From: Candidatus Alistipes avicola
Lineage (GTDB): Bacteria > Bacteroidota > Bacteroidia > Bacteroidales > Rikenellaceae
Assembly: GCA_019118565.1 (NCBI GenBank)
Contig: DWYR01000009.1
Coordinates: forward strand, 1 to 64,000
DNA: 64,000 nucleotides
Direction: 5' to 3'
A program made the translations under genes and the position numbers. Positions 1 to 64,000 of this stretch are shown piece by piece. Each line of letters opens with the position of its first letter. The first letter of the stretch is position 1. The notes under the pieces are model-generated. The model was not told the origin of the DNA, did not search any database, and worked only from the letters and a program-made list of their open reading frames with translations.

Positions 1-1060
1 CCGAGAGGATGTTTTTTGTTTCGGAGAGCATCATGACATTCTGCTCGCTGCACATCTGCTGTACAGTGAGATAGAGGTCGTGCAACAGGGCGAAACTGCG
101 GTAATTCTCCCGCATCAGATCGGCCGTATTCCAGAAGCGGACCTCGCGGTCGTACCGATCGCATATCTCTTTCAGCAGGGGTTGCAGCTGGGCAACGAGC
201 GGCCGTGCCGGAGAATCCTTCGTACACCATCCCTCGGTTGTTTGGCTCATCTTGCGGACAGTAGCTGTCGGAGCCTTGACCTCCCCGTTGGCAACCGTTG
301 TGAAGTAGTTGGCAAAGCTGCGGCTCTTCCCCGAGAAGTCGGCGGGAGATACGCCGGCTGATCGCATGATTCCGATCGCCTTGACTCCCAACTCCTGAAA
401 AGCCTTTTTGCCGGCTTTGGCCTCCCCGGCCGCCTTGCCGACGATCTTGCCCAGTTCGGTTTTCGACCGCTCCATGGCCAGTGTCGAACGGTTGCTCTCC
501 TTGAAGATCTCACCGCCGAGCGACAGGATACCGTCGCGCACGTCCCAGCGCTTGCCCTCCTCGATCCGCTCTTCGACGAAGGCCGTGAGCCATTGTTGCA
601 GCTCCTTGTCGGTACGGATCCGTTCGATGAGTGCATCGGCGCTTTTGGTAAGGATCGAGGAGGTCTCAATCTCGATGTTGTAGTTCAGGTCGAGTCCCAA
701 CTCCTGCAGGAAGGCACGGAGTATGCGTTGGAAAAAGGTGTCGATGGTGAGTACCGTGAATCGCGAGTAGTCGTGCAGAATTCTCGACCGGGCTTCTTTG
801 GCGCGTCCCCGTACGGTCTGCTCATCGAGCGAGAGCTCCTCCATCAGACTCTGCAGATAGTTGCTCGGGGCCCCCGATGCCAGGGCATGAATCTCGCCCA
901 GAATTCGGGATTTCATCTCTTCGGTAGCCTTGTTGGTGAAGGTAACGGCCAGAATATGACGGTAGAGGAGCGGATTCTCCACTACATCGTGTACATATTT
1001 GTAAGCCAGCTGGTAGGTTTTTCCGGAACCGGCGCTGGCGTTCAGAATTTTTGCTCTCAC
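1..1060 (-). CDS. UvrD/RecB-like (AddA-type) helicase-nuclease, N-terminal part, truncated by window edge
   Basis: Reverse-strand frame from a GTG at 1060 reads VRAKILNASAGSGKTYQLAYKYVHDVVENPLLYRHILAVTFTNKATEEMKSRIL: Walker A (ASAGSGKT) and FTNKAT motif. Open to the left edge. Confidence 0.85.
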   Translation of the reverse strand, partial: MRAKILNASAGSGKTYQLAYKYVHDVVENPLLYRHILAVTFTNKATEEMKSRILGEIHALASGAPSNYLQSLMEELSLDEQTVRGRAKEARSRILHDYSRFTVLTIDTFFQRILRAFLQELGLDLNYNIEIETSSILTKSADALIERIRTDKELQQWLTAFVEERIEEGKRWDVRDGILSLGGEIFKESNRSTLAMERSKTELGKIVGKAAGEAKAGKKAFQELGVKAIGIMRSAGVSPADFSGKSRSFANYFTTVANGEVKAPTATVRKMSQTTEGWCTKDSPARPLVAQLQPLLKEICDRYDREVRFWNTADLMRENYRSFALLHDLYLTVQQMCSEQNVMMLSETKNILS

Positions 1061-1170
1061 GAAAATGCTGTTCAAAATGCGAATAAAGGTAGTGATAAAT
1101 CGGGGAACGTGCGGCGGATTTAAGAAAAATATCGTATCTTAGTTCCTGAAAATTTAAAGATCGGTTAGAA

Positions 1171-1914
1171 ATGATGAAAAAATGGGTCCTCTCTTTGGCC
1201 ATGCTGACATTCGCTTTTTCGGTGTCGGCTCAGAATAATGATGTAATCAACAAGAGCGAGTTGGCTCCGGAGGTTGCTGCGGCCAGTGGCGAGAAGATGG
1301 AGTGGCTGCCGTCGTTTACGGGGGTTTCGGTCGATGGCTTGTTCAAGATCAACTTTGTCAAGGTGCCGACGGATCAGGCTCCCAAGATCGTTTTCAATAC
1401 GAAAGGTATTTACGACACCCAGTTCAAGGCTGAGGTGAACAAGGATAAGATACTGGTTATTTCCGAGCGTATCGGTTACCGGACGAAGTCCGAGACCGAG
1501 GTTACGATCTACTACAATACGCTTGAGAAGATCTACGTTGCCGGAGCGGATGCTTCGTTCAAGAGCCCGATCGATTATCCGATGGCCGAGTGCCGTTTTT
1601 CGGATGGGGCTACCGTGCGTGCCGAGCTCGATGTGAAGGACCTGCAGATGGAGATTACGGGTAAAAGTACCGTTGTGCTTACGGGAACGACGCGTTATTG
1701 GAATCTGAATGTTTCGACCAGCCAGTTGGATGCCTCGCAGGTCGGGTGTATGTCGCTTCGGTTGAACGCATCGAACAAGGCTGATGTGACGATCAAGGCT
1801 CCGGAGCGTCTGGAGGCATCAGTCAGCACGAAGGGTATGATCCATTGCATCGGGCGACCCGAACTTTTGCATACGTCGAACTCTCTGATCGGAGGGGAGA
1901 TCCTGTTCGAATAA
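1171..1914 (+). CDS. DUF2807-like (GIN/auto-transporter head) secreted protein
   Basis: 247 aa, signal peptide MMKKWVLSLAMLTFAFSVSAQ, beta-rich repeats typical of DUF2807. Confidence 0.7.
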   Translation: MMKKWVLSLAMLTFAFSVSAQNNDVINKSELAPEVAAASGEKMEWLPSFTGVSVDGLFKINFVKVPTDQAPKIVFNTKGIYDTQFKAEVNKDKILVISERIGYRTKSETEVTIYYNTLEKIYVAGADASFKSPIDYPMAECRFSDGATVRAELDVKDLQMEITGKSTVVLTGTTRYWNLNVSTSQLDASQVGCMSLRLNASNKADVTIKAPERLEASVSTKGMIHCIGRPELLHTSNSLIGGEILFE

Positions 1915-1918
1915 GGTC

Positions 1919-4762
1919 ATGCAGGGATTTTTACAGGAGGTCGCAGCCGACCTGTACGAGCGATACGGGGACGATATTTCGTCCCTTTTTGTTCTTTTCC
2001 CCTCGCGTCGTGCGAGGGTCTTCTTCGTTGATGCATTGTCGAAACTCTCCGATCGTCCGTTGTGGGAGCCCCGGTGGACGACCGTGGATGAGTTGATGAG
2101 CGAGATCTCGGGACTGCGCGTAGGGGATCGGGTGCGCCTGATTACCGAACTCTACAAGGTCTATTCGGAGTTCCATCCCGAATCCTTCGATAAGTTCTAT
2201 TTCTGGGGGGAGATGCTCCTGACCGATTTCGATACGATCGACAAGTATCGGATCGATGCCGATATGCTCTTCCGCAACCTATCCGATCTGAAGGAGTTGG
2301 AGAGCGATATCTCTTACCTGACTCCGGTGCAGCTACAGGTCATTACCACGTTCTGGAGCCATTTTCTGGGCGAAGGGAATCTTTCGGACGAGAAACGCCG
2401 CTTCCTGAAGATCTGGCAGTCGCTGGGCCCGGTTTACAAGGCCTACCGCCAGCGGCTCCAATCCTTGGGGCTGGCCTATACGGGTATGGTCCACCGGGCG
2501 GCCGCCGAACGGCTCGATGCCGGCGACTTCTCCTTCTCCGAGCCGAAACGGTTTGTCGTTGCCGGGTTTAATGCCCTGTCCCAATGTGAGAAGAGACTCT
2601 TTAAGTTCCTTGCCGATTCAGCTGACTTTTATTGGGATTACGATACCTATTACAAGGGAAATCCGGAGCAGGAGGCCGGTATGTTCATTCGGGAGAACCT
2701 TTCGATGTTCCCATCCCGCAGCGAACTTTCCCACGATCATTTTCTCTTCCCGAAACGGATCGAGGCGATTTCGACCGTCTCGAATGCGGCGCAGTGTAAA
2801 TACGTGGCTACGCTCCTGCGTGAACTGGCTGCCGAGCAAGGGCCGCTGGGCAAGGAGACCGCCATTGTATTGACGGATGAGAACCTTTTGTTGCCGTTGT
2901 TGCACGCCCTCCCTCCGGAGATCGGTAAGGTGAATGTAACGATGGGTTACCCACTGAAACAGAGCCTCTCCTATTCGTTTGTTGAACGTTTGATCGAATT
3001 GCAGAGCCATGCCCGACTCAAGGAGGGGCGCCCCTTCTTTTATCATGCCGATGTGCTGGGTATCCTGTCCCACCCCTATGTAATCGAGAGTGACCCTTCG
3101 CGTATGGTAGCGATGCAGGAGGAGATCGTGCGGGACAGACGTATTATGGTCGATTCCGCATGGTTGCGGCAACTCCCGGTTTTGGAGGTGCTGTTCCGTT
3201 CGACGGGCGACTGGCACGAGTTGTCGGACTACCTGCTCGATGTGTTGCAAACGGTGGCTCACTACTCACCTGAGGACGAGGATTCGGATCGCCGCCTGGA
3301 GTTCCTGACGGTTATATCCGAGGAGATCGTAAAACTTCGCAATTCGCTTGATATGTGCGATGTGGAGTTGACTACATCCATCTATACTTCACTTCTTCGG
3401 CGCCACCTTCAGACGCTGCGGGTCCCTTATGAGGGAGAGCCGCTCGAAGGGGTGCAGGTGATGGGAATCCTCGAGACACGTAACCTCGATTTCCGCAACG
3501 TGATCCTGCTCTCGATGAACGACGACAACTTCCCGGGCAACCGGATGGCGGGCTCATCGTTCGTTCCCTATAACCTGAAGGCGGCCTACGGTTTGCCGAC
3601 CCCGGAGCACCACGAAGGAGTCTATGCCTACTATTTCTACCGGCTGCTCCAGCGGGCGGAGAACGTGCGGATGCTCTACTGTTCCCATGCCGATGAGAAG
3701 ACGACCGGCGAACAGAGCCGTTATATCTATCAACTTGCCTATGAGACGCCGTTTGAGCTTAAACGGCGCGAAGTGGGTATCGACGTGAATCTTTCGGAGA
3801 CTGAACCGATCGAAGTCCCCAAAACGGGTGCTACGGCCGAGAAACTGGCCCGTTTTACTTGTGAGGAGAATCCTGTTGCACTCTCACCGACCTCGTTCTT
3901 CCGCTATGTGGCCTGCCCGCTGCGTTTCTATTTCCATTCGGTGGCCCGACTGCAACCCGATGACGAGATCTCCGAGGAGGTCGATGCCCCGATGTTCGGA
4001 ACGATCCTCCATGCGGCCATGCAACAACTCTATGAACCGCTCATCGGCCAATCTTCGCAGGGAGATACGCTGCGTGCTCTGAGCCGCTCCGAAAAGGTCG
4101 AACAGGCGGTGGTGGACTCGATCAATGCCAACTACCTGATAGATCCTGAAGCGACGCTGGAGGATTACAGTGGCAACCTGCTGCTTGTCAAGGATATTGT
4201 TACCCGTTACATTCGACAGGGAATCCTTCCGTTCGATGCTGCTCACGACGGCTTTACGGTCGAGGGGCTGGAACAGCCGATCCGGCATGAGTTTGCATTC
4301 GAAAGTGCAGGCAAACCTTGCCGCGTCGTTTTCGGAGGTATGGCCGACCGGATCGACCGTCTTGCGGACGGGACACTGCGGGTTGTGGATTATAAGACGG
4401 GCGAGCCACACTTAGAGTTCCAGGGGGTGGATGCACTTTTCCACGGAGATGCCAAACAGCGACAGTCCAACGTCTTGCAGACGTTAATTTACTCGATGGT
4501 TCTCTATCATACCCGTCGTGCCGATACCGAGCCGACCCTCTATTACGTCCGGGCAATGAACCGGGAGGATTATCGCCCGCAACTGGTCGATCGGGAGCTT
4601 GGGCGAACCGGAGTACGTTATTCGGAGTATCGGGAGGAGTTTGAGGGGTTGTTGCGCGAGACGCTTGCCGAACTCTTCGATCCGTCGGTTCCGTTCCGTC
4701 AGACCGATGATGTGGAGCATACCTGCCGCTACTGCGACTTCAAGGAGATTTGCAGACGATAG
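1919..4762 (+). CDS. AddB-like PD-(D/E)XK nuclease / inactivated helicase
   Basis: 947 aa; RecB nuclease motif LRVVDYKTGEP; Cys pattern ACPLRFYFH ... CRYCDFKEIC as in Fe-S AddB nucleases; lies near an AddA-like gene. Confidence 0.85.
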   Translation: MQGFLQEVAADLYERYGDDISSLFVLFPSRRARVFFVDALSKLSDRPLWEPRWTTVDELMSEISGLRVGDRVRLITELYKVYSEFHPESFDKFYFWGEMLLTDFDTIDKYRIDADMLFRNLSDLKELESDISYLTPVQLQVITTFWSHFLGEGNLSDEKRRFLKIWQSLGPVYKAYRQRLQSLGLAYTGMVHRAAAERLDAGDFSFSEPKRFVVAGFNALSQCEKRLFKFLADSADFYWDYDTYYKGNPEQEAGMFIRENLSMFPSRSELSHDHFLFPKRIEAISTVSNAAQCKYVATLLRELAAEQGPLGKETAIVLTDENLLLPLLHALPPEIGKVNVTMGYPLKQSLSYSFVERLIELQSHARLKEGRPFFYHADVLGILSHPYVIESDPSRMVAMQEEIVRDRRIMVDSAWLRQLPVLEVLFRSTGDWHELSDYLLDVLQTVAHYSPEDEDSDRRLEFLTVISEEIVKLRNSLDMCDVELTTSIYTSLLRRHLQTLRVPYEGEPLEGVQVMGILETRNLDFRNVILLSMNDDNFPGNRMAGSSFVPYNLKAAYGLPTPEHHEGVYAYYFYRLLQRAENVRMLYCSHADEKTTGEQSRYIYQLAYETPFELKRREVGIDVNLSETEPIEVPKTGATAEKLARFTCEENPVALSPTSFFRYVACPLRFYFHSVARLQPDDEISEEVDAPMFGTILHAAMQQLYEPLIGQSSQGDTLRALSRSEKVEQAVVDSINANYLIDPEATLEDYSGNLLLVKDIVTRYIRQGILPFDAAHDGFTVEGLEQPIRHEFAFESAGKPCRVVFGGMADRIDRLADGTLRVVDYKTGEPHLEFQGVDALFHGDAKQRQSNVLQTLIYSMVLYHTRRADTEPTLYYVRAMNREDYRPQLVDRELGRTGVRYSEYREEFEGLLRETLAELFDPSVPFRQTDDVEHTCRYCDFKEICRR

Positions 4763-4775
4763 TTAAAGCGAATAT

Positions 4776-5318
4776 TTATTTACTGCTTTCTATCTCTTTA
4801 TTCTTCAGATTATTCTGAATTTTATTGAGTAGCTCTTCCGACGAGATGTCAAGATTCGACGGGGAGATGATGTAAGGGGCACCGAATCGGCGTTCCTGCC
4901 AGTTCATCAGGTGTTTGGAAAGGGAGCTCTTTTCCTGTCCGATCCGCTCTTCGGGATGATGGAATTCGATGAGTAGGAATGTCTGCCCGTAGATCTTCTG
5001 GAGCCGCACTCCTGAAATTTCTTCCCATTTGATTCGATACCAGTCTTTTCTGGCCGGAACATAAAGTTCCAGTTCCTTGTCGCCGATACGGACTATCTCC
5101 TGCCGACAACGCAAGTTGCGCAGTGTGGTGCAGAGCAGCAGACAGAATCCGCCTCCGAAGAGGATGATGCCGAGAATGCCGATGAGGCGTCCGGCTACGT
5201 GGGACTCCTCTCTCAGCAGTAGAAAGAGGGAGAGTCCGAACAGGATCAGGGTGGCAATCGTGCCGCCGATCAGTTTGCGGCGGCTGGCATAGATGACGGT
5301 GGTAGGGCGGTTGCTCAT
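4776..5318 (-). CDS. small membrane protein (two N-terminal TM segments), unknown function
   Basis: 180 aa ORF with two hydrophobic segments. Confidence 0.6.
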   Translation of the reverse strand: MSNRPTTVIYASRRKLIGGTIATLILFGLSLFLLLREESHVAGRLIGILGIILFGGGFCLLLCTTLRNLRCRQEIVRIGDKELELYVPARKDWYRIKWEEISGVRLQKIYGQTFLLIEFHHPEERIGQEKSSLSKHLMNWQERRFGAPYIISPSNLDISSEELLNKIQNNLKNKEIESSK

Positions 5319-5336
5319 GGGGTGCTTTTTTTAGGG

Positions 5337-6284
5337 TTAGTCGAAGGATTGCATGCCGGATTGGGCGATATGCATGAGGCGTTGGTACTGTTCGGGCGAG
5401 AGTTCCATGAAGAAGTAGTGGATCGGATCAACCCGCATACCATTGTGACGCACTTCGTAGTGGAGGTGCGGGGCCAGCGAGAGGCCCGTGTTGCCGCTTA
5501 GTCCGATGATGTCGCCGCGGCGAACTTCCTCTCCTTTCTGTACGTTGATGGCCATCAGGTGGCTGTACGAGGTTTCGTAGCCGTTCCCGTGGTCGATGAC
5601 AATGGTGCGTCCGGCGGTGGATCGCTCGGCGATCTCCTTTACGCGGCCGTCAGCTGTGGCAAATACGCGCGAACCTTCGGGCACCGTATAGTCGACTCCC
5701 TGGTGGGATTGGAGGGTGCGGTAAAAGGGGTGGATGCGCATGCCGTAGGAAGCGGTCAGCAGGGTGAGCTGCTGGTTGATAACCGGTTGAATGGCCGGAA
5801 TATGGTTCTTTCCTTCGCCGACACGGTCTATCTTGGCCTGCAATTCGACATAGGTCTCTTCGAGTTTTGCAAGTTCTTTCTCCATCTGATTCAACCGCTC
5901 GCGGAATTCGATGTTGAGCGCCCGGTCCGATTTGTCGAGGATGGCCTCGAGCGAGGCGAGACGCTTGGCCTCGTATTCCGAGTCGAAGTCGTAGGGGGTT
6001 GATTCGAAGAGCAGGGCGAATACATTGCGATCGCGATCGACGACATTCTGCATGACCGTCTGGAGCGAGTCGTAGCGGGCTTCGAGTTGTTCGTACTCGG
6101 AGCGCATGCGGTCTGTCGAATGGCGCAGTTCGTATTCGACGGGGGTGTCGAAAAAAATCGAGATGACCAGATAGTAAAGCATGGCCGCACCGAACCAGAC
6201 CAGTATCTGGAATGAGATGTGGATTATGCGTTGCTTGATGCTGCGCTGTTTGACATGCTGTATCTGTTTGCCTTGTTTTGTCAT
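5337..6284 (-). CDS. M23 family metallopeptidase with TM and coiled coil
   Basis: HPFYRTLQSHQGVDYTVPEGSRV ... APHLHYEVR: LytM/M23 motifs. Confidence 0.9.
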   Translation of the reverse strand: MTKQGKQIQHVKQRSIKQRIIHISFQILVWFGAAMLYYLVISIFFDTPVEYELRHSTDRMRSEYEQLEARYDSLQTVMQNVVDRDRNVFALLFESTPYDFDSEYEAKRLASLEAILDKSDRALNIEFRERLNQMEKELAKLEETYVELQAKIDRVGEGKNHIPAIQPVINQQLTLLTASYGMRIHPFYRTLQSHQGVDYTVPEGSRVFATADGRVKEIAERSTAGRTIVIDHGNGYETSYSHLMAINVQKGEEVRRGDIIGLSGNTGLSLAPHLHYEVRHNGMRVDPIHYFFMELSPEQYQRLMHIAQSGMQSFD

Positions 6285-6288
6285 TTCG

Positions 6289-7269
6289 TTACTCTTCGAA
6301 GGTATCGAGGTTCAGTTCTCGCATCTGCTCCATCAGACGCGTGTACTCCTCGTTGGTCATGTTCTTGTTGAAGTAGTTGATCGGATTGACCACCTGCCCC
6401 ATGTGGATCACCTCGTAATGGAGGTGAGCTCCGGTCGATCCGCCGGTCGTGCCGACGCGTCCGATCAACTGACCGCGCACTACGCGTTCGCCCGGCTTGA
6501 CGTAAATTTCACTCAGGTGGGCATATCGGGTCTGATAGCCGTATTCGTGGTCGAGCAGGATCTGTTTTCCGTACCCCCGGTGGGGCTGTCCCATATCGAC
6601 CTGCGAGACCGTTGCGTCGCCTGTTGCATAGACCGCATCGCCGGTTCGGGCAGCCAGGTCGACACCCTTGTGGAGGATCCGACGCTTGTAGATCGGGTGA
6701 TAACGATACCCGAATGGCTCGATACCCTTGCGCAGGGCCGAGCGGTCGATCGGCCAGATGGCCGGGATGGCCATCGACATGTTCTCCTTGTTCTTGGCCA
6801 GAATCTGTAACTGGTCTAACGAGACGGAGGTGCGGTAGAGCTGCCGGCTGAAAGCATCGAGCTGCCGCCATGCCCGCAACATCACCGGAGCATACTCGTC
6901 ATCGGCGAAATCGTCGTACTTGGAACGGGGATAGGGTGAGTAGATGCCTTCGATCGCGAGCGTGTCGGCCGAGAAGAGCGGGCGGTAGACGAAGTTGTCG
7001 CGGTGGTGGATCTCCTCCAGCTTGCGCTGGGCGGCCCGTATCTTGTCCTGCAGCAGGCTGTATTTCAGTTCCATCTCCGTGTTCTCGTTGATGATACGGT
7101 GCATTTTCGGCGTGTAGAAGACACTCGAAAAGACCACATTTACGATTGAAACGGCAATGAAGATGAGCAGAATCTTGCGGATGATGCGGTAGGTGCGCAG
7201 TCGGTACGACACCAGGTCGGCCCGACTGCGCGGCATTTGCCATCCGAATATCCCCTTTTTTCGTCTCAT
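6289..7269 (-). CDS. M23 family metallopeptidase (paralogue of the preceding gene)
   Basis: HPIYKRRILHKGVDLAARTGDAVYATGDATV ... GAHLHYEVIHMG. Confidence 0.9.
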   Translation of the reverse strand: MRRKKGIFGWQMPRSRADLVSYRLRTYRIIRKILLIFIAVSIVNVVFSSVFYTPKMHRIINENTEMELKYSLLQDKIRAAQRKLEEIHHRDNFVYRPLFSADTLAIEGIYSPYPRSKYDDFADDEYAPVMLRAWRQLDAFSRQLYRTSVSLDQLQILAKNKENMSMAIPAIWPIDRSALRKGIEPFGYRYHPIYKRRILHKGVDLAARTGDAVYATGDATVSQVDMGQPHRGYGKQILLDHEYGYQTRYAHLSEIYVKPGERVVRGQLIGRVGTTGGSTGAHLHYEVIHMGQVVNPINYFNKNMTNEEYTRLMEQMRELNLDTFEE

Positions 7270-7349
7270 TCTCCTGAAAAACTGTGTCGATATGATGCAA
7301 AATTAAGGTAAAATATGTAATTTTGCAACCTTATGGTAAACGTCAAAAG

Positions 7350-9986
7350 ATGAAACCGCAGTATATGGAATCCAATAAAATTCGACAGGCTTTCCTCGAT
7401 TTCTTCGCAGGAAAGGATCATGTGATCGTACCGTCGGCACCGATGGTCGTAAAAAATGACCCCACGCTGATGTTCACCAACGCGGGGATGAACCAGTTTA
7501 AGGATATTTTTCTCGGAAATATTCCGCGCCCCTATCCCCGGGCGGCCGATACGCAGAAGTGCCTGCGGGTTTCGGGCAAGCATAACGACCTGGAGGAGGT
7601 CGGACACGATACCTATCACCACACGATGTTCGAGATGCTGGGCAACTGGTCTTTCGGCGACTACTTCAAACGCGAGGCGATCGACTGGGCCTGGGAGCTG
7701 CTGACCGAAGTGTATGGTCTGGATCCCAAGCGGATGTACGCTACCGTTTTCGAGGGAAGCCCCGAAGATGGGGTGCCGTTCGATCAGGAGGCATACGACC
7801 TGTGGGCCAAACACCTACCTGAGGATCACATCCTCCGCGGCAACAAGCACGATAACTTCTGGGAGATGGGTGATGTGGGTCCCTGCGGCCCTTGCAGCGA
7901 GATTCACTACGACCTGCGCGACGAGGCGGAGATTGCCAAGGTCCCCGGCCGTGAGATGGTCAATCAGGGCAGCCCGCTGGTAATCGAGATCTGGAACCTG
8001 GTCTTCATGCAGTTCAACAGCAAGGCGAACGGCTCGCTTGAGTCTCTGGCCGCCAACTGCATCGATACGGGTATGGGATTCGAGCGTCTCTGCATGATCC
8101 TTCAGGGCAAGAAATCGAACTACGATACCGACGTATTCCAGCCGACGATCCAGCGGATCGCCTCGATGTCGGGCAAACGTTACGGTGAGGATGAGAAGGC
8201 CGACATCGCCATGCGTGTGGTGGCCGATCACCTGCGTGCGATTGTCTTCTCGATCGCCGACGGCCAGCTTCCGTCGAATGTGAAGGCCGGTTATGTGATC
8301 CGACGCATCCTGCGCCGTGCCGTTCGCTACGGTTATACCTATCTGGGCTTCAACGAACCCTTCATTTGCCGCCTGGTCCCCGGACTGGTCGAGCAGATGG
8401 GGGGCCAGTTCCCCGAGATCAAGGCGCAGCAGACCCTGATCGAGAAGGTGATCGAGGAGGAGGAGAGTGCCTTCCTGCGCACGCTTGCGACGGGTATCAA
8501 CCTGCTCGACGGTGTGATGGCTCAGGCCCGCAAGGAGGGTGGCAACCGCATCTCCGGCAAGGATGCCTTCCTGCTTTATGATACCTACGGATTCCCGATC
8601 GACCTGACCGAGCTGATTGCCCGCGAGCAGGGAATCGAGGTAGACCTGCCGGCTTTCGAAAAGGAGCTGCAGGCGCAGAAGGAGCGTTCGCGCAACGCCG
8701 CTGCCGTGGATACGGACGACTGGGTGGAGCTGATCCACATCGATCGGAGCGAGTTCGTGGGATACGATACGCTCAGCGCCGACGTAAAGATCGCCCGCTA
8801 CCGCCGGGTATCCTCCAAGGGTAAGACTTCGTATCAGCTGGTGTTCGACCGGACGCCTTTCTATGGCAACTCGGGAGGTCAGATCGGTGATGTCGGTTAT
8901 ATCGAAAATGCCAACGAGCGGATTGCGATCGTGGCGACCGAAAAGGAGAACGGCCTGACCGTACATGTGGCCGCACAGCTGCCCGAAAATCCGGCAGCCG
9001 ATTTTATCGCGGTGGTCGATGAGGAGAAACGCCAGGCGGCGGCCAACAACCATACGGCAACCCACCTGATGCACGCAGCATTGCGTAAGGTGCTGGGAAC
9101 GCACGTCGAGCAGAAGGGTTCGCTCGTAACGCCCGAACACCTGCGTTTCGACTTCTCGCACTTCCAGAAGGTAACCCCCGAGGAGTTGCGTGCCGTCGAG
9201 CGGCTGGTGAACCGGGCTATCCGTGCCAACTATCCGCTCGAGGAGAAACGCGATGCCACTATCGAGGAGGCCAAGAAGGCGGGAGCCATGATGCTCTTCG
9301 GCGAGAAGTATGGCGACCGGGTGCGTATGGTACGTTTCGGTGAGTCGGTCGAGTTGTGCGGCGGTACGCACGTGCGGGCGACCGGAAATATCGGTTTCTT
9401 CAAGATCGTGAACGAGAGTGCCATTTCGGCCGGTGTGCGGCGTATCGAGGCCGTAACGGGCGAGGGTGCCGAGAATATTCTCTATGCGACGGAGGATACG
9501 ATGCGTGATATATCCGAATATTTGAAGAATTCGCAGATCGTCCAGGCCATCAAGAAGGTGGTCGAGAGCAACGAGGCGTTGACCCGCGAGATGGAGGCGA
9601 TCCGTCGCGAGCAGGTAGCCGAGTGGGCCGAGAAGATCATTACCTCGACTCCGGAACGCAACGGAGTGCGCCTGATGGCCGTGCAGACCGACCGTCGTCC
9701 CGACTTCGTGAAGGAGCTTGTCTTTGCGGTACGCAGTCGTGCGAAGAATATCGTATTGGTATTGGGAACCGTGCAGGACGGCAAGCCGTCGCTCACGGTA
9801 GCGCTCGGCGACGATATCGTTGCCATGGGTGCGAATGCCGGAGCCGTTGTCCGTGAGGCGGCCAAGGCGATCAATGGCGGAGGTGGCGGACAGCCCTTCC
9901 TGGCAACGGCCGGCGGAAAGGATCCCGACGGCCTGCAGGCAGCAATCGACAAGGCTGTCGATTTGATCATGGAAAAAGTAAAATAG
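7350..9986 (+). CDS. alaS: alanyl-tRNA synthetase
   Basis: Full-length; [53 protein letters not shown]. Confidence 0.98.
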
Positions 9987-9993
9987 GAAAGTT

Positions 9994-11526
9994 ATGGAAC
10001 ATAAGAAAGTATTGTTGATGATCCTCGATGGATGGGGGATCGGAAACGGACAGAAGGGGGATGTGATCGCCCAGATGCAGCCCCCCTATATTACGGAGAT
10101 GACACGCCGTTATCCCCATGCGCAGCTGCGCACCGACGGTGAGAATGTCGGTCTGCCCGATGGACAGATGGGTAACTCGGAGGTCGGACACCTCAACATC
10201 GGTGCCGGGCGTGTCGTTTATCAGGATCTGGTGAAGATCAACCGCGCCTGCCGCGACGAGTCGATCCGTCAGAATCCGGAGATCGTCAAGGCATTCGAAT
10301 ATGCCAAGAAGAACGGGGTGAATGTCCACCTGATGGGCCTTGTCTCGGACGGAGGTGTACACTCATCGCTTGAGCACCTGCTCAAACTGACCGATATTGC
10401 AGCCAGCTACGGCATTGAGCATACCTACGTACATTGTTTCATGGATGGCCGCGACACCGACCCTTACAGCGGCAAGGGCTTTATTGAGCAACTCGAGCGC
10501 CATATGCGTGAAAAATCGACCGGAATCGTCGCATCGATCATCGGCCGCTACTACGCCATGGACCGCGACAAACGTTGGGAGCGTGTGAAGGAGGCCTACG
10601 ACCTGCTGGTCGAGGGTAAGGGCGAGCACTCGTCCGATATGGTGCTGGCCATGCAGAAATCCTACGACGAGGGGGTAACCGACGAGTTCGTGAAGCCGAT
10701 CGTGCGGATCGACGAGAACGGCAATCCGATCGGCATGATCCGTCCGAATGACATGGTGATCTTCTTCAACTACCGTAATGACCGGGCCAAGGAGCTGACC
10801 ATCGCCCTGACGCAGGAGGATATGCCGGAGCAGGGAATGCACACGATGCCGCTCTATTACTGCACGATGACCCCTTACGATGCCAAGTTCGAGGGGCTGC
10901 ACATCCTGTTCGACAAGGAGAACGTGGCCGATACGATCGGCGAGTACGTCTCGAAACAGGGACTTGCACAGTTGCGTATTGCCGAGACGGAGAAGTATGC
11001 CCACGTAACCTTCTTCCTGAACGGAGGCCGTGAGGAGAAGTTCCCCGGTGAGGAGCGAATTCTGGTTCCGTCGCCCAAGGTGGCAACCTACGACCTGCAG
11101 CCGGAGATGAGCGCCTATGAGGTGGCTGACAAGTTGGTTGCGGCGCTCGATACGCAGAAGTTCGATTTCATCTGCCTCAACTTCGCCAATGGCGATATGG
11201 TTGGCCATACCGGTGTTTACGAGGCAATTCAGAAGGCTGTGACGGCTGTTGATAGCTCGGTGGAGAAGGTGGTCGAGGCGGCCAAACGCAACGGCTACGA
11301 GGTGGTGCAGATTGCCGACCACGGCAATGCCGACAATGCGATCAATCCGGACGGTACGCCCAATACGGCCCATTCGCTCAACCCCGTACCCATCGTGGTG
11401 GTGTCGGATCGTGTGAAAGCGGTGCATAACGGAATTCTGGCCGATGTGGCTCCGACGGTACTCGACCTGATGGGGCTCCGTAAGCCGGAGGCGATGACCG
11501 GCCACTCGCTCGTAGAGTTCAAATAG
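9994..11526 (+). CDS. gpmI: 2,3-bisphosphoglycerate-independent phosphoglycerate mutase
   Basis: [41 protein letters not shown]. Confidence 0.97.
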
Positions 11527-11573
11527 CGAACGTTTAACCCTGTCAAGGGGCGGATTATTCCGCATTTCGCATA

Positions 11574-11619
11574 AAAGGAGACCCGGAGAATCTTTGGATT
11601 CCCCGGGCCTCCTTTTTTC
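11574..11619. terminator. intrinsic terminator after gpmI
   Basis: AGGAGACCCGGAGAATC-tttg-GATTCCCCGGGCCTCCT followed by T6. Confidence 0.85.
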
Positions 11620-11680
11620 TTGCGCTTGCTGGAAAAGTCGCAAGAACCATTGATAACACTGCTGTGATGAATTCTACCTA

Positions 11681-13171
11681 CTACCAGATGTCCACCGTGC
11701 CGGTCCAGCTGCCGGAGAAGTGTTTGGGTTCCTGTTGCCCGTCGAGGAAGTCGAAGTTGAACGTATAGGTACCGTCCGAGTTCTTGATGATCTCAACCTG
11801 TCCGTCGGTTGCACCTCCGGCCCACTTCACAAGACCGTCCTGGTAATATTGGAAGTATGTTCCGGTTCCGAACGAGCTGATTTCAGTTTGCGTGTAGCTT
11901 CCTACTATTGCGGTTCCCACTTCTTTGGTGTCGCTGATTTCATAGATGCCCGGAACTGGCTCTTCGCTGTCTTCCAGAGAGTTTACGATCTGGATGGTCA
12001 GCTGATCCGACCAGAAGCTCCAGTTGGAGTCGAACTGCTTGAACTGGAATTGCCAGGTCATGGCTCCCTCGACAGTCCATTTGTCGCTGAAGGCTTGTAC
12101 TTGAAGGGTCTTCGAGGTGAACTCCATAACGTGATCTTCCGGCAAATCCCATTCGTGCTTTTCGATTACTTTCGGTGCATCCTCTACTACCAGCGGACCC
12201 GTGTAGCTGCCGGTCAGCGTTTTGCCGTTGCTGGTTATCAGTTCGTAGGTGATCGTATATTCGTCTTCGTTCTTCTGAATATCCACCGTGCCGGATTCTG
12301 CCAAGCCTACCTGGATTGCAGAACTGTCGTTGGCATCGTAATAGTATTTGAGGTTCGAACCTGCCGGGAACGGAGCGTTCAGGAAGTTAACGCACTCACC
12401 CTGAGTGAAGGAGTTGTTCGTAGCATCGCCGCTGACAATCGAGAAGGAGCCGGGAAGAAGCTCTCCATCGTCGTTGAATTCGCCTCGGCCGACAAGAATC
12501 AGTACGCTTGAAGGAGCTACAAGCCATCCGGCATCATCAAGATTTTCGTAGAGGGTGATATTGATGTTCGTGTTTTTGTAGTCAGGGTCATCATCGAGAT
12601 ACCATGACAAAGCAGTGGTCATCTGGGTGTTCATATCCTCGGCCACCCATTCGATGCTCTTGTCGGTGAGCAGGAGATCGCCTTCGTAAATGGTGTGGAA
12701 CGAATTTCCGTCCGTGGTGGTGAGCGTTATTTCGATTGTGTATTTTCCCTCGGAGGTCGATACCTCCATAGTTCCCTCTTTGATATACTTCATGGCCCCC
12801 TTATGGTTTATGTAGCTGAGATCCCCGGTAGGAATCGTGTACTCCGTATATTTGCCGGTCTCGGAGGTCGTCTCGTAGGAGCCTGCTGCAGGAAAATCCT
12901 CGAGCGGGGCATTTACGCGAAGAATGTAATAGGTACCGGTGGGGTCCAGATTGCCCTGATCTGTCAGCGGCTTGTCTCCGATCCGCAGATAATGGGTATA
13001 GACTACTTCATTGGGGAAAAAGGCATCTCCGAAGTATATACCCTCACAATCGGTAGAAACCGTATCCACGTCGTACGTTACGGGAGGGACATTGTCGCTG
13101 TCATCGTTGTTGCAGGATTGCATGGCGATCGTCGCGAACATCGCGATGGTAAGGAATAAGTACTTTTTCAT
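11681..13171 (-). CDS. modular repeat lipoprotein, unknown function
   Basis: Lipobox IAMQSC; three tandem beta-rich units, each ending in a G.V.I.KN...Y.I.F...G....G...G pattern. Confidence 0.75.
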   Translation of the reverse strand: MKKYLFLTIAMFATIAMQSCNNDDSDNVPPVTYDVDTVSTDCEGIYFGDAFFPNEVVYTHYLRIGDKPLTDQGNLDPTGTYYILRVNAPLEDFPAAGSYETTSETGKYTEYTIPTGDLSYINHKGAMKYIKEGTMEVSTSEGKYTIEITLTTTDGNSFHTIYEGDLLLTDKSIEWVAEDMNTQMTTALSWYLDDDPDYKNTNINITLYENLDDAGWLVAPSSVLILVGRGEFNDDGELLPGSFSIVSGDATNNSFTQGECVNFLNAPFPAGSNLKYYYDANDSSAIQVGLAESGTVDIQKNEDEYTITYELITSNGKTLTGSYTGPLVVEDAPKVIEKHEWDLPEDHVMEFTSKTLQVQAFSDKWTVEGAMTWQFQFKQFDSNWSFWSDQLTIQIVNSLEDSEEPVPGIYEISDTKEVGTAIVGSYTQTEISSFGTGTYFQYYQDGLVKWAGGATDGQVEIIKNSDGTYTFNFDFLDGQQEPKHFSGSWTGTVDIW

Positions 13172-13305
13172 AATATGAGAGGTTTAGGTTTGTTTTCGTA
13201 TATCAAAATTAAAGCGATCTTTCGGCAAAAACTTTGACATAGGTCAATGTTTGTCGAAATTTTCTGTTTTTTTGGTAATTTTGTCAGAAGAAAAAGAGAT
13301 ACTAT

Positions 13306-13869
13306 ATGGATGAATTGATAGAGACGATCATGCAGGAGGGGGATTTCCATCCGTCGGAAGAGGTTGTGAGAAAACTGCTCAGTTTGGGAACGGAGACCTA
13401 TTTCCCAGCCAAAAAGCCGGTGATCGAATGTGGTCGGATCAATACGAATATTTATGTCGTAAAGAGTGGCATTCTGCGGGTGGTTTATTATCAGGAGGAG
13501 ACCTACGGTTTTGCCTCTCCGGGTACGATTTTCCTTTCGCCTCACTCCTATTACGTAAATCAACCGGCTGTCATGCAGTTCGAGGCCTGTAAAAAGGGCT
13601 GTACCTGTATCGAGATCCCGAAAGCCCGGTTCAAGGAGTTGCTGGCCGAGTCGCATGAGTGTGCCTGCTGGATGTTCGATCTGGCAATGGGGCAGTTCTA
13701 CACCTCTGAAAAGAAACTGAAGTACATCAAGGGGGATGCCCGTGAGCGTATTATCGCCGTCCTGAAATACCGTCCCGAAATTCTGGAGTATGTGTCGGCT
13801 CGGACCCTCGCTTCGTATATCGGTGTGACGGAGGCCTATTTCTGCCGTATCAAGAAGGAGATTTTATAG
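13306..13869 (+). CDS. Crp/Fnr-family transcriptional regulator
   Basis: cNMP-fold N-terminus (INTNIYVVKSGILRVVYY) and C-terminal HTH (SARTLASYIGVTEAYFCRIKKE). Confidence 0.8.
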   Translation: MDELIETIMQEGDFHPSEEVVRKLLSLGTETYFPAKKPVIECGRINTNIYVVKSGILRVVYYQEETYGFASPGTIFLSPHSYYVNQPAVMQFEACKKGCTCIEIPKARFKELLAESHECACWMFDLAMGQFYTSEKKLKYIKGDARERIIAVLKYRPEILEYVSARTLASYIGVTEAYFCRIKKEIL

Positions 13870-13893
13870 TGTGCGCCTTATTTAAGTAAGAAT

Positions 13894-13932
13894 AACCCCC
13901 GATCGGAATGTTTCGATCGGGGGTTGCTTTTT
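13894..13932. terminator. bidirectional terminator
   Basis: AACCCCCGATCG-gaatgttt-CGATCGGGGGTT hairpin with flanking T-rich sequence. Confidence 0.8.
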
Positions 13933-13937
13933 ATGAT

Positions 13938-14888
13938 CTATTTCTCCTGTGCCGTCAGGAAGTTCTGAATGTTCCGTTCGATGCAGCCGACCAGCAGGTC
14001 GAGCGCCTCGACCGGTGTCCAAGCCGTGTGGGGCGAGAGCAGCAGACGGTCGGGATCGGCAACCTTCAGCAGCGGGTTGTCGGCCGTCATGGGTTCCTGT
14101 GCAAATACATCCAGACCGGCTCCGGCGAGACGGTTCTCGTTGAGGGCATTGGCCAGGGCCTGTTCGTCCACAATACCGCCGCGGGCTACGTTGATAAGGA
14201 TGGCCGAGGGTTTCATCAGGCGAAGTTCCCGGTCGCCGATCAATCCGCGCGTGCGGTCGTTGAGCGGGGCGTGGATCGAAATGATATCAGCCCAGCCGAG
14301 CAGCTCGTCAAGCGGCATGGACGTATAGGGCTCTTCGCGAGTTACACCCGAGGTAGAGGTGTAGCGTACCTGGCACCCGAGTGCCGTGGCGACACTCGCT
14401 ACGCTGTGGCCGATGGCTCCCAAACCGATGATACCCCAGTGTTTGCCGTAGAGCTGGTGGATCGGCCGTCCGAAGTGGAACGGCGAGTCGGAGGTGGCGT
14501 AGGCACCGCTCTTGACATAGCGGTCGAAGTAGAGGCTCTGACGGTAGAGGGTGATCGCAGCGCCGATCGTCGTGTCCGTTACGGCATGGGTCGAGTAGCC
14601 GACGGCGTTCTTGACCTCGACACCCTGTGCTGCGGCTGCCTCCAGATCGACGTTGTTCATACCCGTGGCCGCGATGCAGATCAACTTGAGGCGGGGAAGT
14701 GCCTTGATCGTCTCGGCACGCATGGGAATCTTGTTGATAATCAGAATGTCCGCTTCGAGGCTGCGCTCCACGATCTGCTCCGGAGCGGTCTTTTCGTAGG
14801 CGGTATAGTTGCCGAGCCGTTTGATCGGCTCCAGGTCGACGCAGCCCAGGCTGTGCTGGTCCAGGAAGACGATGTTCATCTTTTGCAT
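13938..14888 (-). CDS. D-2-hydroxyacid dehydrogenase
   Basis: GIIGLGAIGHSVASVA Rossmann motif; NVARGGIVDEQAL; LSPHTAWTP. Confidence 0.9.
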   Translation of the reverse strand: MQKMNIVFLDQHSLGCVDLEPIKRLGNYTAYEKTAPEQIVERSLEADILIINKIPMRAETIKALPRLKLICIAATGMNNVDLEAAAAQGVEVKNAVGYSTHAVTDTTIGAAITLYRQSLYFDRYVKSGAYATSDSPFHFGRPIHQLYGKHWGIIGLGAIGHSVASVATALGCQVRYTSTSGVTREEPYTSMPLDELLGWADIISIHAPLNDRTRGLIGDRELRLMKPSAILINVARGGIVDEQALANALNENRLAGAGLDVFAQEPMTADNPLLKVADPDRLLLSPHTAWTPVEALDLLVGCIERNIQNFLTAQEK

Positions 14889-14912
14889 GACTTTTATTTT
14901 TTAGGTTGTTCG

Positions 14913-15656
14913 TTATTCTCTCTTTGTGTCAGGAGACAGCTCCCCGAGCAGGCCGCGGATTACCACCGAGGCGCATCCGATGCCGAACAGGGCCGGCATA
15001 TAGGAGATTGTCCCCACGTTCGATTTCTTGTTCTGCTCCTCGCAGAGAATCATCGCCCCCTCACGGATCGGTTCGGCCGAGAAAACGGCCCGGAATCCCG
15101 ACCGAATCCCCGCCTTGTGCAGCCGTTTGCGCAACATGTGGGCCAGCGGGCAGTGGTGGGTTTGCGATATATCCTCGATCTCGAGTCGGGTAGGGTCGGT
15201 CTTCGCACCGGCTCCCATCGAACTGACCAGCGGAAATCCCCGGTCGAGCGCCCCCTGGATCAGGGCCAGTTTCGGCGACAGGGTGTCGATGGCATCGACT
15301 ACGTAGTCGAACCGGGCGCTGTCGAGCAGGCGGTCGGTCTCCTCGTCCTTGATGTAGCGCTCGACCACGTGCAGGCGGACATCGGGTGAAATATCGCGCA
15401 GACGTTCGGCCAGCACCTCGGCTTTCGGCCGTCCGACGGTCGAGTGCAGGGCAATCAGCTGACGGTTGATGTTGGTCGTATTGACCGTGTCCGCATCGGC
15501 AAGGGTCAGTTCGCCGACCCCGGCGCGGGTGATCATCTCCGCAGCATAGGCTCCCACGCCGCCCAGTCCTACGACCAGGACGTGCGCCGAGCGCAGTTTT
15601 GCCAGTTTTTCGCTGCCGAGCAGCAGCTCCGTTCTTTCGAGCCAGTCGTTTGTCAT
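14913..15656 (-). CDS. tcdA: tRNA threonylcarbamoyladenosine dehydratase (TcdA, ThiF/HesA family)
   Basis: Internal start MTNDWLERTELLLGSEKLAKL; VLVVGLGGVGAYAAEMITRAGVGELTLADADTVNTTNINRQ. Confidence 0.85.
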   Translation of the reverse strand: MTNDWLERTELLLGSEKLAKLRSAHVLVVGLGGVGAYAAEMITRAGVGELTLADADTVNTTNINRQLIALHSTVGRPKAEVLAERLRDISPDVRLHVVERYIKDEETDRLLDSARFDYVVDAIDTLSPKLALIQGALDRGFPLVSSMGAGAKTDPTRLEIEDISQTHHCPLAHMLRKRLHKAGIRSGFRAVFSAEPIREGAMILCEEQNKKSNVGTISYMPALFGIGCASVVIRGLLGELSPDTKRE

Positions 15657-16249
15657 CGTTTGAAAATAGCTTCGTAGTTGTGATATATCTGGTCGCGTAG
15701 CCTCTCCACCGTTACACCCCGGATTTCGGCGATCTGACGGTAGATCTGTTCGATTGTCAGCGGACTTTCGTCCGTTTCGGCCAGCAGTCGTTCCTCGGGG
15801 ATTGCCCGCAGGGCCTCGACGGTTCGGGGTGACGAGAAGGTCCGCTCGCCAAAAGAGAGGTAGTAACCCTTCTCTATGGCACGGGCAGCCTGCTGCGGCG
15901 AACCGATGAACCCGTGGAAAATAACGGCCGGGAGCCGGTGGTGTGCGAGTTCCTCCATGACCGGTTCGAAAGCCTTGACACAGTGCAGTATGACCGGCTT
16001 CGAAAACTCTTCGGCCAGCGTCAGCTGCTCGCGGAAGAGCCGCCGTTGTGCCTCGCGGTCGGTCGTGCAGGCGTAGTCCAGCCCGATCTCTCCGACCATA
16101 TCCGCTCCGGCGATCGACGGACGGATTGCATCGAGTGGCTGCGAGGCGGCATCCCACGGGTGGATGCCCGAAAACGTAGGCTCGATGGCAGTACCGGTCG
16201 GACGGTGGGTATGGATATTGACCAGGGGGGTATTCATCATCTGCGGCAT
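15653..16249 (-). CDS. TatD-family hydrolase (short form)
   Basis: NIHTHRP, GEIGLDY, ETDESPL; 4-nt ATGA overlap with tcdA. Confidence 0.85.
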   Translation of the reverse strand: MPQMMNTPLVNIHTHRPTGTAIEPTFSGIHPWDAASQPLDAIRPSIAGADMVGEIGLDYACTTDREAQRRLFREQLTLAEEFSKPVILHCVKAFEPVMEELAHHRLPAVIFHGFIGSPQQAARAIEKGYYLSFGERTFSSPRTVEALRAIPEERLLAETDESPLTIEQIYRQIAEIRGVTVERLRDQIYHNYEAIFKR

Positions 16250-16631
16250 TGAATATACAAAAGTATAAAATCCCCGTCAAAATCGAACATCCGGTCGGAT
16301 ATTCGCCGCCTCAGGTCGCTTGAAAGGGTGGCGGGCTGTGTGAAAACAGGACCAGAAGAGGGGCCCGGAGATAATGGGTGAAAATGGCCCTGCACGTGAA
16401 AAAAGAGGCTCCCGGACGTTAAAAATCATCGGTTGGGATGCGTTTCGTGTTGAAAAATATCGTATATTCGCACGCGCTTTATATTATATAAGTCGAGGGA
16501 ACAGAGGTTCGATCTTCCTTTTTTGAGAAAGGGTCGTTCGTTTTCGACGGTTGGTCGACCTTTTCCCCCCCAAAGGAGGATATACATACGAAATACACAA
16601 AACATACAATCATCAACATTAATTAATAACC

Positions 16632-17987
16632 ATGTCGAAAATCATTACATTACGCAAAGGTCTCGACATCAACCTTCAGGGAAAGGCTGCGCAGAAATTG
16701 GTCCAGGCACCGATGGCTGCCGAGTATGCCGTTTCGCCTCTCGACTTCGAGGGCGTAACCCCCAAGTTGCTGGTTAAAGCCGGTGATCAGGTCAAGGCGG
16801 GAACGCCGCTCTTCTTCGACAAGAAGAACGAGCGGGTGGTTTTCACCTCGCCTGTGAGCGGTGTTGTTTCGGCGATCAACCGCGGTGAGAAGCGTCGTAT
16901 TCTCAACGTGACGATCCAGCCGGACGCAAACCAGACTTACGAGGAGTTCGGTAAACTGAACGTGCAGTCGGCTTCCCGCGAGGAGATCATCGATCTTTTG
17001 CTCAAGGCGGGTCTCTGGCCCATGATTATTCAACGTCCCTACGGCATTATCGCCGATCCGACCAAGATGCCGAAGGCGATCTTCATCTCGACGTTCGATT
17101 CCGCACCGCTGGCTCCGGACTACAACTTCGTGCTGGAGAACCAGAAGGAGAATCTGCAGCGGGGTGTGGAGGTGATGCGTCGCCTGACCTCCGGAAAGGT
17201 TCACCTGGGCGTTCGCGCAACGGCCGAGGGCTTCATGGCCTCTCTGAAGGATGCCGAAATCGACCGCTTCGCCGGCAAGCACCCTGTGGGTAACGTCGGC
17301 GTACAGATCCACCACGTCGATCCGATCAACAAGGACGAGATCGTCTGGACGGTAAACATCCAGGATCTGGCCATCATCGGCCGCTTCTTCCAGGAGGGTC
17401 GTGTGGATATGTCGAAGATCGTAGCCGTAGCCGGTGCCGAGGTCAAGGAGCCGCACTACTGCCAGATCATCGGTGGCGCTTCGGTCGCTTCGATTCTTGG
17501 CAATAACATCAAGCCCCAGGCTGAAGGCAATTCGGTCCGCATCATTTCGGGCAACGTATTGACCGGCCGCAAGACCTCCTCGGACGGATTCATCGGTTTC
17601 TATGTCAATATGCTGACGGTGATCCCCGAGGGTAACCACTATGAGCTGCTGGGTTGGGCAATGCCCCGTTTCAGCAAGTTCTCGGTTTCGAGAGCTTACT
17701 TCTCGTGGCTCTGCCCGAAGAAGAGCTACAACCTGGATACCAACCTCAACGGCGGTGAGCGTCCGTTCGTGGTAACCGGCCTGTACGACAAGTACCTGCC
17801 GATGGATATCTATCCGATGTACCTTCTGAAGGCCATCCTGGCCAAGGATATCGACAAGATGGAAAATCTGGGTATCTACGAGGTGATCGAGGAGGACTTC
17901 GCACTGTGCGAGTTCGTCGATCCTTCGAAGGTCGAGATGCAGCAGATCATTCGCGATGGTATTAACTATATGATTAAGGAGGCATAA
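16632..17987 (+). CDS. nqrA: Na+-translocating NADH:quinone reductase subunit A
   Basis: MSKIITLRKGLDINLQGKA; first gene of a complete nqrABCDEF order. Confidence 0.96.
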   Translation: MSKIITLRKGLDINLQGKAAQKLVQAPMAAEYAVSPLDFEGVTPKLLVKAGDQVKAGTPLFFDKKNERVVFTSPVSGVVSAINRGEKRRILNVTIQPDANQTYEEFGKLNVQSASREEIIDLLLKAGLWPMIIQRPYGIIADPTKMPKAIFISTFDSAPLAPDYNFVLENQKENLQRGVEVMRRLTSGKVHLGVRATAEGFMASLKDAEIDRFAGKHPVGNVGVQIHHVDPINKDEIVWTVNIQDLAIIGRFFQEGRVDMSKIVAVAGAEVKEPHYCQIIGGASVASILGNNIKPQAEGNSVRIISGNVLTGRKTSSDGFIGFYVNMLTVIPEGNHYELLGWAMPRFSKFSVSRAYFSWLCPKKSYNLDTNLNGGERPFVVTGLYDKYLPMDIYPMYLLKAILAKDIDKMENLGIYEVIEEDFALCEFVDPSKVEMQQIIRDGINYMIKEA

Positions 17988-17989
17988 CG

Positions 17990-19096
17990 ATGGGCGGATT
18001 AAGAAAGATTGTAGACAAGATGAAACCGACCTTCTCGAAGGGCGGTAAACTTTCGTTCCTCGAATCGACATTCGATGCGTTCGAAACGTTCCTGTTCGTG
18101 CCGAACACGACGACCAGCAAAGGTGCGCATATTCGCGACTGCAACGATATGAAACGTACGATGATCGTGGTGGTAGCGGCTCTCCTGCCGGCCCTCTTCT
18201 TCGGTATGTACAACACCGGATACCAGGTCGGACTGACCGGATGGGCAGCTTTCTGGCTGGGATTCTGTGAAGTATTCCCGATGATCGTCGTATCGTATGT
18301 AGTCGGTCTGGGTATCGAGTTCATCGCTGCGCAGATTCGCGGACACGAGGTCAACGAGGGATTCCTCGTAACGGGTCTGTTGATCCCGATGGTTATGCCG
18401 GTCGGCACACCGCTGTGGATGATTGCGCTCGGTACCGCTTTCGCCGTAATCTTCGGCAAGGAGGTATTCGGCGGTACGGGTATGAACATCTTCAACCCGG
18501 CCCTGTTGGCCCGTGCATTCGTATTCTTCGCCTATACGCCCTACATCTCCGGTGAGACCGTATGGTATGCCAGCGATGCCGTTTCGGGTGCTACGGCCCT
18601 CGAGCAGTTGGCTACGAACGGCGCGATGAGCTACTCGTCGCTTGATGCCTTCCTCGGTTTCATCCCCGGTTGCGTGGGTGAGACTTCGACGCTGGCCATC
18701 CTGGTCGGCGCCCTCATTCTGCTCGTTACCGGTGTCGCTTCCTGGCGTACGATGATCTCGGTATTCGTCGGCGGTCTGGCGATGGGTTATCTCTTCCAGG
18801 CTCTCGGCGTAACGGGTTATCCCGCTTGGCAGCACCTGATCGTCGGCGGTTTCGCATTCGGTGCCGTCTTCATGGCTACCGACCCCGTTACCTCGGCTCA
18901 GACCAACAAGGGTAAGTACATCGTCGGATTCCTTACCGGTGCACTGGCCGTGATGATCCGCGTAGTCAATCCGGCATACCCCGAAGGTATGATGCTCGCG
19001 ATCCTCTTCATGAACGCCCTGGCTCCGCTGGTGGACTACTTCGTGGTAGAGGCCAATATCTCGCGCCGCAAGAAACGTGTTAAATTAGCAAAATAG
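17990..19096 (+). CDS. nqrB: Na+-NQR subunit B
   Basis: Multi-TM; VSGATALEQL covalent FMN motif. Confidence 0.96.
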   Translation: MGGLRKIVDKMKPTFSKGGKLSFLESTFDAFETFLFVPNTTTSKGAHIRDCNDMKRTMIVVVAALLPALFFGMYNTGYQVGLTGWAAFWLGFCEVFPMIVVSYVVGLGIEFIAAQIRGHEVNEGFLVTGLLIPMVMPVGTPLWMIALGTAFAVIFGKEVFGGTGMNIFNPALLARAFVFFAYTPYISGETVWYASDAVSGATALEQLATNGAMSYSSLDAFLGFIPGCVGETSTLAILVGALILLVTGVASWRTMISVFVGGLAMGYLFQALGVTGYPAWQHLIVGGFAFGAVFMATDPVTSAQTNKGKYIVGFLTGALAVMIRVVNPAYPEGMMLAILFMNALAPLVDYFVVEANISRRKKRVKLAK

Positions 19097-19103
19097 GGAA
19101 AAT

Positions 19104-20030
19104 ATGGCCATGAAAAAATTTGTATGTAGCGTATGCGGATATACCCACGAGGGAGATGCCGCACCCGATGTATGCCCTATTTGTGACGCACCCGCTTCCG
19201 CATTCACGGAGGTGAAATCCGAGAAGAAGGGGTGGATTCACAATCCGAACAGCAATACCTATATTATTATCTATTCGGTTGTGATGGTTGTGATCGTTGC
19301 GGCGCTGCTTGCCGTAACCTCTCTCTCGTTGCAGGATCGTCAGGCCGAGAACGAGTTGCAGGAGAAGAAGAGCAACATTCTCCAGTCGCTCGGATACAGC
19401 CCTGTGGAGAATCCGGCCGAATTCGACCAGATGTTGGCGGATTTCGACAACCAGGTGAAATCTTATGTAGTTGATGCGAATGGCGCGAAGACGGAGACTC
19501 CGGTCAAGGATGTGCTCAAGATGCTTGCCACCAACCAGGATATTCGCGATAATTACGACGCAAAGAATTTGGCACTCTTCCAGGCTGAGGACGGCCGTGT
19601 CGTGATTCCGTTGGTCGGTATGGGCCTTTGGGGTGACATCTGGGGATATATCGCCCTCGACAAGGATATGAATACCGTTACGGGTATCGTAATGGCCCAC
19701 AAGGGTGAGACTCCCGGTCTGGGCGCCGAGATCGCAACGCCTAAATATCAGGCAAAATTCGTCGGCAAGAAGTTGTTCAAGGATGGCGAGTTCGTTTCGG
19801 TTACCCTGCGCAAGGGTGGTGCGAAGGATCTCGAGCATGAGGTGGACGCTATCTCCGGCGGTACGAAGACTTCGGATGGTGTAACCAACATGCTTCGTGA
19901 TTGCCTGTCGGCTTATCTGCCTTACTTCACCAGCCAGCGTCAGGCTGTCGCACAACCGGCTCTTGTCGTTGAGGAGGTGGTGAGTGAGGATATGTCTAAC
20001 CAGCAAAATGTAGAGGAGAGCCATGAGTAA
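19104..20030 (+). CDS. nqrC: Na+-NQR subunit C with N-terminal rubredoxin-like domain
   Basis: [34 protein letters not shown], then TM, then NqrC domain ending [17 protein letters not shown]. Confidence 0.93.
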
Positions 20031-20676
20031 GGAAAAAGAGCCGATCTTCTCGGCGAAGAATTTTAAATATCTGACGAGCCCGTTCTCTCAGAACAACCCT
20101 GTCATCGTACAGATCCTCGGTATCTGCTCGGCACTTGCCGTTACCGTGCAGCTCAAGCCGGCGATCGTGATGGCACTGTCGGTTGCCGTCGTAACGGGTT
20201 TCTCGAACCTGGTGATGTCACTGCTGCGTAAGGGTGTCCCCTCGCGTATCCGTATCATCGTCCAGCTGGTGGTGATCGCCGCACTGGTAATCCTCGTGGA
20301 CCAGTTCCTGAAGGCTTACGTGTACGACGTATCGAAACAGCTCTCCGTTTATGTGGGTCTGATTATTACCAACTGTATCGTCATGGGCCGCGTGGAGGCT
20401 TTCGCATTGGGTAACAAACCCTGGCCGGCTTTCCTGGACGGTATCGGAAACGGTTTGGGTTATGGTTGCATCCTGGTGATCGTGGCATTCTTCCGCGAGT
20501 TGCTGGGTTCGGGTACGCTTTACGGCTACCAGATCATTCCCGAAAGCTGGTATGCGGCCAACGGCGGTTTCTACTCCAACAACGGCCTGATGCTCTTCCC
20601 GCCGATGGCGTTGATCATCGTGGGTTGCATCATCTGGGCTCACCGTTCGCACAACAAGGATTTACAGGAAAAATAG
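20023..20676 (+). CDS. nqrD: Na+-NQR subunit D
   Basis: Multi-TM, operon position; [18 protein letters not shown]. Confidence 0.95.
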
Positions 20677-20690
20677 GAGGGTAGTAGTAT

Positions 20691-21299
20691 ATGGAATCAT
20701 TGAATATTTTTATCCGGTCGATCTTTATCGACAACATGGTATTCGCCTTCTTCTTCGGTATGTGCTCCTACATTGCCGTGTCGAAGAGCGTAAAAACAGC
20801 CCTCGGTCTTGGTCTTGCCGTTACGTTCGTGATGGTGATGACCGTGCCTCTGAACTACTTGCTGTATCAATACGTCCTCAAAGCCGATGCGCTGATTGAA
20901 GGTGTCGATCTGAGCTTCCTGACCTTCATCGTCTTCATTGCGACGATCGCCGCATTCGTGCAGCTCGTCGAGATGGCTGTCGAGAAGTTCTCCCCGACGC
21001 TCTACAACCAGTTGGGTATCTTCCTGCCGCTGATCGCCGTGAACTGCGCCATCATGGGTGGTTCGCTCTTCATGCAGCAGAAGGTTGATGCGATGGAACT
21101 CACCTCGCTCTGGCAGTCGATCGTTTACGGTCTGGGCTCCGGTCTGGGTTGGTGGCTGGCAATCGTCATGATGGCCGCTATCCGCGAGCGTACGACCTAC
21201 TCGCACATTCCCAAGGCTTTGAAAGGTCCCGGTATTGCGTTTATCATCACGGGACTGATGGGTATCGCATTTATGATCTTCTCCGGTATTCAGTTGTAA
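20691..21299 (+). CDS. nqrE: Na+-NQR subunit E
   Basis: IRSIFIDNMVFAFFFGMCSYIAVSK; IAVNCAIMGGSLF. Confidence 0.95.
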   Translation: MESLNIFIRSIFIDNMVFAFFFGMCSYIAVSKSVKTALGLGLAVTFVMVMTVPLNYLLYQYVLKADALIEGVDLSFLTFIVFIATIAAFVQLVEMAVEKFSPTLYNQLGIFLPLIAVNCAIMGGSLFMQQKVDAMELTSLWQSIVYGLGSGLGWWLAIVMMAAIRERTTYSHIPKALKGPGIAFIITGLMGIAFMIFSGIQL

Positions 21300-21320
21300 T
21301 CCTTTAAAAAGAGATAAAAG

Positions 21321-22583
21321 ATGACTTTGACAATTATTATCGCGATCGTCGCCTTCTTGGTGATTACTCTCGTGCTGGTAGGCTTGCTTCTCTTTGCGAA
21401 GGCAAAATTGACCACATCGGGTGATGTGACGATTGACATTAACGACGGCGAGAAGAAATTTGTCACCGAGAGCGGTTCGACGCTTTTGGTGACGCTTGCC
21501 AACAATCAGGTATTCCTCCCATCGGCTTGCGGTGGCGGCGGTGCTTGCGGTATGTGCAAGTGCCAGGTGTTGGAGGGCGGCGGTGATCTGCTGCCGACCG
21601 AGACCGGCTTCATCAACCGTAAGATGGCTAAGGAGCATTGGCGTCTGGGTTGCCAGGTGAAAGTGAAGGAGAACATGAAGATTCATCTCCCCGAATCGGT
21701 GCTCGGCGTGAAGAAGTGGGAGTGCGAGGTGGTTTCCAACCGCAACATTTCTACTTTCCTCAAGGAGTTCGTTGTAAAACTTCCCGAAGGCGAAAACCTC
21801 AAGTTCCGCAGTGGCGGTTACATTCAGATCGATATTCCGAAGTACGACGAGATCAAATTCTCGGATATGGATATCGATGAGCGTTTCCGTGCCGACTGGG
21901 ACAAGATGAAGATGTGGGATCTGGTGGCCAAGAATCCGGAGCCTACGTTCCGTGCCTACTCAATGGCCAACCACCCGGCCGAGGGTAACATCATCATGTT
22001 GAACATCCGTATCGCCACGCCTCCGTTCGATCGTGCGACCGGCTCGTTCATGAAGGTGAACCCGGGTATCTGCTCCTCTTATATCTTCTCGCGCAAACCG
22101 GGCGACAAGGTGACCATTTCGGGTCCTTACGGCGAGTTCTTCCTGCCGGACAACCTGCCCGATACGCAGGAGTTGATCTTCGTCGGCGGTGGTGCCGGTA
22201 TGGCTCCGATGCGTAGCCACATCATGCACCTGTTCAAGACCGAGAAGACGAAGCGTCCCGTATCGTTCTGGTATGGTGCCCGTGCCCTGAAAGAGGCTCC
22301 CTATTTGAATGAGTTTCATGAGATCGAGAAGGAGTTTCCGAACTTCAAGTTCAATCTGGCACTCGACCGTCCCGATCCCGAAGCTGATGCCGCCGGTGTG
22401 AAATATACGCCTGGATTCGTCCACAATGTGCTGTATGAGAACTATCTGAAGCACCATCAGGCTCCCGAGGATTGTATTTTCCTCATGTGCGGACCTCCGA
22501 TGATGATCTCTTCGGTAGTGAAGATGCTTGACAGCCTGGGCGTTCCGCCGGAGAATATTCTCTACGACAACTTCGGTTCGTAG
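21321..22583 (+). CDS. nqrF: Na+-NQR subunit F (2Fe-2S, FAD, NADH)
   Basis: CGGGGACGMCKCQVLEGGGDLL; FAD/NAD domain RAYSMANHP. Confidence 0.96.
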   Translation: MTLTIIIAIVAFLVITLVLVGLLLFAKAKLTTSGDVTIDINDGEKKFVTESGSTLLVTLANNQVFLPSACGGGGACGMCKCQVLEGGGDLLPTETGFINRKMAKEHWRLGCQVKVKENMKIHLPESVLGVKKWECEVVSNRNISTFLKEFVVKLPEGENLKFRSGGYIQIDIPKYDEIKFSDMDIDERFRADWDKMKMWDLVAKNPEPTFRAYSMANHPAEGNIIMLNIRIATPPFDRATGSFMKVNPGICSSYIFSRKPGDKVTISGPYGEFFLPDNLPDTQELIFVGGGAGMAPMRSHIMHLFKTEKTKRPVSFWYGARALKEAPYLNEFHEIEKEFPNFKFNLALDRPDPEADAAGVKYTPGFVHNVLYENYLKHHQAPEDCIFLMCGPPMMISSVVKMLDSLGVPPENILYDNFGS

Positions 22584-22599
22584 TCGAGATGCTGATCCA

Positions 22600-22643
22600 A
22601 AAGAAGAGTTGTACCTTTAAAAGTGCAGCTCTTCTTTTTTTTG
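22600..22643 (+). terminator. terminator of nqr operon
   Basis: AAGAAGAGTTGTAC-ctttaaaa-GTGCAGCTCTTCTT followed by a T run. Confidence 0.8.
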
Positions 22644-22950
22644 TGCGGCGAAATGTATTTGCAGGAGATGAGTACTGGCCGTCGGGGGGGGGGAGAATAT
22701 TCGGACAAGATCCGAACAGGCTCTCTTTTTTTTGCGGGTCGAACTTTATTGGAGAAATAGCCGCTCTATCCGGTTTTTTGTGGGGCAAATCGTTTGTAGA
22801 TGTCATAAATTTTTCCTATCTTTATAACAAAGATATACGGGCCTATATAATATCAACCCAAACCAATTTATACAAGTCTTCGACTTGTGTGTTTCTAAAT
22901 ATTTTATTCGACCGACAGGTCGCTTTTATTCACCGTTAAAATTAAGGCCT

Positions 22951-24325
22951 ATGAAAAGTTTAAGATTTTTTTATTGCTATCTCCTTTGTCGCCATGCTGT
23001 TTACAGGCTGCGAGAAAGACTCTGAAACAGAGATCCCTCCTGTCCCTGAACTGTCGATTACGACCGAAGCTCCAGTTGCCATAACCGCCGAAGGCGGAGA
23101 GTACAGGGTTAAGTATCGGATTCTGAATGCGTGCGAAGATGGGCAAATATCCGCTGATGCCGGCGCGGCAGATTGGATCTTCGGTTTCAACTGCGACACG
23201 GAGGGTGTGATCTCTTTTGTCGCAGCAGAGAACGATACCTCGTCAGAAAGACCCGCAACCATCACCGTTACCTATACTTATAACGGGACGGAGACGGTTA
23301 CTGCATCCATCAACGCCGTTCAAAGTGCGCAAAGCGTTGCCTACGATTTTGAGATGGAGGTGACGGACTTCTCCGGCTTCTATTACGGAAGCGACAACGG
23401 CGTTAACGGAGAGCTCAATTACTTCCTCAACCTTTCCGATGTCGGATATACGGATGAAGGGTACTCCAAACCCAATGGAAAATACTACCAACTCGATGTA
23501 TTCTCCGATCAGGAGCCCACAGACATGGAGGCCATAACACTTCCGGAAGGTACTTATACGCTTGGAGAAGCGGGCAAAACGGACGTGGGAACGTTTACAC
23601 CCGATTACTCGAACTTCTATGTTACCGACAATGACGGACTTACCTCCCAGAAGATTAAGTTTACCGAAGGTACCATTGTCGTTGTCAAAGAGGGCTCTCA
23701 GTTCAAATATGATGTGAAGTTGGTTGATGAGAATGGAGATACCCACCATCTCACCTACGAGGGAGATGCCATTATCGATAGCGGTTTGGCGGAGATGAGC
23801 AGTCCTACGACCCTGACGGGAGATTTCGAGGTCCCGTTTGCTGCCGAGACGGAGTGTTTCGCCATGAATTTCGGGGATGTAACCGGATTGGGGAACAACT
23901 CCTGGTTGATCGATATCTACCCCTCCTCCATGACGGGCGAAGAGGTGATGTTCCAATGCTTCTCCGACATCTCGGATCAGGTTCCAGTCGGTAAATACGT
24001 TGTGTCGGAGGATATGACAAGCGGGACATTCCATCCCGGTCTTACGGATGGTTTCAACCTCTACTCTTCATGGTATCTCTATGCCGTGGACGGCTATCTG
24101 GGAGAACAATATGCCGCATTGATCGACGGTTCGTTCGAAATTATCGATAATGGGGATGGAACCCATACGATCACATTCGATACTTATGACGCTGCCGGCA
24201 ACAACATTACCGGCTCCTGGACCGGCGAGATCTACATCGATACGAGCAGCGTCATGAGCACTATGGCTGTTCGGACGGCAAAAGTGCTCCCCGTTCGGAA
24301 TATGCGTGCTCATAACATGCGATAA
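22951..24325 (+). pseudogene. BACON-domain repeat lipoprotein, signal peptide frameshifted (phase-variable, slippage-dependent or inactivated)
   Basis: ATG at 22951 (MKSLRFF) is one nucleotide out of frame with the lipobox frame (IAISFVAMLFTGCEK...); the junction is a T7 run. Track ORF starts internally at 22994. Confidence 0.7.
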
Positions 24326-24398
24326 TATCGATCGAAGCGGAGTCGTCTTCGGAACGATTGTCTTACACGGCTCGCAGAGCCAAACAGGAAGTGATGAA

Positions 24399-24432
24399 GA
24401 GGCAGGATCGTGCAGGTCCTGCCTCTTTTTAT
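24399..24432 (+). terminator. intrinsic terminator
   Basis: GAGGCAGGAtcgtgcagGTCCTGCCTC followed by T5. Confidence 0.75.
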
Positions 24433-24452
24433 ATGGACTGGAGATCAGTCTC

Positions 24453-25739
24453 TTATTTTGCCCTCTTTTCGGTCGATTTGAATTCGATCGGCAGCATGAA
24501 TGTAACGGATACGTTTTCCCCTTCTTTTATACCGGGTGTCCAGCGTGGTGAGGTGCTGAGAATACGAGTCACCTCTTGGCTGAAGGCTTGATCCGGAGAG
24601 CGAAGAATCTCTATATCCGTGAGTGTGCCGTCGGAACGGATCACAAACTGCGCCAGAACCATCCCTTCCACATTTATATCGGGATATTTCAGTCTGCTGC
24701 CTACCCAGTTGGTGAAAACGTCGAGACCTCCGTTTCCGAATTTTGGCATCACATCTACTTCGTTGCCTTTGAAAGGAGCTTCGTCAGGGGTGGGTGCTTC
24801 GATTTGGGGCGTATTATCAACTTGAGAGAAGATCATGTCGGATTTCTCTTTTTGTTGAGGAGCCTCTTCAGCGGCTTTGGCCGTGAATCCGAAAGCGACC
24901 AGCAACGTAAGGGTTACTGGTACAGTAGCTGCAAGACGGAGCAGGGCGTATCTGCTCTTTCTCTCTGTTGTCATCATTTTCAGTCGTTTTTTTATTAATG
25001 AATTGCGCAGTCCGTTGGCTATGTCCGGACTATAACCAAACAGCTGCTTGAAAAGAATCTCCATATAGGCTGCGGGCCGATAGCCTTGGACGATTACGTC
25101 GTGGTCGGCCTCGAACTCCTGCACGGCTTCCACGTCTCGGGCGGCAATCCAGAGAAACGGATTCCACCAGTAGAAGATCTTTAAGCCCTCGATGAGGATA
25201 CGTTCGTATGAGTGATGGTGCCGGATGTGGCTCTCTTCGTGCATGAGGATGGCGGGTAGAAGTTCACTTGGGGTGTCACGATTTATGTATATGGTATGCA
25301 GGAACGAGAAGGGGGGCAGGGGCTTTGAGTGCCGTATTAGTTTGATGTCGCCTATTTGCTCGATCCCGGAGGAGCGTCTCAGGCGGATTATTCCCCATAT
25401 CTGATGCAGGAGGTTGATCAGGAGGAGTAGTGCGCCTGCGGTATAAAAGCCGTAGAGAAGTGTCAGAGAGGAGCCGGTGGAATTCATAGTTGCGGGGAGT
25501 GGATGGAATAATGTAGTGGGTGTGTCGATAACACTATTGTCTGACGGTATAGTATATATAGGAGTGCTCCAGATGGGAATCTGCAGCATGGGGATAACGA
25601 TCGACGCAAGTGTTGATCCGATCAGATAGAGTCGTTCGGCCGAATAACTTACATGGTGGCGTATGAGTAGCCGGTAGAGCCCCCATAGAATGCCATTGCA
25701 TACGAGCATTTCGATGGCGTGTTGCAGGGTCTCTTTCAT
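24453..25739 (-). CDS. BlaR1-like M56 peptidase with C-terminal TonB-like domain
   Basis: LMHEESHIRHHHSYERILIEGLKIFYWWNPFLW zinc motif; C-terminal GMVLAQFVIRSDGTLTDIEILRSPDQAF...SPRWTPGIKEG. Confidence 0.9.
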   Translation of the reverse strand: MKETLQHAIEMLVCNGILWGLYRLLIRHHVSYSAERLYLIGSTLASIVIPMLQIPIWSTPIYTIPSDNSVIDTPTTLFHPLPATMNSTGSSLTLLYGFYTAGALLLLINLLHQIWGIIRLRRSSGIEQIGDIKLIRHSKPLPPFSFLHTIYINRDTPSELLPAILMHEESHIRHHHSYERILIEGLKIFYWWNPFLWIAARDVEAVQEFEADHDVIVQGYRPAAYMEILFKQLFGYSPDIANGLRNSLIKKRLKMMTTERKSRYALLRLAATVPVTLTLLVAFGFTAKAAEEAPQQKEKSDMIFSQVDNTPQIEAPTPDEAPFKGNEVDVMPKFGNGGLDVFTNWVGSRLKYPDINVEGMVLAQFVIRSDGTLTDIEILRSPDQAFSQEVTRILSTSPRWTPGIKEGENVSVTFMLPIEFKSTEKRAK

Positions 25740-26131
25740 TGCTCCGGGTTGTTTTTCGTTTGTCGTATGATTTCGAGGATCTCGTCGGTATCCTGCAGAG
25801 AGAGTTTTTCGCGACGCGTGAAGAAAGAGACCATCTGGGGTAGGGACCCTTCAAAATAGGACTCTAAAACCGATGATACAATTGTATGGGCATACTCCTC
25901 TTTTGAAATGAGCGGATAGTATTCGTAACTTTTGCCCTTAACGTCGTATCCGACGTATCCTTTTCTTTCAAGAATCTTGATAAAAGTGGCTACGGTTGTG
26001 TATTTGGGTTTGGGCTCCTGTATGACAGACAGAAGGTCGTTGACGGAGCCTTTCTCCAGTTGCCACAAGTACTGCATGATCTCTTCCTCGCCACGTGTCA
26101 GGCTTTCCAGGGGGTGTTCTTTTGTCTTCAT
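25736..26131 (-). CDS. BlaI/MecI/CopY-family repressor
   Basis: LTRGEEEIMQYLWQLEKGSVNDLL...TTVATFIKILERKGYVGYDVKGKSYEYYPLIS; 4-nt overlap with M56 gene. Confidence 0.92.
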   Translation of the reverse strand: MKTKEHPLESLTRGEEEIMQYLWQLEKGSVNDLLSVIQEPKPKYTTVATFIKILERKGYVGYDVKGKSYEYYPLISKEEYAHTIVSSVLESYFEGSLPQMVSFFTRREKLSLQDTDEILEIIRQTKNNPEQ

Positions 26132-26151
26132 GTCTATCGTTTTTTTATCTA

Positions 26152-26207
26152 CTATAAAATTAGTACTAAATTTTTAGATAGACAAATATTTTCAACTAAA
26201 TTTTTAG
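26152..26207 (-). promoter_or_regulatory. promoter with putative BlaI operators
   Basis: CTAAATTTTTAG at 26166-26177 and 26196-26207, related CTATAAAATTAG at 26152-26163; minus-strand TTTG (26183-26186)-N20-TAATTTTA (26155-26162). Confidence 0.65.
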
Positions 26208-26456
26208 ATTCTGTGTCTGTATGCTTGATTGATAGTGCTTTGTTTCGTGTGTCTTCCGATAAATTCATCGGTTTGTTTGTTCGGCATAAATTTTTCGGGG
26301 GAGGAAGGTTCTCGGTTAAATTACGAGAAGAGGGAGGGTTTCCCCGTGAAAATACAGGATGATTTAAAAATAATAATTCATTTTTTTTGAAAATATAAAT
26401 GAAACCATTACCTTTATAAACGAAAACTCAATCAAACAACTTAAAATTAAAACAGT

Positions 26457-27155
26457 ATGAAGAAGATTTTTTACTTTGCTACTCTCGCTTTTTTAGCTAT
26501 GGGTATGGTCGCTTGCGACAAGGATAACGACGAACCCAATCCCGATCCCAATCCCGGTCCCAATCCTGGTGGTGGCGACGGTGTTGAACTCGTAACGGGA
26601 GATTATGAGGTTTCAATGTATACCGATGCCGAGGGTACGGCGAGTGAGGATCTCATGTTGAAAGTCTCGGGTCAAAATGGTGCTTATACTCTTGAAAATC
26701 TTTTTAATATCGGAGGTATTTCTCTGATATGTACTTACTCTGCTACGGACGGTACGTTAACGACCGATGGTAGTTTTGAAGTGAGTGGTCAGACCTCTCA
26801 GGTATTCGGCTATTATTGGGGCTTGGAGAATTCTCAGACCGGTGAGGTTTCTCAGGCTTTTGCAATTTTGAGCTTTATCGACCCGCAGGCTAGTGCGGTA
26901 GCGGATCCTATGATCATCTATACCAATAAGGAAACGGGCGAACTCGCTGAATTCGGCTCCAATCTGATGCTCCTTTTGGCTCCTGCAAGCCTGCAGAACA
27001 ATCAGCTGGTTGTTGACGAGGACAACGCACAGATTGCCGGAGTCATCGTTACCGGTATGCCTCTTTCGAGAGTGTCTGCAACCACTTCGCTCAGCAGCGT
27101 GCTGCGTGCGCCTATGACGATTGCTCCGGTTGCTCCGGTAAAGGTAAATCGTTAA
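26457..27155 (+). CDS. small lipoprotein with Asn/Pro-rich linker, unknown function
   Basis: MKKIFYFATLAFLAMGMVACDKDNDEPNPDPNPGPNPGGG. Confidence 0.75.
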   Translation: MKKIFYFATLAFLAMGMVACDKDNDEPNPDPNPGPNPGGGDGVELVTGDYEVSMYTDAEGTASEDLMLKVSGQNGAYTLENLFNIGGISLICTYSATDGTLTTDGSFEVSGQTSQVFGYYWGLENSQTGEVSQAFAILSFIDPQASAVADPMIIYTNKETGELAEFGSNLMLLLAPASLQNNQLVVDEDNAQIAGVIVTGMPLSRVSATTSLSSVLRAPMTIAPVAPVKVNR

Positions 27156-27494
27156 GATTTGAGGTTTTGAACCTTAATTCAGGGGTCTCTTCTTTCAAGA
27201 AGAGACCTTTTTTTGTGTCTGTCATCTTGGTCGGGGGGCCGATGTGGAGTTCATGGATGGATGAACGTTTTTATATCTCGGACAAGACCGGCGGTGCATG
27301 GCCAAAGACTTCATTCCCATTCGTTTTTGCACTCGCCTTTCTCGGTCTTCTCGGAAAATGAGACGTGCCCTCGGACAAATTCGCGAACAAGTTTGCATTT
27401 GCCGCTCGGCTTTTGGTATCTTTGTCGTTGAATAGACTGCGAACGGGTATTCGTATGTAGAAGTTGCTGTTCGTAAGTTAGGAAACGATACCGT

Positions 27495-28082
27495 ATGGAA
27501 AATATCATATTCGATTTGGGAGGGGTGGTTTTCGCCCGAGATCCTCGAAAATGTCCGGTCGAACTTGTCGACTTTTTTTCGTTTGTTCGCTTTTCGACGA
27601 TGCCTGTTTTCTGGGAGGAGTACGATCGTGGTGTACTTTCGGTCGAGGAGGTGACGCGTATTTTGGGGCAATTGAAAGGGCGTGAAGAGCCCGAGGTCAA
27701 GAAATTGATCGATGAGTCAATCATTCGGCAGGAGGAGATTCCATCGACGCGGGATTTGATTCGGGCCTTGAAGGATCATGGGTATCGTTTGTATGTCCTC
27801 TCCAACATGTCGAAAGAGTATATCGCGTTCCTTCGCAAGAAACCGGTCTACCGTCTCTTCGACGGGGAGATCGTCTCCTGTGAACACGGGACGGTGAAAC
27901 CCGAACCGGAGATTTATCGGATATTGCTGGATCGCTACCGGCTCAATCCTGCTCGGTCGCTTTTTATCGATGATCGTCCGGCTAATTTGGAGACGGCCCG
28001 TACATTCGGCATTCAGACGTTTCTGTTCGATCATCGCGATCCTGTGCATAGTTGCGAGCAATTGCGTAAAATGTTGCTGTAA
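27495..28082 (+). CDS. HAD-superfamily hydrolase
   Basis: IIFDLGGVVF, LSNMS, KPEPEIY, FIDDRPANLETA. Confidence 0.88.
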   Translation: MENIIFDLGGVVFARDPRKCPVELVDFFSFVRFSTMPVFWEEYDRGVLSVEEVTRILGQLKGREEPEVKKLIDESIIRQEEIPSTRDLIRALKDHGYRLYVLSNMSKEYIAFLRKKPVYRLFDGEIVSCEHGTVKPEPEIYRILLDRYRLNPARSLFIDDRPANLETARTFGIQTFLFDHRDPVHSCEQLRKMLL

Positions 28083-28109
28083 TTGGAAGAATAATAAAAA
28101 AAAGAAAAT

Positions 28110-29663
28110 TTGAAACGGTTTTTTTTTCTGTGGATGTTGCTTTTGACCTGGAACGAAATATCTGCCCAGGTCGTTGTTACGGCGGATTTCGATTCCGGGA
28201 GTGTGGGTAAGATCTCTTGTATCGACTCTATGTGGCTGTATTACGCCCCGACGGATTCGGTCGGAATCTGTACGATTCAACTCCGTTCGCGCATCGATCC
28301 GAAAAATCCGGTCGATCCGAAGGTGTGGCCCAGCAGCCGTTGGTTTCATTTCCGTTTGACAGGGGTGCGGAATAAGGTTGTCTTCCTGCATATTCCGAAC
28401 ACGGAGATGGTACGTCCGTTCTTCTCCTATGATGGGATTCGATATGAGCGTTTCGATGCAAAGGAGAACCTCATGCCGCAGACAATACAGGCATTTTTTA
28501 CACGGGATACGGTGTATGTTGCCTATTTTGTTCCCTATACGCACGCCCGTCATTTAGAGAGACTGGATGCGTGGAGCCGATCGCCGTTTGTCGTTCGGGA
28601 TACCATCGGGTGTAGTGGGGGTGGATTGCCCGTTGAGATGATAACCGTAACTGATCCGGCTGTTCCCGACAGTGTGAAGAAGCGGATTTGGATGCATGCC
28701 CGGGTCCATACGAGTGAGGCTCCGGCTTCGTGGCATTTGGAGGCGTTGGTAGATGAGCTCACGGGAGAGAGTCCTTTGGCTCGGGAGATGCGTCGCCGGG
28801 CTGTTTTCTTTATCGTGCCGGAGACCAATCCGGATGGGGTGATCGGGGGCTATTCCCGTTCGACGCCGGAGGGAGTGAATCTGGAGATCGATTGGAATCG
28901 CCCCGATTCGCTCACCACACCGGAGGTGCTGGCCCTCAAACGGACGGTCGGGCGGCTTGCTGCGGATGCTCCGTTTGACGTAGCGCTCAATCTCCATGCG
29001 CAGAGTGCCCCGTTTGTTACCTATTGGATCCACTCGCCCGAATCCTCGTCCGAGGCGCTCTATCGTCGCAAGATGTTGCTGTCGGCACTTACCATAAATC
29101 ACACGCCGTATTACCGTCCTGTAGATCAGCGCTTTTCGAAGCTCGATCCGAAGTATCCAGAGGGGTGGTTCTGGGAGAGGTTCGGAGAGCGAACCCTGGC
29201 GATAACCTTCGAGACCCCTTATACCTATTACAACAATGATCCGGAAGGCCGGTGGGTCTCGCCGGAGAGCCTGGCCGAATTGGCTCGCTCATCGCTGCTC
29301 GCATTGAGCGATTTGCTCGACTTGGGCGGCTCTGAACGACTGTTTGCCGATACGGAACAGGCAAAACGGCGCGGGGAGTGGTCCGAACGACGGGATGATC
29401 GCCTCTTCTGGGGCGATTCATATCTGGTTGCGGAGCGACGGAATGCCAAACTTATCTTCTTTTTTGAACGGGTGCCGAAAGGAACGTATGAGATATTCCG
29501 GTGGATTCCGGGGACGGTCGCAAAAAAATTCCTCCGCCAGGAGAATCGTTGGGAGCCTCTCGGTGAGGTAACCCAGCGGCGGGACGGGCGACTGGTCTGG
29601 CGATACCGGGCCAGGACGCAGGGTGAGGTGCTCGATGCCATATTGTTGGTGCGCAAATCGTAG
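28110..29663 (+). CDS. secreted M14-like zinc carboxypeptidase
   Basis: HARVHTSEAPASWHLEAL, VPETNPDGV, ALNLHAQS, AITFETPYTYYN; TTG start with signal peptide MKRFFFLWMLLLTWNEISAQ. Confidence 0.8.
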   Translation: MKRFFFLWMLLLTWNEISAQVVVTADFDSGSVGKISCIDSMWLYYAPTDSVGICTIQLRSRIDPKNPVDPKVWPSSRWFHFRLTGVRNKVVFLHIPNTEMVRPFFSYDGIRYERFDAKENLMPQTIQAFFTRDTVYVAYFVPYTHARHLERLDAWSRSPFVVRDTIGCSGGGLPVEMITVTDPAVPDSVKKRIWMHARVHTSEAPASWHLEALVDELTGESPLAREMRRRAVFFIVPETNPDGVIGGYSRSTPEGVNLEIDWNRPDSLTTPEVLALKRTVGRLAADAPFDVALNLHAQSAPFVTYWIHSPESSSEALYRRKMLLSALTINHTPYYRPVDQRFSKLDPKYPEGWFWERFGERTLAITFETPYTYYNNDPEGRWVSPESLAELARSSLLALSDLLDLGGSERLFADTEQAKRRGEWSERRDDRLFWGDSYLVAERRNAKLIFFFERVPKGTYEIFRWIPGTVAKKFLRQENRWEPLGEVTQRRDGRLVWRYRARTQGEVLDAILLVRKS

Positions 29664-29819
29664 TGAATGGATGGGAAAACCGATGAAAGGTTTTCCCGTT
29701 TTTTATTCGTTGGAACAGGGCGGGGTGAGAGGTCTGGAATAAGGAACGAGGATGGATCGAAAGATTAGTTTGCACGAAAATGTGTTTTTTTGAAAAAAAA
29801 TATATTACCTTTGCCGAGC

Positions 29820-30010
29820 ATTGGTTCCGAATCCGGATTTTATCCGATGGGATTAAAAGGGAATGCCGTGAAAACCGGCGACAGTTCCCGCTGCTGTGAG
29901 TTCCAGCCCCTTGTGAGGGCATAACGATTCCAATACTCTTTTGCCACTGGGTAATACTGGGAAGGCGTTGGAATCGGGACGAGTCAGAAAACCTGCCTGT
30001 GCCTATGTAT
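29820..30010 (+). promoter_or_regulatory. cobalamin riboswitch (first of tandem pair)
   Basis: ATTAAAAGGGAATGCCGTGAAAACCGGCGACAGTTCCCGCTGCTGTGAG...GCCACTGGG...GGGAAGGC...GACGAGTCAGAAAACCTGCC. Confidence 0.88.
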
Positions 30011-30129
30011 CATTAGCCTTCGGGAGATAGGGCGACGGATTCACGGATCTTATTCCGTTTTCCTCTATTTGTATCTCCCCTTTATTTTGTAGTTTAATTT
30101 GTTCGGACAGACGGTCCGTACGAAGATAT

Positions 30130-30325
30130 TTATTTTGGTTCTTTCCATATTTCAATTGCATCCGTTGCAGTTTCCCCTTTGCAGGGAATTAAAAGGGAAC
30201 CGTGTGTGAATCACGGGCTGTCCGCGCAACTGTAAGCACCCCGAAAAGTCGTCTTGACAAATCCACTGTTCTGTCCGCAGGATGGGAAGGAGAGGACGAC
30301 CGGTGCAAGCCAGGAGACCTGCTGT
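30130..30325 (+). promoter_or_regulatory. cobalamin riboswitch (second of tandem pair)
   Basis: AATTAAAAGGGAACCGTGTGTGAATCACGGGCTGTCCGCGCAACTGTAAGC...CCACTG...GGGAAGG...GCAAGCCAGGAGACCTGC. Confidence 0.93.
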
Positions 30326-30614
30326 GATGGATTGACGAAAAGCTTTCGCCGGTAAAAGCAGGGGTCAAATCATTCGTTGCGACCGTAAGGTCGTCGGATC
30401 GAGTTCTTTTTGCCGTTTCATACCGTGGAAGTGCTGTGAAATGTGGCAAGGGCAATACCGTAAGAACAGTCTGTCTATGTGTAAACAACGATGTTTGATC
30501 CTGTGTGGATACCGGTTACGAATTCGTGCGCGATCGATCCGCTCTCCCTCCGGAGCTGTTCGACGGTAAGAATGCAATTGAAATATAATTATTAATCAAA
30601 GAACCAAAAGCAAA

Positions 30615-32417
30615 ATGAGAACAAAACAACTTCTTTTATTGGCCGGGATGGCATTTCTGACAGTATCGTGTGCGAAGGAGTCGCGAAATGATATGGAGAT
30701 CGGCAATACGTTGCACGTGAATCTGAACGTCGTTTCCGACATTCCGGTCCGTGCGGCCGCTACCGAGGCAGAGAATCTCGTTTCAACGTTCGATCTCTTT
30801 CTGTTCGATGCCGAGTCCGGTCTGCTTGAATATGCACAGCAGGGGATGATGGCTTCTTCTCCTTCGAGCGGAGGAGCCGTCGGCGAGTTGAATGTCGGTC
30901 AAGTCTCCCTGACGGTTGCCGATCGTAAGAACAAGAATCTGTTGGCTGTGGCCAATGGGGATACACGTTCGGTCGTGTTGCCGGAGGTCGTTGTCGGTCA
31001 GACTACGTATGCACAGATGCTCGAAGCGGTGGCAATGCTCTCATCGACTACCGAGTCGCCCTCTTCGCCTTATGTGATGAGCGGCTATGCGAGTGGAGTG
31101 AATGCCAATGACAATCCGACCGTGAATCTGTCGTTGCGTCGTCGCGTTTCGAGGATTGACGTGGTGAATCTTTCGGCGGATAATGGACTGGTTGTCTCTG
31201 CCATGCAACTAAAACAGGTTGTCAATCAGAGCTATCTGTTCGCCGAGGGGCATCCGTCCGAGGGGGTAACGTATGTGGATTACGATCCGGTGGCCGTGAT
31301 CGGCAATTCGACGACATCGTTCTATGTATTCCCGCAGCCGGCTGCAACCAACAGGATGACATTGACGGTTACCGGTACGTTGAACGGGATGGATTTCACC
31401 CAAACCTTGGAGGTGAAACCGATGCAGGAGGGCGTTGCGATAGACATGGAGTCCAATACAGCCTATACGGTGAAACTACAGGCTCAGGCGCAGGAGATTA
31501 AAATGGAGTGCGCCTTGCAGACGGTCGAGGAGTGGAAGGACGGGGCCGATATTGCCGGCGTTATTACGGTCGATCCTGCCGTACCGTCGGATTTGATCCC
31601 TTTCAACGGATTGCTCTGGATGGATCGCAACCTGGGTGCAACGACGGCCGATCTGGAGGATTGGGACAATGCTATCGGTGATTTCTATCAGTGGGGACGC
31701 AATACGGCTTTCTCGGCTACCGGGCAGATCGAGACGATCTCCGGCCCGTTGACGGCCGAGGCGGCTGCATCGGATGAGAATATCTCCAAATTCATCACCT
31801 TGATGAAAGGGGACTGGCTGGATGGTTCCGATGACTCGCGTTGGCAAAGCGCCGCTTCGCAGCCCTGCCCGGAGGGATACCGGATGCCTACGGTGGCGGA
31901 TTTCATGGGAATCTTCACGCCGGCCGGCGTATTGGTCAATACCTATACGGGACCTGTGTCGAAATCGGAGACGTTGGCCGATGGAACTTTCTCGGCTCAG
32001 TATTGGGGCGATCGCAGCCGCACCATGTATGGAATCAAGAAGATGGGGACGGCCGATGCCTACTACATGAAGTGGGAGTACTTGAAGACGAATGGCGGGA
32101 ACGGCTATGTGAAGATCAGCCGCTGGACAGCCGATGCTGCGGCGACCTTTACCGGAAAAGACTTGAATGCGATCCAGGAGGAGTTCGTCGCTTTGGGGGA
32201 GCCTGCCGAGACGATAACCTTTGCCGCAGCCGGAAATATTACGGGCAGCAGCGGAACCTACAGCAACAGTTCACAGGGAGGTTATTACTGGACCTCGTCG
32301 CTCAACGGTTCGACCGGAGCGCATCGTGCCGAGTTTACATCGGGCAAGATGATTGCCGGGGATACGTACAACAGTCGTATCAGTGGTCATTCTGTCCGGT
32401 GTATTAAGGAGCAATAA
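30615..32417 (+). CDS. fimbrillin/Mfa-like lipoprotein with C-terminal FISUMP-like domain
   Basis: Lipobox FLTVSC; N-terminal fimbrillin-like half; C-terminal LLWMDRNLGATT...CPEGYRMPTVADF...GGYYWTSS...GHSVRCIKEQ. Confidence 0.75.
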   Translation: MRTKQLLLLAGMAFLTVSCAKESRNDMEIGNTLHVNLNVVSDIPVRAAATEAENLVSTFDLFLFDAESGLLEYAQQGMMASSPSSGGAVGELNVGQVSLTVADRKNKNLLAVANGDTRSVVLPEVVVGQTTYAQMLEAVAMLSSTTESPSSPYVMSGYASGVNANDNPTVNLSLRRRVSRIDVVNLSADNGLVVSAMQLKQVVNQSYLFAEGHPSEGVTYVDYDPVAVIGNSTTSFYVFPQPAATNRMTLTVTGTLNGMDFTQTLEVKPMQEGVAIDMESNTAYTVKLQAQAQEIKMECALQTVEEWKDGADIAGVITVDPAVPSDLIPFNGLLWMDRNLGATTADLEDWDNAIGDFYQWGRNTAFSATGQIETISGPLTAEAAASDENISKFITLMKGDWLDGSDDSRWQSAASQPCPEGYRMPTVADFMGIFTPAGVLVNTYTGPVSKSETLADGTFSAQYWGDRSRTMYGIKKMGTADAYYMKWEYLKTNGGNGYVKISRWTADAAATFTGKDLNAIQEEFVALGEPAETITFAAAGNITGSSGTYSNSSQGGYYWTSSLNGSTGAHRAEFTSGKMIAGDTYNSRISGHSVRCIKEQ

Positions 32418-32452
32418 ACCTTAACTAAATAAAAACTTTAAACATTACACAG

Positions 32453-33460
32453 ATGAAAAAAATTGCATTTTTACTGCTGCTGCCTCTGATGTGGCTGGCG
32501 GGTTGTTCGAGTGATGACAAAGCCGAAACGACGGTTGCCGTAACGGGAGTTACGATCGATCAGCCGACCTTGACGCTTACGGTAGGTCAGAGCAAAACTC
32601 TGGTAGCCACGGTAGCTCCTGAAGATGCCACTACGAAGGATGTGGTTTGGACGACGAGCAAGGCCGAGGTAGCATCGGTAGGCGAGAAGACGGGTGTCGT
32701 GACAGCAGTAGCAGCCGGTACGGCTACGATTACGGTAACGACTGTCGAGGGAGCTAAGACAGCCACTTGTACGGTGACGGTTGTCGAGCCCGAACCGGAG
32801 AAGGTGGTTGCAAGTTTCGAGGGTAAATTGAGCGCAGCGAACAGCCAGTTTATGGCAGTCGACAAGGTGCCGGAACAGAGTGTTCAGTATGATGCTACGT
32901 TCACGGATAACGATAACCTGCTGACCTTCACGCATACTTATGCGGATTGGGGAACTGGTTACACCTTCTCGCGTTTTACCTTTACGAACATGACGGATAA
33001 TTCTGAGGCTAACAGTATCGCCGCTATCACCCAGGCTGCGAAAGAGGGTACGATCTACCTCTCCGTTAATTCGAGTGATTTCACTCCGGCTTCGTTTACG
33101 GTGAATGATCCTGCTGCTTATTCGTTGAACGGTGCCTGGGTTACCAACTGTACGTATGCTTACAATGGCATGACTGTCGGTGATTCTTATTCTACTGCCT
33201 TTAAGGCCGGCAGCTGGTTCAAATTGACGGCGAAAGGTTACGATGCCGAGGAGCAGGAGATCGGCTCGGTTGATATCTATCTGGCAAACTACCAGAGCGA
33301 TGACGACAAACCGGTCAACGAGTGGATCTGGTTCGATATGACGCCTATTGCCGATGCCATAAAGGTGGTCTTCTCGCTGGAGTCAACCGATACGGGCAAG
33401 TGGGGTATGAATACGCCGGCCTACTTCTGTATGGACGGCGTTACGCTTCAGAAACGTTAG
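32453..33460 (+). CDS. lipoprotein with Ig-like (Big_2) domain and DUF4465-like C-terminus
   Basis: Lipobox MWLAGC; VTGVTIDQPTLTLTVGQSKTLVATVAPEDAT; C-terminal GYTFSRFTFTNMTD...NCTYAYNGM...FKLTAKGYD...VDIYLANY. Confidence 0.72.
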   Translation: MKKIAFLLLLPLMWLAGCSSDDKAETTVAVTGVTIDQPTLTLTVGQSKTLVATVAPEDATTKDVVWTTSKAEVASVGEKTGVVTAVAAGTATITVTTVEGAKTATCTVTVVEPEPEKVVASFEGKLSAANSQFMAVDKVPEQSVQYDATFTDNDNLLTFTHTYADWGTGYTFSRFTFTNMTDNSEANSIAAITQAAKEGTIYLSVNSSDFTPASFTVNDPAAYSLNGAWVTNCTYAYNGMTVGDSYSTAFKAGSWFKLTAKGYDAEEQEIGSVDIYLANYQSDDDKPVNEWIWFDMTPIADAIKVVFSLESTDTGKWGMNTPAYFCMDGVTLQKR

Positions 33461-33734
33461 AATCGACAAAAACAATTAACCAAGTGATTGGTTTTTGAGG
33501 TCAGACTGTGGATTTCCCACAGTCTGACTTTTCTTTTGGAATAAAGGATTCGAGTAAGATTGTTTTCGGTTCAATCCATGTGGGATAATTCTGTCGTATG
33601 GCTTCGATGTGCTGATTCTTCGGTCCAAAGATTTATTGTACGGGATAGGACTCCTTGAAGTATTAATCTGCGATATTAGGGAAGAGAGTATCTCCATTTC
33701 GAAGATACACTCTTTTGTTATAAAGGTAAAAAAA

Positions 33735-33763
33735 TAAAGAGTTGCAAATTTGCAACTCTTTTT
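33735..33763 (-). terminator. terminator downstream of tRNA-Met
   Basis: AAAGAGTTGCAaatTTGCAACTCTTT hairpin. Confidence 0.75.
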
Positions 33764-33766
33764 GTG

Positions 33767-33840
33767 TAGCGAGTCTGAGACTTGAACTCAGGACCTCATG
33801 ATTATGAATCATGCGCTCTGACCAGCTGAGCTAACTCGCC
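33767..33840 (-). tRNA. tRNA with CAT anticodon (elongator Met most likely)
   Basis: GGCGAGTTAGCTCAGCTGGTCAGAGCGCATGATTCATAATCATGAGGTCCTGAGTTCAAGTCTCAGACTCGCTA folds as cloverleaf, anticodon loop TTCATAA. Confidence 0.93.
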
Positions 33841-34085
33841 ATTTTCCTTAACTCGGAAATCGAGTGCAAATATACGCAAAAAAACACGTATGCCAAATTT
33901 TTCGGGAGGAAAATACTGAAAAAAATAGTTTGGAATAATCATGGTATTGATTTTGACACATTCATAAAAATCGGACATATCTTTCGGTCGAGCCGACTGA
34001 ATCCATTGAATCGGGAGGTGTCGGGACGGTTTTGCGAAGATGTTGCCGAGGCGGCAGCAGTGAGTGTACTTCAATAAAGAACGAT

Positions 34086-34859
34086 ATGCAACAGCAATTT
34101 TCCAAGCAATCTTCCGGGAATCCCATGTCCGAACCGACTCCGTTGTCGGCAAGGACTCCTGTAGAGCCGGAGCGGCCTGTTCGTAGAGGGATGCGCCACC
34201 CTCTGCTTCGAGTTCTGAATATTCTCTCTCTGTTGGCAGGGTTGGCTCTGTTGGTTGCAGTCTCTTGGGAGATTCTGTTGGGGAACCCGCGTCATTATTC
34301 CTATGGCTATCTTTTACTGCAGGGCGGTGTCTGCATCGTTTTCCTGATCGATTTTTTTGCACAAATGTGGGTCTGTCCGCACAAATGGCGGTTCTTCACC
34401 CGCAACCTCTATTTTTTTCTGCTTTCGATCCCCTACATGAACATTGTGTATTGGTTGCGGATCGAGATGACCCATGAGGCGGCGATGCTGATGAGTATCG
34501 TGCCGCTGTTGCGGGCCATGCTGGGATTGTATGTCCTTTTCCGCTGGATTATCAACAACCAGGTGACCCGTCTGTTCACGACTTATGTCCTTTCGATTAT
34601 CGTCTTTACCTATTTCGCCGCATTGATGTTTTATGATTACGAGTATCTGATAAACCCTCAAGTGCAATCTTTCGGCGATGCGATCTTTTGGGCCTGTATG
34701 AACCTTACGACTGTCGGGTCTGATATTTTTGCCGTAACCACAATCGGAAAAGTATTGACGGTGGTCCTGCCGACCCTCGGGATGTTGATGTTCCCGATCT
34801 TTACGGTATACGTGACGCAACTCTACACGCGAAATAAAAAGTCCGACCCCCGAAGGTAA
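34086..34859 (+). CDS. voltage-gated-type ion channel with variant pore motif
   Basis: Several TM helices, pore segment DAIFWACMNLTTVGSDIFAVTTIGKVLTVVLPTLGM. Confidence 0.75.
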   Translation: MQQQFSKQSSGNPMSEPTPLSARTPVEPERPVRRGMRHPLLRVLNILSLLAGLALLVAVSWEILLGNPRHYSYGYLLLQGGVCIVFLIDFFAQMWVCPHKWRFFTRNLYFFLLSIPYMNIVYWLRIEMTHEAAMLMSIVPLLRAMLGLYVLFRWIINNQVTRLFTTYVLSIIVFTYFAALMFYDYEYLINPQVQSFGDAIFWACMNLTTVGSDIFAVTTIGKVLTVVLPTLGMLMFPIFTVYVTQLYTRNKKSDPRR

Positions 34860-34890
34860 GCCGGACTCATGGTTGGCGGGGTGGTCCCTG

Positions 34891-35394
34891 TTAACTCTTC
34901 TTCTGCTGTTCCCGCAGAAGGTCGCGGATTTCAGTCAACAACTCCTCTTCTTTGCTTATTTTAGGCGTAACAGGAGCGGGCTCCTGCGCCTTCTTCGTCT
35001 TGAGTTTGTTCATCAACTTGACCATCAGGAATACACAGAACGCCAGAATGACGAAATCGACACATTGTTGGATGAAAGCTCCGTAGTTCCACCAAATCGG
35101 TTCGGATGCGGTCTCGGCTGCTTGTACGGCCGTATCGGCACTTCCGGCGATCGTTTGGACACCCTGTGCGACCGTGTCGGTTACTGTTTTCGAGGCATCG
35201 CGGATTTTGCTGATATCCAATCGGAGGGATGTAAAGTCGGTATTGCCGAGAAGCGCCCCGATCGGAGGCATGAGAATATCGTTTACCAGCGAAGAGACGA
35301 TTTTACCGAAGGCCCCGCCGATGATTACGCCGACGGCCATATCCATGACGTTGCCCCGCATGGCAAATTCCCGGAATTCTTTAAAGAAAGCCAT
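34891..35394 (-). CDS. mscL: large-conductance mechanosensitive channel
   Basis: [48 protein letters not shown]. Confidence 0.95.
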
Positions 35395-35511
35395 AGTGAT
35401 AGTTCTGTTTTAGGGTTTGTATTTTGTGCGGATGATACAAAAAAAGTGCCCTCTCGAAAAAATGAACCGGAATCCTCAGCGAATTCCGGTTCGTTTTTTT
35501 GGAAGAGGGTC

Positions 35512-37371
35512 TTATTCCACTTCCATCAGGATGGTGTCTGTGGCGACATTGTCTCCTTCCTGTACGAAGATCTGTTTTACTTTGCCAGCGACATCGGATG
35601 TAATCGAGTTTTCCATCTTCATCGCTTCGAGGACGGCAACTTCCTGTCCGTTTTTCACCGAGTCACCGACTTTTACCCGTAGGGCGATTACACGCCCCGG
35701 CAGCGGTACGGTCACTTTGTGTCCGGTAATGGCTTTCACATCGGCCTTGGCTGCTTTTTCCTCGGCTTTCTCCTGCGAGGCTGTCTGGGCGCCGCTGGCT
35801 GCGAATGCCTTTTTCTTCTGATCGGTCAGGAAGGTTTTTGCCACGAGCGGGAAGAGTTCGAGCAACAGTACCTCTTTCTCATTGGCTGCCAGTTTCACAC
35901 CGCCTGCTTCCGGCAGTTCGGGATTCGGCTGCATCTGATACTTCGACGTGTCGTAGGGAGTCTCTTCACGGACACCTGCGATCTTCAATCGGAATTCGGG
36001 ATCGATCTTCACAGGTGTTTCTCCGTATTCGCCTTTTACAAGGGCGACGAATTGCGAGCTCTTGTTGGTGTAGAAGGGTCGTCCGGCTTTTTCGTCCATT
36101 GCGCACTGTACGGCCTGAGCACCGACGATCTGCGAGGTAGGAGTTACCAGAGGCGGCAGACCGGCCGCCAGACGTACCGTCGGGATCAACTCCATGGCGC
36201 GGGGCAGGATCTCTTCGGCTTTGAGCTGTTGCAACTGTGCCACCATGTTGGTGTACATGCCGCCGGGAATTTCGGCATTCTTGACCAGTTCGTTGGGTGC
36301 CGGGAATCCGAAATATGCTTCGATCTTGTGGCAAGCATCGATCAGGGTTGCTTCGTCTTCGTTCTGAGCAGCCTGGATCGCGCGGTCGAATTCGGCTTCG
36401 ATCTCTTTCGGCAGTTCGTCTGTCAGCGGGTTGAAGGGTTTGGGCTCGGGCTTGTCCTTGCCGAATACCGATACGTTCAACTCGTGACGAATCTCCTTGA
36501 GCTGGGTGTTTATCTTGGCAACGGCCTCCATGTTTACGCCGATGTCGATGCCCAACTTCTTGCAGAATACATAGACCAGTTCGATGGCTGGAGCGGCGGG
36601 CCCTCCTGCGAAATACCAGCAGTTGGTGTCGACCACATCGACACCGGCCACGATAGCAGCCAGTACGGATGCCAGGCCGTATCCCGGTGTACAGTGGGTA
36701 TGGAAGTCAACGGGGATGTTCAGGTTCTTCTTGAAGAGTTTGACCAGACCGCTGACCCGGTGGGGCGGGATCAGACCCGACATATCCTTGATCGTGATCA
36801 TGTCGGCACCGAGGGCCTCCATCTGTTTGGCTTTTCCGAGGAAGTATTCGTCGGTAAATACCGGTTTCGGTTTCTTCTTGCCCATCAGTTTGGCGAAGAA
36901 TCCCGGTTCGGGGTATTTCGGATCGACCGTATAACATACGGCGCAGTCAGCCATACCACCGTACTGTTTGACGTATTTGATCGTCGACTTGATGTTGTTT
37001 ACGTCGTTCAGGGCATCGAAGATACGCATGATATTCAAGCCGCTTTCGATGGCGTTCCGACAGAATCCGTCGATGATCTTGTCCGTATAGGGCGAATATC
37101 CGAAAAGGTTTCGACCGCGGGAGAGGGCTGTCAGTTTCGAAGCGTCGCCCACGGCTTTGTGGATTGTTTCGAGACGGGTCCAGGGGTTCTCGTTCAGATA
37201 GCGCATGATCGAATCGGGAACGGCTCCGCCCCACACCTCCATGGCATAGAAGTGTGCGTCTTTATAGAAAGGAAGACAACGGTCTACCTGGGCTTGACTC
37301 ATTCGTGTCGCGAAAGACGACTGCTGGCCGTCTCGCAACGTTAGGTCTCTGATTTTTAAAGACTTTGCCAT
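35512..37371 (-). CDS. pyruvate carboxylase subunit B / oxaloacetate decarboxylase alpha-type, biotin-carrying
   Basis: IRDLTLRDGQQSSFATRM...; C-terminal biotin motif LEAMKMENSI. Confidence 0.93.
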   Translation of the reverse strand: MAKSLKIRDLTLRDGQQSSFATRMSQAQVDRCLPFYKDAHFYAMEVWGGAVPDSIMRYLNENPWTRLETIHKAVGDASKLTALSRGRNLFGYSPYTDKIIDGFCRNAIESGLNIMRIFDALNDVNNIKSTIKYVKQYGGMADCAVCYTVDPKYPEPGFFAKLMGKKKPKPVFTDEYFLGKAKQMEALGADMITIKDMSGLIPPHRVSGLVKLFKKNLNIPVDFHTHCTPGYGLASVLAAIVAGVDVVDTNCWYFAGGPAAPAIELVYVFCKKLGIDIGVNMEAVAKINTQLKEIRHELNVSVFGKDKPEPKPFNPLTDELPKEIEAEFDRAIQAAQNEDEATLIDACHKIEAYFGFPAPNELVKNAEIPGGMYTNMVAQLQQLKAEEILPRAMELIPTVRLAAGLPPLVTPTSQIVGAQAVQCAMDEKAGRPFYTNKSSQFVALVKGEYGETPVKIDPEFRLKIAGVREETPYDTSKYQMQPNPELPEAGGVKLAANEKEVLLLELFPLVAKTFLTDQKKKAFAASGAQTASQEKAEEKAAKADVKAITGHKVTVPLPGRVIALRVKVGDSVKNGQEVAVLEAMKMENSITSDVAGKVKQIFVQEGDNVATDTILMEVE

Positions 37372-37696
37372 TGTATTGATGTTTTTAAAGGTGATACATC
37401 CGTTTTGTTTCTTCGATTCCTCTTTCGGAAGAGGAGGAATCGATTGTTATTCGAATAACAAATATAGTAAAATAACTTCATTGACCAAATTTTTTCTCAA
37501 AAATTTTTAATAAATAAAAAGTTCTTCTATATGAGGTGAAAAACGATACCATGCTTGGTACTGTAGGGGAGGGACCGTCCCTCTTCGGGGGGCTCTCCCA
37601 TTCTGGGAGAATCATCTCTTCGGGACAAGTTGACATTCGATTCGTATTTCTTCGGGCTTTTTCATACCTTTGTTATCTGGAATCGTTTTATCGAAG

Positions 37697-39181
37697 ATGA
37701 CACCTGTTTCCATATTGCTTACGGTTTTGGGCTATGTCGCAGTCCTTTTCGTCGTGGCGGGATTTGCCGGGCGCAAAGTGACGAATCGTGGCTTTTTTAC
37801 CGGGAACCGCGAAAATCCCTGGTATGTGGCTGCATTGGCAATGGTCGGAGCGGCAATGTCCGGCGTGACGTTCGTCTCCGTTCCCGGTGCCGTGGCAGCC
37901 GATTCTTTCTCCTATATGCAGATGGTGGCCGGATTCGCCGTCGGACAGTTCGTGATTGCATTTGTCCTGATCCCGCTCTTCTATCGTCTGAAGGTGGTGT
38001 CGCTCTACCAATATCTGGATACGCGCTTCGGGCTTACGGCTCATCGCACCGGTGCCTGGTTCTTTTTCATCTCCAAGATCCTGGGGGCTGCCCTGCGGGT
38101 TTACGTCGTTTGCGTGGCATTTCAGGTGCTGGTTTTCGATCCGCTCGGCATCTCGTTTATTATTAACATTCTATGTATGATGGCTCTGGTTTGGCTTTAT
38201 ACGTGGCGGGGCGGGGTCAAGTCGGTTGTCTGGACCGATATCCTGCATTCGCTGTGTCTGGTGAGTGCCATCGTGCTGAGCATTGTCTTCATCCTGCAAA
38301 GCCTCGGGTGGTCCTTCGCGGATGCGGTCGGAACGATCCGTGAATCTTCGATGTCGCGAATCCTCTTTTTCGACGATCCGGGGTCGTCGCGTTACTTCTG
38401 GAAGATGTTTTTCGGCGGGGTCTTCGTGCTGGTTGCCATGACCGGACTGGATCAGGATATGATGCAGCGCAACCTGAGCTGTCGTTCGCCGCGCGATGCC
38501 AAAATCAATATCGTCATCACGGCCTTCAGTCAGTCGGTCGTGATTCTGTTGCTGCTCGTTCTGGGGGCTTTGCTTTACTTGTATGCAGACCGGACCGGCC
38601 TTGCCTTACCTCCGGTCGGAGATCAGGTATTCGGGGTGGTTGCCGTAAATGGTGGCCTGCCGTTGATCGTTGGTATCATGTTCGTTATCGGTCTTATGTC
38701 GAGCACCTATTCATCCGCAGGAGCTGCCTTGACCGCCTTGACAACCTCCTTTACGATCGATATTCTGCGGGGCGACAAGCGATGGCCGGACCGGAAACTG
38801 ACCCGTGTCCGGAAAGGGGTACACCTGGCCATGGCCCTCGTGATGGCACTTGTCATCCTGCTGTTCGGACGTTTCGGTAATGACAGCGTGATCAATCTGG
38901 TTTTCAAGGTGGCCAGCTATACGTACGGACCTATTCTTGGAATGTTCGCTTTCGGTATTCTGACCCGTTGGCAGATCCGCGACCGTTGGTTGCCGTTGGT
39001 GGCGGTGATGGCTCCGATTCTTTCCGCTTTGCTGCAAAGCATCGCTGCCGATAAATGGGGGTATCAGATTGGTTTCGAATTGATTGTATATAACGCTTTG
39101 CTGACAATGGTCGGAATGGCATTCTTGGTGGTGCGAAATCCGAAGAGTCGGGAACATGATATAAAGTCAAAGATTAGTTGA
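37697..39181 (+). CDS. sodium:solute symporter family protein
   Basis: FFTGNRENPWYVAALAMVGAAMSGVTFVSVPG; 12+ TM pattern. Confidence 0.9.
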   Translation: MTPVSILLTVLGYVAVLFVVAGFAGRKVTNRGFFTGNRENPWYVAALAMVGAAMSGVTFVSVPGAVAADSFSYMQMVAGFAVGQFVIAFVLIPLFYRLKVVSLYQYLDTRFGLTAHRTGAWFFFISKILGAALRVYVVCVAFQVLVFDPLGISFIINILCMMALVWLYTWRGGVKSVVWTDILHSLCLVSAIVLSIVFILQSLGWSFADAVGTIRESSMSRILFFDDPGSSRYFWKMFFGGVFVLVAMTGLDQDMMQRNLSCRSPRDAKINIVITAFSQSVVILLLLVLGALLYLYADRTGLALPPVGDQVFGVVAVNGGLPLIVGIMFVIGLMSSTYSSAGAALTALTTSFTIDILRGDKRWPDRKLTRVRKGVHLAMALVMALVILLFGRFGNDSVINLVFKVASYTYGPILGMFAFGILTRWQIRDRWLPLVAVMAPILSALLQSIAADKWGYQIGFELIVYNALLTMVGMAFLVVRNPKSREHDIKSKIS

Positions 39182-39318
39182 ATGGAATAACTGTTTTGTA
39201 GTTAGAAGAATGCGACGGTTGTATCTTTGGATCCGTATTTGATTTGTACTTTCTGCCTTTGCGGAAAAAGTCCGGCATACCGTAAATTTTTCTACCTTTG
39301 ATTTTGAAAATCTTTTTT

Positions 39319-39519
39319 ATGGATAAAGAGAATGGGAAGAGTCCCGGCTTTACGTTCTGTATCTGTATTGGTACGTGTTTGGGTATGGCTTTGGGGGCTG
39401 CGATGGACAAACTCGCGGTGGGTATGGCGCTGGGTTATATGTTTGGTGTCATGTACTATCTTTTCTTCGCGAAATCCGATAAGGAAGAGAGCAATAACGA
39501 TACTCAGTTAAAAGAATAA
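39319..39519 (+). CDS. small membrane protein, unknown
   Basis: 66 aa with glycine-rich TM segments, between two real genes. Confidence 0.6.
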   Translation: MDKENGKSPGFTFCICIGTCLGMALGAAMDKLAVGMALGYMFGVMYYLFFAKSDKEESNNDTQLKE

Positions 39520-39525
39520 TTTGTC

Positions 39526-39975
39526 ATGTCTTTAGAACAACAAATCTCAAAAGGTATCATGGAGGCGATGAAGGCCAAGGATACCGTGCGTCTGATGACG
39601 CTTCGTAATGTAAAGAAGGTTATTTTGGAGGCGAAGAGTGCTTCGGCCGGAATTGCAGAGTTGTCCGATGAGGAGGTGATCAAGATTATCGGCAAGCTGG
39701 CCAAACAGGGGACCGATTCGGCGAATATCTATACGCAGCAGAACCGTCCGGACCTGGCTGCCGAAGAGTCTGCACAGGTTGCCGTCCTACAGGAATATCT
39801 GCCCAAGCAGATGACGCCGGAAGAGCTGACAGCCGCCGTGCGGGAGATCATCACCGAAGTGGGAGCTACCTCCATGAAGGAGATGGGCAAGGTGATGGGC
39901 GTTGCCTCGAAACGCCTGGCCGGCCGTGCCGACGGTAAGGAGATTTCGGCAAAGGTCAAAGAGCTGCTGTCATAA
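39526..39975 (+). CDS. GatB/YqeY domain protein
   Basis: SLEQQISKGIMEAMKAKDTVRLMTLRNVKKVI; MGKVMGVASKRLAGRADGKEIS. Confidence 0.92.
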   Translation: MSLEQQISKGIMEAMKAKDTVRLMTLRNVKKVILEAKSASAGIAELSDEEVIKIIGKLAKQGTDSANIYTQQNRPDLAAEESAQVAVLQEYLPKQMTPEELTAAVREIITEVGATSMKEMGKVMGVASKRLAGRADGKEISAKVKELLS

Positions 39976-39994
39976 TCGGGGAATACGCGAGGGT

Positions 39995-40906
39995 ATGGGC
40001 CTGCTGCACGCGCTGCATCGCAACGTAAAGACCATTGCGATGCCTTTGGCGATGGCTGTCGGGGCTGTGTTGTACCGTCCGTTGGCCACCCTTGAGGCGG
40101 GGGCGCACGGCATGATAACGCCGACGTTTATCTTTATCATGCTTTTCGTCACCTTTTGTCGGGTCGAACCCCGTCAAATGCGTTTCAGCAGACTGCATCT
40201 CTGGCTGCTCGTCTGTCAGTTTGTCGGATGTGCCGTGGTCTATCTGTCGCTGCGCTGGATCGATCCTGTGCTGGCTCAGGGCGGATTGATCTGCGTGTTG
40301 GCACCCGTTGCGATGGCGGCCGTCGTGATCGGGGGAATGTTGGGGGCCAACGTCACTACGATGGCCTCGTTCAACCTGATCAGCAACCTGGCCGTCGCCG
40401 TTGTCGCTCCGGTGATTCTTGCCTGGGTCGGAGCTGCTCACTGCACCTTCGGAGGAATCCTCTCCCGGGTGGGAACCTTGCTGGTACTGCCGTTTGTGGC
40501 GGCGCAACTGTGCCGCTGGCTCTTACCCCGAGTTGCGCAATGGGTTGCCGGGTATGGGCAGATTTCGTTTTACGTCTGGCTTCTGTCGCTCGTCTTTGTT
40601 ATCGGACGTACCACAACCTTCATCCTTGACCTGGAGAGTGCCGATCCCTTAAGCGAAGTCGTTTTTGCCCTGGTTGCTTTGGTAATTTGCCTGGCTCAAT
40701 TCCGGGTAGGACGGGCCCTGGGGGCGCGTTACGGTGATCCGGCAGCCGGAGGTCAGTCGTTCGGCCAAAAAAATACGATTCTGGCCGTCTGGATGGCCCA
40801 GTCGTTTCTCGATCCGATCTCTTCGATCGCTCCGACCGCTTATATTATCTGGCAAAATCTTGTGAATAGTTACCAGCTTTGGCGGCATGACCGGATCAGA
40901 GGGTAG
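39995..40906 (+). CDS. BASS-like (bile acid:sodium symporter type) membrane transporter
   Basis: About 9-10 TM; GGMLGANVTTMASFNLISNLAVAVVAPVILA, GQKNTILAVWMAQSFLDPISSIAPTAYI. Confidence 0.65.
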   Translation: MGLLHALHRNVKTIAMPLAMAVGAVLYRPLATLEAGAHGMITPTFIFIMLFVTFCRVEPRQMRFSRLHLWLLVCQFVGCAVVYLSLRWIDPVLAQGGLICVLAPVAMAAVVIGGMLGANVTTMASFNLISNLAVAVVAPVILAWVGAAHCTFGGILSRVGTLLVLPFVAAQLCRWLLPRVAQWVAGYGQISFYVWLLSLVFVIGRTTTFILDLESADPLSEVVFALVALVICLAQFRVGRALGARYGDPAAGGQSFGQKNTILAVWMAQSFLDPISSIAPTAYIIWQNLVNSYQLWRHDRIRG

Positions 40907-41018
40907 TGCGTAAGGTGCTCGTTGGTGACTTTACTGTCGGGGATGCCTTGCTTGGGAATATGAAGGAGGCCTCATTTTTCAAAATGGGACCTCCTCCATT
41001 ATTCCCAGAACGAATGGA

Positions 41019-42224
41019 TTAGCGCAATTTGTTGCGGATAAAACTTTGACGGGCGTATAGAAAATAGAAGAGTACGCCGACGGCATTGATTGCGAAGGCG
41101 AGCCAGAAGGCAGCCGAATAGCATCCGAGGTGTTCGGCTACGCTACCACCTCCGATAATGCCGAGTCCTATGCCGAGGTCCCAGGAGGTAAGAATGGTTG
41201 AGTTGGCCGTTCCTCTGCGTTCGTGGGGTGCCAAATTGATGAACATCGTCTGGATGGCTGGATACATATGGCCGTTGCCCAGCCCGATCATCAGTGCGGC
41301 GGCGTAGTATCCATACAGGTTCGGAACGGCCGTAAAGACGAAGTAACCGCAGAGCGACATCAACATTCCGATTGATGCGTTGTGTACGATCTTCCCTTCG
41401 CGCAGCGACTTATTGCCGACCAGCCGTGAAAGAATCAGACCGATGGCCAGCAACATGAAGAAGGTGCCCGACCCGGAAGTGATGTGCAGTACTTCCTGGC
41501 TGTATATGGCGATGTAGGTCGAGATGATACCGAACGAGAAGGCAAAAGCGGCGATGCAGATTCCTTCGCTCCAGCCCTTTACCAGGATGAATCGGTCGAG
41601 CGACAGTTTGTTGCTGTGTTCGATGGGTTGTCGTTCGCGGCATTTGATCGTGGAGTCGATGATCAGACCGCCCAGGGCAATGACGAGCGACATGGTGAAC
41701 AGCAGGTTGAAGTTGTGGATCGTATGGTAGATGTAAAGACCCATCGAGGGGCCGATTGCCATGGCGATGTTGTTGCTCAGACCGTAGTAGCCGATGCCTT
41801 CCGAACGGCGTTCGGGATAGAGAACATCGACGGCCATCGTGCTGTTCGCTACGGTTGCTGCGCCGAACGGAGCTCCGTGCAGGGTACGGATGACGGCAAA
41901 GAGCAGCAGGGATCCGGTGATATAGTATCCTGCGAAGAAGAGGGCAAAGCAGAAGTAGCAGATCAGCAACACCTTCTTACGCGGGAACGTGTCGACGACG
42001 AACCCGCTGAACGGTCTCACGCAGAGAGCCGTGAGGGTGTATCCGCTCAGAACGAGACCAATCATCGCCTTGTCTGCCGAGAAGGTGTCGCGCAGGTAAA
42101 GCGGCAAAAGCGGAGCCAGCAGATAAAAGGCGAAGAAAAGCATGAAGTTGGCGATCCATACTTTCAGATAGTTGCTGTTCCATAAAGCTGGTTGGCCGGT
42201 TTTTGTATCGTTTTCGGAGTCCAT
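41019..42224 (-). CDS. MFS transporter
   Basis: 12-TM pattern; SGYTLTALCVRPFSGFVVDTFPRKKVLL. Confidence 0.92.
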   Translation of the reverse strand: MDSENDTKTGQPALWNSNYLKVWIANFMLFFAFYLLAPLLPLYLRDTFSADKAMIGLVLSGYTLTALCVRPFSGFVVDTFPRKKVLLICYFCFALFFAGYYITGSLLLFAVIRTLHGAPFGAATVANSTMAVDVLYPERRSEGIGYYGLSNNIAMAIGPSMGLYIYHTIHNFNLLFTMSLVIALGGLIIDSTIKCRERQPIEHSNKLSLDRFILVKGWSEGICIAAFAFSFGIISTYIAIYSQEVLHITSGSGTFFMLLAIGLILSRLVGNKSLREGKIVHNASIGMLMSLCGYFVFTAVPNLYGYYAAALMIGLGNGHMYPAIQTMFINLAPHERRGTANSTILTSWDLGIGLGIIGGGSVAEHLGCYSAAFWLAFAINAVGVLFYFLYARQSFIRNKLR

Positions 42225-42255
42225 GTCGGTTATTATTGTGTGCAGACGATGTTTT

Positions 42256-42621
42256 TTACTTCTTGAAGATGAAATATACGGCCAGAATCAGACAGACAAA
42301 TCCGGCCAGATGGTTCCATCGCAACGTATCCGATTTCATGAAGACAACGGCGAAAACGGTGAATACCAGCAGGGAGATCACTTCCTGGATGACTTTGAGT
42401 TCCCAGATCGAAAATGGACCGGCGTATTGGTTGCTGCCGATACGGTTGGCCGGGATCTGGAAACAGTATTCGAAGAGGGCGATACCCCAACTGAGCAGGA
42501 TGATTGAAACGAGTCCGAGACGTTGAATCCTGGATTTGAAGGCTATCTGCCCGTACCAGGCCAGTGTCATAAAGGCGTTCGAGCAGATCAGCAGAAGAAT
42601 GGTTGTAATAGCACGGGTCAT
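42256..42621 (-). CDS. DUF486/DMT-family small membrane protein
   Basis: FMTLAWYGQIAF..., FEYCFQIPANRIGS...F....LKVIQEVISL.VF. Confidence 0.88.
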   Translation of the reverse strand: MTRAITTILLLICSNAFMTLAWYGQIAFKSRIQRLGLVSIILLSWGIALFEYCFQIPANRIGSNQYAGPFSIWELKVIQEVISLLVFTVFAVVFMKSDTLRWNHLAGFVCLILAVYFIFKK

Positions 42622-43277
42622 GATAAAAGATCGTTCAAGTTCGTGATGCAGGAGAAATCGTCGATAATGAGGTCCGCTTCGGTTTCTGTTTCGAGTACGG
42701 TACGCGGCAGCGTTGTCGTGAGGGCGACGATGCGGCCGATGCCGGCGCGTCGGGCGGCCGTGATGCCGGCCTTGGCATCTTCAAACACGAGACAGTCGCT
42801 CGGAGGCAGCTTCAAGCCTGCGGCCGAAAGCAGGTAGATCTCCGGGTCGGGTTTGCAGCGGGTAACCCGGTCTCCGCTCACGATGCAGTCGAAATAGGGG
42901 GCGATCCGGCACTTCTCCAGCACGAAGTCCACGTTTTCGCGTCCGCCGGAGGAGCCGACGGCACAGGGGATATGTCGGCGGTGGAGCTCTTCGAGCAGGG
43001 CGACAAGTCCTTTGACGGGGCGTATTTCCGGGGCATATATTTCGCGGTAGATGCGCTCTTTCTCGGCACCGAGTGTTTGCAGACCCTCTTTGCGGATGAT
43101 CTCCTCGGGCAGGATCAGACGCATGATATCGTCATTGCCCATGCCGAAAGCCGAATGCAGCTTCTCTTCCCAATTTTTGACACCGTGTCGCTGGCAGAAA
43201 AATTCGAATGCTTTTATATGGGCTTTGCTGTTGTCAACCAACACACCGTCCATATCGAACAGGATTCCTCGGATCAT
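42618..43277 (-). CDS. HAD hydrolase, beta-phosphoglucomutase-like
   Basis: MIRGILFDMDGVLVDN, AVGSSGGRENVDFVL, VFEDAKAGITAARRAG. Confidence 0.9.
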   Translation of the reverse strand: MIRGILFDMDGVLVDNSKAHIKAFEFFCQRHGVKNWEEKLHSAFGMGNDDIMRLILPEEIIRKEGLQTLGAEKERIYREIYAPEIRPVKGLVALLEELHRRHIPCAVGSSGGRENVDFVLEKCRIAPYFDCIVSGDRVTRCKPDPEIYLLSAAGLKLPPSDCLVFEDAKAGITAARRAGIGRIVALTTTLPRTVLETETEADLIIDDFSCITNLNDLLS

Positions 43278-43427
43278 TGTCTCGGATTTTGTTCGCAAAA
43301 ATAACCATATTTTTCAGGAGTTGTCACTGTAAAACGGGGAAAGGAAGAAAATCTCCTTTGGGAAAGGAGATTTCGTCGACCTTCGTTTCGTTGGAGAACG
43401 GGATGTGGAGAGGTCCGACCGTACGGG

Positions 43428-45920
43428 TCAGAACTTGAGATTCAGGCTGCAGTTAATCGTAAAATATGGAATTGAGAGTCCCGGTGCGGGATCGCGATGC
43501 GTAAGCCGCCAGATAAAATCGACACGCAGCAGCCGGAAGATATTTTCGATGCCGAATCCGGTTTCGAGATAGGGTTTCTTGACCGACGACATCCCTCGGG
43601 GAAAGAGTAGCATGGCCTCCGTGTCGGGACGGCTGCCGTCATTGCGGGCGGTGAGCGTTCCATAGACCCCCTTGAATATGAGTACCTCCCGCCAGTTCAG
43701 CTTCTTGAGCAGCGGCAGTTTGCCGAACAGGAATCCGTTGAAATGGTGTTCGTAGAAGAACGCCACCCATGCATCGGATGCGAACTCATAGAAGTTCATG
43801 CAGGAGAAGGCATCGTAGTCGTAAAAATAGGTTCCGTTGCCTTCGTGCAGTTTCAAGAGCGGGTAGGGGACTTTGCCGAAGATCTTTCCCCCCTCGACCA
43901 TCAGCTGCGAGTAGCCGATCGGCGGAAGGTTGAGACGGTATTGCAGTTGCCCCTCGAGTCGCAGATATTCGTAGCTGGAGGGGAGCATTCCCTTGAGACC
44001 GCCCGCAATTTCGAAAGAGAGAATCGGGTATTTCGATCCCATGTACTGCACGTCGAATGGCATTCGGAGGATCGTTTCGTTCTTCGAAAGACGCATCCCA
44101 AGACGGAGAGAGGCATCGTTGATCCCATCGACACGAGTTCCGTCCGGTCGTACCATCGGAACGTAGCGGTTGCCCGAGATGTGTCGGGCCTGGAGATGGA
44201 TCGTACTGCTGATTCCATGCCGCCATTCGTGCTGGTAGTCGAGGTTCCCCTCCTGAATCATCGAGAGACGGGAGGCACTTCCCCGGGCAAAGACCGAACT
44301 GAGGATATTTTTCTCGGCCAATGCACTGGTGGCCGAGCCGAGCTGGAGTGCATCGTAACGGTAGTTGAGTGTCAGTTTGCGGGTGAGCTGGCGGCGGAAC
44401 ATGAATTCGAGTCCGACACCACCCTTGAACTGTTCGTCACGGAAGCCGTATGCCGCATATCCCGACAGTCGAACCAATCGGCTGAACTCCTTGGTCGTAC
44501 GGGCTCCCAATTGAAGTCTTACTCCCTCCAGCCGGTTGTAGCTAACCACTTTGGAATAGGGCCCTATTCCGACATATTCGGTGTTGTAGTATCCGCCGAT
44601 AATCGTATTGAGAACCGTGTAGATGTTTTTGTACAGGGGAACATCCTGGATCGAGTCCACCATGTTGTAGATGCCCCGTTCTTTGGCCGAAAGGGCGTAG
44701 GGACGCAGTGTATCCCATTCGATCCGTCGGGCTGCGATCGCTTCGTCCGAGACGACGACATCGGCATCCATGCGCAGAACCTCGCGGGGGATCGGCTCGT
44801 CGAACCGGACATTCGAGTAAAAGACCTCGCGGCTGCCCAGGAACGAGATCATTTTCGAGGAGTCCGATTTGGTCAGGGTGAAGTCGGCGGTCAGTTTCTC
44901 CCGCTCGGGGAACCAGATCGAGTCGGTGGCGAGCCGGTTGTCCGCTTCGATGTCGAGGTGGCGGATCCAGTTTACATTGACCCCTTTGGCCATCTTGACG
45001 CGGGCCGACCGCAGGGCATATGAGGCCGAGTCGATGTTGATCTCGCCGTCGAGCACCGGGGTGGAAACATTCCGCGGATGAAACCGGATTTTATAGGTCT
45101 TGCGCCCCTCGATCGTCAGACTGTCTACCAGGAAATAGTTGTAAAAAGTTCGACCCGAATTGGAGAGCGGGCTTGCGAATTTGACTCCGAACAGGTCGAT
45201 GTAGTTCTCGTAAAGGTTGACGTTCGCATGCAGATGTCCCGTAAACTGAGCCAGAACCGTATTGTCCTCGACACCGGAAATTTGGCTGGCCCGGATTACT
45301 TCTCGGGCTACTTTCGGATCCTTGCTGTGGTAATAGTCGGCCGAGGCTTCGGAAATCATGACCGGGAGATAGGGTTGTCCGGTCATCGACGAAGTGTCGA
45401 GGTGCTCAAAGATGAATCCGAAGTTCTTTTGCATCCGTTTGCTCCTGAATTCGGTCATATTGGCCAGATCCAGCTCCATCTTCGTGTAGGTGCGTGTGAT
45501 GTAACGGACATATTCGGCTGGGTTGTTGCGCTTCTTGGCCCGGATAATCCCTTCCAGAATCGGGTGTGCCGGGTTCTCTCCGGGGGTAACGACGATCTCG
45601 TCGATGCCGAATTGGACCGGGGACAATCGAAAGTCCACTTGGTTGAACGCTCCTCGGTGAATTGTTCGAACCTGGGACTCGTATCCGATCATGAGGGCCT
45701 GAACGCGACTCGACGTATCACGTATCTCGAGCGAGTAGAAGCCTTCGTCGTCGGTCGAAATCCCGGTTGTCGTCCCTGGAAACAGTACACTCGCGAAGGG
45801 CAGGGGATCTCCTGTCGCGGCATCGGTGACCGTACCGCGGACACGGGTCGATTGTGCGGCGGCCGTATCGCACAGAAACGTCCCGATAAGAGAGAGTAAA
45901 ATGATAAGCGTTGACTTCAC
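43428..45920 (-). CDS. DUF5686-like outer-membrane protein with carboxypeptidase-regulatory-like N-terminus
   Basis: VRGTVTDAATGDPLPFASVLFPGTTTGISTDDEGFYSLEI; long beta-barrel-like C-terminus. Confidence 0.8.
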   Translation of the reverse strand: MKSTLIILLSLIGTFLCDTAAAQSTRVRGTVTDAATGDPLPFASVLFPGTTTGISTDDEGFYSLEIRDTSSRVQALMIGYESQVRTIHRGAFNQVDFRLSPVQFGIDEIVVTPGENPAHPILEGIIRAKKRNNPAEYVRYITRTYTKMELDLANMTEFRSKRMQKNFGFIFEHLDTSSMTGQPYLPVMISEASADYYHSKDPKVAREVIRASQISGVEDNTVLAQFTGHLHANVNLYENYIDLFGVKFASPLSNSGRTFYNYFLVDSLTIEGRKTYKIRFHPRNVSTPVLDGEINIDSASYALRSARVKMAKGVNVNWIRHLDIEADNRLATDSIWFPEREKLTADFTLTKSDSSKMISFLGSREVFYSNVRFDEPIPREVLRMDADVVVSDEAIAARRIEWDTLRPYALSAKERGIYNMVDSIQDVPLYKNIYTVLNTIIGGYYNTEYVGIGPYSKVVSYNRLEGVRLQLGARTTKEFSRLVRLSGYAAYGFRDEQFKGGVGLEFMFRRQLTRKLTLNYRYDALQLGSATSALAEKNILSSVFARGSASRLSMIQEGNLDYQHEWRHGISSTIHLQARHISGNRYVPMVRPDGTRVDGINDASLRLGMRLSKNETILRMPFDVQYMGSKYPILSFEIAGGLKGMLPSSYEYLRLEGQLQYRLNLPPIGYSQLMVEGGKIFGKVPYPLLKLHEGNGTYFYDYDAFSCMNFYEFASDAWVAFFYEHHFNGFLFGKLPLLKKLNWREVLIFKGVYGTLTARNDGSRPDTEAMLLFPRGMSSVKKPYLETGFGIENIFRLLRVDFIWRLTHRDPAPGLSIPYFTINCSLNLKF

Positions 45921-46085
45921 GAGTTGTCGGTTGAAGAGTTTGCCGGCTTCAAGTATAGAAAAAATCGGTCAGACAAACAATAAAAAGGAGCGTTTCTCCC
46001 TAAAAAAACCCTATCTTTGGGGGTAAACAGAGACCGGTTGGAAGATTATGCTCGTTTTCCGACATTCGGTATTTTTCAAAAATGC

Positions 46086-46604
46086 ATGCAACACCGTTTG
46101 AACAAAATAGAGAAGACCAATGCCGCACGCCTGCTTGACCGGGCGAAGATTGCTTATGAACTGATCCCTTATGTGGTGGATGAGACCCATCTCGGGGCGA
46201 CCCATGTGGCCGAGCAGTTGGGTGAGGAGATCGCCTGCGTATTCAAGACGCTGGTGCTGAAGGGGGATCGGACCGGGTATTTCGTCTGTGTGGTCCCGGG
46301 CAACCATGAGGTCGATCTGAAACGTACGGCCCGTGTATCGGGAAACAAGAAGGTCGACCTGATCCCGATGCGTGACTTGTTGGCAGTAACGGGTTATATT
46401 CGGGGCGGATGTTCGCCGATCGGGATGAAAAAGAGTTTCCCGACCTATTTCCACGAATCGGTTACCTCCTGTCCGTTTATCTATATCAGTGCCGGCGTGC
46501 GGGGCTTGCAGATCAAGGTCTCTCCGGAGGAGCTGATTCGCTACCTGCGGGCCGAAGTGGCCGATCTGAGCGATCCTGCGGAGGAGAGTTCTGAAGAGAA
46601 GTAG
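46086..46604 (+). CDS. ybaK: YbaK/EbsC Cys-tRNA(Pro) deacylase
   Basis: KTNAARLLDRAKIAYELIPY; FVCVVPGNHEVDLKRTAR; GYIRGGCSPIGMKK. Confidence 0.93.
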   Translation: MQHRLNKIEKTNAARLLDRAKIAYELIPYVVDETHLGATHVAEQLGEEIACVFKTLVLKGDRTGYFVCVVPGNHEVDLKRTARVSGNKKVDLIPMRDLLAVTGYIRGGCSPIGMKKSFPTYFHESVTSCPFIYISAGVRGLQIKVSPEELIRYLRAEVADLSDPAEESSEEK

Positions 46605-46611
46605 TCAAATT

Positions 46612-46647
46612 AAAAACATCCAGCGTTTCAGAGCGCTGGATGTTTCA
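46612..46647. terminator. bidirectional terminator
   Basis: AAACATCCAGCG...CGCTGGATGTTT hairpin. Confidence 0.8.
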
Positions 46648-46670
46648 GTTAATGTATCGCTTGATCCGAA

Positions 46671-47729
46671 TTACCGGTTCTTGTACATCGAGTCGTAATA
46701 TTTTTCGTATTCGCCCGATGTGATCTGATCCATCCACTCCTGGTTCTCCAGATACCAGCGGACGGTCTTTTCGATTCCCTCTTCGAATTGCAGCGAGGGC
46801 TCCCAGCCCAACTCCCTTTTCAGCTTGCTGGCATCGATCGCATAGCGCAGGTCGTGTCCGGCACGGTCGGTTACGAAGGTGATCAGCTTGTCGCTCGTCC
46901 CCTCGGGATTTCCCAGCAGGCGGTCCACCGTCTTGACGATCACGCGGATCAGGTCGATGTTTTTCCACTCGTTGAACCCGCCGATGTTATAGGTCTCGGC
47001 GATCTTTCCCCGATGGAAAATCAGGTCGATGGCCCGGGCGTGGTCCTCGACGTAGAGCCAGTCGCGCACGTTCTCGCCGGTACCATAGACGGGCAGCGGA
47101 CGGCTGTGGCGGATGTTGTTGATAAAGAGCGGGATCAGCTTTTCGGGAAATTGATAGGGCCCGTAGTTGTTCGAGCAGTTGGTGACGATTGTCGGCATCC
47201 CGTACGTATCATGGTAGGCGCGCACGAAGTGGTCGGACGAGGCCTTGGCCGCTGAATAGGGCGAGTGGGGATTGTAACGGGTCTCCTCGGTAAAGAGCGA
47301 TCCGTCGAACTCCAGGGCGCCGTATACCTCGTCGGTCGAGATGTGGTAGAAGCGTTTTCCCTCCCACGCTTCGTTCCAGTACTCCTTGGCGGCTTGCAGC
47401 AGCGTGAGGGTTCCCATGACGTTGGTGCGGGCGAAGGTGAAGGGGTCCTTGATCGAACGGTCCACATGGCTTTCGGCTGCCAGGTGGATCACTCCGTCGA
47501 TTTCGTAGCGGCGGAATACCTCGCGGATGGTCTCCAGATCGCAGATGTCGGCCCGCACGAAGGTGTAGTTCGGCGCATGCTCGATGTCGCGCAGGTTGGC
47601 CAGATTGCCCGCGTAGGTCAGTTTGTCGAGGTTGATGATCCGGTATTCCGGATATTTGTTGACGAAAAGCCGCACGACGTGCGACCCGATGAATCCGGCA
47701 CCGCCGGTGATCAGGATGTTGCGTTTCAT
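46671..47729 (-). CDS. rfbB: dTDP-glucose 4,6-dehydratase
   Basis: ILITGGAGFIGSHVVRLFV; HLAAESHVDRSI; STDEVYG. Confidence 0.97.
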   Translation of the reverse strand: MKRNILITGGAGFIGSHVVRLFVNKYPEYRIINLDKLTYAGNLANLRDIEHAPNYTFVRADICDLETIREVFRRYEIDGVIHLAAESHVDRSIKDPFTFARTNVMGTLTLLQAAKEYWNEAWEGKRFYHISTDEVYGALEFDGSLFTEETRYNPHSPYSAAKASSDHFVRAYHDTYGMPTIVTNCSNNYGPYQFPEKLIPLFINNIRHSRPLPVYGTGENVRDWLYVEDHARAIDLIFHRGKIAETYNIGGFNEWKNIDLIRVIVKTVDRLLGNPEGTSDKLITFVTDRAGHDLRYAIDASKLKRELGWEPSLQFEEGIEKTVRWYLENQEWMDQITSGEYEKYYDSMYKNR

Positions 47730-48598
47730 TGGTTCAGTTCGTTATAGGCCTCCAGGCACCGTTTGAGTGAGTCGTGCCAGTGAGGAATCGTGATTCCGAA
47801 TCTTTCTTTGATCTTGCTTTTGTCCAGTACCGAGAAATTGGGGCGGCGTACTTTCGACGGGAACTCCGACGAGTGACAGGGCGACAGCCGGCAGGCCGTA
47901 TGGCCCGAAAGGGCGGCGATTGCATGGGCGAAGTCGTACCACGAGCAGACCCCCTCGTTCGTGAAGTGGTAGATTCCCTCCTCTCCTGCATAGTCGACGG
48001 ATTCGATACGTTCGTAGATGACACGTGCCAGATCGGCCGCACAGGTGGGGGTTCCTACCTGGTCGAATACCACCTGTAGCTCCGGTTTCTGCTCGGTCAG
48101 TTGCAGCATGGTCTTCATGAAGTTCCTGCCGTAGGGGGAGTAGAGCCATGCGGTACGCAGAATGAGGTATTTGCACCCGGACTCCACGATGGCACGTTCA
48201 CCCTTCAGCTTGGTCACTCCGTATACACCCAGCGGGGTGGTGGGATCCTCTTCCCGGAATGGAACGTTCCCGGTGCCTCCGAAAACATAGTCGGTAGAGA
48301 TGTGGAACAGGGTGGCATCCTGAGCCTTGGCCGCCCGGGCCAGATTCGCCACGGCCAGATGGTTGATCCGGTCGGCCGTTACGGGATCCTCTTCAGCCCG
48401 ATCGACGTTGGTATAGGCGGCGCAGTTTACGATTGCATGGATCTTTTCACGCTCGACGAATTGCATTACCGACTCTGCATCCGTGATGTCCAGTTCGGCT
48501 ACATCCGTGAACAGGTAGCGATGTCGGGAGTGGGCTCCCAATGTGCGCATTTCACGGCCGAGCTGTCCGTCGGCTCCCGTTACCAGTACGTTAAGCAT
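47726..48598 (-). CDS. rfbD: dTDP-4-dehydrorhamnose reductase
   Basis: MLNVLVTGADGQLGREM; STDYVFGG. Confidence 0.96.
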   Translation of the reverse strand: MLNVLVTGADGQLGREMRTLGAHSRHRYLFTDVAELDITDAESVMQFVEREKIHAIVNCAAYTNVDRAEEDPVTADRINHLAVANLARAAKAQDATLFHISTDYVFGGTGNVPFREEDPTTPLGVYGVTKLKGERAIVESGCKYLILRTAWLYSPYGRNFMKTMLQLTEQKPELQVVFDQVGTPTCAADLARVIYERIESVDYAGEEGIYHFTNEGVCSWYDFAHAIAALSGHTACRLSPCHSSEFPSKVRRPNFSVLDKSKIKERFGITIPHWHDSLKRCLEAYNELNQ

Positions 48599-49163
48599 AG
48601 TAGTCCGTTTGATAGTCGAATAGTTCAACTGCATCTTTAAGACGCGGGTGATTACTGTCTTTTGCAGAGAGGATTATCTCCTCTTTTGAGAGTTGCCAGT
48701 CGATTCCCAGGTCGGGATCGTCCCAGGCGATCGCCCCTTCGGTCTCGGGGGCATAGAAGTTGTCGCACTTGTATTGGAAAACCGCCTCGTCGCTCAGTAC
48801 CGAGAATCCGTGGGCGAATCCCCTCGGTACGAAGAGCTGGCGGTGGTTCTCCTCGGTCAGCTCCACAGCCACGTGGCATCCGAAGGTAGGCGAGCCACGC
48901 CGGATATCGACTGCGACATCCAGCACACGTCCCCGTACGACACGCACCAGTTTCGATTGGGCTGCAGCCCCTTTCTGAAAATGGAGCCCCCGGACAACCC
49001 CCCGGCACGATTTGGACTCATTGTCCTGTACGAAGCGGATGGGGCGCACCTGCTGGTCGAATTGTTGCTGAGAGTAACTTTCGAAGAAGTAACCCCGGTC
49101 GTCTCCGAAAATACGAGGCTCGATAATGACAACTCCCTCTATCTCTGTTGGAATAACTTTCAT
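48591..49163 (-). CDS. rfbC: dTDP-4-dehydrorhamnose 3,5-epimerase
   Basis: GVVIIEPRIFGDDRGYFFESY; VRGLHFQ; FVPRGFAHGF. Confidence 0.96.
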   Translation of the reverse strand: MKVIPTEIEGVVIIEPRIFGDDRGYFFESYSQQQFDQQVRPIRFVQDNESKSCRGVVRGLHFQKGAAAQSKLVRVVRGRVLDVAVDIRRGSPTFGCHVAVELTEENHRQLFVPRGFAHGFSVLSDEAVFQYKCDNFYAPETEGAIAWDDPDLGIDWQLSKEEIILSAKDSNHPRLKDAVELFDYQTDYYA

Positions 49164-50056
49164 TACTTGTGTTCGCGCTTTAATTCATCGATCACTTTCA
49201 AAAGATATTGACCGTATTGGTTCTTGATCATCGGCTGTGCGAGTGCTCGCATCTTCTCCTCATCGATCCACCCTTTGCGGTAGGCGATACCCTCCAGGCA
49301 GGCGATCTTGAGTCCCTGCCGTTTCTCGATCACCTCGACGAAGATCGAGGCATCCGAGAGAGAGTCGTGCGTCCCCGTGTCGAGCCATGCGAAACCGCGG
49401 CCGAGTGTCAGCACCTTCAACTCCTTGTCTTCGAGGAATGCCTGATTGACGGAGGTGATCTCCAACTCGCCGCGTGCCGAAGGCTTGATCTGTTTGGCAA
49501 CCTCGACTACCTTGTTCGGGTAGAAGTAGAGGCCGACTACGGCGTAGTTCGATTTCGGATGCAGGGGCTTCTCCTCGATCGAGAGGCAGTTCCCGTGCTC
49601 ATCCATTTCAGCTACGCCATACCGTTCGGGGTCGTCGACCCAATATCCGAAGACGGTCGCCTTCTGATCCTCTTCAGCGGCCCGTACCGCCTCCCGGAGC
49701 ATATTCGAGAAGCCCGATCCGTGGAAGATGTTGTCTCCCAATACGAGGCATACGGCATCATCCCCGATGAACTTCTCTCCGATCAGGAACGATTGGGCCA
49801 GACCGTCGGGGGAGGGTTGCTCGGCGTATTCGAACCGTACGCCGAAGTCCGATCCGTCGCCGAGCAGCCGCTTGAAGGCGGGCAGGTCGGCCGGTGTGGA
49901 GATGATCAGGATCTCCCGGATGCCGGCCAGCATCAGGACCGAGATGGGGTAGTAAACCATCGGTTTGTCGTAAATGGGCAACAACTGTTTGCTGACCCCC
50001 TTGGTGATGGGGTACAAACGGGTGCCGGAGCCTCCGGCCAGTACAATTCCTTTCAT
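49163..50056 (-). CDS. rfbA: glucose-1-phosphate thymidylyltransferase
   Basis: [37 protein letters not shown]. Confidence 0.97.
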
Positions 50057-50341
50057 GTCGGTTTTCGTTTCAAATACACACCGCACCGTCTGTTTGTCGT
50101 GCATTCACTGCGTGCGGCAGGATGCGAAGTGATGAATCCTCGTCGCGGCGGGTTTCAACATCTTCGGGGCTATTATCTTGCAAAGATAAGAAAATTATTC
50201 TGCCAAAGTCAATTTGTCTTGCATGATTACATGGTGCTTTATTCGGGATTTGTTGTAATACGATATTCTTTTTTAGGAAGCACGATCCGTTTCGTTTTTT
50301 TTCGTACTTTTGGGCAGCAAAAATCTAATTTCTCAACCATC

Positions 50342-50998
50342 ATGAAATTCTTTATCGATACAGCCAATCTGGCACAGATTCGCGAGGCCAACGAGATGGG
50401 CGTTCTCGATGGCGTAACCACCAATCCTTCGCTGATGGCCAAGGAGAACATCCGGGGTGAGGAGGCTTGCCGCCGCCACTACCTTGAGATCTGCTCCATC
50501 GTGGACGGTCCGGTAAGTGCCGAGGTCATCGCAACCGATTTCGAGGGTATGGTGCGCGAAGGCGAGGAACTGGCCGCCCTGCACCCGAATATCGTGGTCA
50601 AACTCCCTTGTACGGCCGACGGTATCCGTGCCGTCAAATATTTCTCGAAAAAGGGTATTCGCACGAACTGTACGTTGGTCTTCTCCGTGGGTCAGGCTCT
50701 GCTGGCTGCCAAAGCTGGAGCAACATATGTGTCACCGTTCGTAGGCCGTCTGGACGATATCAGCGAGGATGGCGTAGGTCTGGTTGCCCATATCGTTCAG
50801 ATGTACCGCTATTATGAATTCCCGACCTTCGTATTGGCTGCTTCGATTCGTCATACGCAGCATATCATCCAGTGTCTCGATGCCGGTGCCGATGTGGCTA
50901 CCTGTCCGCTGGCTGCGATCAAGGGTCTGTTGAAACACCCGCTTACCGACAGCGGTCTGGCACAGTTCCTGGCCGACCACGCCAAAGTAAACGCATAA
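50342..50998 (+). CDS. fsa: transaldolase / fructose-6-phosphate aldolase family
   Basis: [47 protein letters not shown]. Confidence 0.92.
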
Positions 50999-51015
50999 GA
51001 AATATGCTGACCAGA

Positions 51016-51055
51016 AAAAACGGAGCTCCCCTTTCAAAGGTGGGCTCCGTTGCTT
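51016..51055 (+). terminator. intrinsic terminator
   Basis: ACGGAGCTC...GGGCTCCGT hairpin with following T-rich sequence. Confidence 0.7.
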
Positions 51056-51074
51056 TTGGATGTGGATATTCGGC

Positions 51075-51569
51075 TCAAATATCGAGTCCCATGATATAGT
51101 CGTTCATGTAGTACCCCTGTCCGATCGGGAAGTCTCCTTCGTCAACTTTCGACATGCCCATCCGCTGGTAGAATGCCAGTGCTTTCGTATTGTGGCGGTT
51201 TACGTTCAGCAGCATCCGGCAGGGGGAGGGGTGGAGCTCCTTGATATGTTCGATCGCTTTGCGGAAGAGTCGGAAACCCAGGTGGCTGCCCTGAAATTCG
51301 GGCAGGATATAGATCTTTTGCAGGTGAAAGGTGTAGCCGTCCGGCTCCGTTGAAATGGAGAGGTAGCCGCAGGGGGTCTCCTCTTGGTAGATAATGAAGT
51401 AGGTGTGCCCGTCGGCCATCTGCTGACGAAGGCTCTCGCAGGAGTACATCCAGTCGAGCATATAGGCCATCTGTTCGGGAGAAAGGATCTCTCGGTAGGT
51501 GTGGGCGAAGGCAATGTTGCCCAGCCGGTGAAGCAGCTCGATGTCGTTGGGTGTTGCTTGGCGTATCAT
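51075..51569 (-). CDS. GNAT N-acetyltransferase
   Basis: YILPEFQGSHLGFRLFRKAIEHIKE; LNVNRHNTKALAFYQRMGM. Confidence 0.9.
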   Translation of the reverse strand: MIRQATPNDIELLHRLGNIAFAHTYREILSPEQMAYMLDWMYSCESLRQQMADGHTYFIIYQEETPCGYLSISTEPDGYTFHLQKIYILPEFQGSHLGFRLFRKAIEHIKELHPSPCRMLLNVNRHNTKALAFYQRMGMSKVDEGDFPIGQGYYMNDYIMGLDI

Positions 51570-51581
51570 GAACAGGTGTTT

Positions 51582-52169
51582 TTATTGGTTGTTGGTTTTG
51601 GGGAAGCATCGACACCCCGTCAGATGGTCATTCACGAATCCCGTTGCTTGCAGAAATGCGTAGCAGATCGTTGTACCGAAGAATTTGAACCCGCGCCGCT
51701 TCATGTCGCGGCTTATGGCATCGGACTCGGCCGATGATACGGGAACCTCTTCGAGTTTCTCCCAATGGTTGAGAACAGGGCATCGGGAGGGAAAAAACGA
51801 ACGGAGGTATTGATGGAAACTTCCGAACTCGGACTGGATGTCCAGAAACAATCTCGCGTTGTTGCGTGTTGCTTCGATCTTTAACCGGTTGCGCACGATA
51901 CCGCTGTCGTCGGTTCGGAGCCGTTCCAACTCCTCGTCACTCATGGAGACCACCTCCTGTGGGTCGAACTCATGGAAAGCCCGGCGGTAATTCTCCCGTT
52001 TGCGCAGGATTGTGAGCCAACTCAATCCGGCCTGGGCGCTCTCCAATACCAGAAACTCGAACAGGGTGCGGTCGTCTGTTACCGGCTCGCCCCACTCCCG
52101 GTCATGGTATTCGATATAGAGCGGATCGGTCCCGCACCAGCCGCATCGGCCGTCGATTAGATCTTGCAT
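51582..52169 (-). CDS. tag: DNA-3-methyladenine glycosylase I
   Basis: RCGWCGTDPLYIEYHDREWGEPV; GLSWLTILRKRENYRRAF. Confidence 0.95.
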   Translation of the reverse strand: MQDLIDGRCGWCGTDPLYIEYHDREWGEPVTDDRTLFEFLVLESAQAGLSWLTILRKRENYRRAFHEFDPQEVVSMSDEELERLRTDDSGIVRNRLKIEATRNNARLFLDIQSEFGSFHQYLRSFFPSRCPVLNHWEKLEEVPVSSAESDAISRDMKRRGFKFFGTTICYAFLQATGFVNDHLTGCRCFPKTNNQ

Positions 52170-52365
52170 GGTGATAGTCCGTTTTGTTGGGTGAGTTGGG
52201 GTGGCCGCTCCGGAATACAAGGGTCGCACACCTCCGATACTGCAAAGGTATGGAATATCCGTGAAAAACGTTGGAGGTTAGTCTGGATGGAACCGGAAAA
52301 ATTAATCGGTCATAGGGAAGAAGCAGGGTAGAATGAGATTTTTATCGGCAGTTTTGACGGGAAAA

Positions 52366-52505
52366 TTTGGATACACAGGAAATAAATCCCACCTTTGTGC
52401 CCGTATTAGAAAACCTGCGCGCGTTTTGTAATCCTCATCGGAGGGCTGAGATAGGAGCCGGATAAGATGACTGGGTAAAACCAATCAGCTTATCCGGCTT
52501 TTTGA
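52366..52505 (+). promoter_or_regulatory. promoter, ~100-nt leader and terminator hairpin upstream of MATE gene
   Basis: TTTG (52366-52369)-N20-CACCTTTG (52390-52397); hairpin AGCCGGATAAG (52456-52466)/CTTATCCGGCT (52489-52499) plus T run. Confidence 0.65.
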
Positions 52506-52539
52506 TTGAAAACACATATATTATAAAAACATCCATATT

Positions 52540-53907
52540 ATGAAAAGAGATGCGATCGATTTAAGTACATTGAATGTTTTTACACTGTTCCGCAAGTATT
52601 TTATCCCGACGCTGTTGGGCATGCTCAGCATTTCGGCCGTGACGGCAATCGATGGAATCTTCGTCGGACATGGAGTCGGCAGCGACGGTATTGCCGCCAT
52701 CAATATCCTTGTCCCGCTGTGGATGCTATTCACGGGAGTCGGCCTGATGGTCGGGGCCGGGTGTTCGGTTGTTACGTCTATTCAGTTGTCGCGCGGAAAG
52801 GAGAAGGTCGCTCGGCTGAACGTGACACAGGCGTTGGTTTTCGTGACCATTGTAGCCCTCATCCCTTCGATCCTGATCATGATCTGTCCCGAAGGCACGG
52901 CCCGTCTCCTCGGTTCCTCCGAACATCTGCTCCCGCTGGTCGTTGAGTATCTGTTGTGGATTGTCCCTTCGTGGGTGTTTCAGATGTGGGTCTCCGTTTC
53001 TCTCTTTATCATCCGCCTGGACGGAGCGCCGAAACTCGCCATGTCATGCAGTGTCGTTACGGCCATAATCAATGCTGTACTGGACTGGCTCTTTATCTTT
53101 CCCTTCGGATGGGGCCTTATGGGGGCCGCTTTCGCAACGTCGATCAGTATCGTAACCGGAAGCCTGATCGCGATCGTTTATCTGCTCTTTTATGCACGAC
53201 GCCTGCGTTTGCAGTGGATCAAATGGAGTCTCAAGAGTTTGCAGCTGTCGCTTCGGAATGTCAACTACCAGTGTCGGATCGGCTCTTCCGCCCTGCTGGG
53301 TGAGGCAACGCTGGCTGTCCTGATGTTTGTCGGCAATCAGGTTTTTATGAAATACTTGGGAGATGACGGAGTCGGGGCGTTCGGAATAGCCTGCTATTAT
53401 GCTCCGTTTGTCTTTATGGTCGGGAATGCCATTGCGCAGTCGGCCCAACCGATCATCAGCTATAATTTCGGACTTGGATACAGGGAGCGTGTCTCCGCTA
53501 CCGTGCGGATCGCCATGATGACGGCGGTCGTTTGCGGTCTGATCGTAACACTCGCTTTTACGATCTATCCTGCGGAGCTGGTCGGTCTCTTCGTTGATCT
53601 CGAAGGGGAAGCCGCCCGTATCGCCGTGGCCGGATTTCCCTATTTCTCGATGGGATTCGTCTTCTTTGTCGTGAACATTGCAGCCATCGGATACTTCCAG
53701 AGCATCGAACAGGTAAAACCGGCAACCTGCTTTGCCTTGTTGCGTGGCTGTGTTTTCCTGGTGCCGAGTTTCCTCCTGTTGCCTCTGCTGTTGGGTGTGA
53801 AAGGAATTTGGCTGGCTCTCTTCCTCTCGGAAATGGCGACCACGATCACTATTGTCATTTATAATATGAGACGTATGAGGGAAGTGCGTCCGCTCGGAAA
53901 GGCCTGA
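52540..53907 (+). CDS. MATE-family efflux transporter
   Basis: 12-TM; MLSISAVTAIDGIFVGHGVGSDGIAAINILVPLWM; FGIACYYAPFVFMVGNAIAQSAQPIISYNFG. Confidence 0.93.
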   Translation: MKRDAIDLSTLNVFTLFRKYFIPTLLGMLSISAVTAIDGIFVGHGVGSDGIAAINILVPLWMLFTGVGLMVGAGCSVVTSIQLSRGKEKVARLNVTQALVFVTIVALIPSILIMICPEGTARLLGSSEHLLPLVVEYLLWIVPSWVFQMWVSVSLFIIRLDGAPKLAMSCSVVTAIINAVLDWLFIFPFGWGLMGAAFATSISIVTGSLIAIVYLLFYARRLRLQWIKWSLKSLQLSLRNVNYQCRIGSSALLGEATLAVLMFVGNQVFMKYLGDDGVGAFGIACYYAPFVFMVGNAIAQSAQPIISYNFGLGYRERVSATVRIAMMTAVVCGLIVTLAFTIYPAELVGLFVDLEGEAARIAVAGFPYFSMGFVFFVVNIAAIGYFQSIEQVKPATCFALLRGCVFLVPSFLLLPLLLGVKGIWLALFLSEMATTITIVIYNMRRMREVRPLGKA

Positions 53908-54020
53908 ATGTAAAGGATGGATTAATCAACGGGGTGGTGTTGTCCAGATTGGGATGACACCATTTTTTTGCAAGAAAAAAGAGAAACCGATCATCTGTCG
54001 ATGACCGGTTTCTCTTCAGG

Positions 54021-54093
54021 TGATCCCGCTGGGGCTCGAACCCAGGACCCCAACATTAAAAGTGTTGTGCTCTACCGACTGAGCTACGGAATC
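54021..54093 (-). tRNA. tRNA-Lys (TTT)
   Basis: GATTCCGTAGCTCAGTCGGTAGAGCACAACACTTTTAATGTTGGGGTCCTGGGTTCGAGCCCCAGCGGGATCA; anticodon loop CTTTTAA. Confidence 0.95.
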
Positions 54094-54221
54094 CTCCATT
54101 TCCAATCCGGTATTCCCGTTTTGGTGGTGCAAATGTATAGAATATTTTTGTTTTACCAAAATAAAAAAATATTTTTGTGCAAGAAAATTACCGAATATCT
54201 TTTCTTAAATAAGATTCCAAT

Positions 54222-55412
54222 ATGTGTAAAGCTCTGATTATCGGCGCAGGAGGCGTCGGAACCGTAGTGACGCAGAAAATGGCGGCCAACCCCGTCTTTT
54301 CGGACTTGATGCTGGCCAGCCGTACGAAGGCCAAATGTGATGCCATCGCCGCGGCGATAGGTGGTGACCGGGTGAAAACGGCTCAGGTCGATGCGGACGA
54401 TGTAAACGATCTGGTGCGGTTGTTCCGCGAGTTCAAACCCGATATCGTGGTGAACGTGGCGCTGCCTTACCAGGATCTGACCATCATGGATGCCTGCCTG
54501 GAGTGCGGGGTGAACTACCTCGATACGGCGAACTATGAACCCAAGGACGAGGCACACTTCGAATATTCCTGGCAGTGGGCTTATCAGGACCGCTTCAAGG
54601 AGAAGGGACTGACGGCAATCTTGGGCTGCGGTTTCGACCCGGGTGTAACGGCGATCTTTACGGCTTATGCCGCTAAGCACCATTTCGATGAGATCCACTA
54701 TCTGGATATCGTTGACTGCAATGCCGGTAATCACGGTATGGCTTTCGCTACGAACTTCAACCCCGAGATCAATATCCGCGAGGTGACGCAGAAAGGCCGT
54801 TATTACGAGAACGGCAAATGGGTCGTTACGGAGCCTCATGAGATTCACAAGGCGCTGACCTATCCTGAGATCGGTGAGCGCGAGTCCTATGTAATCTACC
54901 ACGAGGAGCTGGAGTCGCTCGTGAAGAACTATCCGACGATTCGCCGTGCCCGTTTCTGGATGACCTTCGGACAGGAGTATCTGACTCACCTGCGCGTTAT
55001 TCAGAACATCGGTATGGCCCGTATCGATCCGATCATGTATAACGGTGTGGAGATCGTTCCGATCCAGTTCCTGAAGGCCGTGCTGCCCGATCCCAAGTCG
55101 CTGGGTGCGAACTATCACGGTATGACCTCGATCGGCTGCCGTATCAAGGGTATCAAGGATGGCAAGGAGCGTACATACTACATCTATAACAACTGCGACC
55201 ACGAGAAGGCATACAAGGAGACCGGTACGCAGGCCGTAAGCTTTACGACGGGTGTTCCTGCCGCTCTGGGTGCTGCGATGTGGGCCAAAGGTTTGTGGCG
55301 CGGTGCCGGTGTGTTCAACGTTGAGGAGTTCGATCCCGATCCCTTCCTGGCCGAGCTTGGTCCGCAGGGACTGCCCTGGGTCGAGAAGTTCGACGTTGAT
55401 CTCGAAGTCTGA
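54222..55412 (+). CDS. saccharopine-dehydrogenase-family protein, probable carboxynorspermidine dehydrogenase
   Basis: ALIIGAGGVGTVVTQKMA; GCGFDPGVTAIF; near an nspC-like gene. Confidence 0.85.
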   Translation: MCKALIIGAGGVGTVVTQKMAANPVFSDLMLASRTKAKCDAIAAAIGGDRVKTAQVDADDVNDLVRLFREFKPDIVVNVALPYQDLTIMDACLECGVNYLDTANYEPKDEAHFEYSWQWAYQDRFKEKGLTAILGCGFDPGVTAIFTAYAAKHHFDEIHYLDIVDCNAGNHGMAFATNFNPEINIREVTQKGRYYENGKWVVTEPHEIHKALTYPEIGERESYVIYHEELESLVKNYPTIRRARFWMTFGQEYLTHLRVIQNIGMARIDPIMYNGVEIVPIQFLKAVLPDPKSLGANYHGMTSIGCRIKGIKDGKERTYYIYNNCDHEKAYKETGTQAVSFTTGVPAALGAAMWAKGLWRGAGVFNVEEFDPDPFLAELGPQGLPWVEKFDVDLEV

Positions 55413-55460
55413 TCGATATGAAAAGAGCGGGTTGCGAAAGCGATCCGCTTCTTTTTTATA

Positions 55461-55498
55461 AAAATACCGGACAAGTTCACAACTTGCCCGGTATTTTG
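55461..55498. terminator. bidirectional terminator
   Basis: AAAATACCGGaCAAGTTcacAACTTGcCCGGTATTTT. Confidence 0.85.
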
Positions 55499-55521
55499 TT
55501 CTCTGTATAGTAAAAGAGCCT

Positions 55522-56391
55522 TTATTCCTTGCCTTCGCCGAAGGGATATTGGTGCTCTTTCACGTCGTTGAAGGCCATTCCCTTTTCGTAGGTGCTCATG
55601 GCGCGCCGGCTCATGCCCATGCTCGAGAAACCGCCGTCGTGGTAGAGGTTCTGCATGGTCACCTTGCGCGTGTAGTCCGAGAAGAGCATCAGCACATAGT
55701 CGGCACACTCTTCGGCGTTGGCATTGCCCAGCGGGGACATGCGGTTGGCGAAGTCCATCAGGTCGCTCATGCCCATTACGCCGTTGCCGGCCGTGGTCGG
55801 GGTGGGTGACTGCGAAACGGTATTGATGCGGATGTGCTTCTCGCGGCCGTAGATGTAGCCGAAGCTGCGGGCGATCGACTCGAGCAGCGCCTTCGCATCG
55901 GCCATGTCGTTGTAACCGTAGAGGGTGCGGTGCGCGGCGATGTAGCTCAGCGCTACGATCGATCCCCACTCGTTCAGGGCATCCTTCTTGCGGGCTACCT
56001 GAATGACCTTGTGGAACGAGATGGCCGAGATATCGAGCGTGCGGGCCAGGTAGTCGTAATCCAGATCGTCGTAGGTGCGTCCCTTGCGCACGTTGAGCGA
56101 CATGCCGATCGAGTGGAGGATGAAGTCGAACTTGCCGCCGAAATGCTCCATTGTCTTGTCGATCAGATTCTCCAGATCTTCGACCGAGGTGGCGTCGGCC
56201 GGAACGACGATCGTGTGGCACTTTTCGGCCAGCTGGTTGATCTCGCCCATGCGGATCGAGACGGGGGTGTTCGTCAGCACGATCTCAGCCCCCTCGGCCA
56301 CGGCCCGCTCGGCCACTTTCCATGCGATCGAGTGCTCGTTGAGCGCTCCGAATATCAAACCCTTCTTGCCTTTCAATAAATTACAAGCCAT
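55522..56391 (-). CDS. fabI: enoyl-ACP reductase
   Basis: LKGKKGLIFGALNEHSIAWKVAERAVAEGAEIVLTN; SYIAAHRTLYGYNDMADAKALLES. Confidence 0.93.
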   Translation of the reverse strand: MACNLLKGKKGLIFGALNEHSIAWKVAERAVAEGAEIVLTNTPVSIRMGEINQLAEKCHTIVVPADATSVEDLENLIDKTMEHFGGKFDFILHSIGMSLNVRKGRTYDDLDYDYLARTLDISAISFHKVIQVARKKDALNEWGSIVALSYIAAHRTLYGYNDMADAKALLESIARSFGYIYGREKHIRINTVSQSPTPTTAGNGVMGMSDLMDFANRMSPLGNANAEECADYVLMLFSDYTRKVTMQNLYHDGGFSSMGMSRRAMSTYEKGMAFNDVKEHQYPFGEGKE

Positions 56392-56780
56392 AGTTTTCTT
56401 CTTTTTAGGGGAGCGGAACTCCCGATGGCCGCTCGATTCGAGACAGCGCTCGATTCGAGATAGCCGTGGGCGCGCATGGCAATGCGACAGCTCCGCCCGG
56501 TGTTAATCTTTTTTCGGTTGGGAAAGAGGCGCCGGGAGCGCTCCTTTCCGGGGTTTCGGATGATACCCTCCGGGGGCAAAGATACGAAAATAAATCGGGT
56601 TGGTGCTCCACCTTCGATTCCGGATAAAAACGAGGGGGCGAGAAGAGGGGCTATCTGTCCTCCCGCCAACTCTTTCGGGCGACGTCTGCCATCCGCATCG
56701 GATGCAAGAGTTTCTCTTGAAAAGAGGCGGATATTTCCCATATTTTGTTTATTTTTGCACTGCTTTTTATTCGGAAAACC

Positions 56781-57911
56781 ATGATCGATTTTCAAAAGAT
56801 ACCCTCTCCGTGTTACGTTCTGGACGAGGAGCTGCTCGAAAACAACCTGCGGGTGATCGACCGCGTCCGCCGGGAGAGCGGCGCCGAGATCATCGTGGCC
56901 CTGAAGGCCTGCGCTATGTGGAGCATCTTCCCCGAACTGGCCCGCCATTCGGATGGTGCGACGGCTTCGTCGGCCGCCGAGGCACGTCTGGTATTCGAGG
57001 AGTACGGGGCTCCGGCCCATACCTATGCCCCCGTCTATACGGATCGCAACATCGAGGAGATTCTGCGCTGCAGCGACCACATCACCTTTAACTCCCTCGC
57101 TCAGTTCGAGCGGTTCGGCCCGATGGCCCTGCTGCGGGGAATCTCGTGCGGCCTGCGGATCAATCCCGAATATTCGCCCGTGGAGACCGACCTTTACAAT
57201 CCGGCCATCCCGGGGTCGCGGCTGGGTATCGTCGCCGATCAGCTCAAGGAGTTGCCGGCCGGTATCGACGGCCTGCACTTTCATGTGTTGTGCGAATCGC
57301 GTCCGCAGCATCTGCGTCTTGCGCTTGAAGCGGTCGAAAAACGTTTCGGCCGGTTCCTCGACCGGATCAAGTGGCTCAATATGGGCGGCGGCCATCTGAT
57401 GACCCACAAGGATTACGATTGCGATGAGCTGATCGCTATCCTGCGCGACTTCAAACAGCGTCATCCCTCCCTGCGCTTGATTCTCGAGCCGGGCAGTGCC
57501 TTTACCTGGCGGACGGGCTATCTGGTTTCGACGGTCGAGGATATTGTCGAGAACGGGGGTGTGCATACGGCGATGCTCGACGTTTCGTTCGCCTGCCATA
57601 TGCCCGACTGTCTGGAGATGCCCTATAAACCGGCTATTCTGGGTGCGCACGATCCGCAACCAGGTGAGACAAACTGGCGCATGGGCGGTAACAGCTGCCT
57701 TGCCGGCGACTATTATGGCGACTGGGCTTTCGATCGCGAACCGAAGGTAGGCGATCGGATCGTTTTCGAGGATATGATTCACTACACGATGGTCAAGACG
57801 ACGATGTTCAACGGAGTGGCGCATCCCTCGATTGCAATTGCCCGCAAGAGTGGAAAAGTAGATATTATCAAAGAGTTCGGCTACGAGGATTTCAAATCGC
57901 GTATGTCGTAA
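56781..57911 (+). CDS. nspC: carboxynorspermidine decarboxylase
   Basis: IPSPCYVLDEELLENNL; VALKACAMWSIFPEL; HVLCES; LEPGSAFTWRTGYLV. Confidence 0.93.
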   Translation: MIDFQKIPSPCYVLDEELLENNLRVIDRVRRESGAEIIVALKACAMWSIFPELARHSDGATASSAAEARLVFEEYGAPAHTYAPVYTDRNIEEILRCSDHITFNSLAQFERFGPMALLRGISCGLRINPEYSPVETDLYNPAIPGSRLGIVADQLKELPAGIDGLHFHVLCESRPQHLRLALEAVEKRFGRFLDRIKWLNMGGGHLMTHKDYDCDELIAILRDFKQRHPSLRLILEPGSAFTWRTGYLVSTVEDIVENGGVHTAMLDVSFACHMPDCLEMPYKPAILGAHDPQPGETNWRMGGNSCLAGDYYGDWAFDREPKVGDRIVFEDMIHYTMVKTTMFNGVAHPSIAIARKSGKVDIIKEFGYEDFKSRMS

Positions 57912-57935
57912 CCTTAACCCTATACTGCAATTTCA

Positions 57936-59228
57936 ATGAAAGATTTTACACCTACCGCCTATACGTTGGTTTCGGTCGCTACTGGCCGCGAATTCGACGA
58001 TGAGGGCTGGCTCCTGGATGACAAACAGAGCGAAAAACCGACGTTGATCCGTACCCGGTATGCTTGCAAACAGCTCGATGTGAAACCGGAAGAGTATGGT
58101 ATTTACCGATTTGCAGACTGGCTGCCCATACGCCGTATGTTGCATGGGTCGAGTGCCCCGGTAACCTACAAGAGCCAGGGGCTGGCTTCGCATCTCGGAC
58201 TGGAGAATCTCTACATTACGTTCAATGGATATTTCCCGGCTATCGGGGCGAACATGACGACCTGTTCGTTCAAGGAGACGGAGGCATACAGTGTCTGCGC
58301 CCGGGTGAATGAGGAGGAGAGACGTATCCTGGTCGTTGCTTCGGCCGGAAATACGGCGCGTGCTTTCGCCAAGGTATGTTCCGAGAACCATATTCCGCTG
58401 CTGCTTTCGGTCCCGGCCGACAATCTGGATGCGCTGTGGTTCGAAGAGCCGCTTGATCCGTGTGTGAAACTGATCTGTGCCGAGAAGGGTGGCGACTATT
58501 TCGATGCCATTCATTTGAGCAACCTGGCTCTTCGCAGCGACCGTTTTTATCCCGAAGGCGGAGCCAAAAACGTCGCTCGTCGCGACGGTATGGGAACAAC
58601 CGTCCTTTCGGCCGCAACGACCATTGGCCGTATTCCGGACTACTATTTCCAGGCGGTCGGCAGCGGTACCGGAGCCATTGCTGCGTGGGAGGCCAATATG
58701 CGTCTGATCGAGGATGGCCGCTACGGGTCGAATTTGATGAAACTGATGGTTTCGCAGAATGCTCCCTTTGTGCCGATGCACGATGCGTGGCGGGTGGATT
58801 CGCGAGAGATGCTTCCGTACGACGAGGACAAGGCTCGCCGTGACGTGGAGATTATCGATGCGAAGGTGCTTTCGAACCGCAAGCCCCCCTATGGTTTGGC
58901 CGGCGGACTGTATGACGCGCTCAAGGCAACCGGAGGTGAGATGCTCGTAGCGACGAATGCGCAGGGCAGCAAGGCGCGTCGTTTGTTCCTCGATCTGGAG
59001 GGGGTGGATCTGCATCCGGCAGCCGGAATTGCAGTCGCATCGCTTATCAAGGCAGTCGGTGAGGGGAAAATTGACAAGGATGCCGTGGTGATGCTCAACA
59101 TTACGGGTGGTGGAGAGCAGCTCTTCAAGAAGGACAAGACGCTGTGGTATCTGAAACCGGATCACATTTTCCCGCTCAATCCGAATCCGGAAGAGGTTAT
59201 TCGGAAAGTAGAGTCGATGTTCGCTTAA
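57936..59228 (+). CDS. cysteate-synthase-like / threonine-synthase-like PLP enzyme
   Basis: PLP-Lys motif TTCSFKETEAYSV; VASAGNTARAFAKVC; VGSGTGAIAAWEAN. Confidence 0.78.
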   Translation: MKDFTPTAYTLVSVATGREFDDEGWLLDDKQSEKPTLIRTRYACKQLDVKPEEYGIYRFADWLPIRRMLHGSSAPVTYKSQGLASHLGLENLYITFNGYFPAIGANMTTCSFKETEAYSVCARVNEEERRILVVASAGNTARAFAKVCSENHIPLLLSVPADNLDALWFEEPLDPCVKLICAEKGGDYFDAIHLSNLALRSDRFYPEGGAKNVARRDGMGTTVLSAATTIGRIPDYYFQAVGSGTGAIAAWEANMRLIEDGRYGSNLMKLMVSQNAPFVPMHDAWRVDSREMLPYDEDKARRDVEIIDAKVLSNRKPPYGLAGGLYDALKATGGEMLVATNAQGSKARRLFLDLEGVDLHPAAGIAVASLIKAVGEGKIDKDAVVMLNITGGGEQLFKKDKTLWYLKPDHIFPLNPNPEEVIRKVESMFA

Positions 59229-59248
59229 CAGCGGGGCCGAAACATAGC

Positions 59249-59290
59249 AAGAGGCGGTCGTACGGAATAGTACGATCGCCTCTTGTCTTT
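59249..59290 (+). terminator. intrinsic terminator
   Basis: AAGAGGCGgTCGTACggaatagTACGAtCGCCTCTT. Confidence 0.8.
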
Positions 59291-59484
59291 TGTCCTTGTT
59301 GTGATTTGATAAATGTGTCGGTTGTTGGGGAGTATTGCGTCTGAAATAGTATCGTTCCATATTTGAAAAACGTATCAATAAATAGGCTGTCCCACCGTGG
59401 GGTAAACGGAATTTGTTGGATGTTTTAGGAGATTGGCTTTCTTTTTGTAGAAGAGATTTCAAATATTTTTCAAAAAAATATCAT

Positions 59485-59742
59485 ATGGATGAGAGATTAA
59501 AACAGGATAAGGCCCGCCTGAAGGAGGACTTGTCAGAGACGGCGCGTCACATCAAGGAAAATTTGGCGGATCGTGCCGATGAGGTAAAAAACAACCTGAA
59601 CGATGCGGTCGATCAAATAAAGCAGACGGCTGCTGAAAAGGCAGCCCTGTTGAAAGAGCAGGCTAAAGAACAGGCCGGAAAGGCACTCGACAAGACTCGC
59701 GAGTTGGTTGATAAGGCTTCTGAGCAGGTGAAAAAGTGGTAG
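59485..59742 (+). CDS. 85-aa LEA/apolipoprotein-like charged helical protein
   Basis: MDERLKQDKARLKEDLSETARHIKENLADRADEVKNNLNDAVDQIKQTAAEKAALLKEQAKEQ...: ~11-residue amphipathic periodicity. Confidence 0.7.
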   Translation: MDERLKQDKARLKEDLSETARHIKENLADRADEVKNNLNDAVDQIKQTAAEKAALLKEQAKEQAGKALDKTRELVDKASEQVKKW

Positions 59743-59784
59743 AGAGCCATTAATAGGATCGATTTTGTCGATTGGACTGATTCC

Positions 59785-59823
59785 AAAACATCCGGATCTA
59801 TGATAGATCCGGATGTTTTTGTT
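59785..59823 (+). terminator. intrinsic terminator
   Basis: AAAACATCCGGATCTatgatAGATCCGGATGTTTTT. Confidence 0.85.
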
Positions 59824-59913
59824 TGTCTACCTGGCCGGATTTTCAGTCGGAGCCGTTTCCCGGACTATATTTACCTCTTGCGAGGCAATGTCGCCTCTTT
59901 TAAAATCAATATT

Positions 59914-60561
59914 ATGGTAATAGGTTATTTGCGAGTCAGTACGGGGAAACAACACCCGGCCAATCAACAGGATGAAATCAAGCGTTTTGCATCAAGTCAG
60001 AACTGGACGATTGACGCGTGGGTTACGGAGATCGTCAGTGGAAAGAAAAGTGAACGAGACCGTAAGCTGGGGGCTTTACTGCGGCGGATGAAGCGTGGGG
60101 ATACGCTTGTCGTGACGGAAATATCGCGATTGAGCCGTACCCTTACGGATGTAATGGCGATTATGGGAAAATGCTTGAAGAAGGGGATTAACCTCTATAC
60201 GACCAAAGAGGGGTATACGTTCGACAATTCGATCAACAGCAAGGTGCTGTGCTTTGCATTCGGATTGGTTGCCGAGATCGAACGAAATCTGATCTCGATG
60301 CGCACGAAAGAGGCCCTGGCATTGCGTAAGGCCGAGGGGATGGTGTTGGGACGCCGAAAAGGAAGCTATACCAAATATAACATATTGGTGGATAATCGGC
60401 ATGTTGTTATTCAGATGTTGAATCAGAACAAGTCGATCAATGATATTTGCAAATATTTTTCCCTTTCGCGGGATACGTTCGATAAGTTTCGGAAGAGTTA
60501 TCCGTCTATTCAGCAGGCTGTTGCAAAGAAAGAAATGCGAAGAATGAACGGAAGACAATGA
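59914..60561 (+). CDS. serine site-specific recombinase (resolvase/invertase family)
   Basis: MVIGYLRVSTGKQHPANQQDEI (catalytic Ser), VTEISRLSRTLTDVMAIM, GLVAEIERNLISMRTKEALA, C-terminal HTH. Confidence 0.92.
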   Translation: MVIGYLRVSTGKQHPANQQDEIKRFASSQNWTIDAWVTEIVSGKKSERDRKLGALLRRMKRGDTLVVTEISRLSRTLTDVMAIMGKCLKKGINLYTTKEGYTFDNSINSKVLCFAFGLVAEIERNLISMRTKEALALRKAEGMVLGRRKGSYTKYNILVDNRHVVIQMLNQNKSINDICKYFSLSRDTFDKFRKSYPSIQQAVAKKEMRRMNGRQ

Positions 60562-60585
60562 AATGGAAGCGCATTTTTCTCTCGA

Positions 60586-60626
60586 AAAACAGAGCCCCGC
60601 CCATCCGGGATGGGCTCCCTGTTTTA
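60586..60626. terminator. bidirectional terminator between recombinase and candidate switch
   Basis: AAAACAGaGCCCcgcccatccgggatGGGCtccCTGTTTT hairpin. Confidence 0.7.
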
Positions 60627-60837
60627 AAGTTGGTTTATTCCTTCAAATATATACAATATTTATATATAATCCAAATTATAGTGTGACTTTATTCCTCTAC
60701 CATTGTCCAGACGCATCAGAAGCGCATTTTTACCATATCATCCTCTTTTTTATATCCTACTTTAATCATACAACCTATTAAAACCAACGTCATAATCCGA
60801 TAGGATAGAGTATAACAACCTGTAAAATAGCAGGTTG
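60619..60837. promoter_or_regulatory. candidate invertible promoter region (OFF orientation)
   Basis: Minus-strand TTTG (60672-60675)-N20-TATATTTG (60644-60651); flanking inverted GTTGGTTT (60629-60636)/AAACCAAC (60781-60788); further imperfect arm at 60814-60830. Confidence 0.55.
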
Positions 60838-60864
60838 GCTCTATTCCGGATGTTTGTTGTCAAA

Positions 60865-62229
60865 ATGAGAGAGTGTTATAAAATATTGCTATATGCAATT
60901 TTATTGACAGGAATCACTCCCTTGTGGGGGCAGGAGTCGGCCGACTCTTTGTCTGTCTATTTCCGGTATGGATGTGCCGTGGTGGAGCCATCCCTGCGGG
61001 AGAATTGCCGGACGATCGAGACTATCGAAAATCTTTTGAGAGAATCCGAAGCAGACTCCTCTCGGCGTTGTGTGGAAATGCGATTGGAAGGAGGGGCTTC
61101 TCCCGATGGAACGACAGCGGCCAATATGCGGTTGAGCCGGAAGCGAGTTTTTTCGATGCTGGACTATCTTCGAGGAAGGATCTCTGTCCCCGATTCGTTG
61201 ATCTCGGTTCGGGCCGTGGGGGTCGATTGGAACGGGTTGGTGTTGTCGGTGGAAAAAGATACACTTTGTCCGGCTCGGGCAGAGGTGCTGGATATTCTTT
61301 ATCATACGCCCGAATGGATATACGATGCTCGGAATCGAATTGTGGATGGGCGCAAGAGACGCTTGATGCAACTCCATGGAGGAGTCCCTTACAACTATTT
61401 GCGGGAAAAGTTTTTCCCCGATCTGCGCAAAGTCAGCATTGTGTTGCGTTATGAGCCCGCTGTGACGGACCTGCAGGAGGAGTATCCCGGTTTTCTGGCC
61501 GTTTCGAGCGATGCTTCGGAGACCGCTGAGCCGGAACGGGTAGAATCTTGCGTTCGATTGCCGGAAGTGTCGTCCGAATCTCCGTCGGTATCGACGGTTG
61601 ACGCCGGGACGGTCCCCTTGTGCGAGACCTCTCCGGTCGAGTCTCCTACTTCGAGCGATTCGGTTGTTACGGAGAGGAACGTTTTGCTTGAGTCGACGGG
61701 GAGAGCGATCCCTCCGTTGCATCGGATGGCTATTAAAACGAATCTATTGTATGATGCTTTGCTGATGCCCTCCTTGGAGGTGGAGTATCGGATTGATGAC
61801 CGTTGGTCCGTGGCTGTGGAGGGAAGCGTCGCCTGGTGGTCTAAGAATCGGACCCATAAATATTACCAGATTGCGACGATTGTCCCCGAAGGCCGCTATT
61901 GGTTCGGTGTCAAAAAGCCCTGGCACGGCCACTATGTCGGAGTATTTGTCGGCGGCAGTTGGTACGATTTGGAAAACGGTGCACGAGGTTACAAGGGGGA
62001 GTTCTTCATGACAGGCATCAGTTACGGATATATGTTCCCGGTCGGACGTTCGCTCTCGTTGGAGGCCGGTCTTGGCGTGGGCTTTCTTCGCACCTCTTAC
62101 GAGGAATACTTGCCCATAGACGGACATTACGTCTATCAGCAGACCAGCCGTACCAATTGGTTCGGACCGGTGAGACTGAAATTAGCCCTCGTATGGTGTC
62201 TTTGGAATCAAAACAAAGCAGGAAAGTGA
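60865..62229 (+). CDS. DUF3575-like outer-membrane protein, fimbrial operon
   Basis: Signal peptide; RMAIKTNLLYDALLMPSLEVEYRIDDRWSVAVEGSVAWWSKNRTHKYYQIATIVPEGRYWF. Confidence 0.82.
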   Translation: MRECYKILLYAILLTGITPLWGQESADSLSVYFRYGCAVVEPSLRENCRTIETIENLLRESEADSSRRCVEMRLEGGASPDGTTAANMRLSRKRVFSMLDYLRGRISVPDSLISVRAVGVDWNGLVLSVEKDTLCPARAEVLDILYHTPEWIYDARNRIVDGRKRRLMQLHGGVPYNYLREKFFPDLRKVSIVLRYEPAVTDLQEEYPGFLAVSSDASETAEPERVESCVRLPEVSSESPSVSTVDAGTVPLCETSPVESPTSSDSVVTERNVLLESTGRAIPPLHRMAIKTNLLYDALLMPSLEVEYRIDDRWSVAVEGSVAWWSKNRTHKYYQIATIVPEGRYWFGVKKPWHGHYVGVFVGGSWYDLENGARGYKGEFFMTGISYGYMFPVGRSLSLEAGLGVGFLRTSYEEYLPIDGHYVYQQTSRTNWFGPVRLKLALVWCLWNQNKAGK

Positions 62230-63245
62230 TGGGTCGCAAAGGAATCGTATTCATATTCCTGCTATGCGGGAGTATTTTATTGACCGGCTGTCGTAAGGAT
62301 CTTTGTTACGACCACGATGGGCACGGTCTCAAAGTAAGTGCTTTTTTGATCCCCGATTGGGAGCAGGAGTGGGAGCGAGATTATGGGATGGAGTGGCAAT
62401 CGAATTGGCCTGAAAAACACGAAATAGAGTATGATTTGCTTCGTCCGTCGATCGCTTCGGGCATTGCGGCGTTCGTCTACCATGGGGACGGGTCGTATTC
62501 GGAACGCCATTTGGAGTCCGACGGCGGAGAGCTCCCAATGGTGACTGCCGGAGAGAAATCCATTCTGCTTTGTAATGACGATACCCATTATATCGTTTTC
62601 GGGAATTTGGATGCATCGGCCGAAGCGACCGCTACGACGCGTTCCCGTAGTCGTTCGACGTATAATGCGGAGCATGCAGAGGAACGAACCGTCAATGCCC
62701 CCGATATCCTTTACGGAGCGTGGATCGACCGCTTTTCATCGGTTCCGTCGTCAAAGCCGATTCCGCTTCCCGTGACAATGCATCCGTTGGTATACACTTA
62801 TTTGATTCGGTATGAATTTTCCGAGGGGTTCGAACATGTTTCGCTGGCCCGCGGGGCGCTCTCGGGAATGGCCCGTTCGGTATATCTTCAGACCGGGCGA
62901 ACGGGGGAAGAGCCGGCAACGATTCTTTTCGATTGCGAGTTGAAGGATTTTGGGGCGGAGGTGCGCCTAACGTCATTCGGGGTTCCCGATTTCCCGGGGG
63001 ATCATTACCTGTTAAACCAGACACCCCATCAGCATGGGCTTAATCTGGAGGTTATGCTCAAGAATGGGAAGATGAAACGTTTTGAATTCGATGTGTCGGA
63101 TCAGTTGGTATCACAACCGCGCGGAGGAGTCATTACGGTTGACAATCTGGTCGTAACGGACGAGGAAGCGGGCGGTGATGCCGGGTTCGACGTGACTGTG
63201 GAAGGCTGGGGTGAATACGAAGATATAGAGTTGCCTTTGGATTGA
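62229..63245 (+). CDS. DUF5119-like lipoprotein, fimbrial operon
   Basis: Lipobox SILLTGCRKDLCYDHDGHG; TGATG stop/start overlap with upstream gene. Confidence 0.8.
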   Translation: MGRKGIVFIFLLCGSILLTGCRKDLCYDHDGHGLKVSAFLIPDWEQEWERDYGMEWQSNWPEKHEIEYDLLRPSIASGIAAFVYHGDGSYSERHLESDGGELPMVTAGEKSILLCNDDTHYIVFGNLDASAEATATTRSRSRSTYNAEHAEERTVNAPDILYGAWIDRFSSVPSSKPIPLPVTMHPLVYTYLIRYEFSEGFEHVSLARGALSGMARSVYLQTGRTGEEPATILFDCELKDFGAEVRLTSFGVPDFPGDHYLLNQTPHQHGLNLEVMLKNGKMKRFEFDVSDQLVSQPRGGVITVDNLVVTDEEAGGDAGFDVTVEGWGEYEDIELPLD

Positions 63246-63291
63246 AAGACCTCCAATATAATTATTTATTAACTTAATAACCAAAATAAAA

Positions 63292-64000
63292 ATGGGAAAA
63301 AATTTATTTGTACTGGCTGTATTCGTCGCGATGCTGACCGGATGCAGCAAAACGGAAACGGTTGAACAGGCTCAGGGTGGAGCTATCGGTTTTACGAAAG
63401 CCTACATCGGGAATGCAGTCGATTCGCGAGCTATCAGCGTAATCGATCAGTCGAATATCAGCGAATTCATCGTTTACGGCGGTTACAATGACATGGAGCA
63501 TGTTTTCAACGGGGTAACGGTGAGTGGAACGGCCGGCGCGGACGATTGGACTTATGACGTGACCCGCTATTGGGTCCCCGGCAAGGATTACAAATTCGCC
63601 GCCTATGCTCCGAGCACTGTGACCGGCAACGGGACGGTTGAAACGGATTTCGCAAACGGAGCTTTGAATTTCAAGGGGTATACGTCGGATCCGACCCATC
63701 AGAACGACCTGATTTATGCAACGGCAACGCAGAAAACGAATGATCCCTTGGTAATTTCGCCCGACAAGATCCAGTTCCGCTTCGGGCATCTGCTTTCGAT
63801 GGTGAAGTTTACTTTCAACAGCGGCTTTGGCAACGATATTAAGGTGACGGTTAGCAACCTGAATGTTTCCGGCATGATCGCCGACGGCGATTATACGGGT
63901 AGTACGCAGGCTTGGACTCCGGGTTCGAATACCGTATCCGAGGGGGCAGCCTTCACGGAGTTGGCATCGACCGAGGCGATTAACCGTACCAGTGGAAATC
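63292..64000 (+). CDS. fimbrillin-family lipoprotein, truncated by window edge
   Basis: MGKNLFVLAVFVAMLTGCSKTETVEQAQGGAIGF...; open to the right edge. Confidence 0.82.
   Translation, partial: MGKNLFVLAVFVAMLTGCSKTETVEQAQGGAIGFTKAYIGNAVDSRAISVIDQSNISEFIVYGGYNDMEHVFNGVTVSGTAGADDWTYDVTRYWVPGKDYKFAAYAPSTVTGNGTVETDFANGALNFKGYTSDPTHQNDLIYATATQKTNDPLVISPDKIQFRFGHLLSMVKFTFNSGFGNDIKVTVSNLNVSGMIADGDYTGSTQAWTPGSNTVSEGAAFTELASTEAINRTSGN

Follow-up and report, generated by a model that had tools for sequence, protein, structure and literature searches.

A probable invertible promoter switch between an Mpi-like serine recombinase and a type V pilus operon in Candidatus Alistipes avicola

The window considered here (the whole 64,000-nucleotide stretch of DNA that was analysed) sits on a 257-kb contig, and the genome scanned alongside it comprises 1.81 Mb. 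Near its right-hand end, at 59914–60561 on the plus strand, lies the gene for a 215-residue, Mpi-like small serine recombinase (DNA invertase), whose resolvase domain (Pfam Resolvase, PF00239, 3.9e-36) is that of the small serine recombinases. Alignment identifies the catalytic residues as Ser9, in the motif YLRVST, together with Arg7, Arg72 and Arg75 (ISRLSR). The protein aligns with the solved structures of Gin invertase and gamma-delta resolvase and retains the Ser9 motif and both of the ISRLSR arginines; the HTH_7 match is weak (17.6 bits vs 23.8). The best model for the recombinase is NCBIfam Mpi (NF009949), at 254.2 bits over residues 1–197, and the curated cut-off of 272 bits for that equivalog is not reached. 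Because of this shortfall, and because its action appears local to its own locus, we do not class the enzyme as Mpi, although the locus would work in the manner of Mpi. A whole-genome search returned a single protein of its family.

Downstream, and likewise on the plus strand, a set of genes begins at ATG 60865; this start and the recombinase end at 60561 are both as the first-pass annotation had placed them. The first gene (60865–62229) encodes a 454-residue DUF3575 protein (PF12099, 1.4e-37) with an apparent N-terminal signal peptide, the second (62229–63245) a DUF5119 lipoprotein (PF17145, 1.1e-28), and the third (63292–64000, continuing beyond the window end) an Mfa-like fimbrillin (PF13149, 1.3e-17). 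Beyond the window there follow two further Mfa-like proteins and then a FimA/DUF4906 protein (the downstream genes in L115). With three Mfa-like proteins, FimA/DUF4906, DUF5119 and DUF3575, this is a complete type V pilus operon. The nearest relatives of both recombinase and operon are found in Alistipes and other Rikenellaceae. The operon leader also holds a perfect 7-bp stem, CAACCTG/CAGGTTG, at 60816–60837, which stands 27 nt ahead of the ATG.

Only one near-consensus promoter, TTTG-N20-TATATTTG, lies within 700 bp of the recombinase stop, and it is on the minus strand. Its –33 box, TTTG, occupies 60675–60672 and, after a 20-nt spacer, its –7 box, TATATTTG, occupies 60651–60644, so that it points away from the operon, as had been noticed earlier. 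The accompanying statement that no comparable plus-strand promoter precedes the operon agrees with our scan, in which no plus-strand Bacteroidota-consensus promoter was found over the same 700 bp. The two-way intrinsic terminator proposed at 60586–60626, in the gap between the recombinase and the promoter, was called by a terminator scan on both strands, and the stretch from the recombinase end to the left repeat arm folds strongly (–26.7 kcal/mol on the plus strand, –23.9 kcal/mol on the minus strand). A strong hairpin is present at the same place in the Alistipes-type relatives L034, L035, L036 and L037, as well as in L049; none was found between recombinase and left arm in L051 and L054, which are Bacteroides/Phocaeicola loci. 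As sequenced, the operon would be OFF, since the sole good promoter fires toward the recombinase and its transcription would be halted by the terminator.

The promoter lies between inverted repeats, one of the features of an inverton, with exact arms GTTGGTTT at 60629–60636 and AAACCAAC at 60781–60788. The earlier claim that the promoter is so bracketed is thus borne out as to the presence of the pair, but the exact match between the arms is 8 bp only, which is not by itself beyond chance: when the intergenic DNA was shuffled 1000 times with its dinucleotides preserved, an exact inverted pair of 8 bp enclosed the position of the promoter in 253 cases. Because 25% of shuffles match it, we do not accept the 8-bp repeat alone as proof of anything. 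The same frequency would suit a fixed minus-strand promoter, flanked by repeats through chance and never inverted, that makes a short RNA ending at the terminator, and promoter and terminator would indeed bound such a transcript. The repeat pair gains its weight from its relatives rather than from its own length.

To examine these relatives, 80 related loci, nearly all from Bacteroidales, were drawn from genome contigs by way of the recombinase. Many of them feature inverted pairs of the form GTT[GC]GTT that lie 110–165 bp apart, immediately past the recombinase gene, and enclose a promoter. In 16 distinct sequences the promoter box stands 8 nt from the core, and in nine it stands 20 nt away, while every other spacing between 0 and 33 nt is represented by one sequence or by none. 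A spacing of 20 corresponds to 8 plus one 12-bp unit, and the spacing in the window is 8. Core and promoter box at a spacing of 8 occur together only once in the 1.81-Mb genome, at the window locus, which is also the only place in the genome with a strict core pair in AT-rich intergenic DNA. A second cluster of spacings, at 34–35 nt, comprises six sequences (for example L107:7800 and L144:2206) and may represent a subfamily with another geometry.

These core pairs allow the arms in the window to be chosen. The first-pass annotation had offered an alternative, imperfect pair, 60619–60635 versus 60814–60830; its right arm has no family core and it breaks the family spacing, and we therefore reject it and take the GTTGGTT pair to be the right one. 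A 26-position site matrix, built from the arms of relatives, describes the left recombination site as 60618–60643 on the plus strand (core GTTGGTT at 60629–60635, 20.9 bits) and the right site as 60774–60799 on the minus strand (core AACCAAC at 60782–60788, 13.3 bits). The left arm is the second-best match to this matrix anywhere in the 1.81-Mb genome. The site consensus, TTTGTTTAAACG TT GGTTTAATCCTA, is symmetrical at 8 of 12 positions about core positions 2–3, and such symmetry about a central TT fits the expectation for a serine recombinase site.

The disparity between the arms (13.3 bits vs 20.9), together with the short exact match, is what one would expect of a switch that worked once but has since become locked, its sites decayed, chiefly in the right arm, and its operon silent or otherwise driven. 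Set against that reading are the intact recombinase frame with its catalytic residues, the retention of the core and central TT in both arms, the near-consensus promoter and the exact 8-nt geometry, and we judge a locked switch to be improbable.

Comparison of orientation in relatives, which the first-pass annotation had proposed as a check, finds both orientations among orthologous loci of related species. Four loci have recombinase and operon in common: the window, L031, L034 and L036. The promoter faces the recombinase (OFF) in the window and L036, and faces the operon (ON) in L031 and L034. Segment interiors were aligned both directly and with one copy inverted, and the results were judged by comparison with 500 dinucleotide shuffles. 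Pairs in unlike states align when one member is inverted, with z = 9.3 for L034–L036 (direct, 2.1), 8.2 for L031–L036 (direct, –0.4) and 6.1 for the window and L034 (direct, 0.3), whereas the pair L031–L034, both ON, aligns directly (z = 5.7; inverted, –0.4). The window and L031 (z = 0.6) and the window and L036 in the same orientation (z = 1.5) give no significant alignment, being too diverged to tell. The inverted-only alignment of pairs in unlike states argues that, as these species diverged, the segment has flipped between flanking genes that stayed in place.

Among recombinase-adjacent loci bearing the signature, several of them near-duplicates, 17 are OFF (the window included) and two are ON. 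A third ON copy may be L042, whose core is slightly different. In L042 (JAGBEH010000001.1), relatives of the window genes at 56781–59225 are found not upstream of the recombinase but 6–8 kb beyond it on the downstream side, and the neighbourhood has therefore been rearranged. When 180 genomes of the genus were searched at the DNA level, no alignment from another genome spanned the segment. Two kinds of apparent match were set aside, namely a 43-bp match at C3:3438–3480, an AT-rich promoter region of the ordinary sort that has no arms, and four matches to the left-arm 18-mer in viral contigs, which are due to chance, the locus itself being absent there.

Footprints of inversion are seen in Bacteroides/Phocaeicola loci. 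L051 and L053 form one group, and L054, L055 and L056 another, within each of which identity is 100% throughout the recombinase gene and over 1 kb of operon. Among these five loci the number of 12-bp site units per arm varies from one to three (~0–210 nt past the recombinase stop), and some loci have the unit GTTGGTTWAATC in the left arm, whereas others have it in the right arm in inverted form. In a simulation that permits only inversions between cores, the changes from L051 to L053 and from L055 to L056 each take exactly two inversions. Interconversion requires a crossover at or next to the core GTT: offsets of 0 to 3 suit both pairs, and an offset of –1 also suits L051/L053. Neither L055 nor L056 could be interconverted with L054 within three inversions, so base change or gene conversion must also have been at work there.

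The bounding of the crossover to GTT in this simulation and the symmetry of the site about two central base pairs together lead us to place the window crossover, as a prediction from sequence comparison, at TT 60630–60631, with its partner at 60786–60787. The predicted invertible segment, 60632–60785, lies between these crossover points and is the stretch that matches L034 only when inverted. Computed inversion puts the –33 and –7 boxes at about 60742–60745 and 60766–60773. The earlier expectation that inversion would bring the promoter before the operon thus holds as to direction, for the promoter becomes operon-facing, but the distance from the end of the –7 box to the ATG is 91 nt and not the 50–85 nt first estimated.

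A fixed promoter with fortuitous repeats would leave unexplained the conserved spacing between arm and promoter, the orientations seen in orthologues and the shuttling of units between arms, and we give that reading almost no credence. The same three lines of evidence support the original proposal of an invertible promoter caught in its OFF orientation. The locus is very probably an on/off phase-variation switch of the type V pilus operon, worked by the adjacent serine invertase.

That the adjacent recombinase acts on these sites in this species we infer from the closeness of gene and sites, from the family of the enzyme and from the site motif held in common. It might instead be that another recombinase flips the segment in trans while the neighbouring gene serves other sites. 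One B. fragilis Mpi flips 13 scattered regions (PMC4747536, PMC5903667), so gene and site need not adjoin. Because only one protein of the family was found in the genome, and relatives with the same recombinase have the same site motif adjoining it, action in trans seems to us very improbable.

With the neighbouring enzyme as the likely actor, the invertase encoded at 59914–60561 would bind the two 26-bp sites, each made up of two half-sites around the central TT, make a 2-bp staggered cut and flip the segment of ~154 bp. In the resulting ON state, the relocated boxes would drive transcription of the operon from 91 nt before its ATG, and operon transcription would be expected to follow the orientation of the segment. 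The 26-bp left site, centred on TT, ends at 60643, just where the –7 box starts (60644), 8 nt from the core. Because the box abuts the site edge, recombinase sitting on the site might obstruct the promoter or hinder transcription initiation. In relatives, the arms can be pictured as ladders of 12-bp units that would slide from one arm to the other on misregistered inversion, altering the number of units between promoter and operon; unit number in the arms of L051–L056 may tune expression. A switch that is in these ways more than binary, both self-occluding and graded by unit number, is a possibility we raise only tentatively and consider rather doubtful.

For B. fragilis, control of invertible promoters by Mpi and by tyrosine recombinases is well documented (PMC4747536, PMC12632263). 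The window locus is well supported as a new example of this known kind of switch. Of the 13 scattered regions inverted by B. fragilis Mpi, seven are capsule promoters (PMC4747536). Like the window locus, the Mpi system combines a small serine recombinase, a short AT-rich segment bearing a Bacteroidota promoter and a surface-structure target, and a published primer for the B. fragilis PSA promoter includes ACGAACGT, the core in its GTTCGTT form (PMC10939037). Unlike Mpi, the window recombinase adjoins its own pilus operon, and away from this locus there is at most a single candidate site, a weaker one. The phase-variable fimbria-like locus of B. fragilis (Weinacht 2004, as cited in PMC12632263) likewise has, on that account, an invertible promoter before fimbria-like surface proteins, with tyrosine recombinases in place of the serine enzyme found here. 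In Tsr19/BF2766 of B. fragilis, as in the window, a recombinase lies beside its own promoter; repeat copies between promoter and genes vary in number, inversely correlated with expression (PMC4747536), a variation comparable to the shuttling 12-bp units of L051–L056. That system differs in employing a tyrosine recombinase and in its exopolysaccharide target, whereas in the window a single site lies on each side. Hin and Gin share with the window enzyme the serine recombinase fold and a 26-bp recombination site (hixL, PMC4817059); their target genes differ from those in the window, and wild-type Hin requires Fis and an enhancer.

The strict 8-nt rule and the mapping of a crossover from natural variants may be new; our search of the literature was brief and we claim no priority. 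Type V pili are surface fibres; B. fragilis and P. gingivalis apart, little is known, to our knowledge, of how they are switched on and off. The locus pairs a pilus operon with an Mpi-like invertase encoded beside it, in Alistipes as well as in other genera of the Bacteroidales, and it provides a base-level model of the recombination site, 26 bp with a central TT. The succession of GTT[GC]GTT, 8 nt and promoter box is a simple signature with which such switches can be found and their state read straight from assemblies.

Scanning the genome with the site matrix returned, besides the window locus, one other strong pair, G000:C23:54223–54401 (L212:14223–14401), a second candidate switch with arms of 17.3 and 19.4 bits and a core gap of 143. 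The window recombinase may have this candidate as a second target. A hairpin lies upstream of it, and its minus-strand promoter faces away from a lipoprotein gene (ATG 54444), the reading frame of which is apparently interrupted after 78 codons; the spacing from core to promoter box is here 19, not 20.
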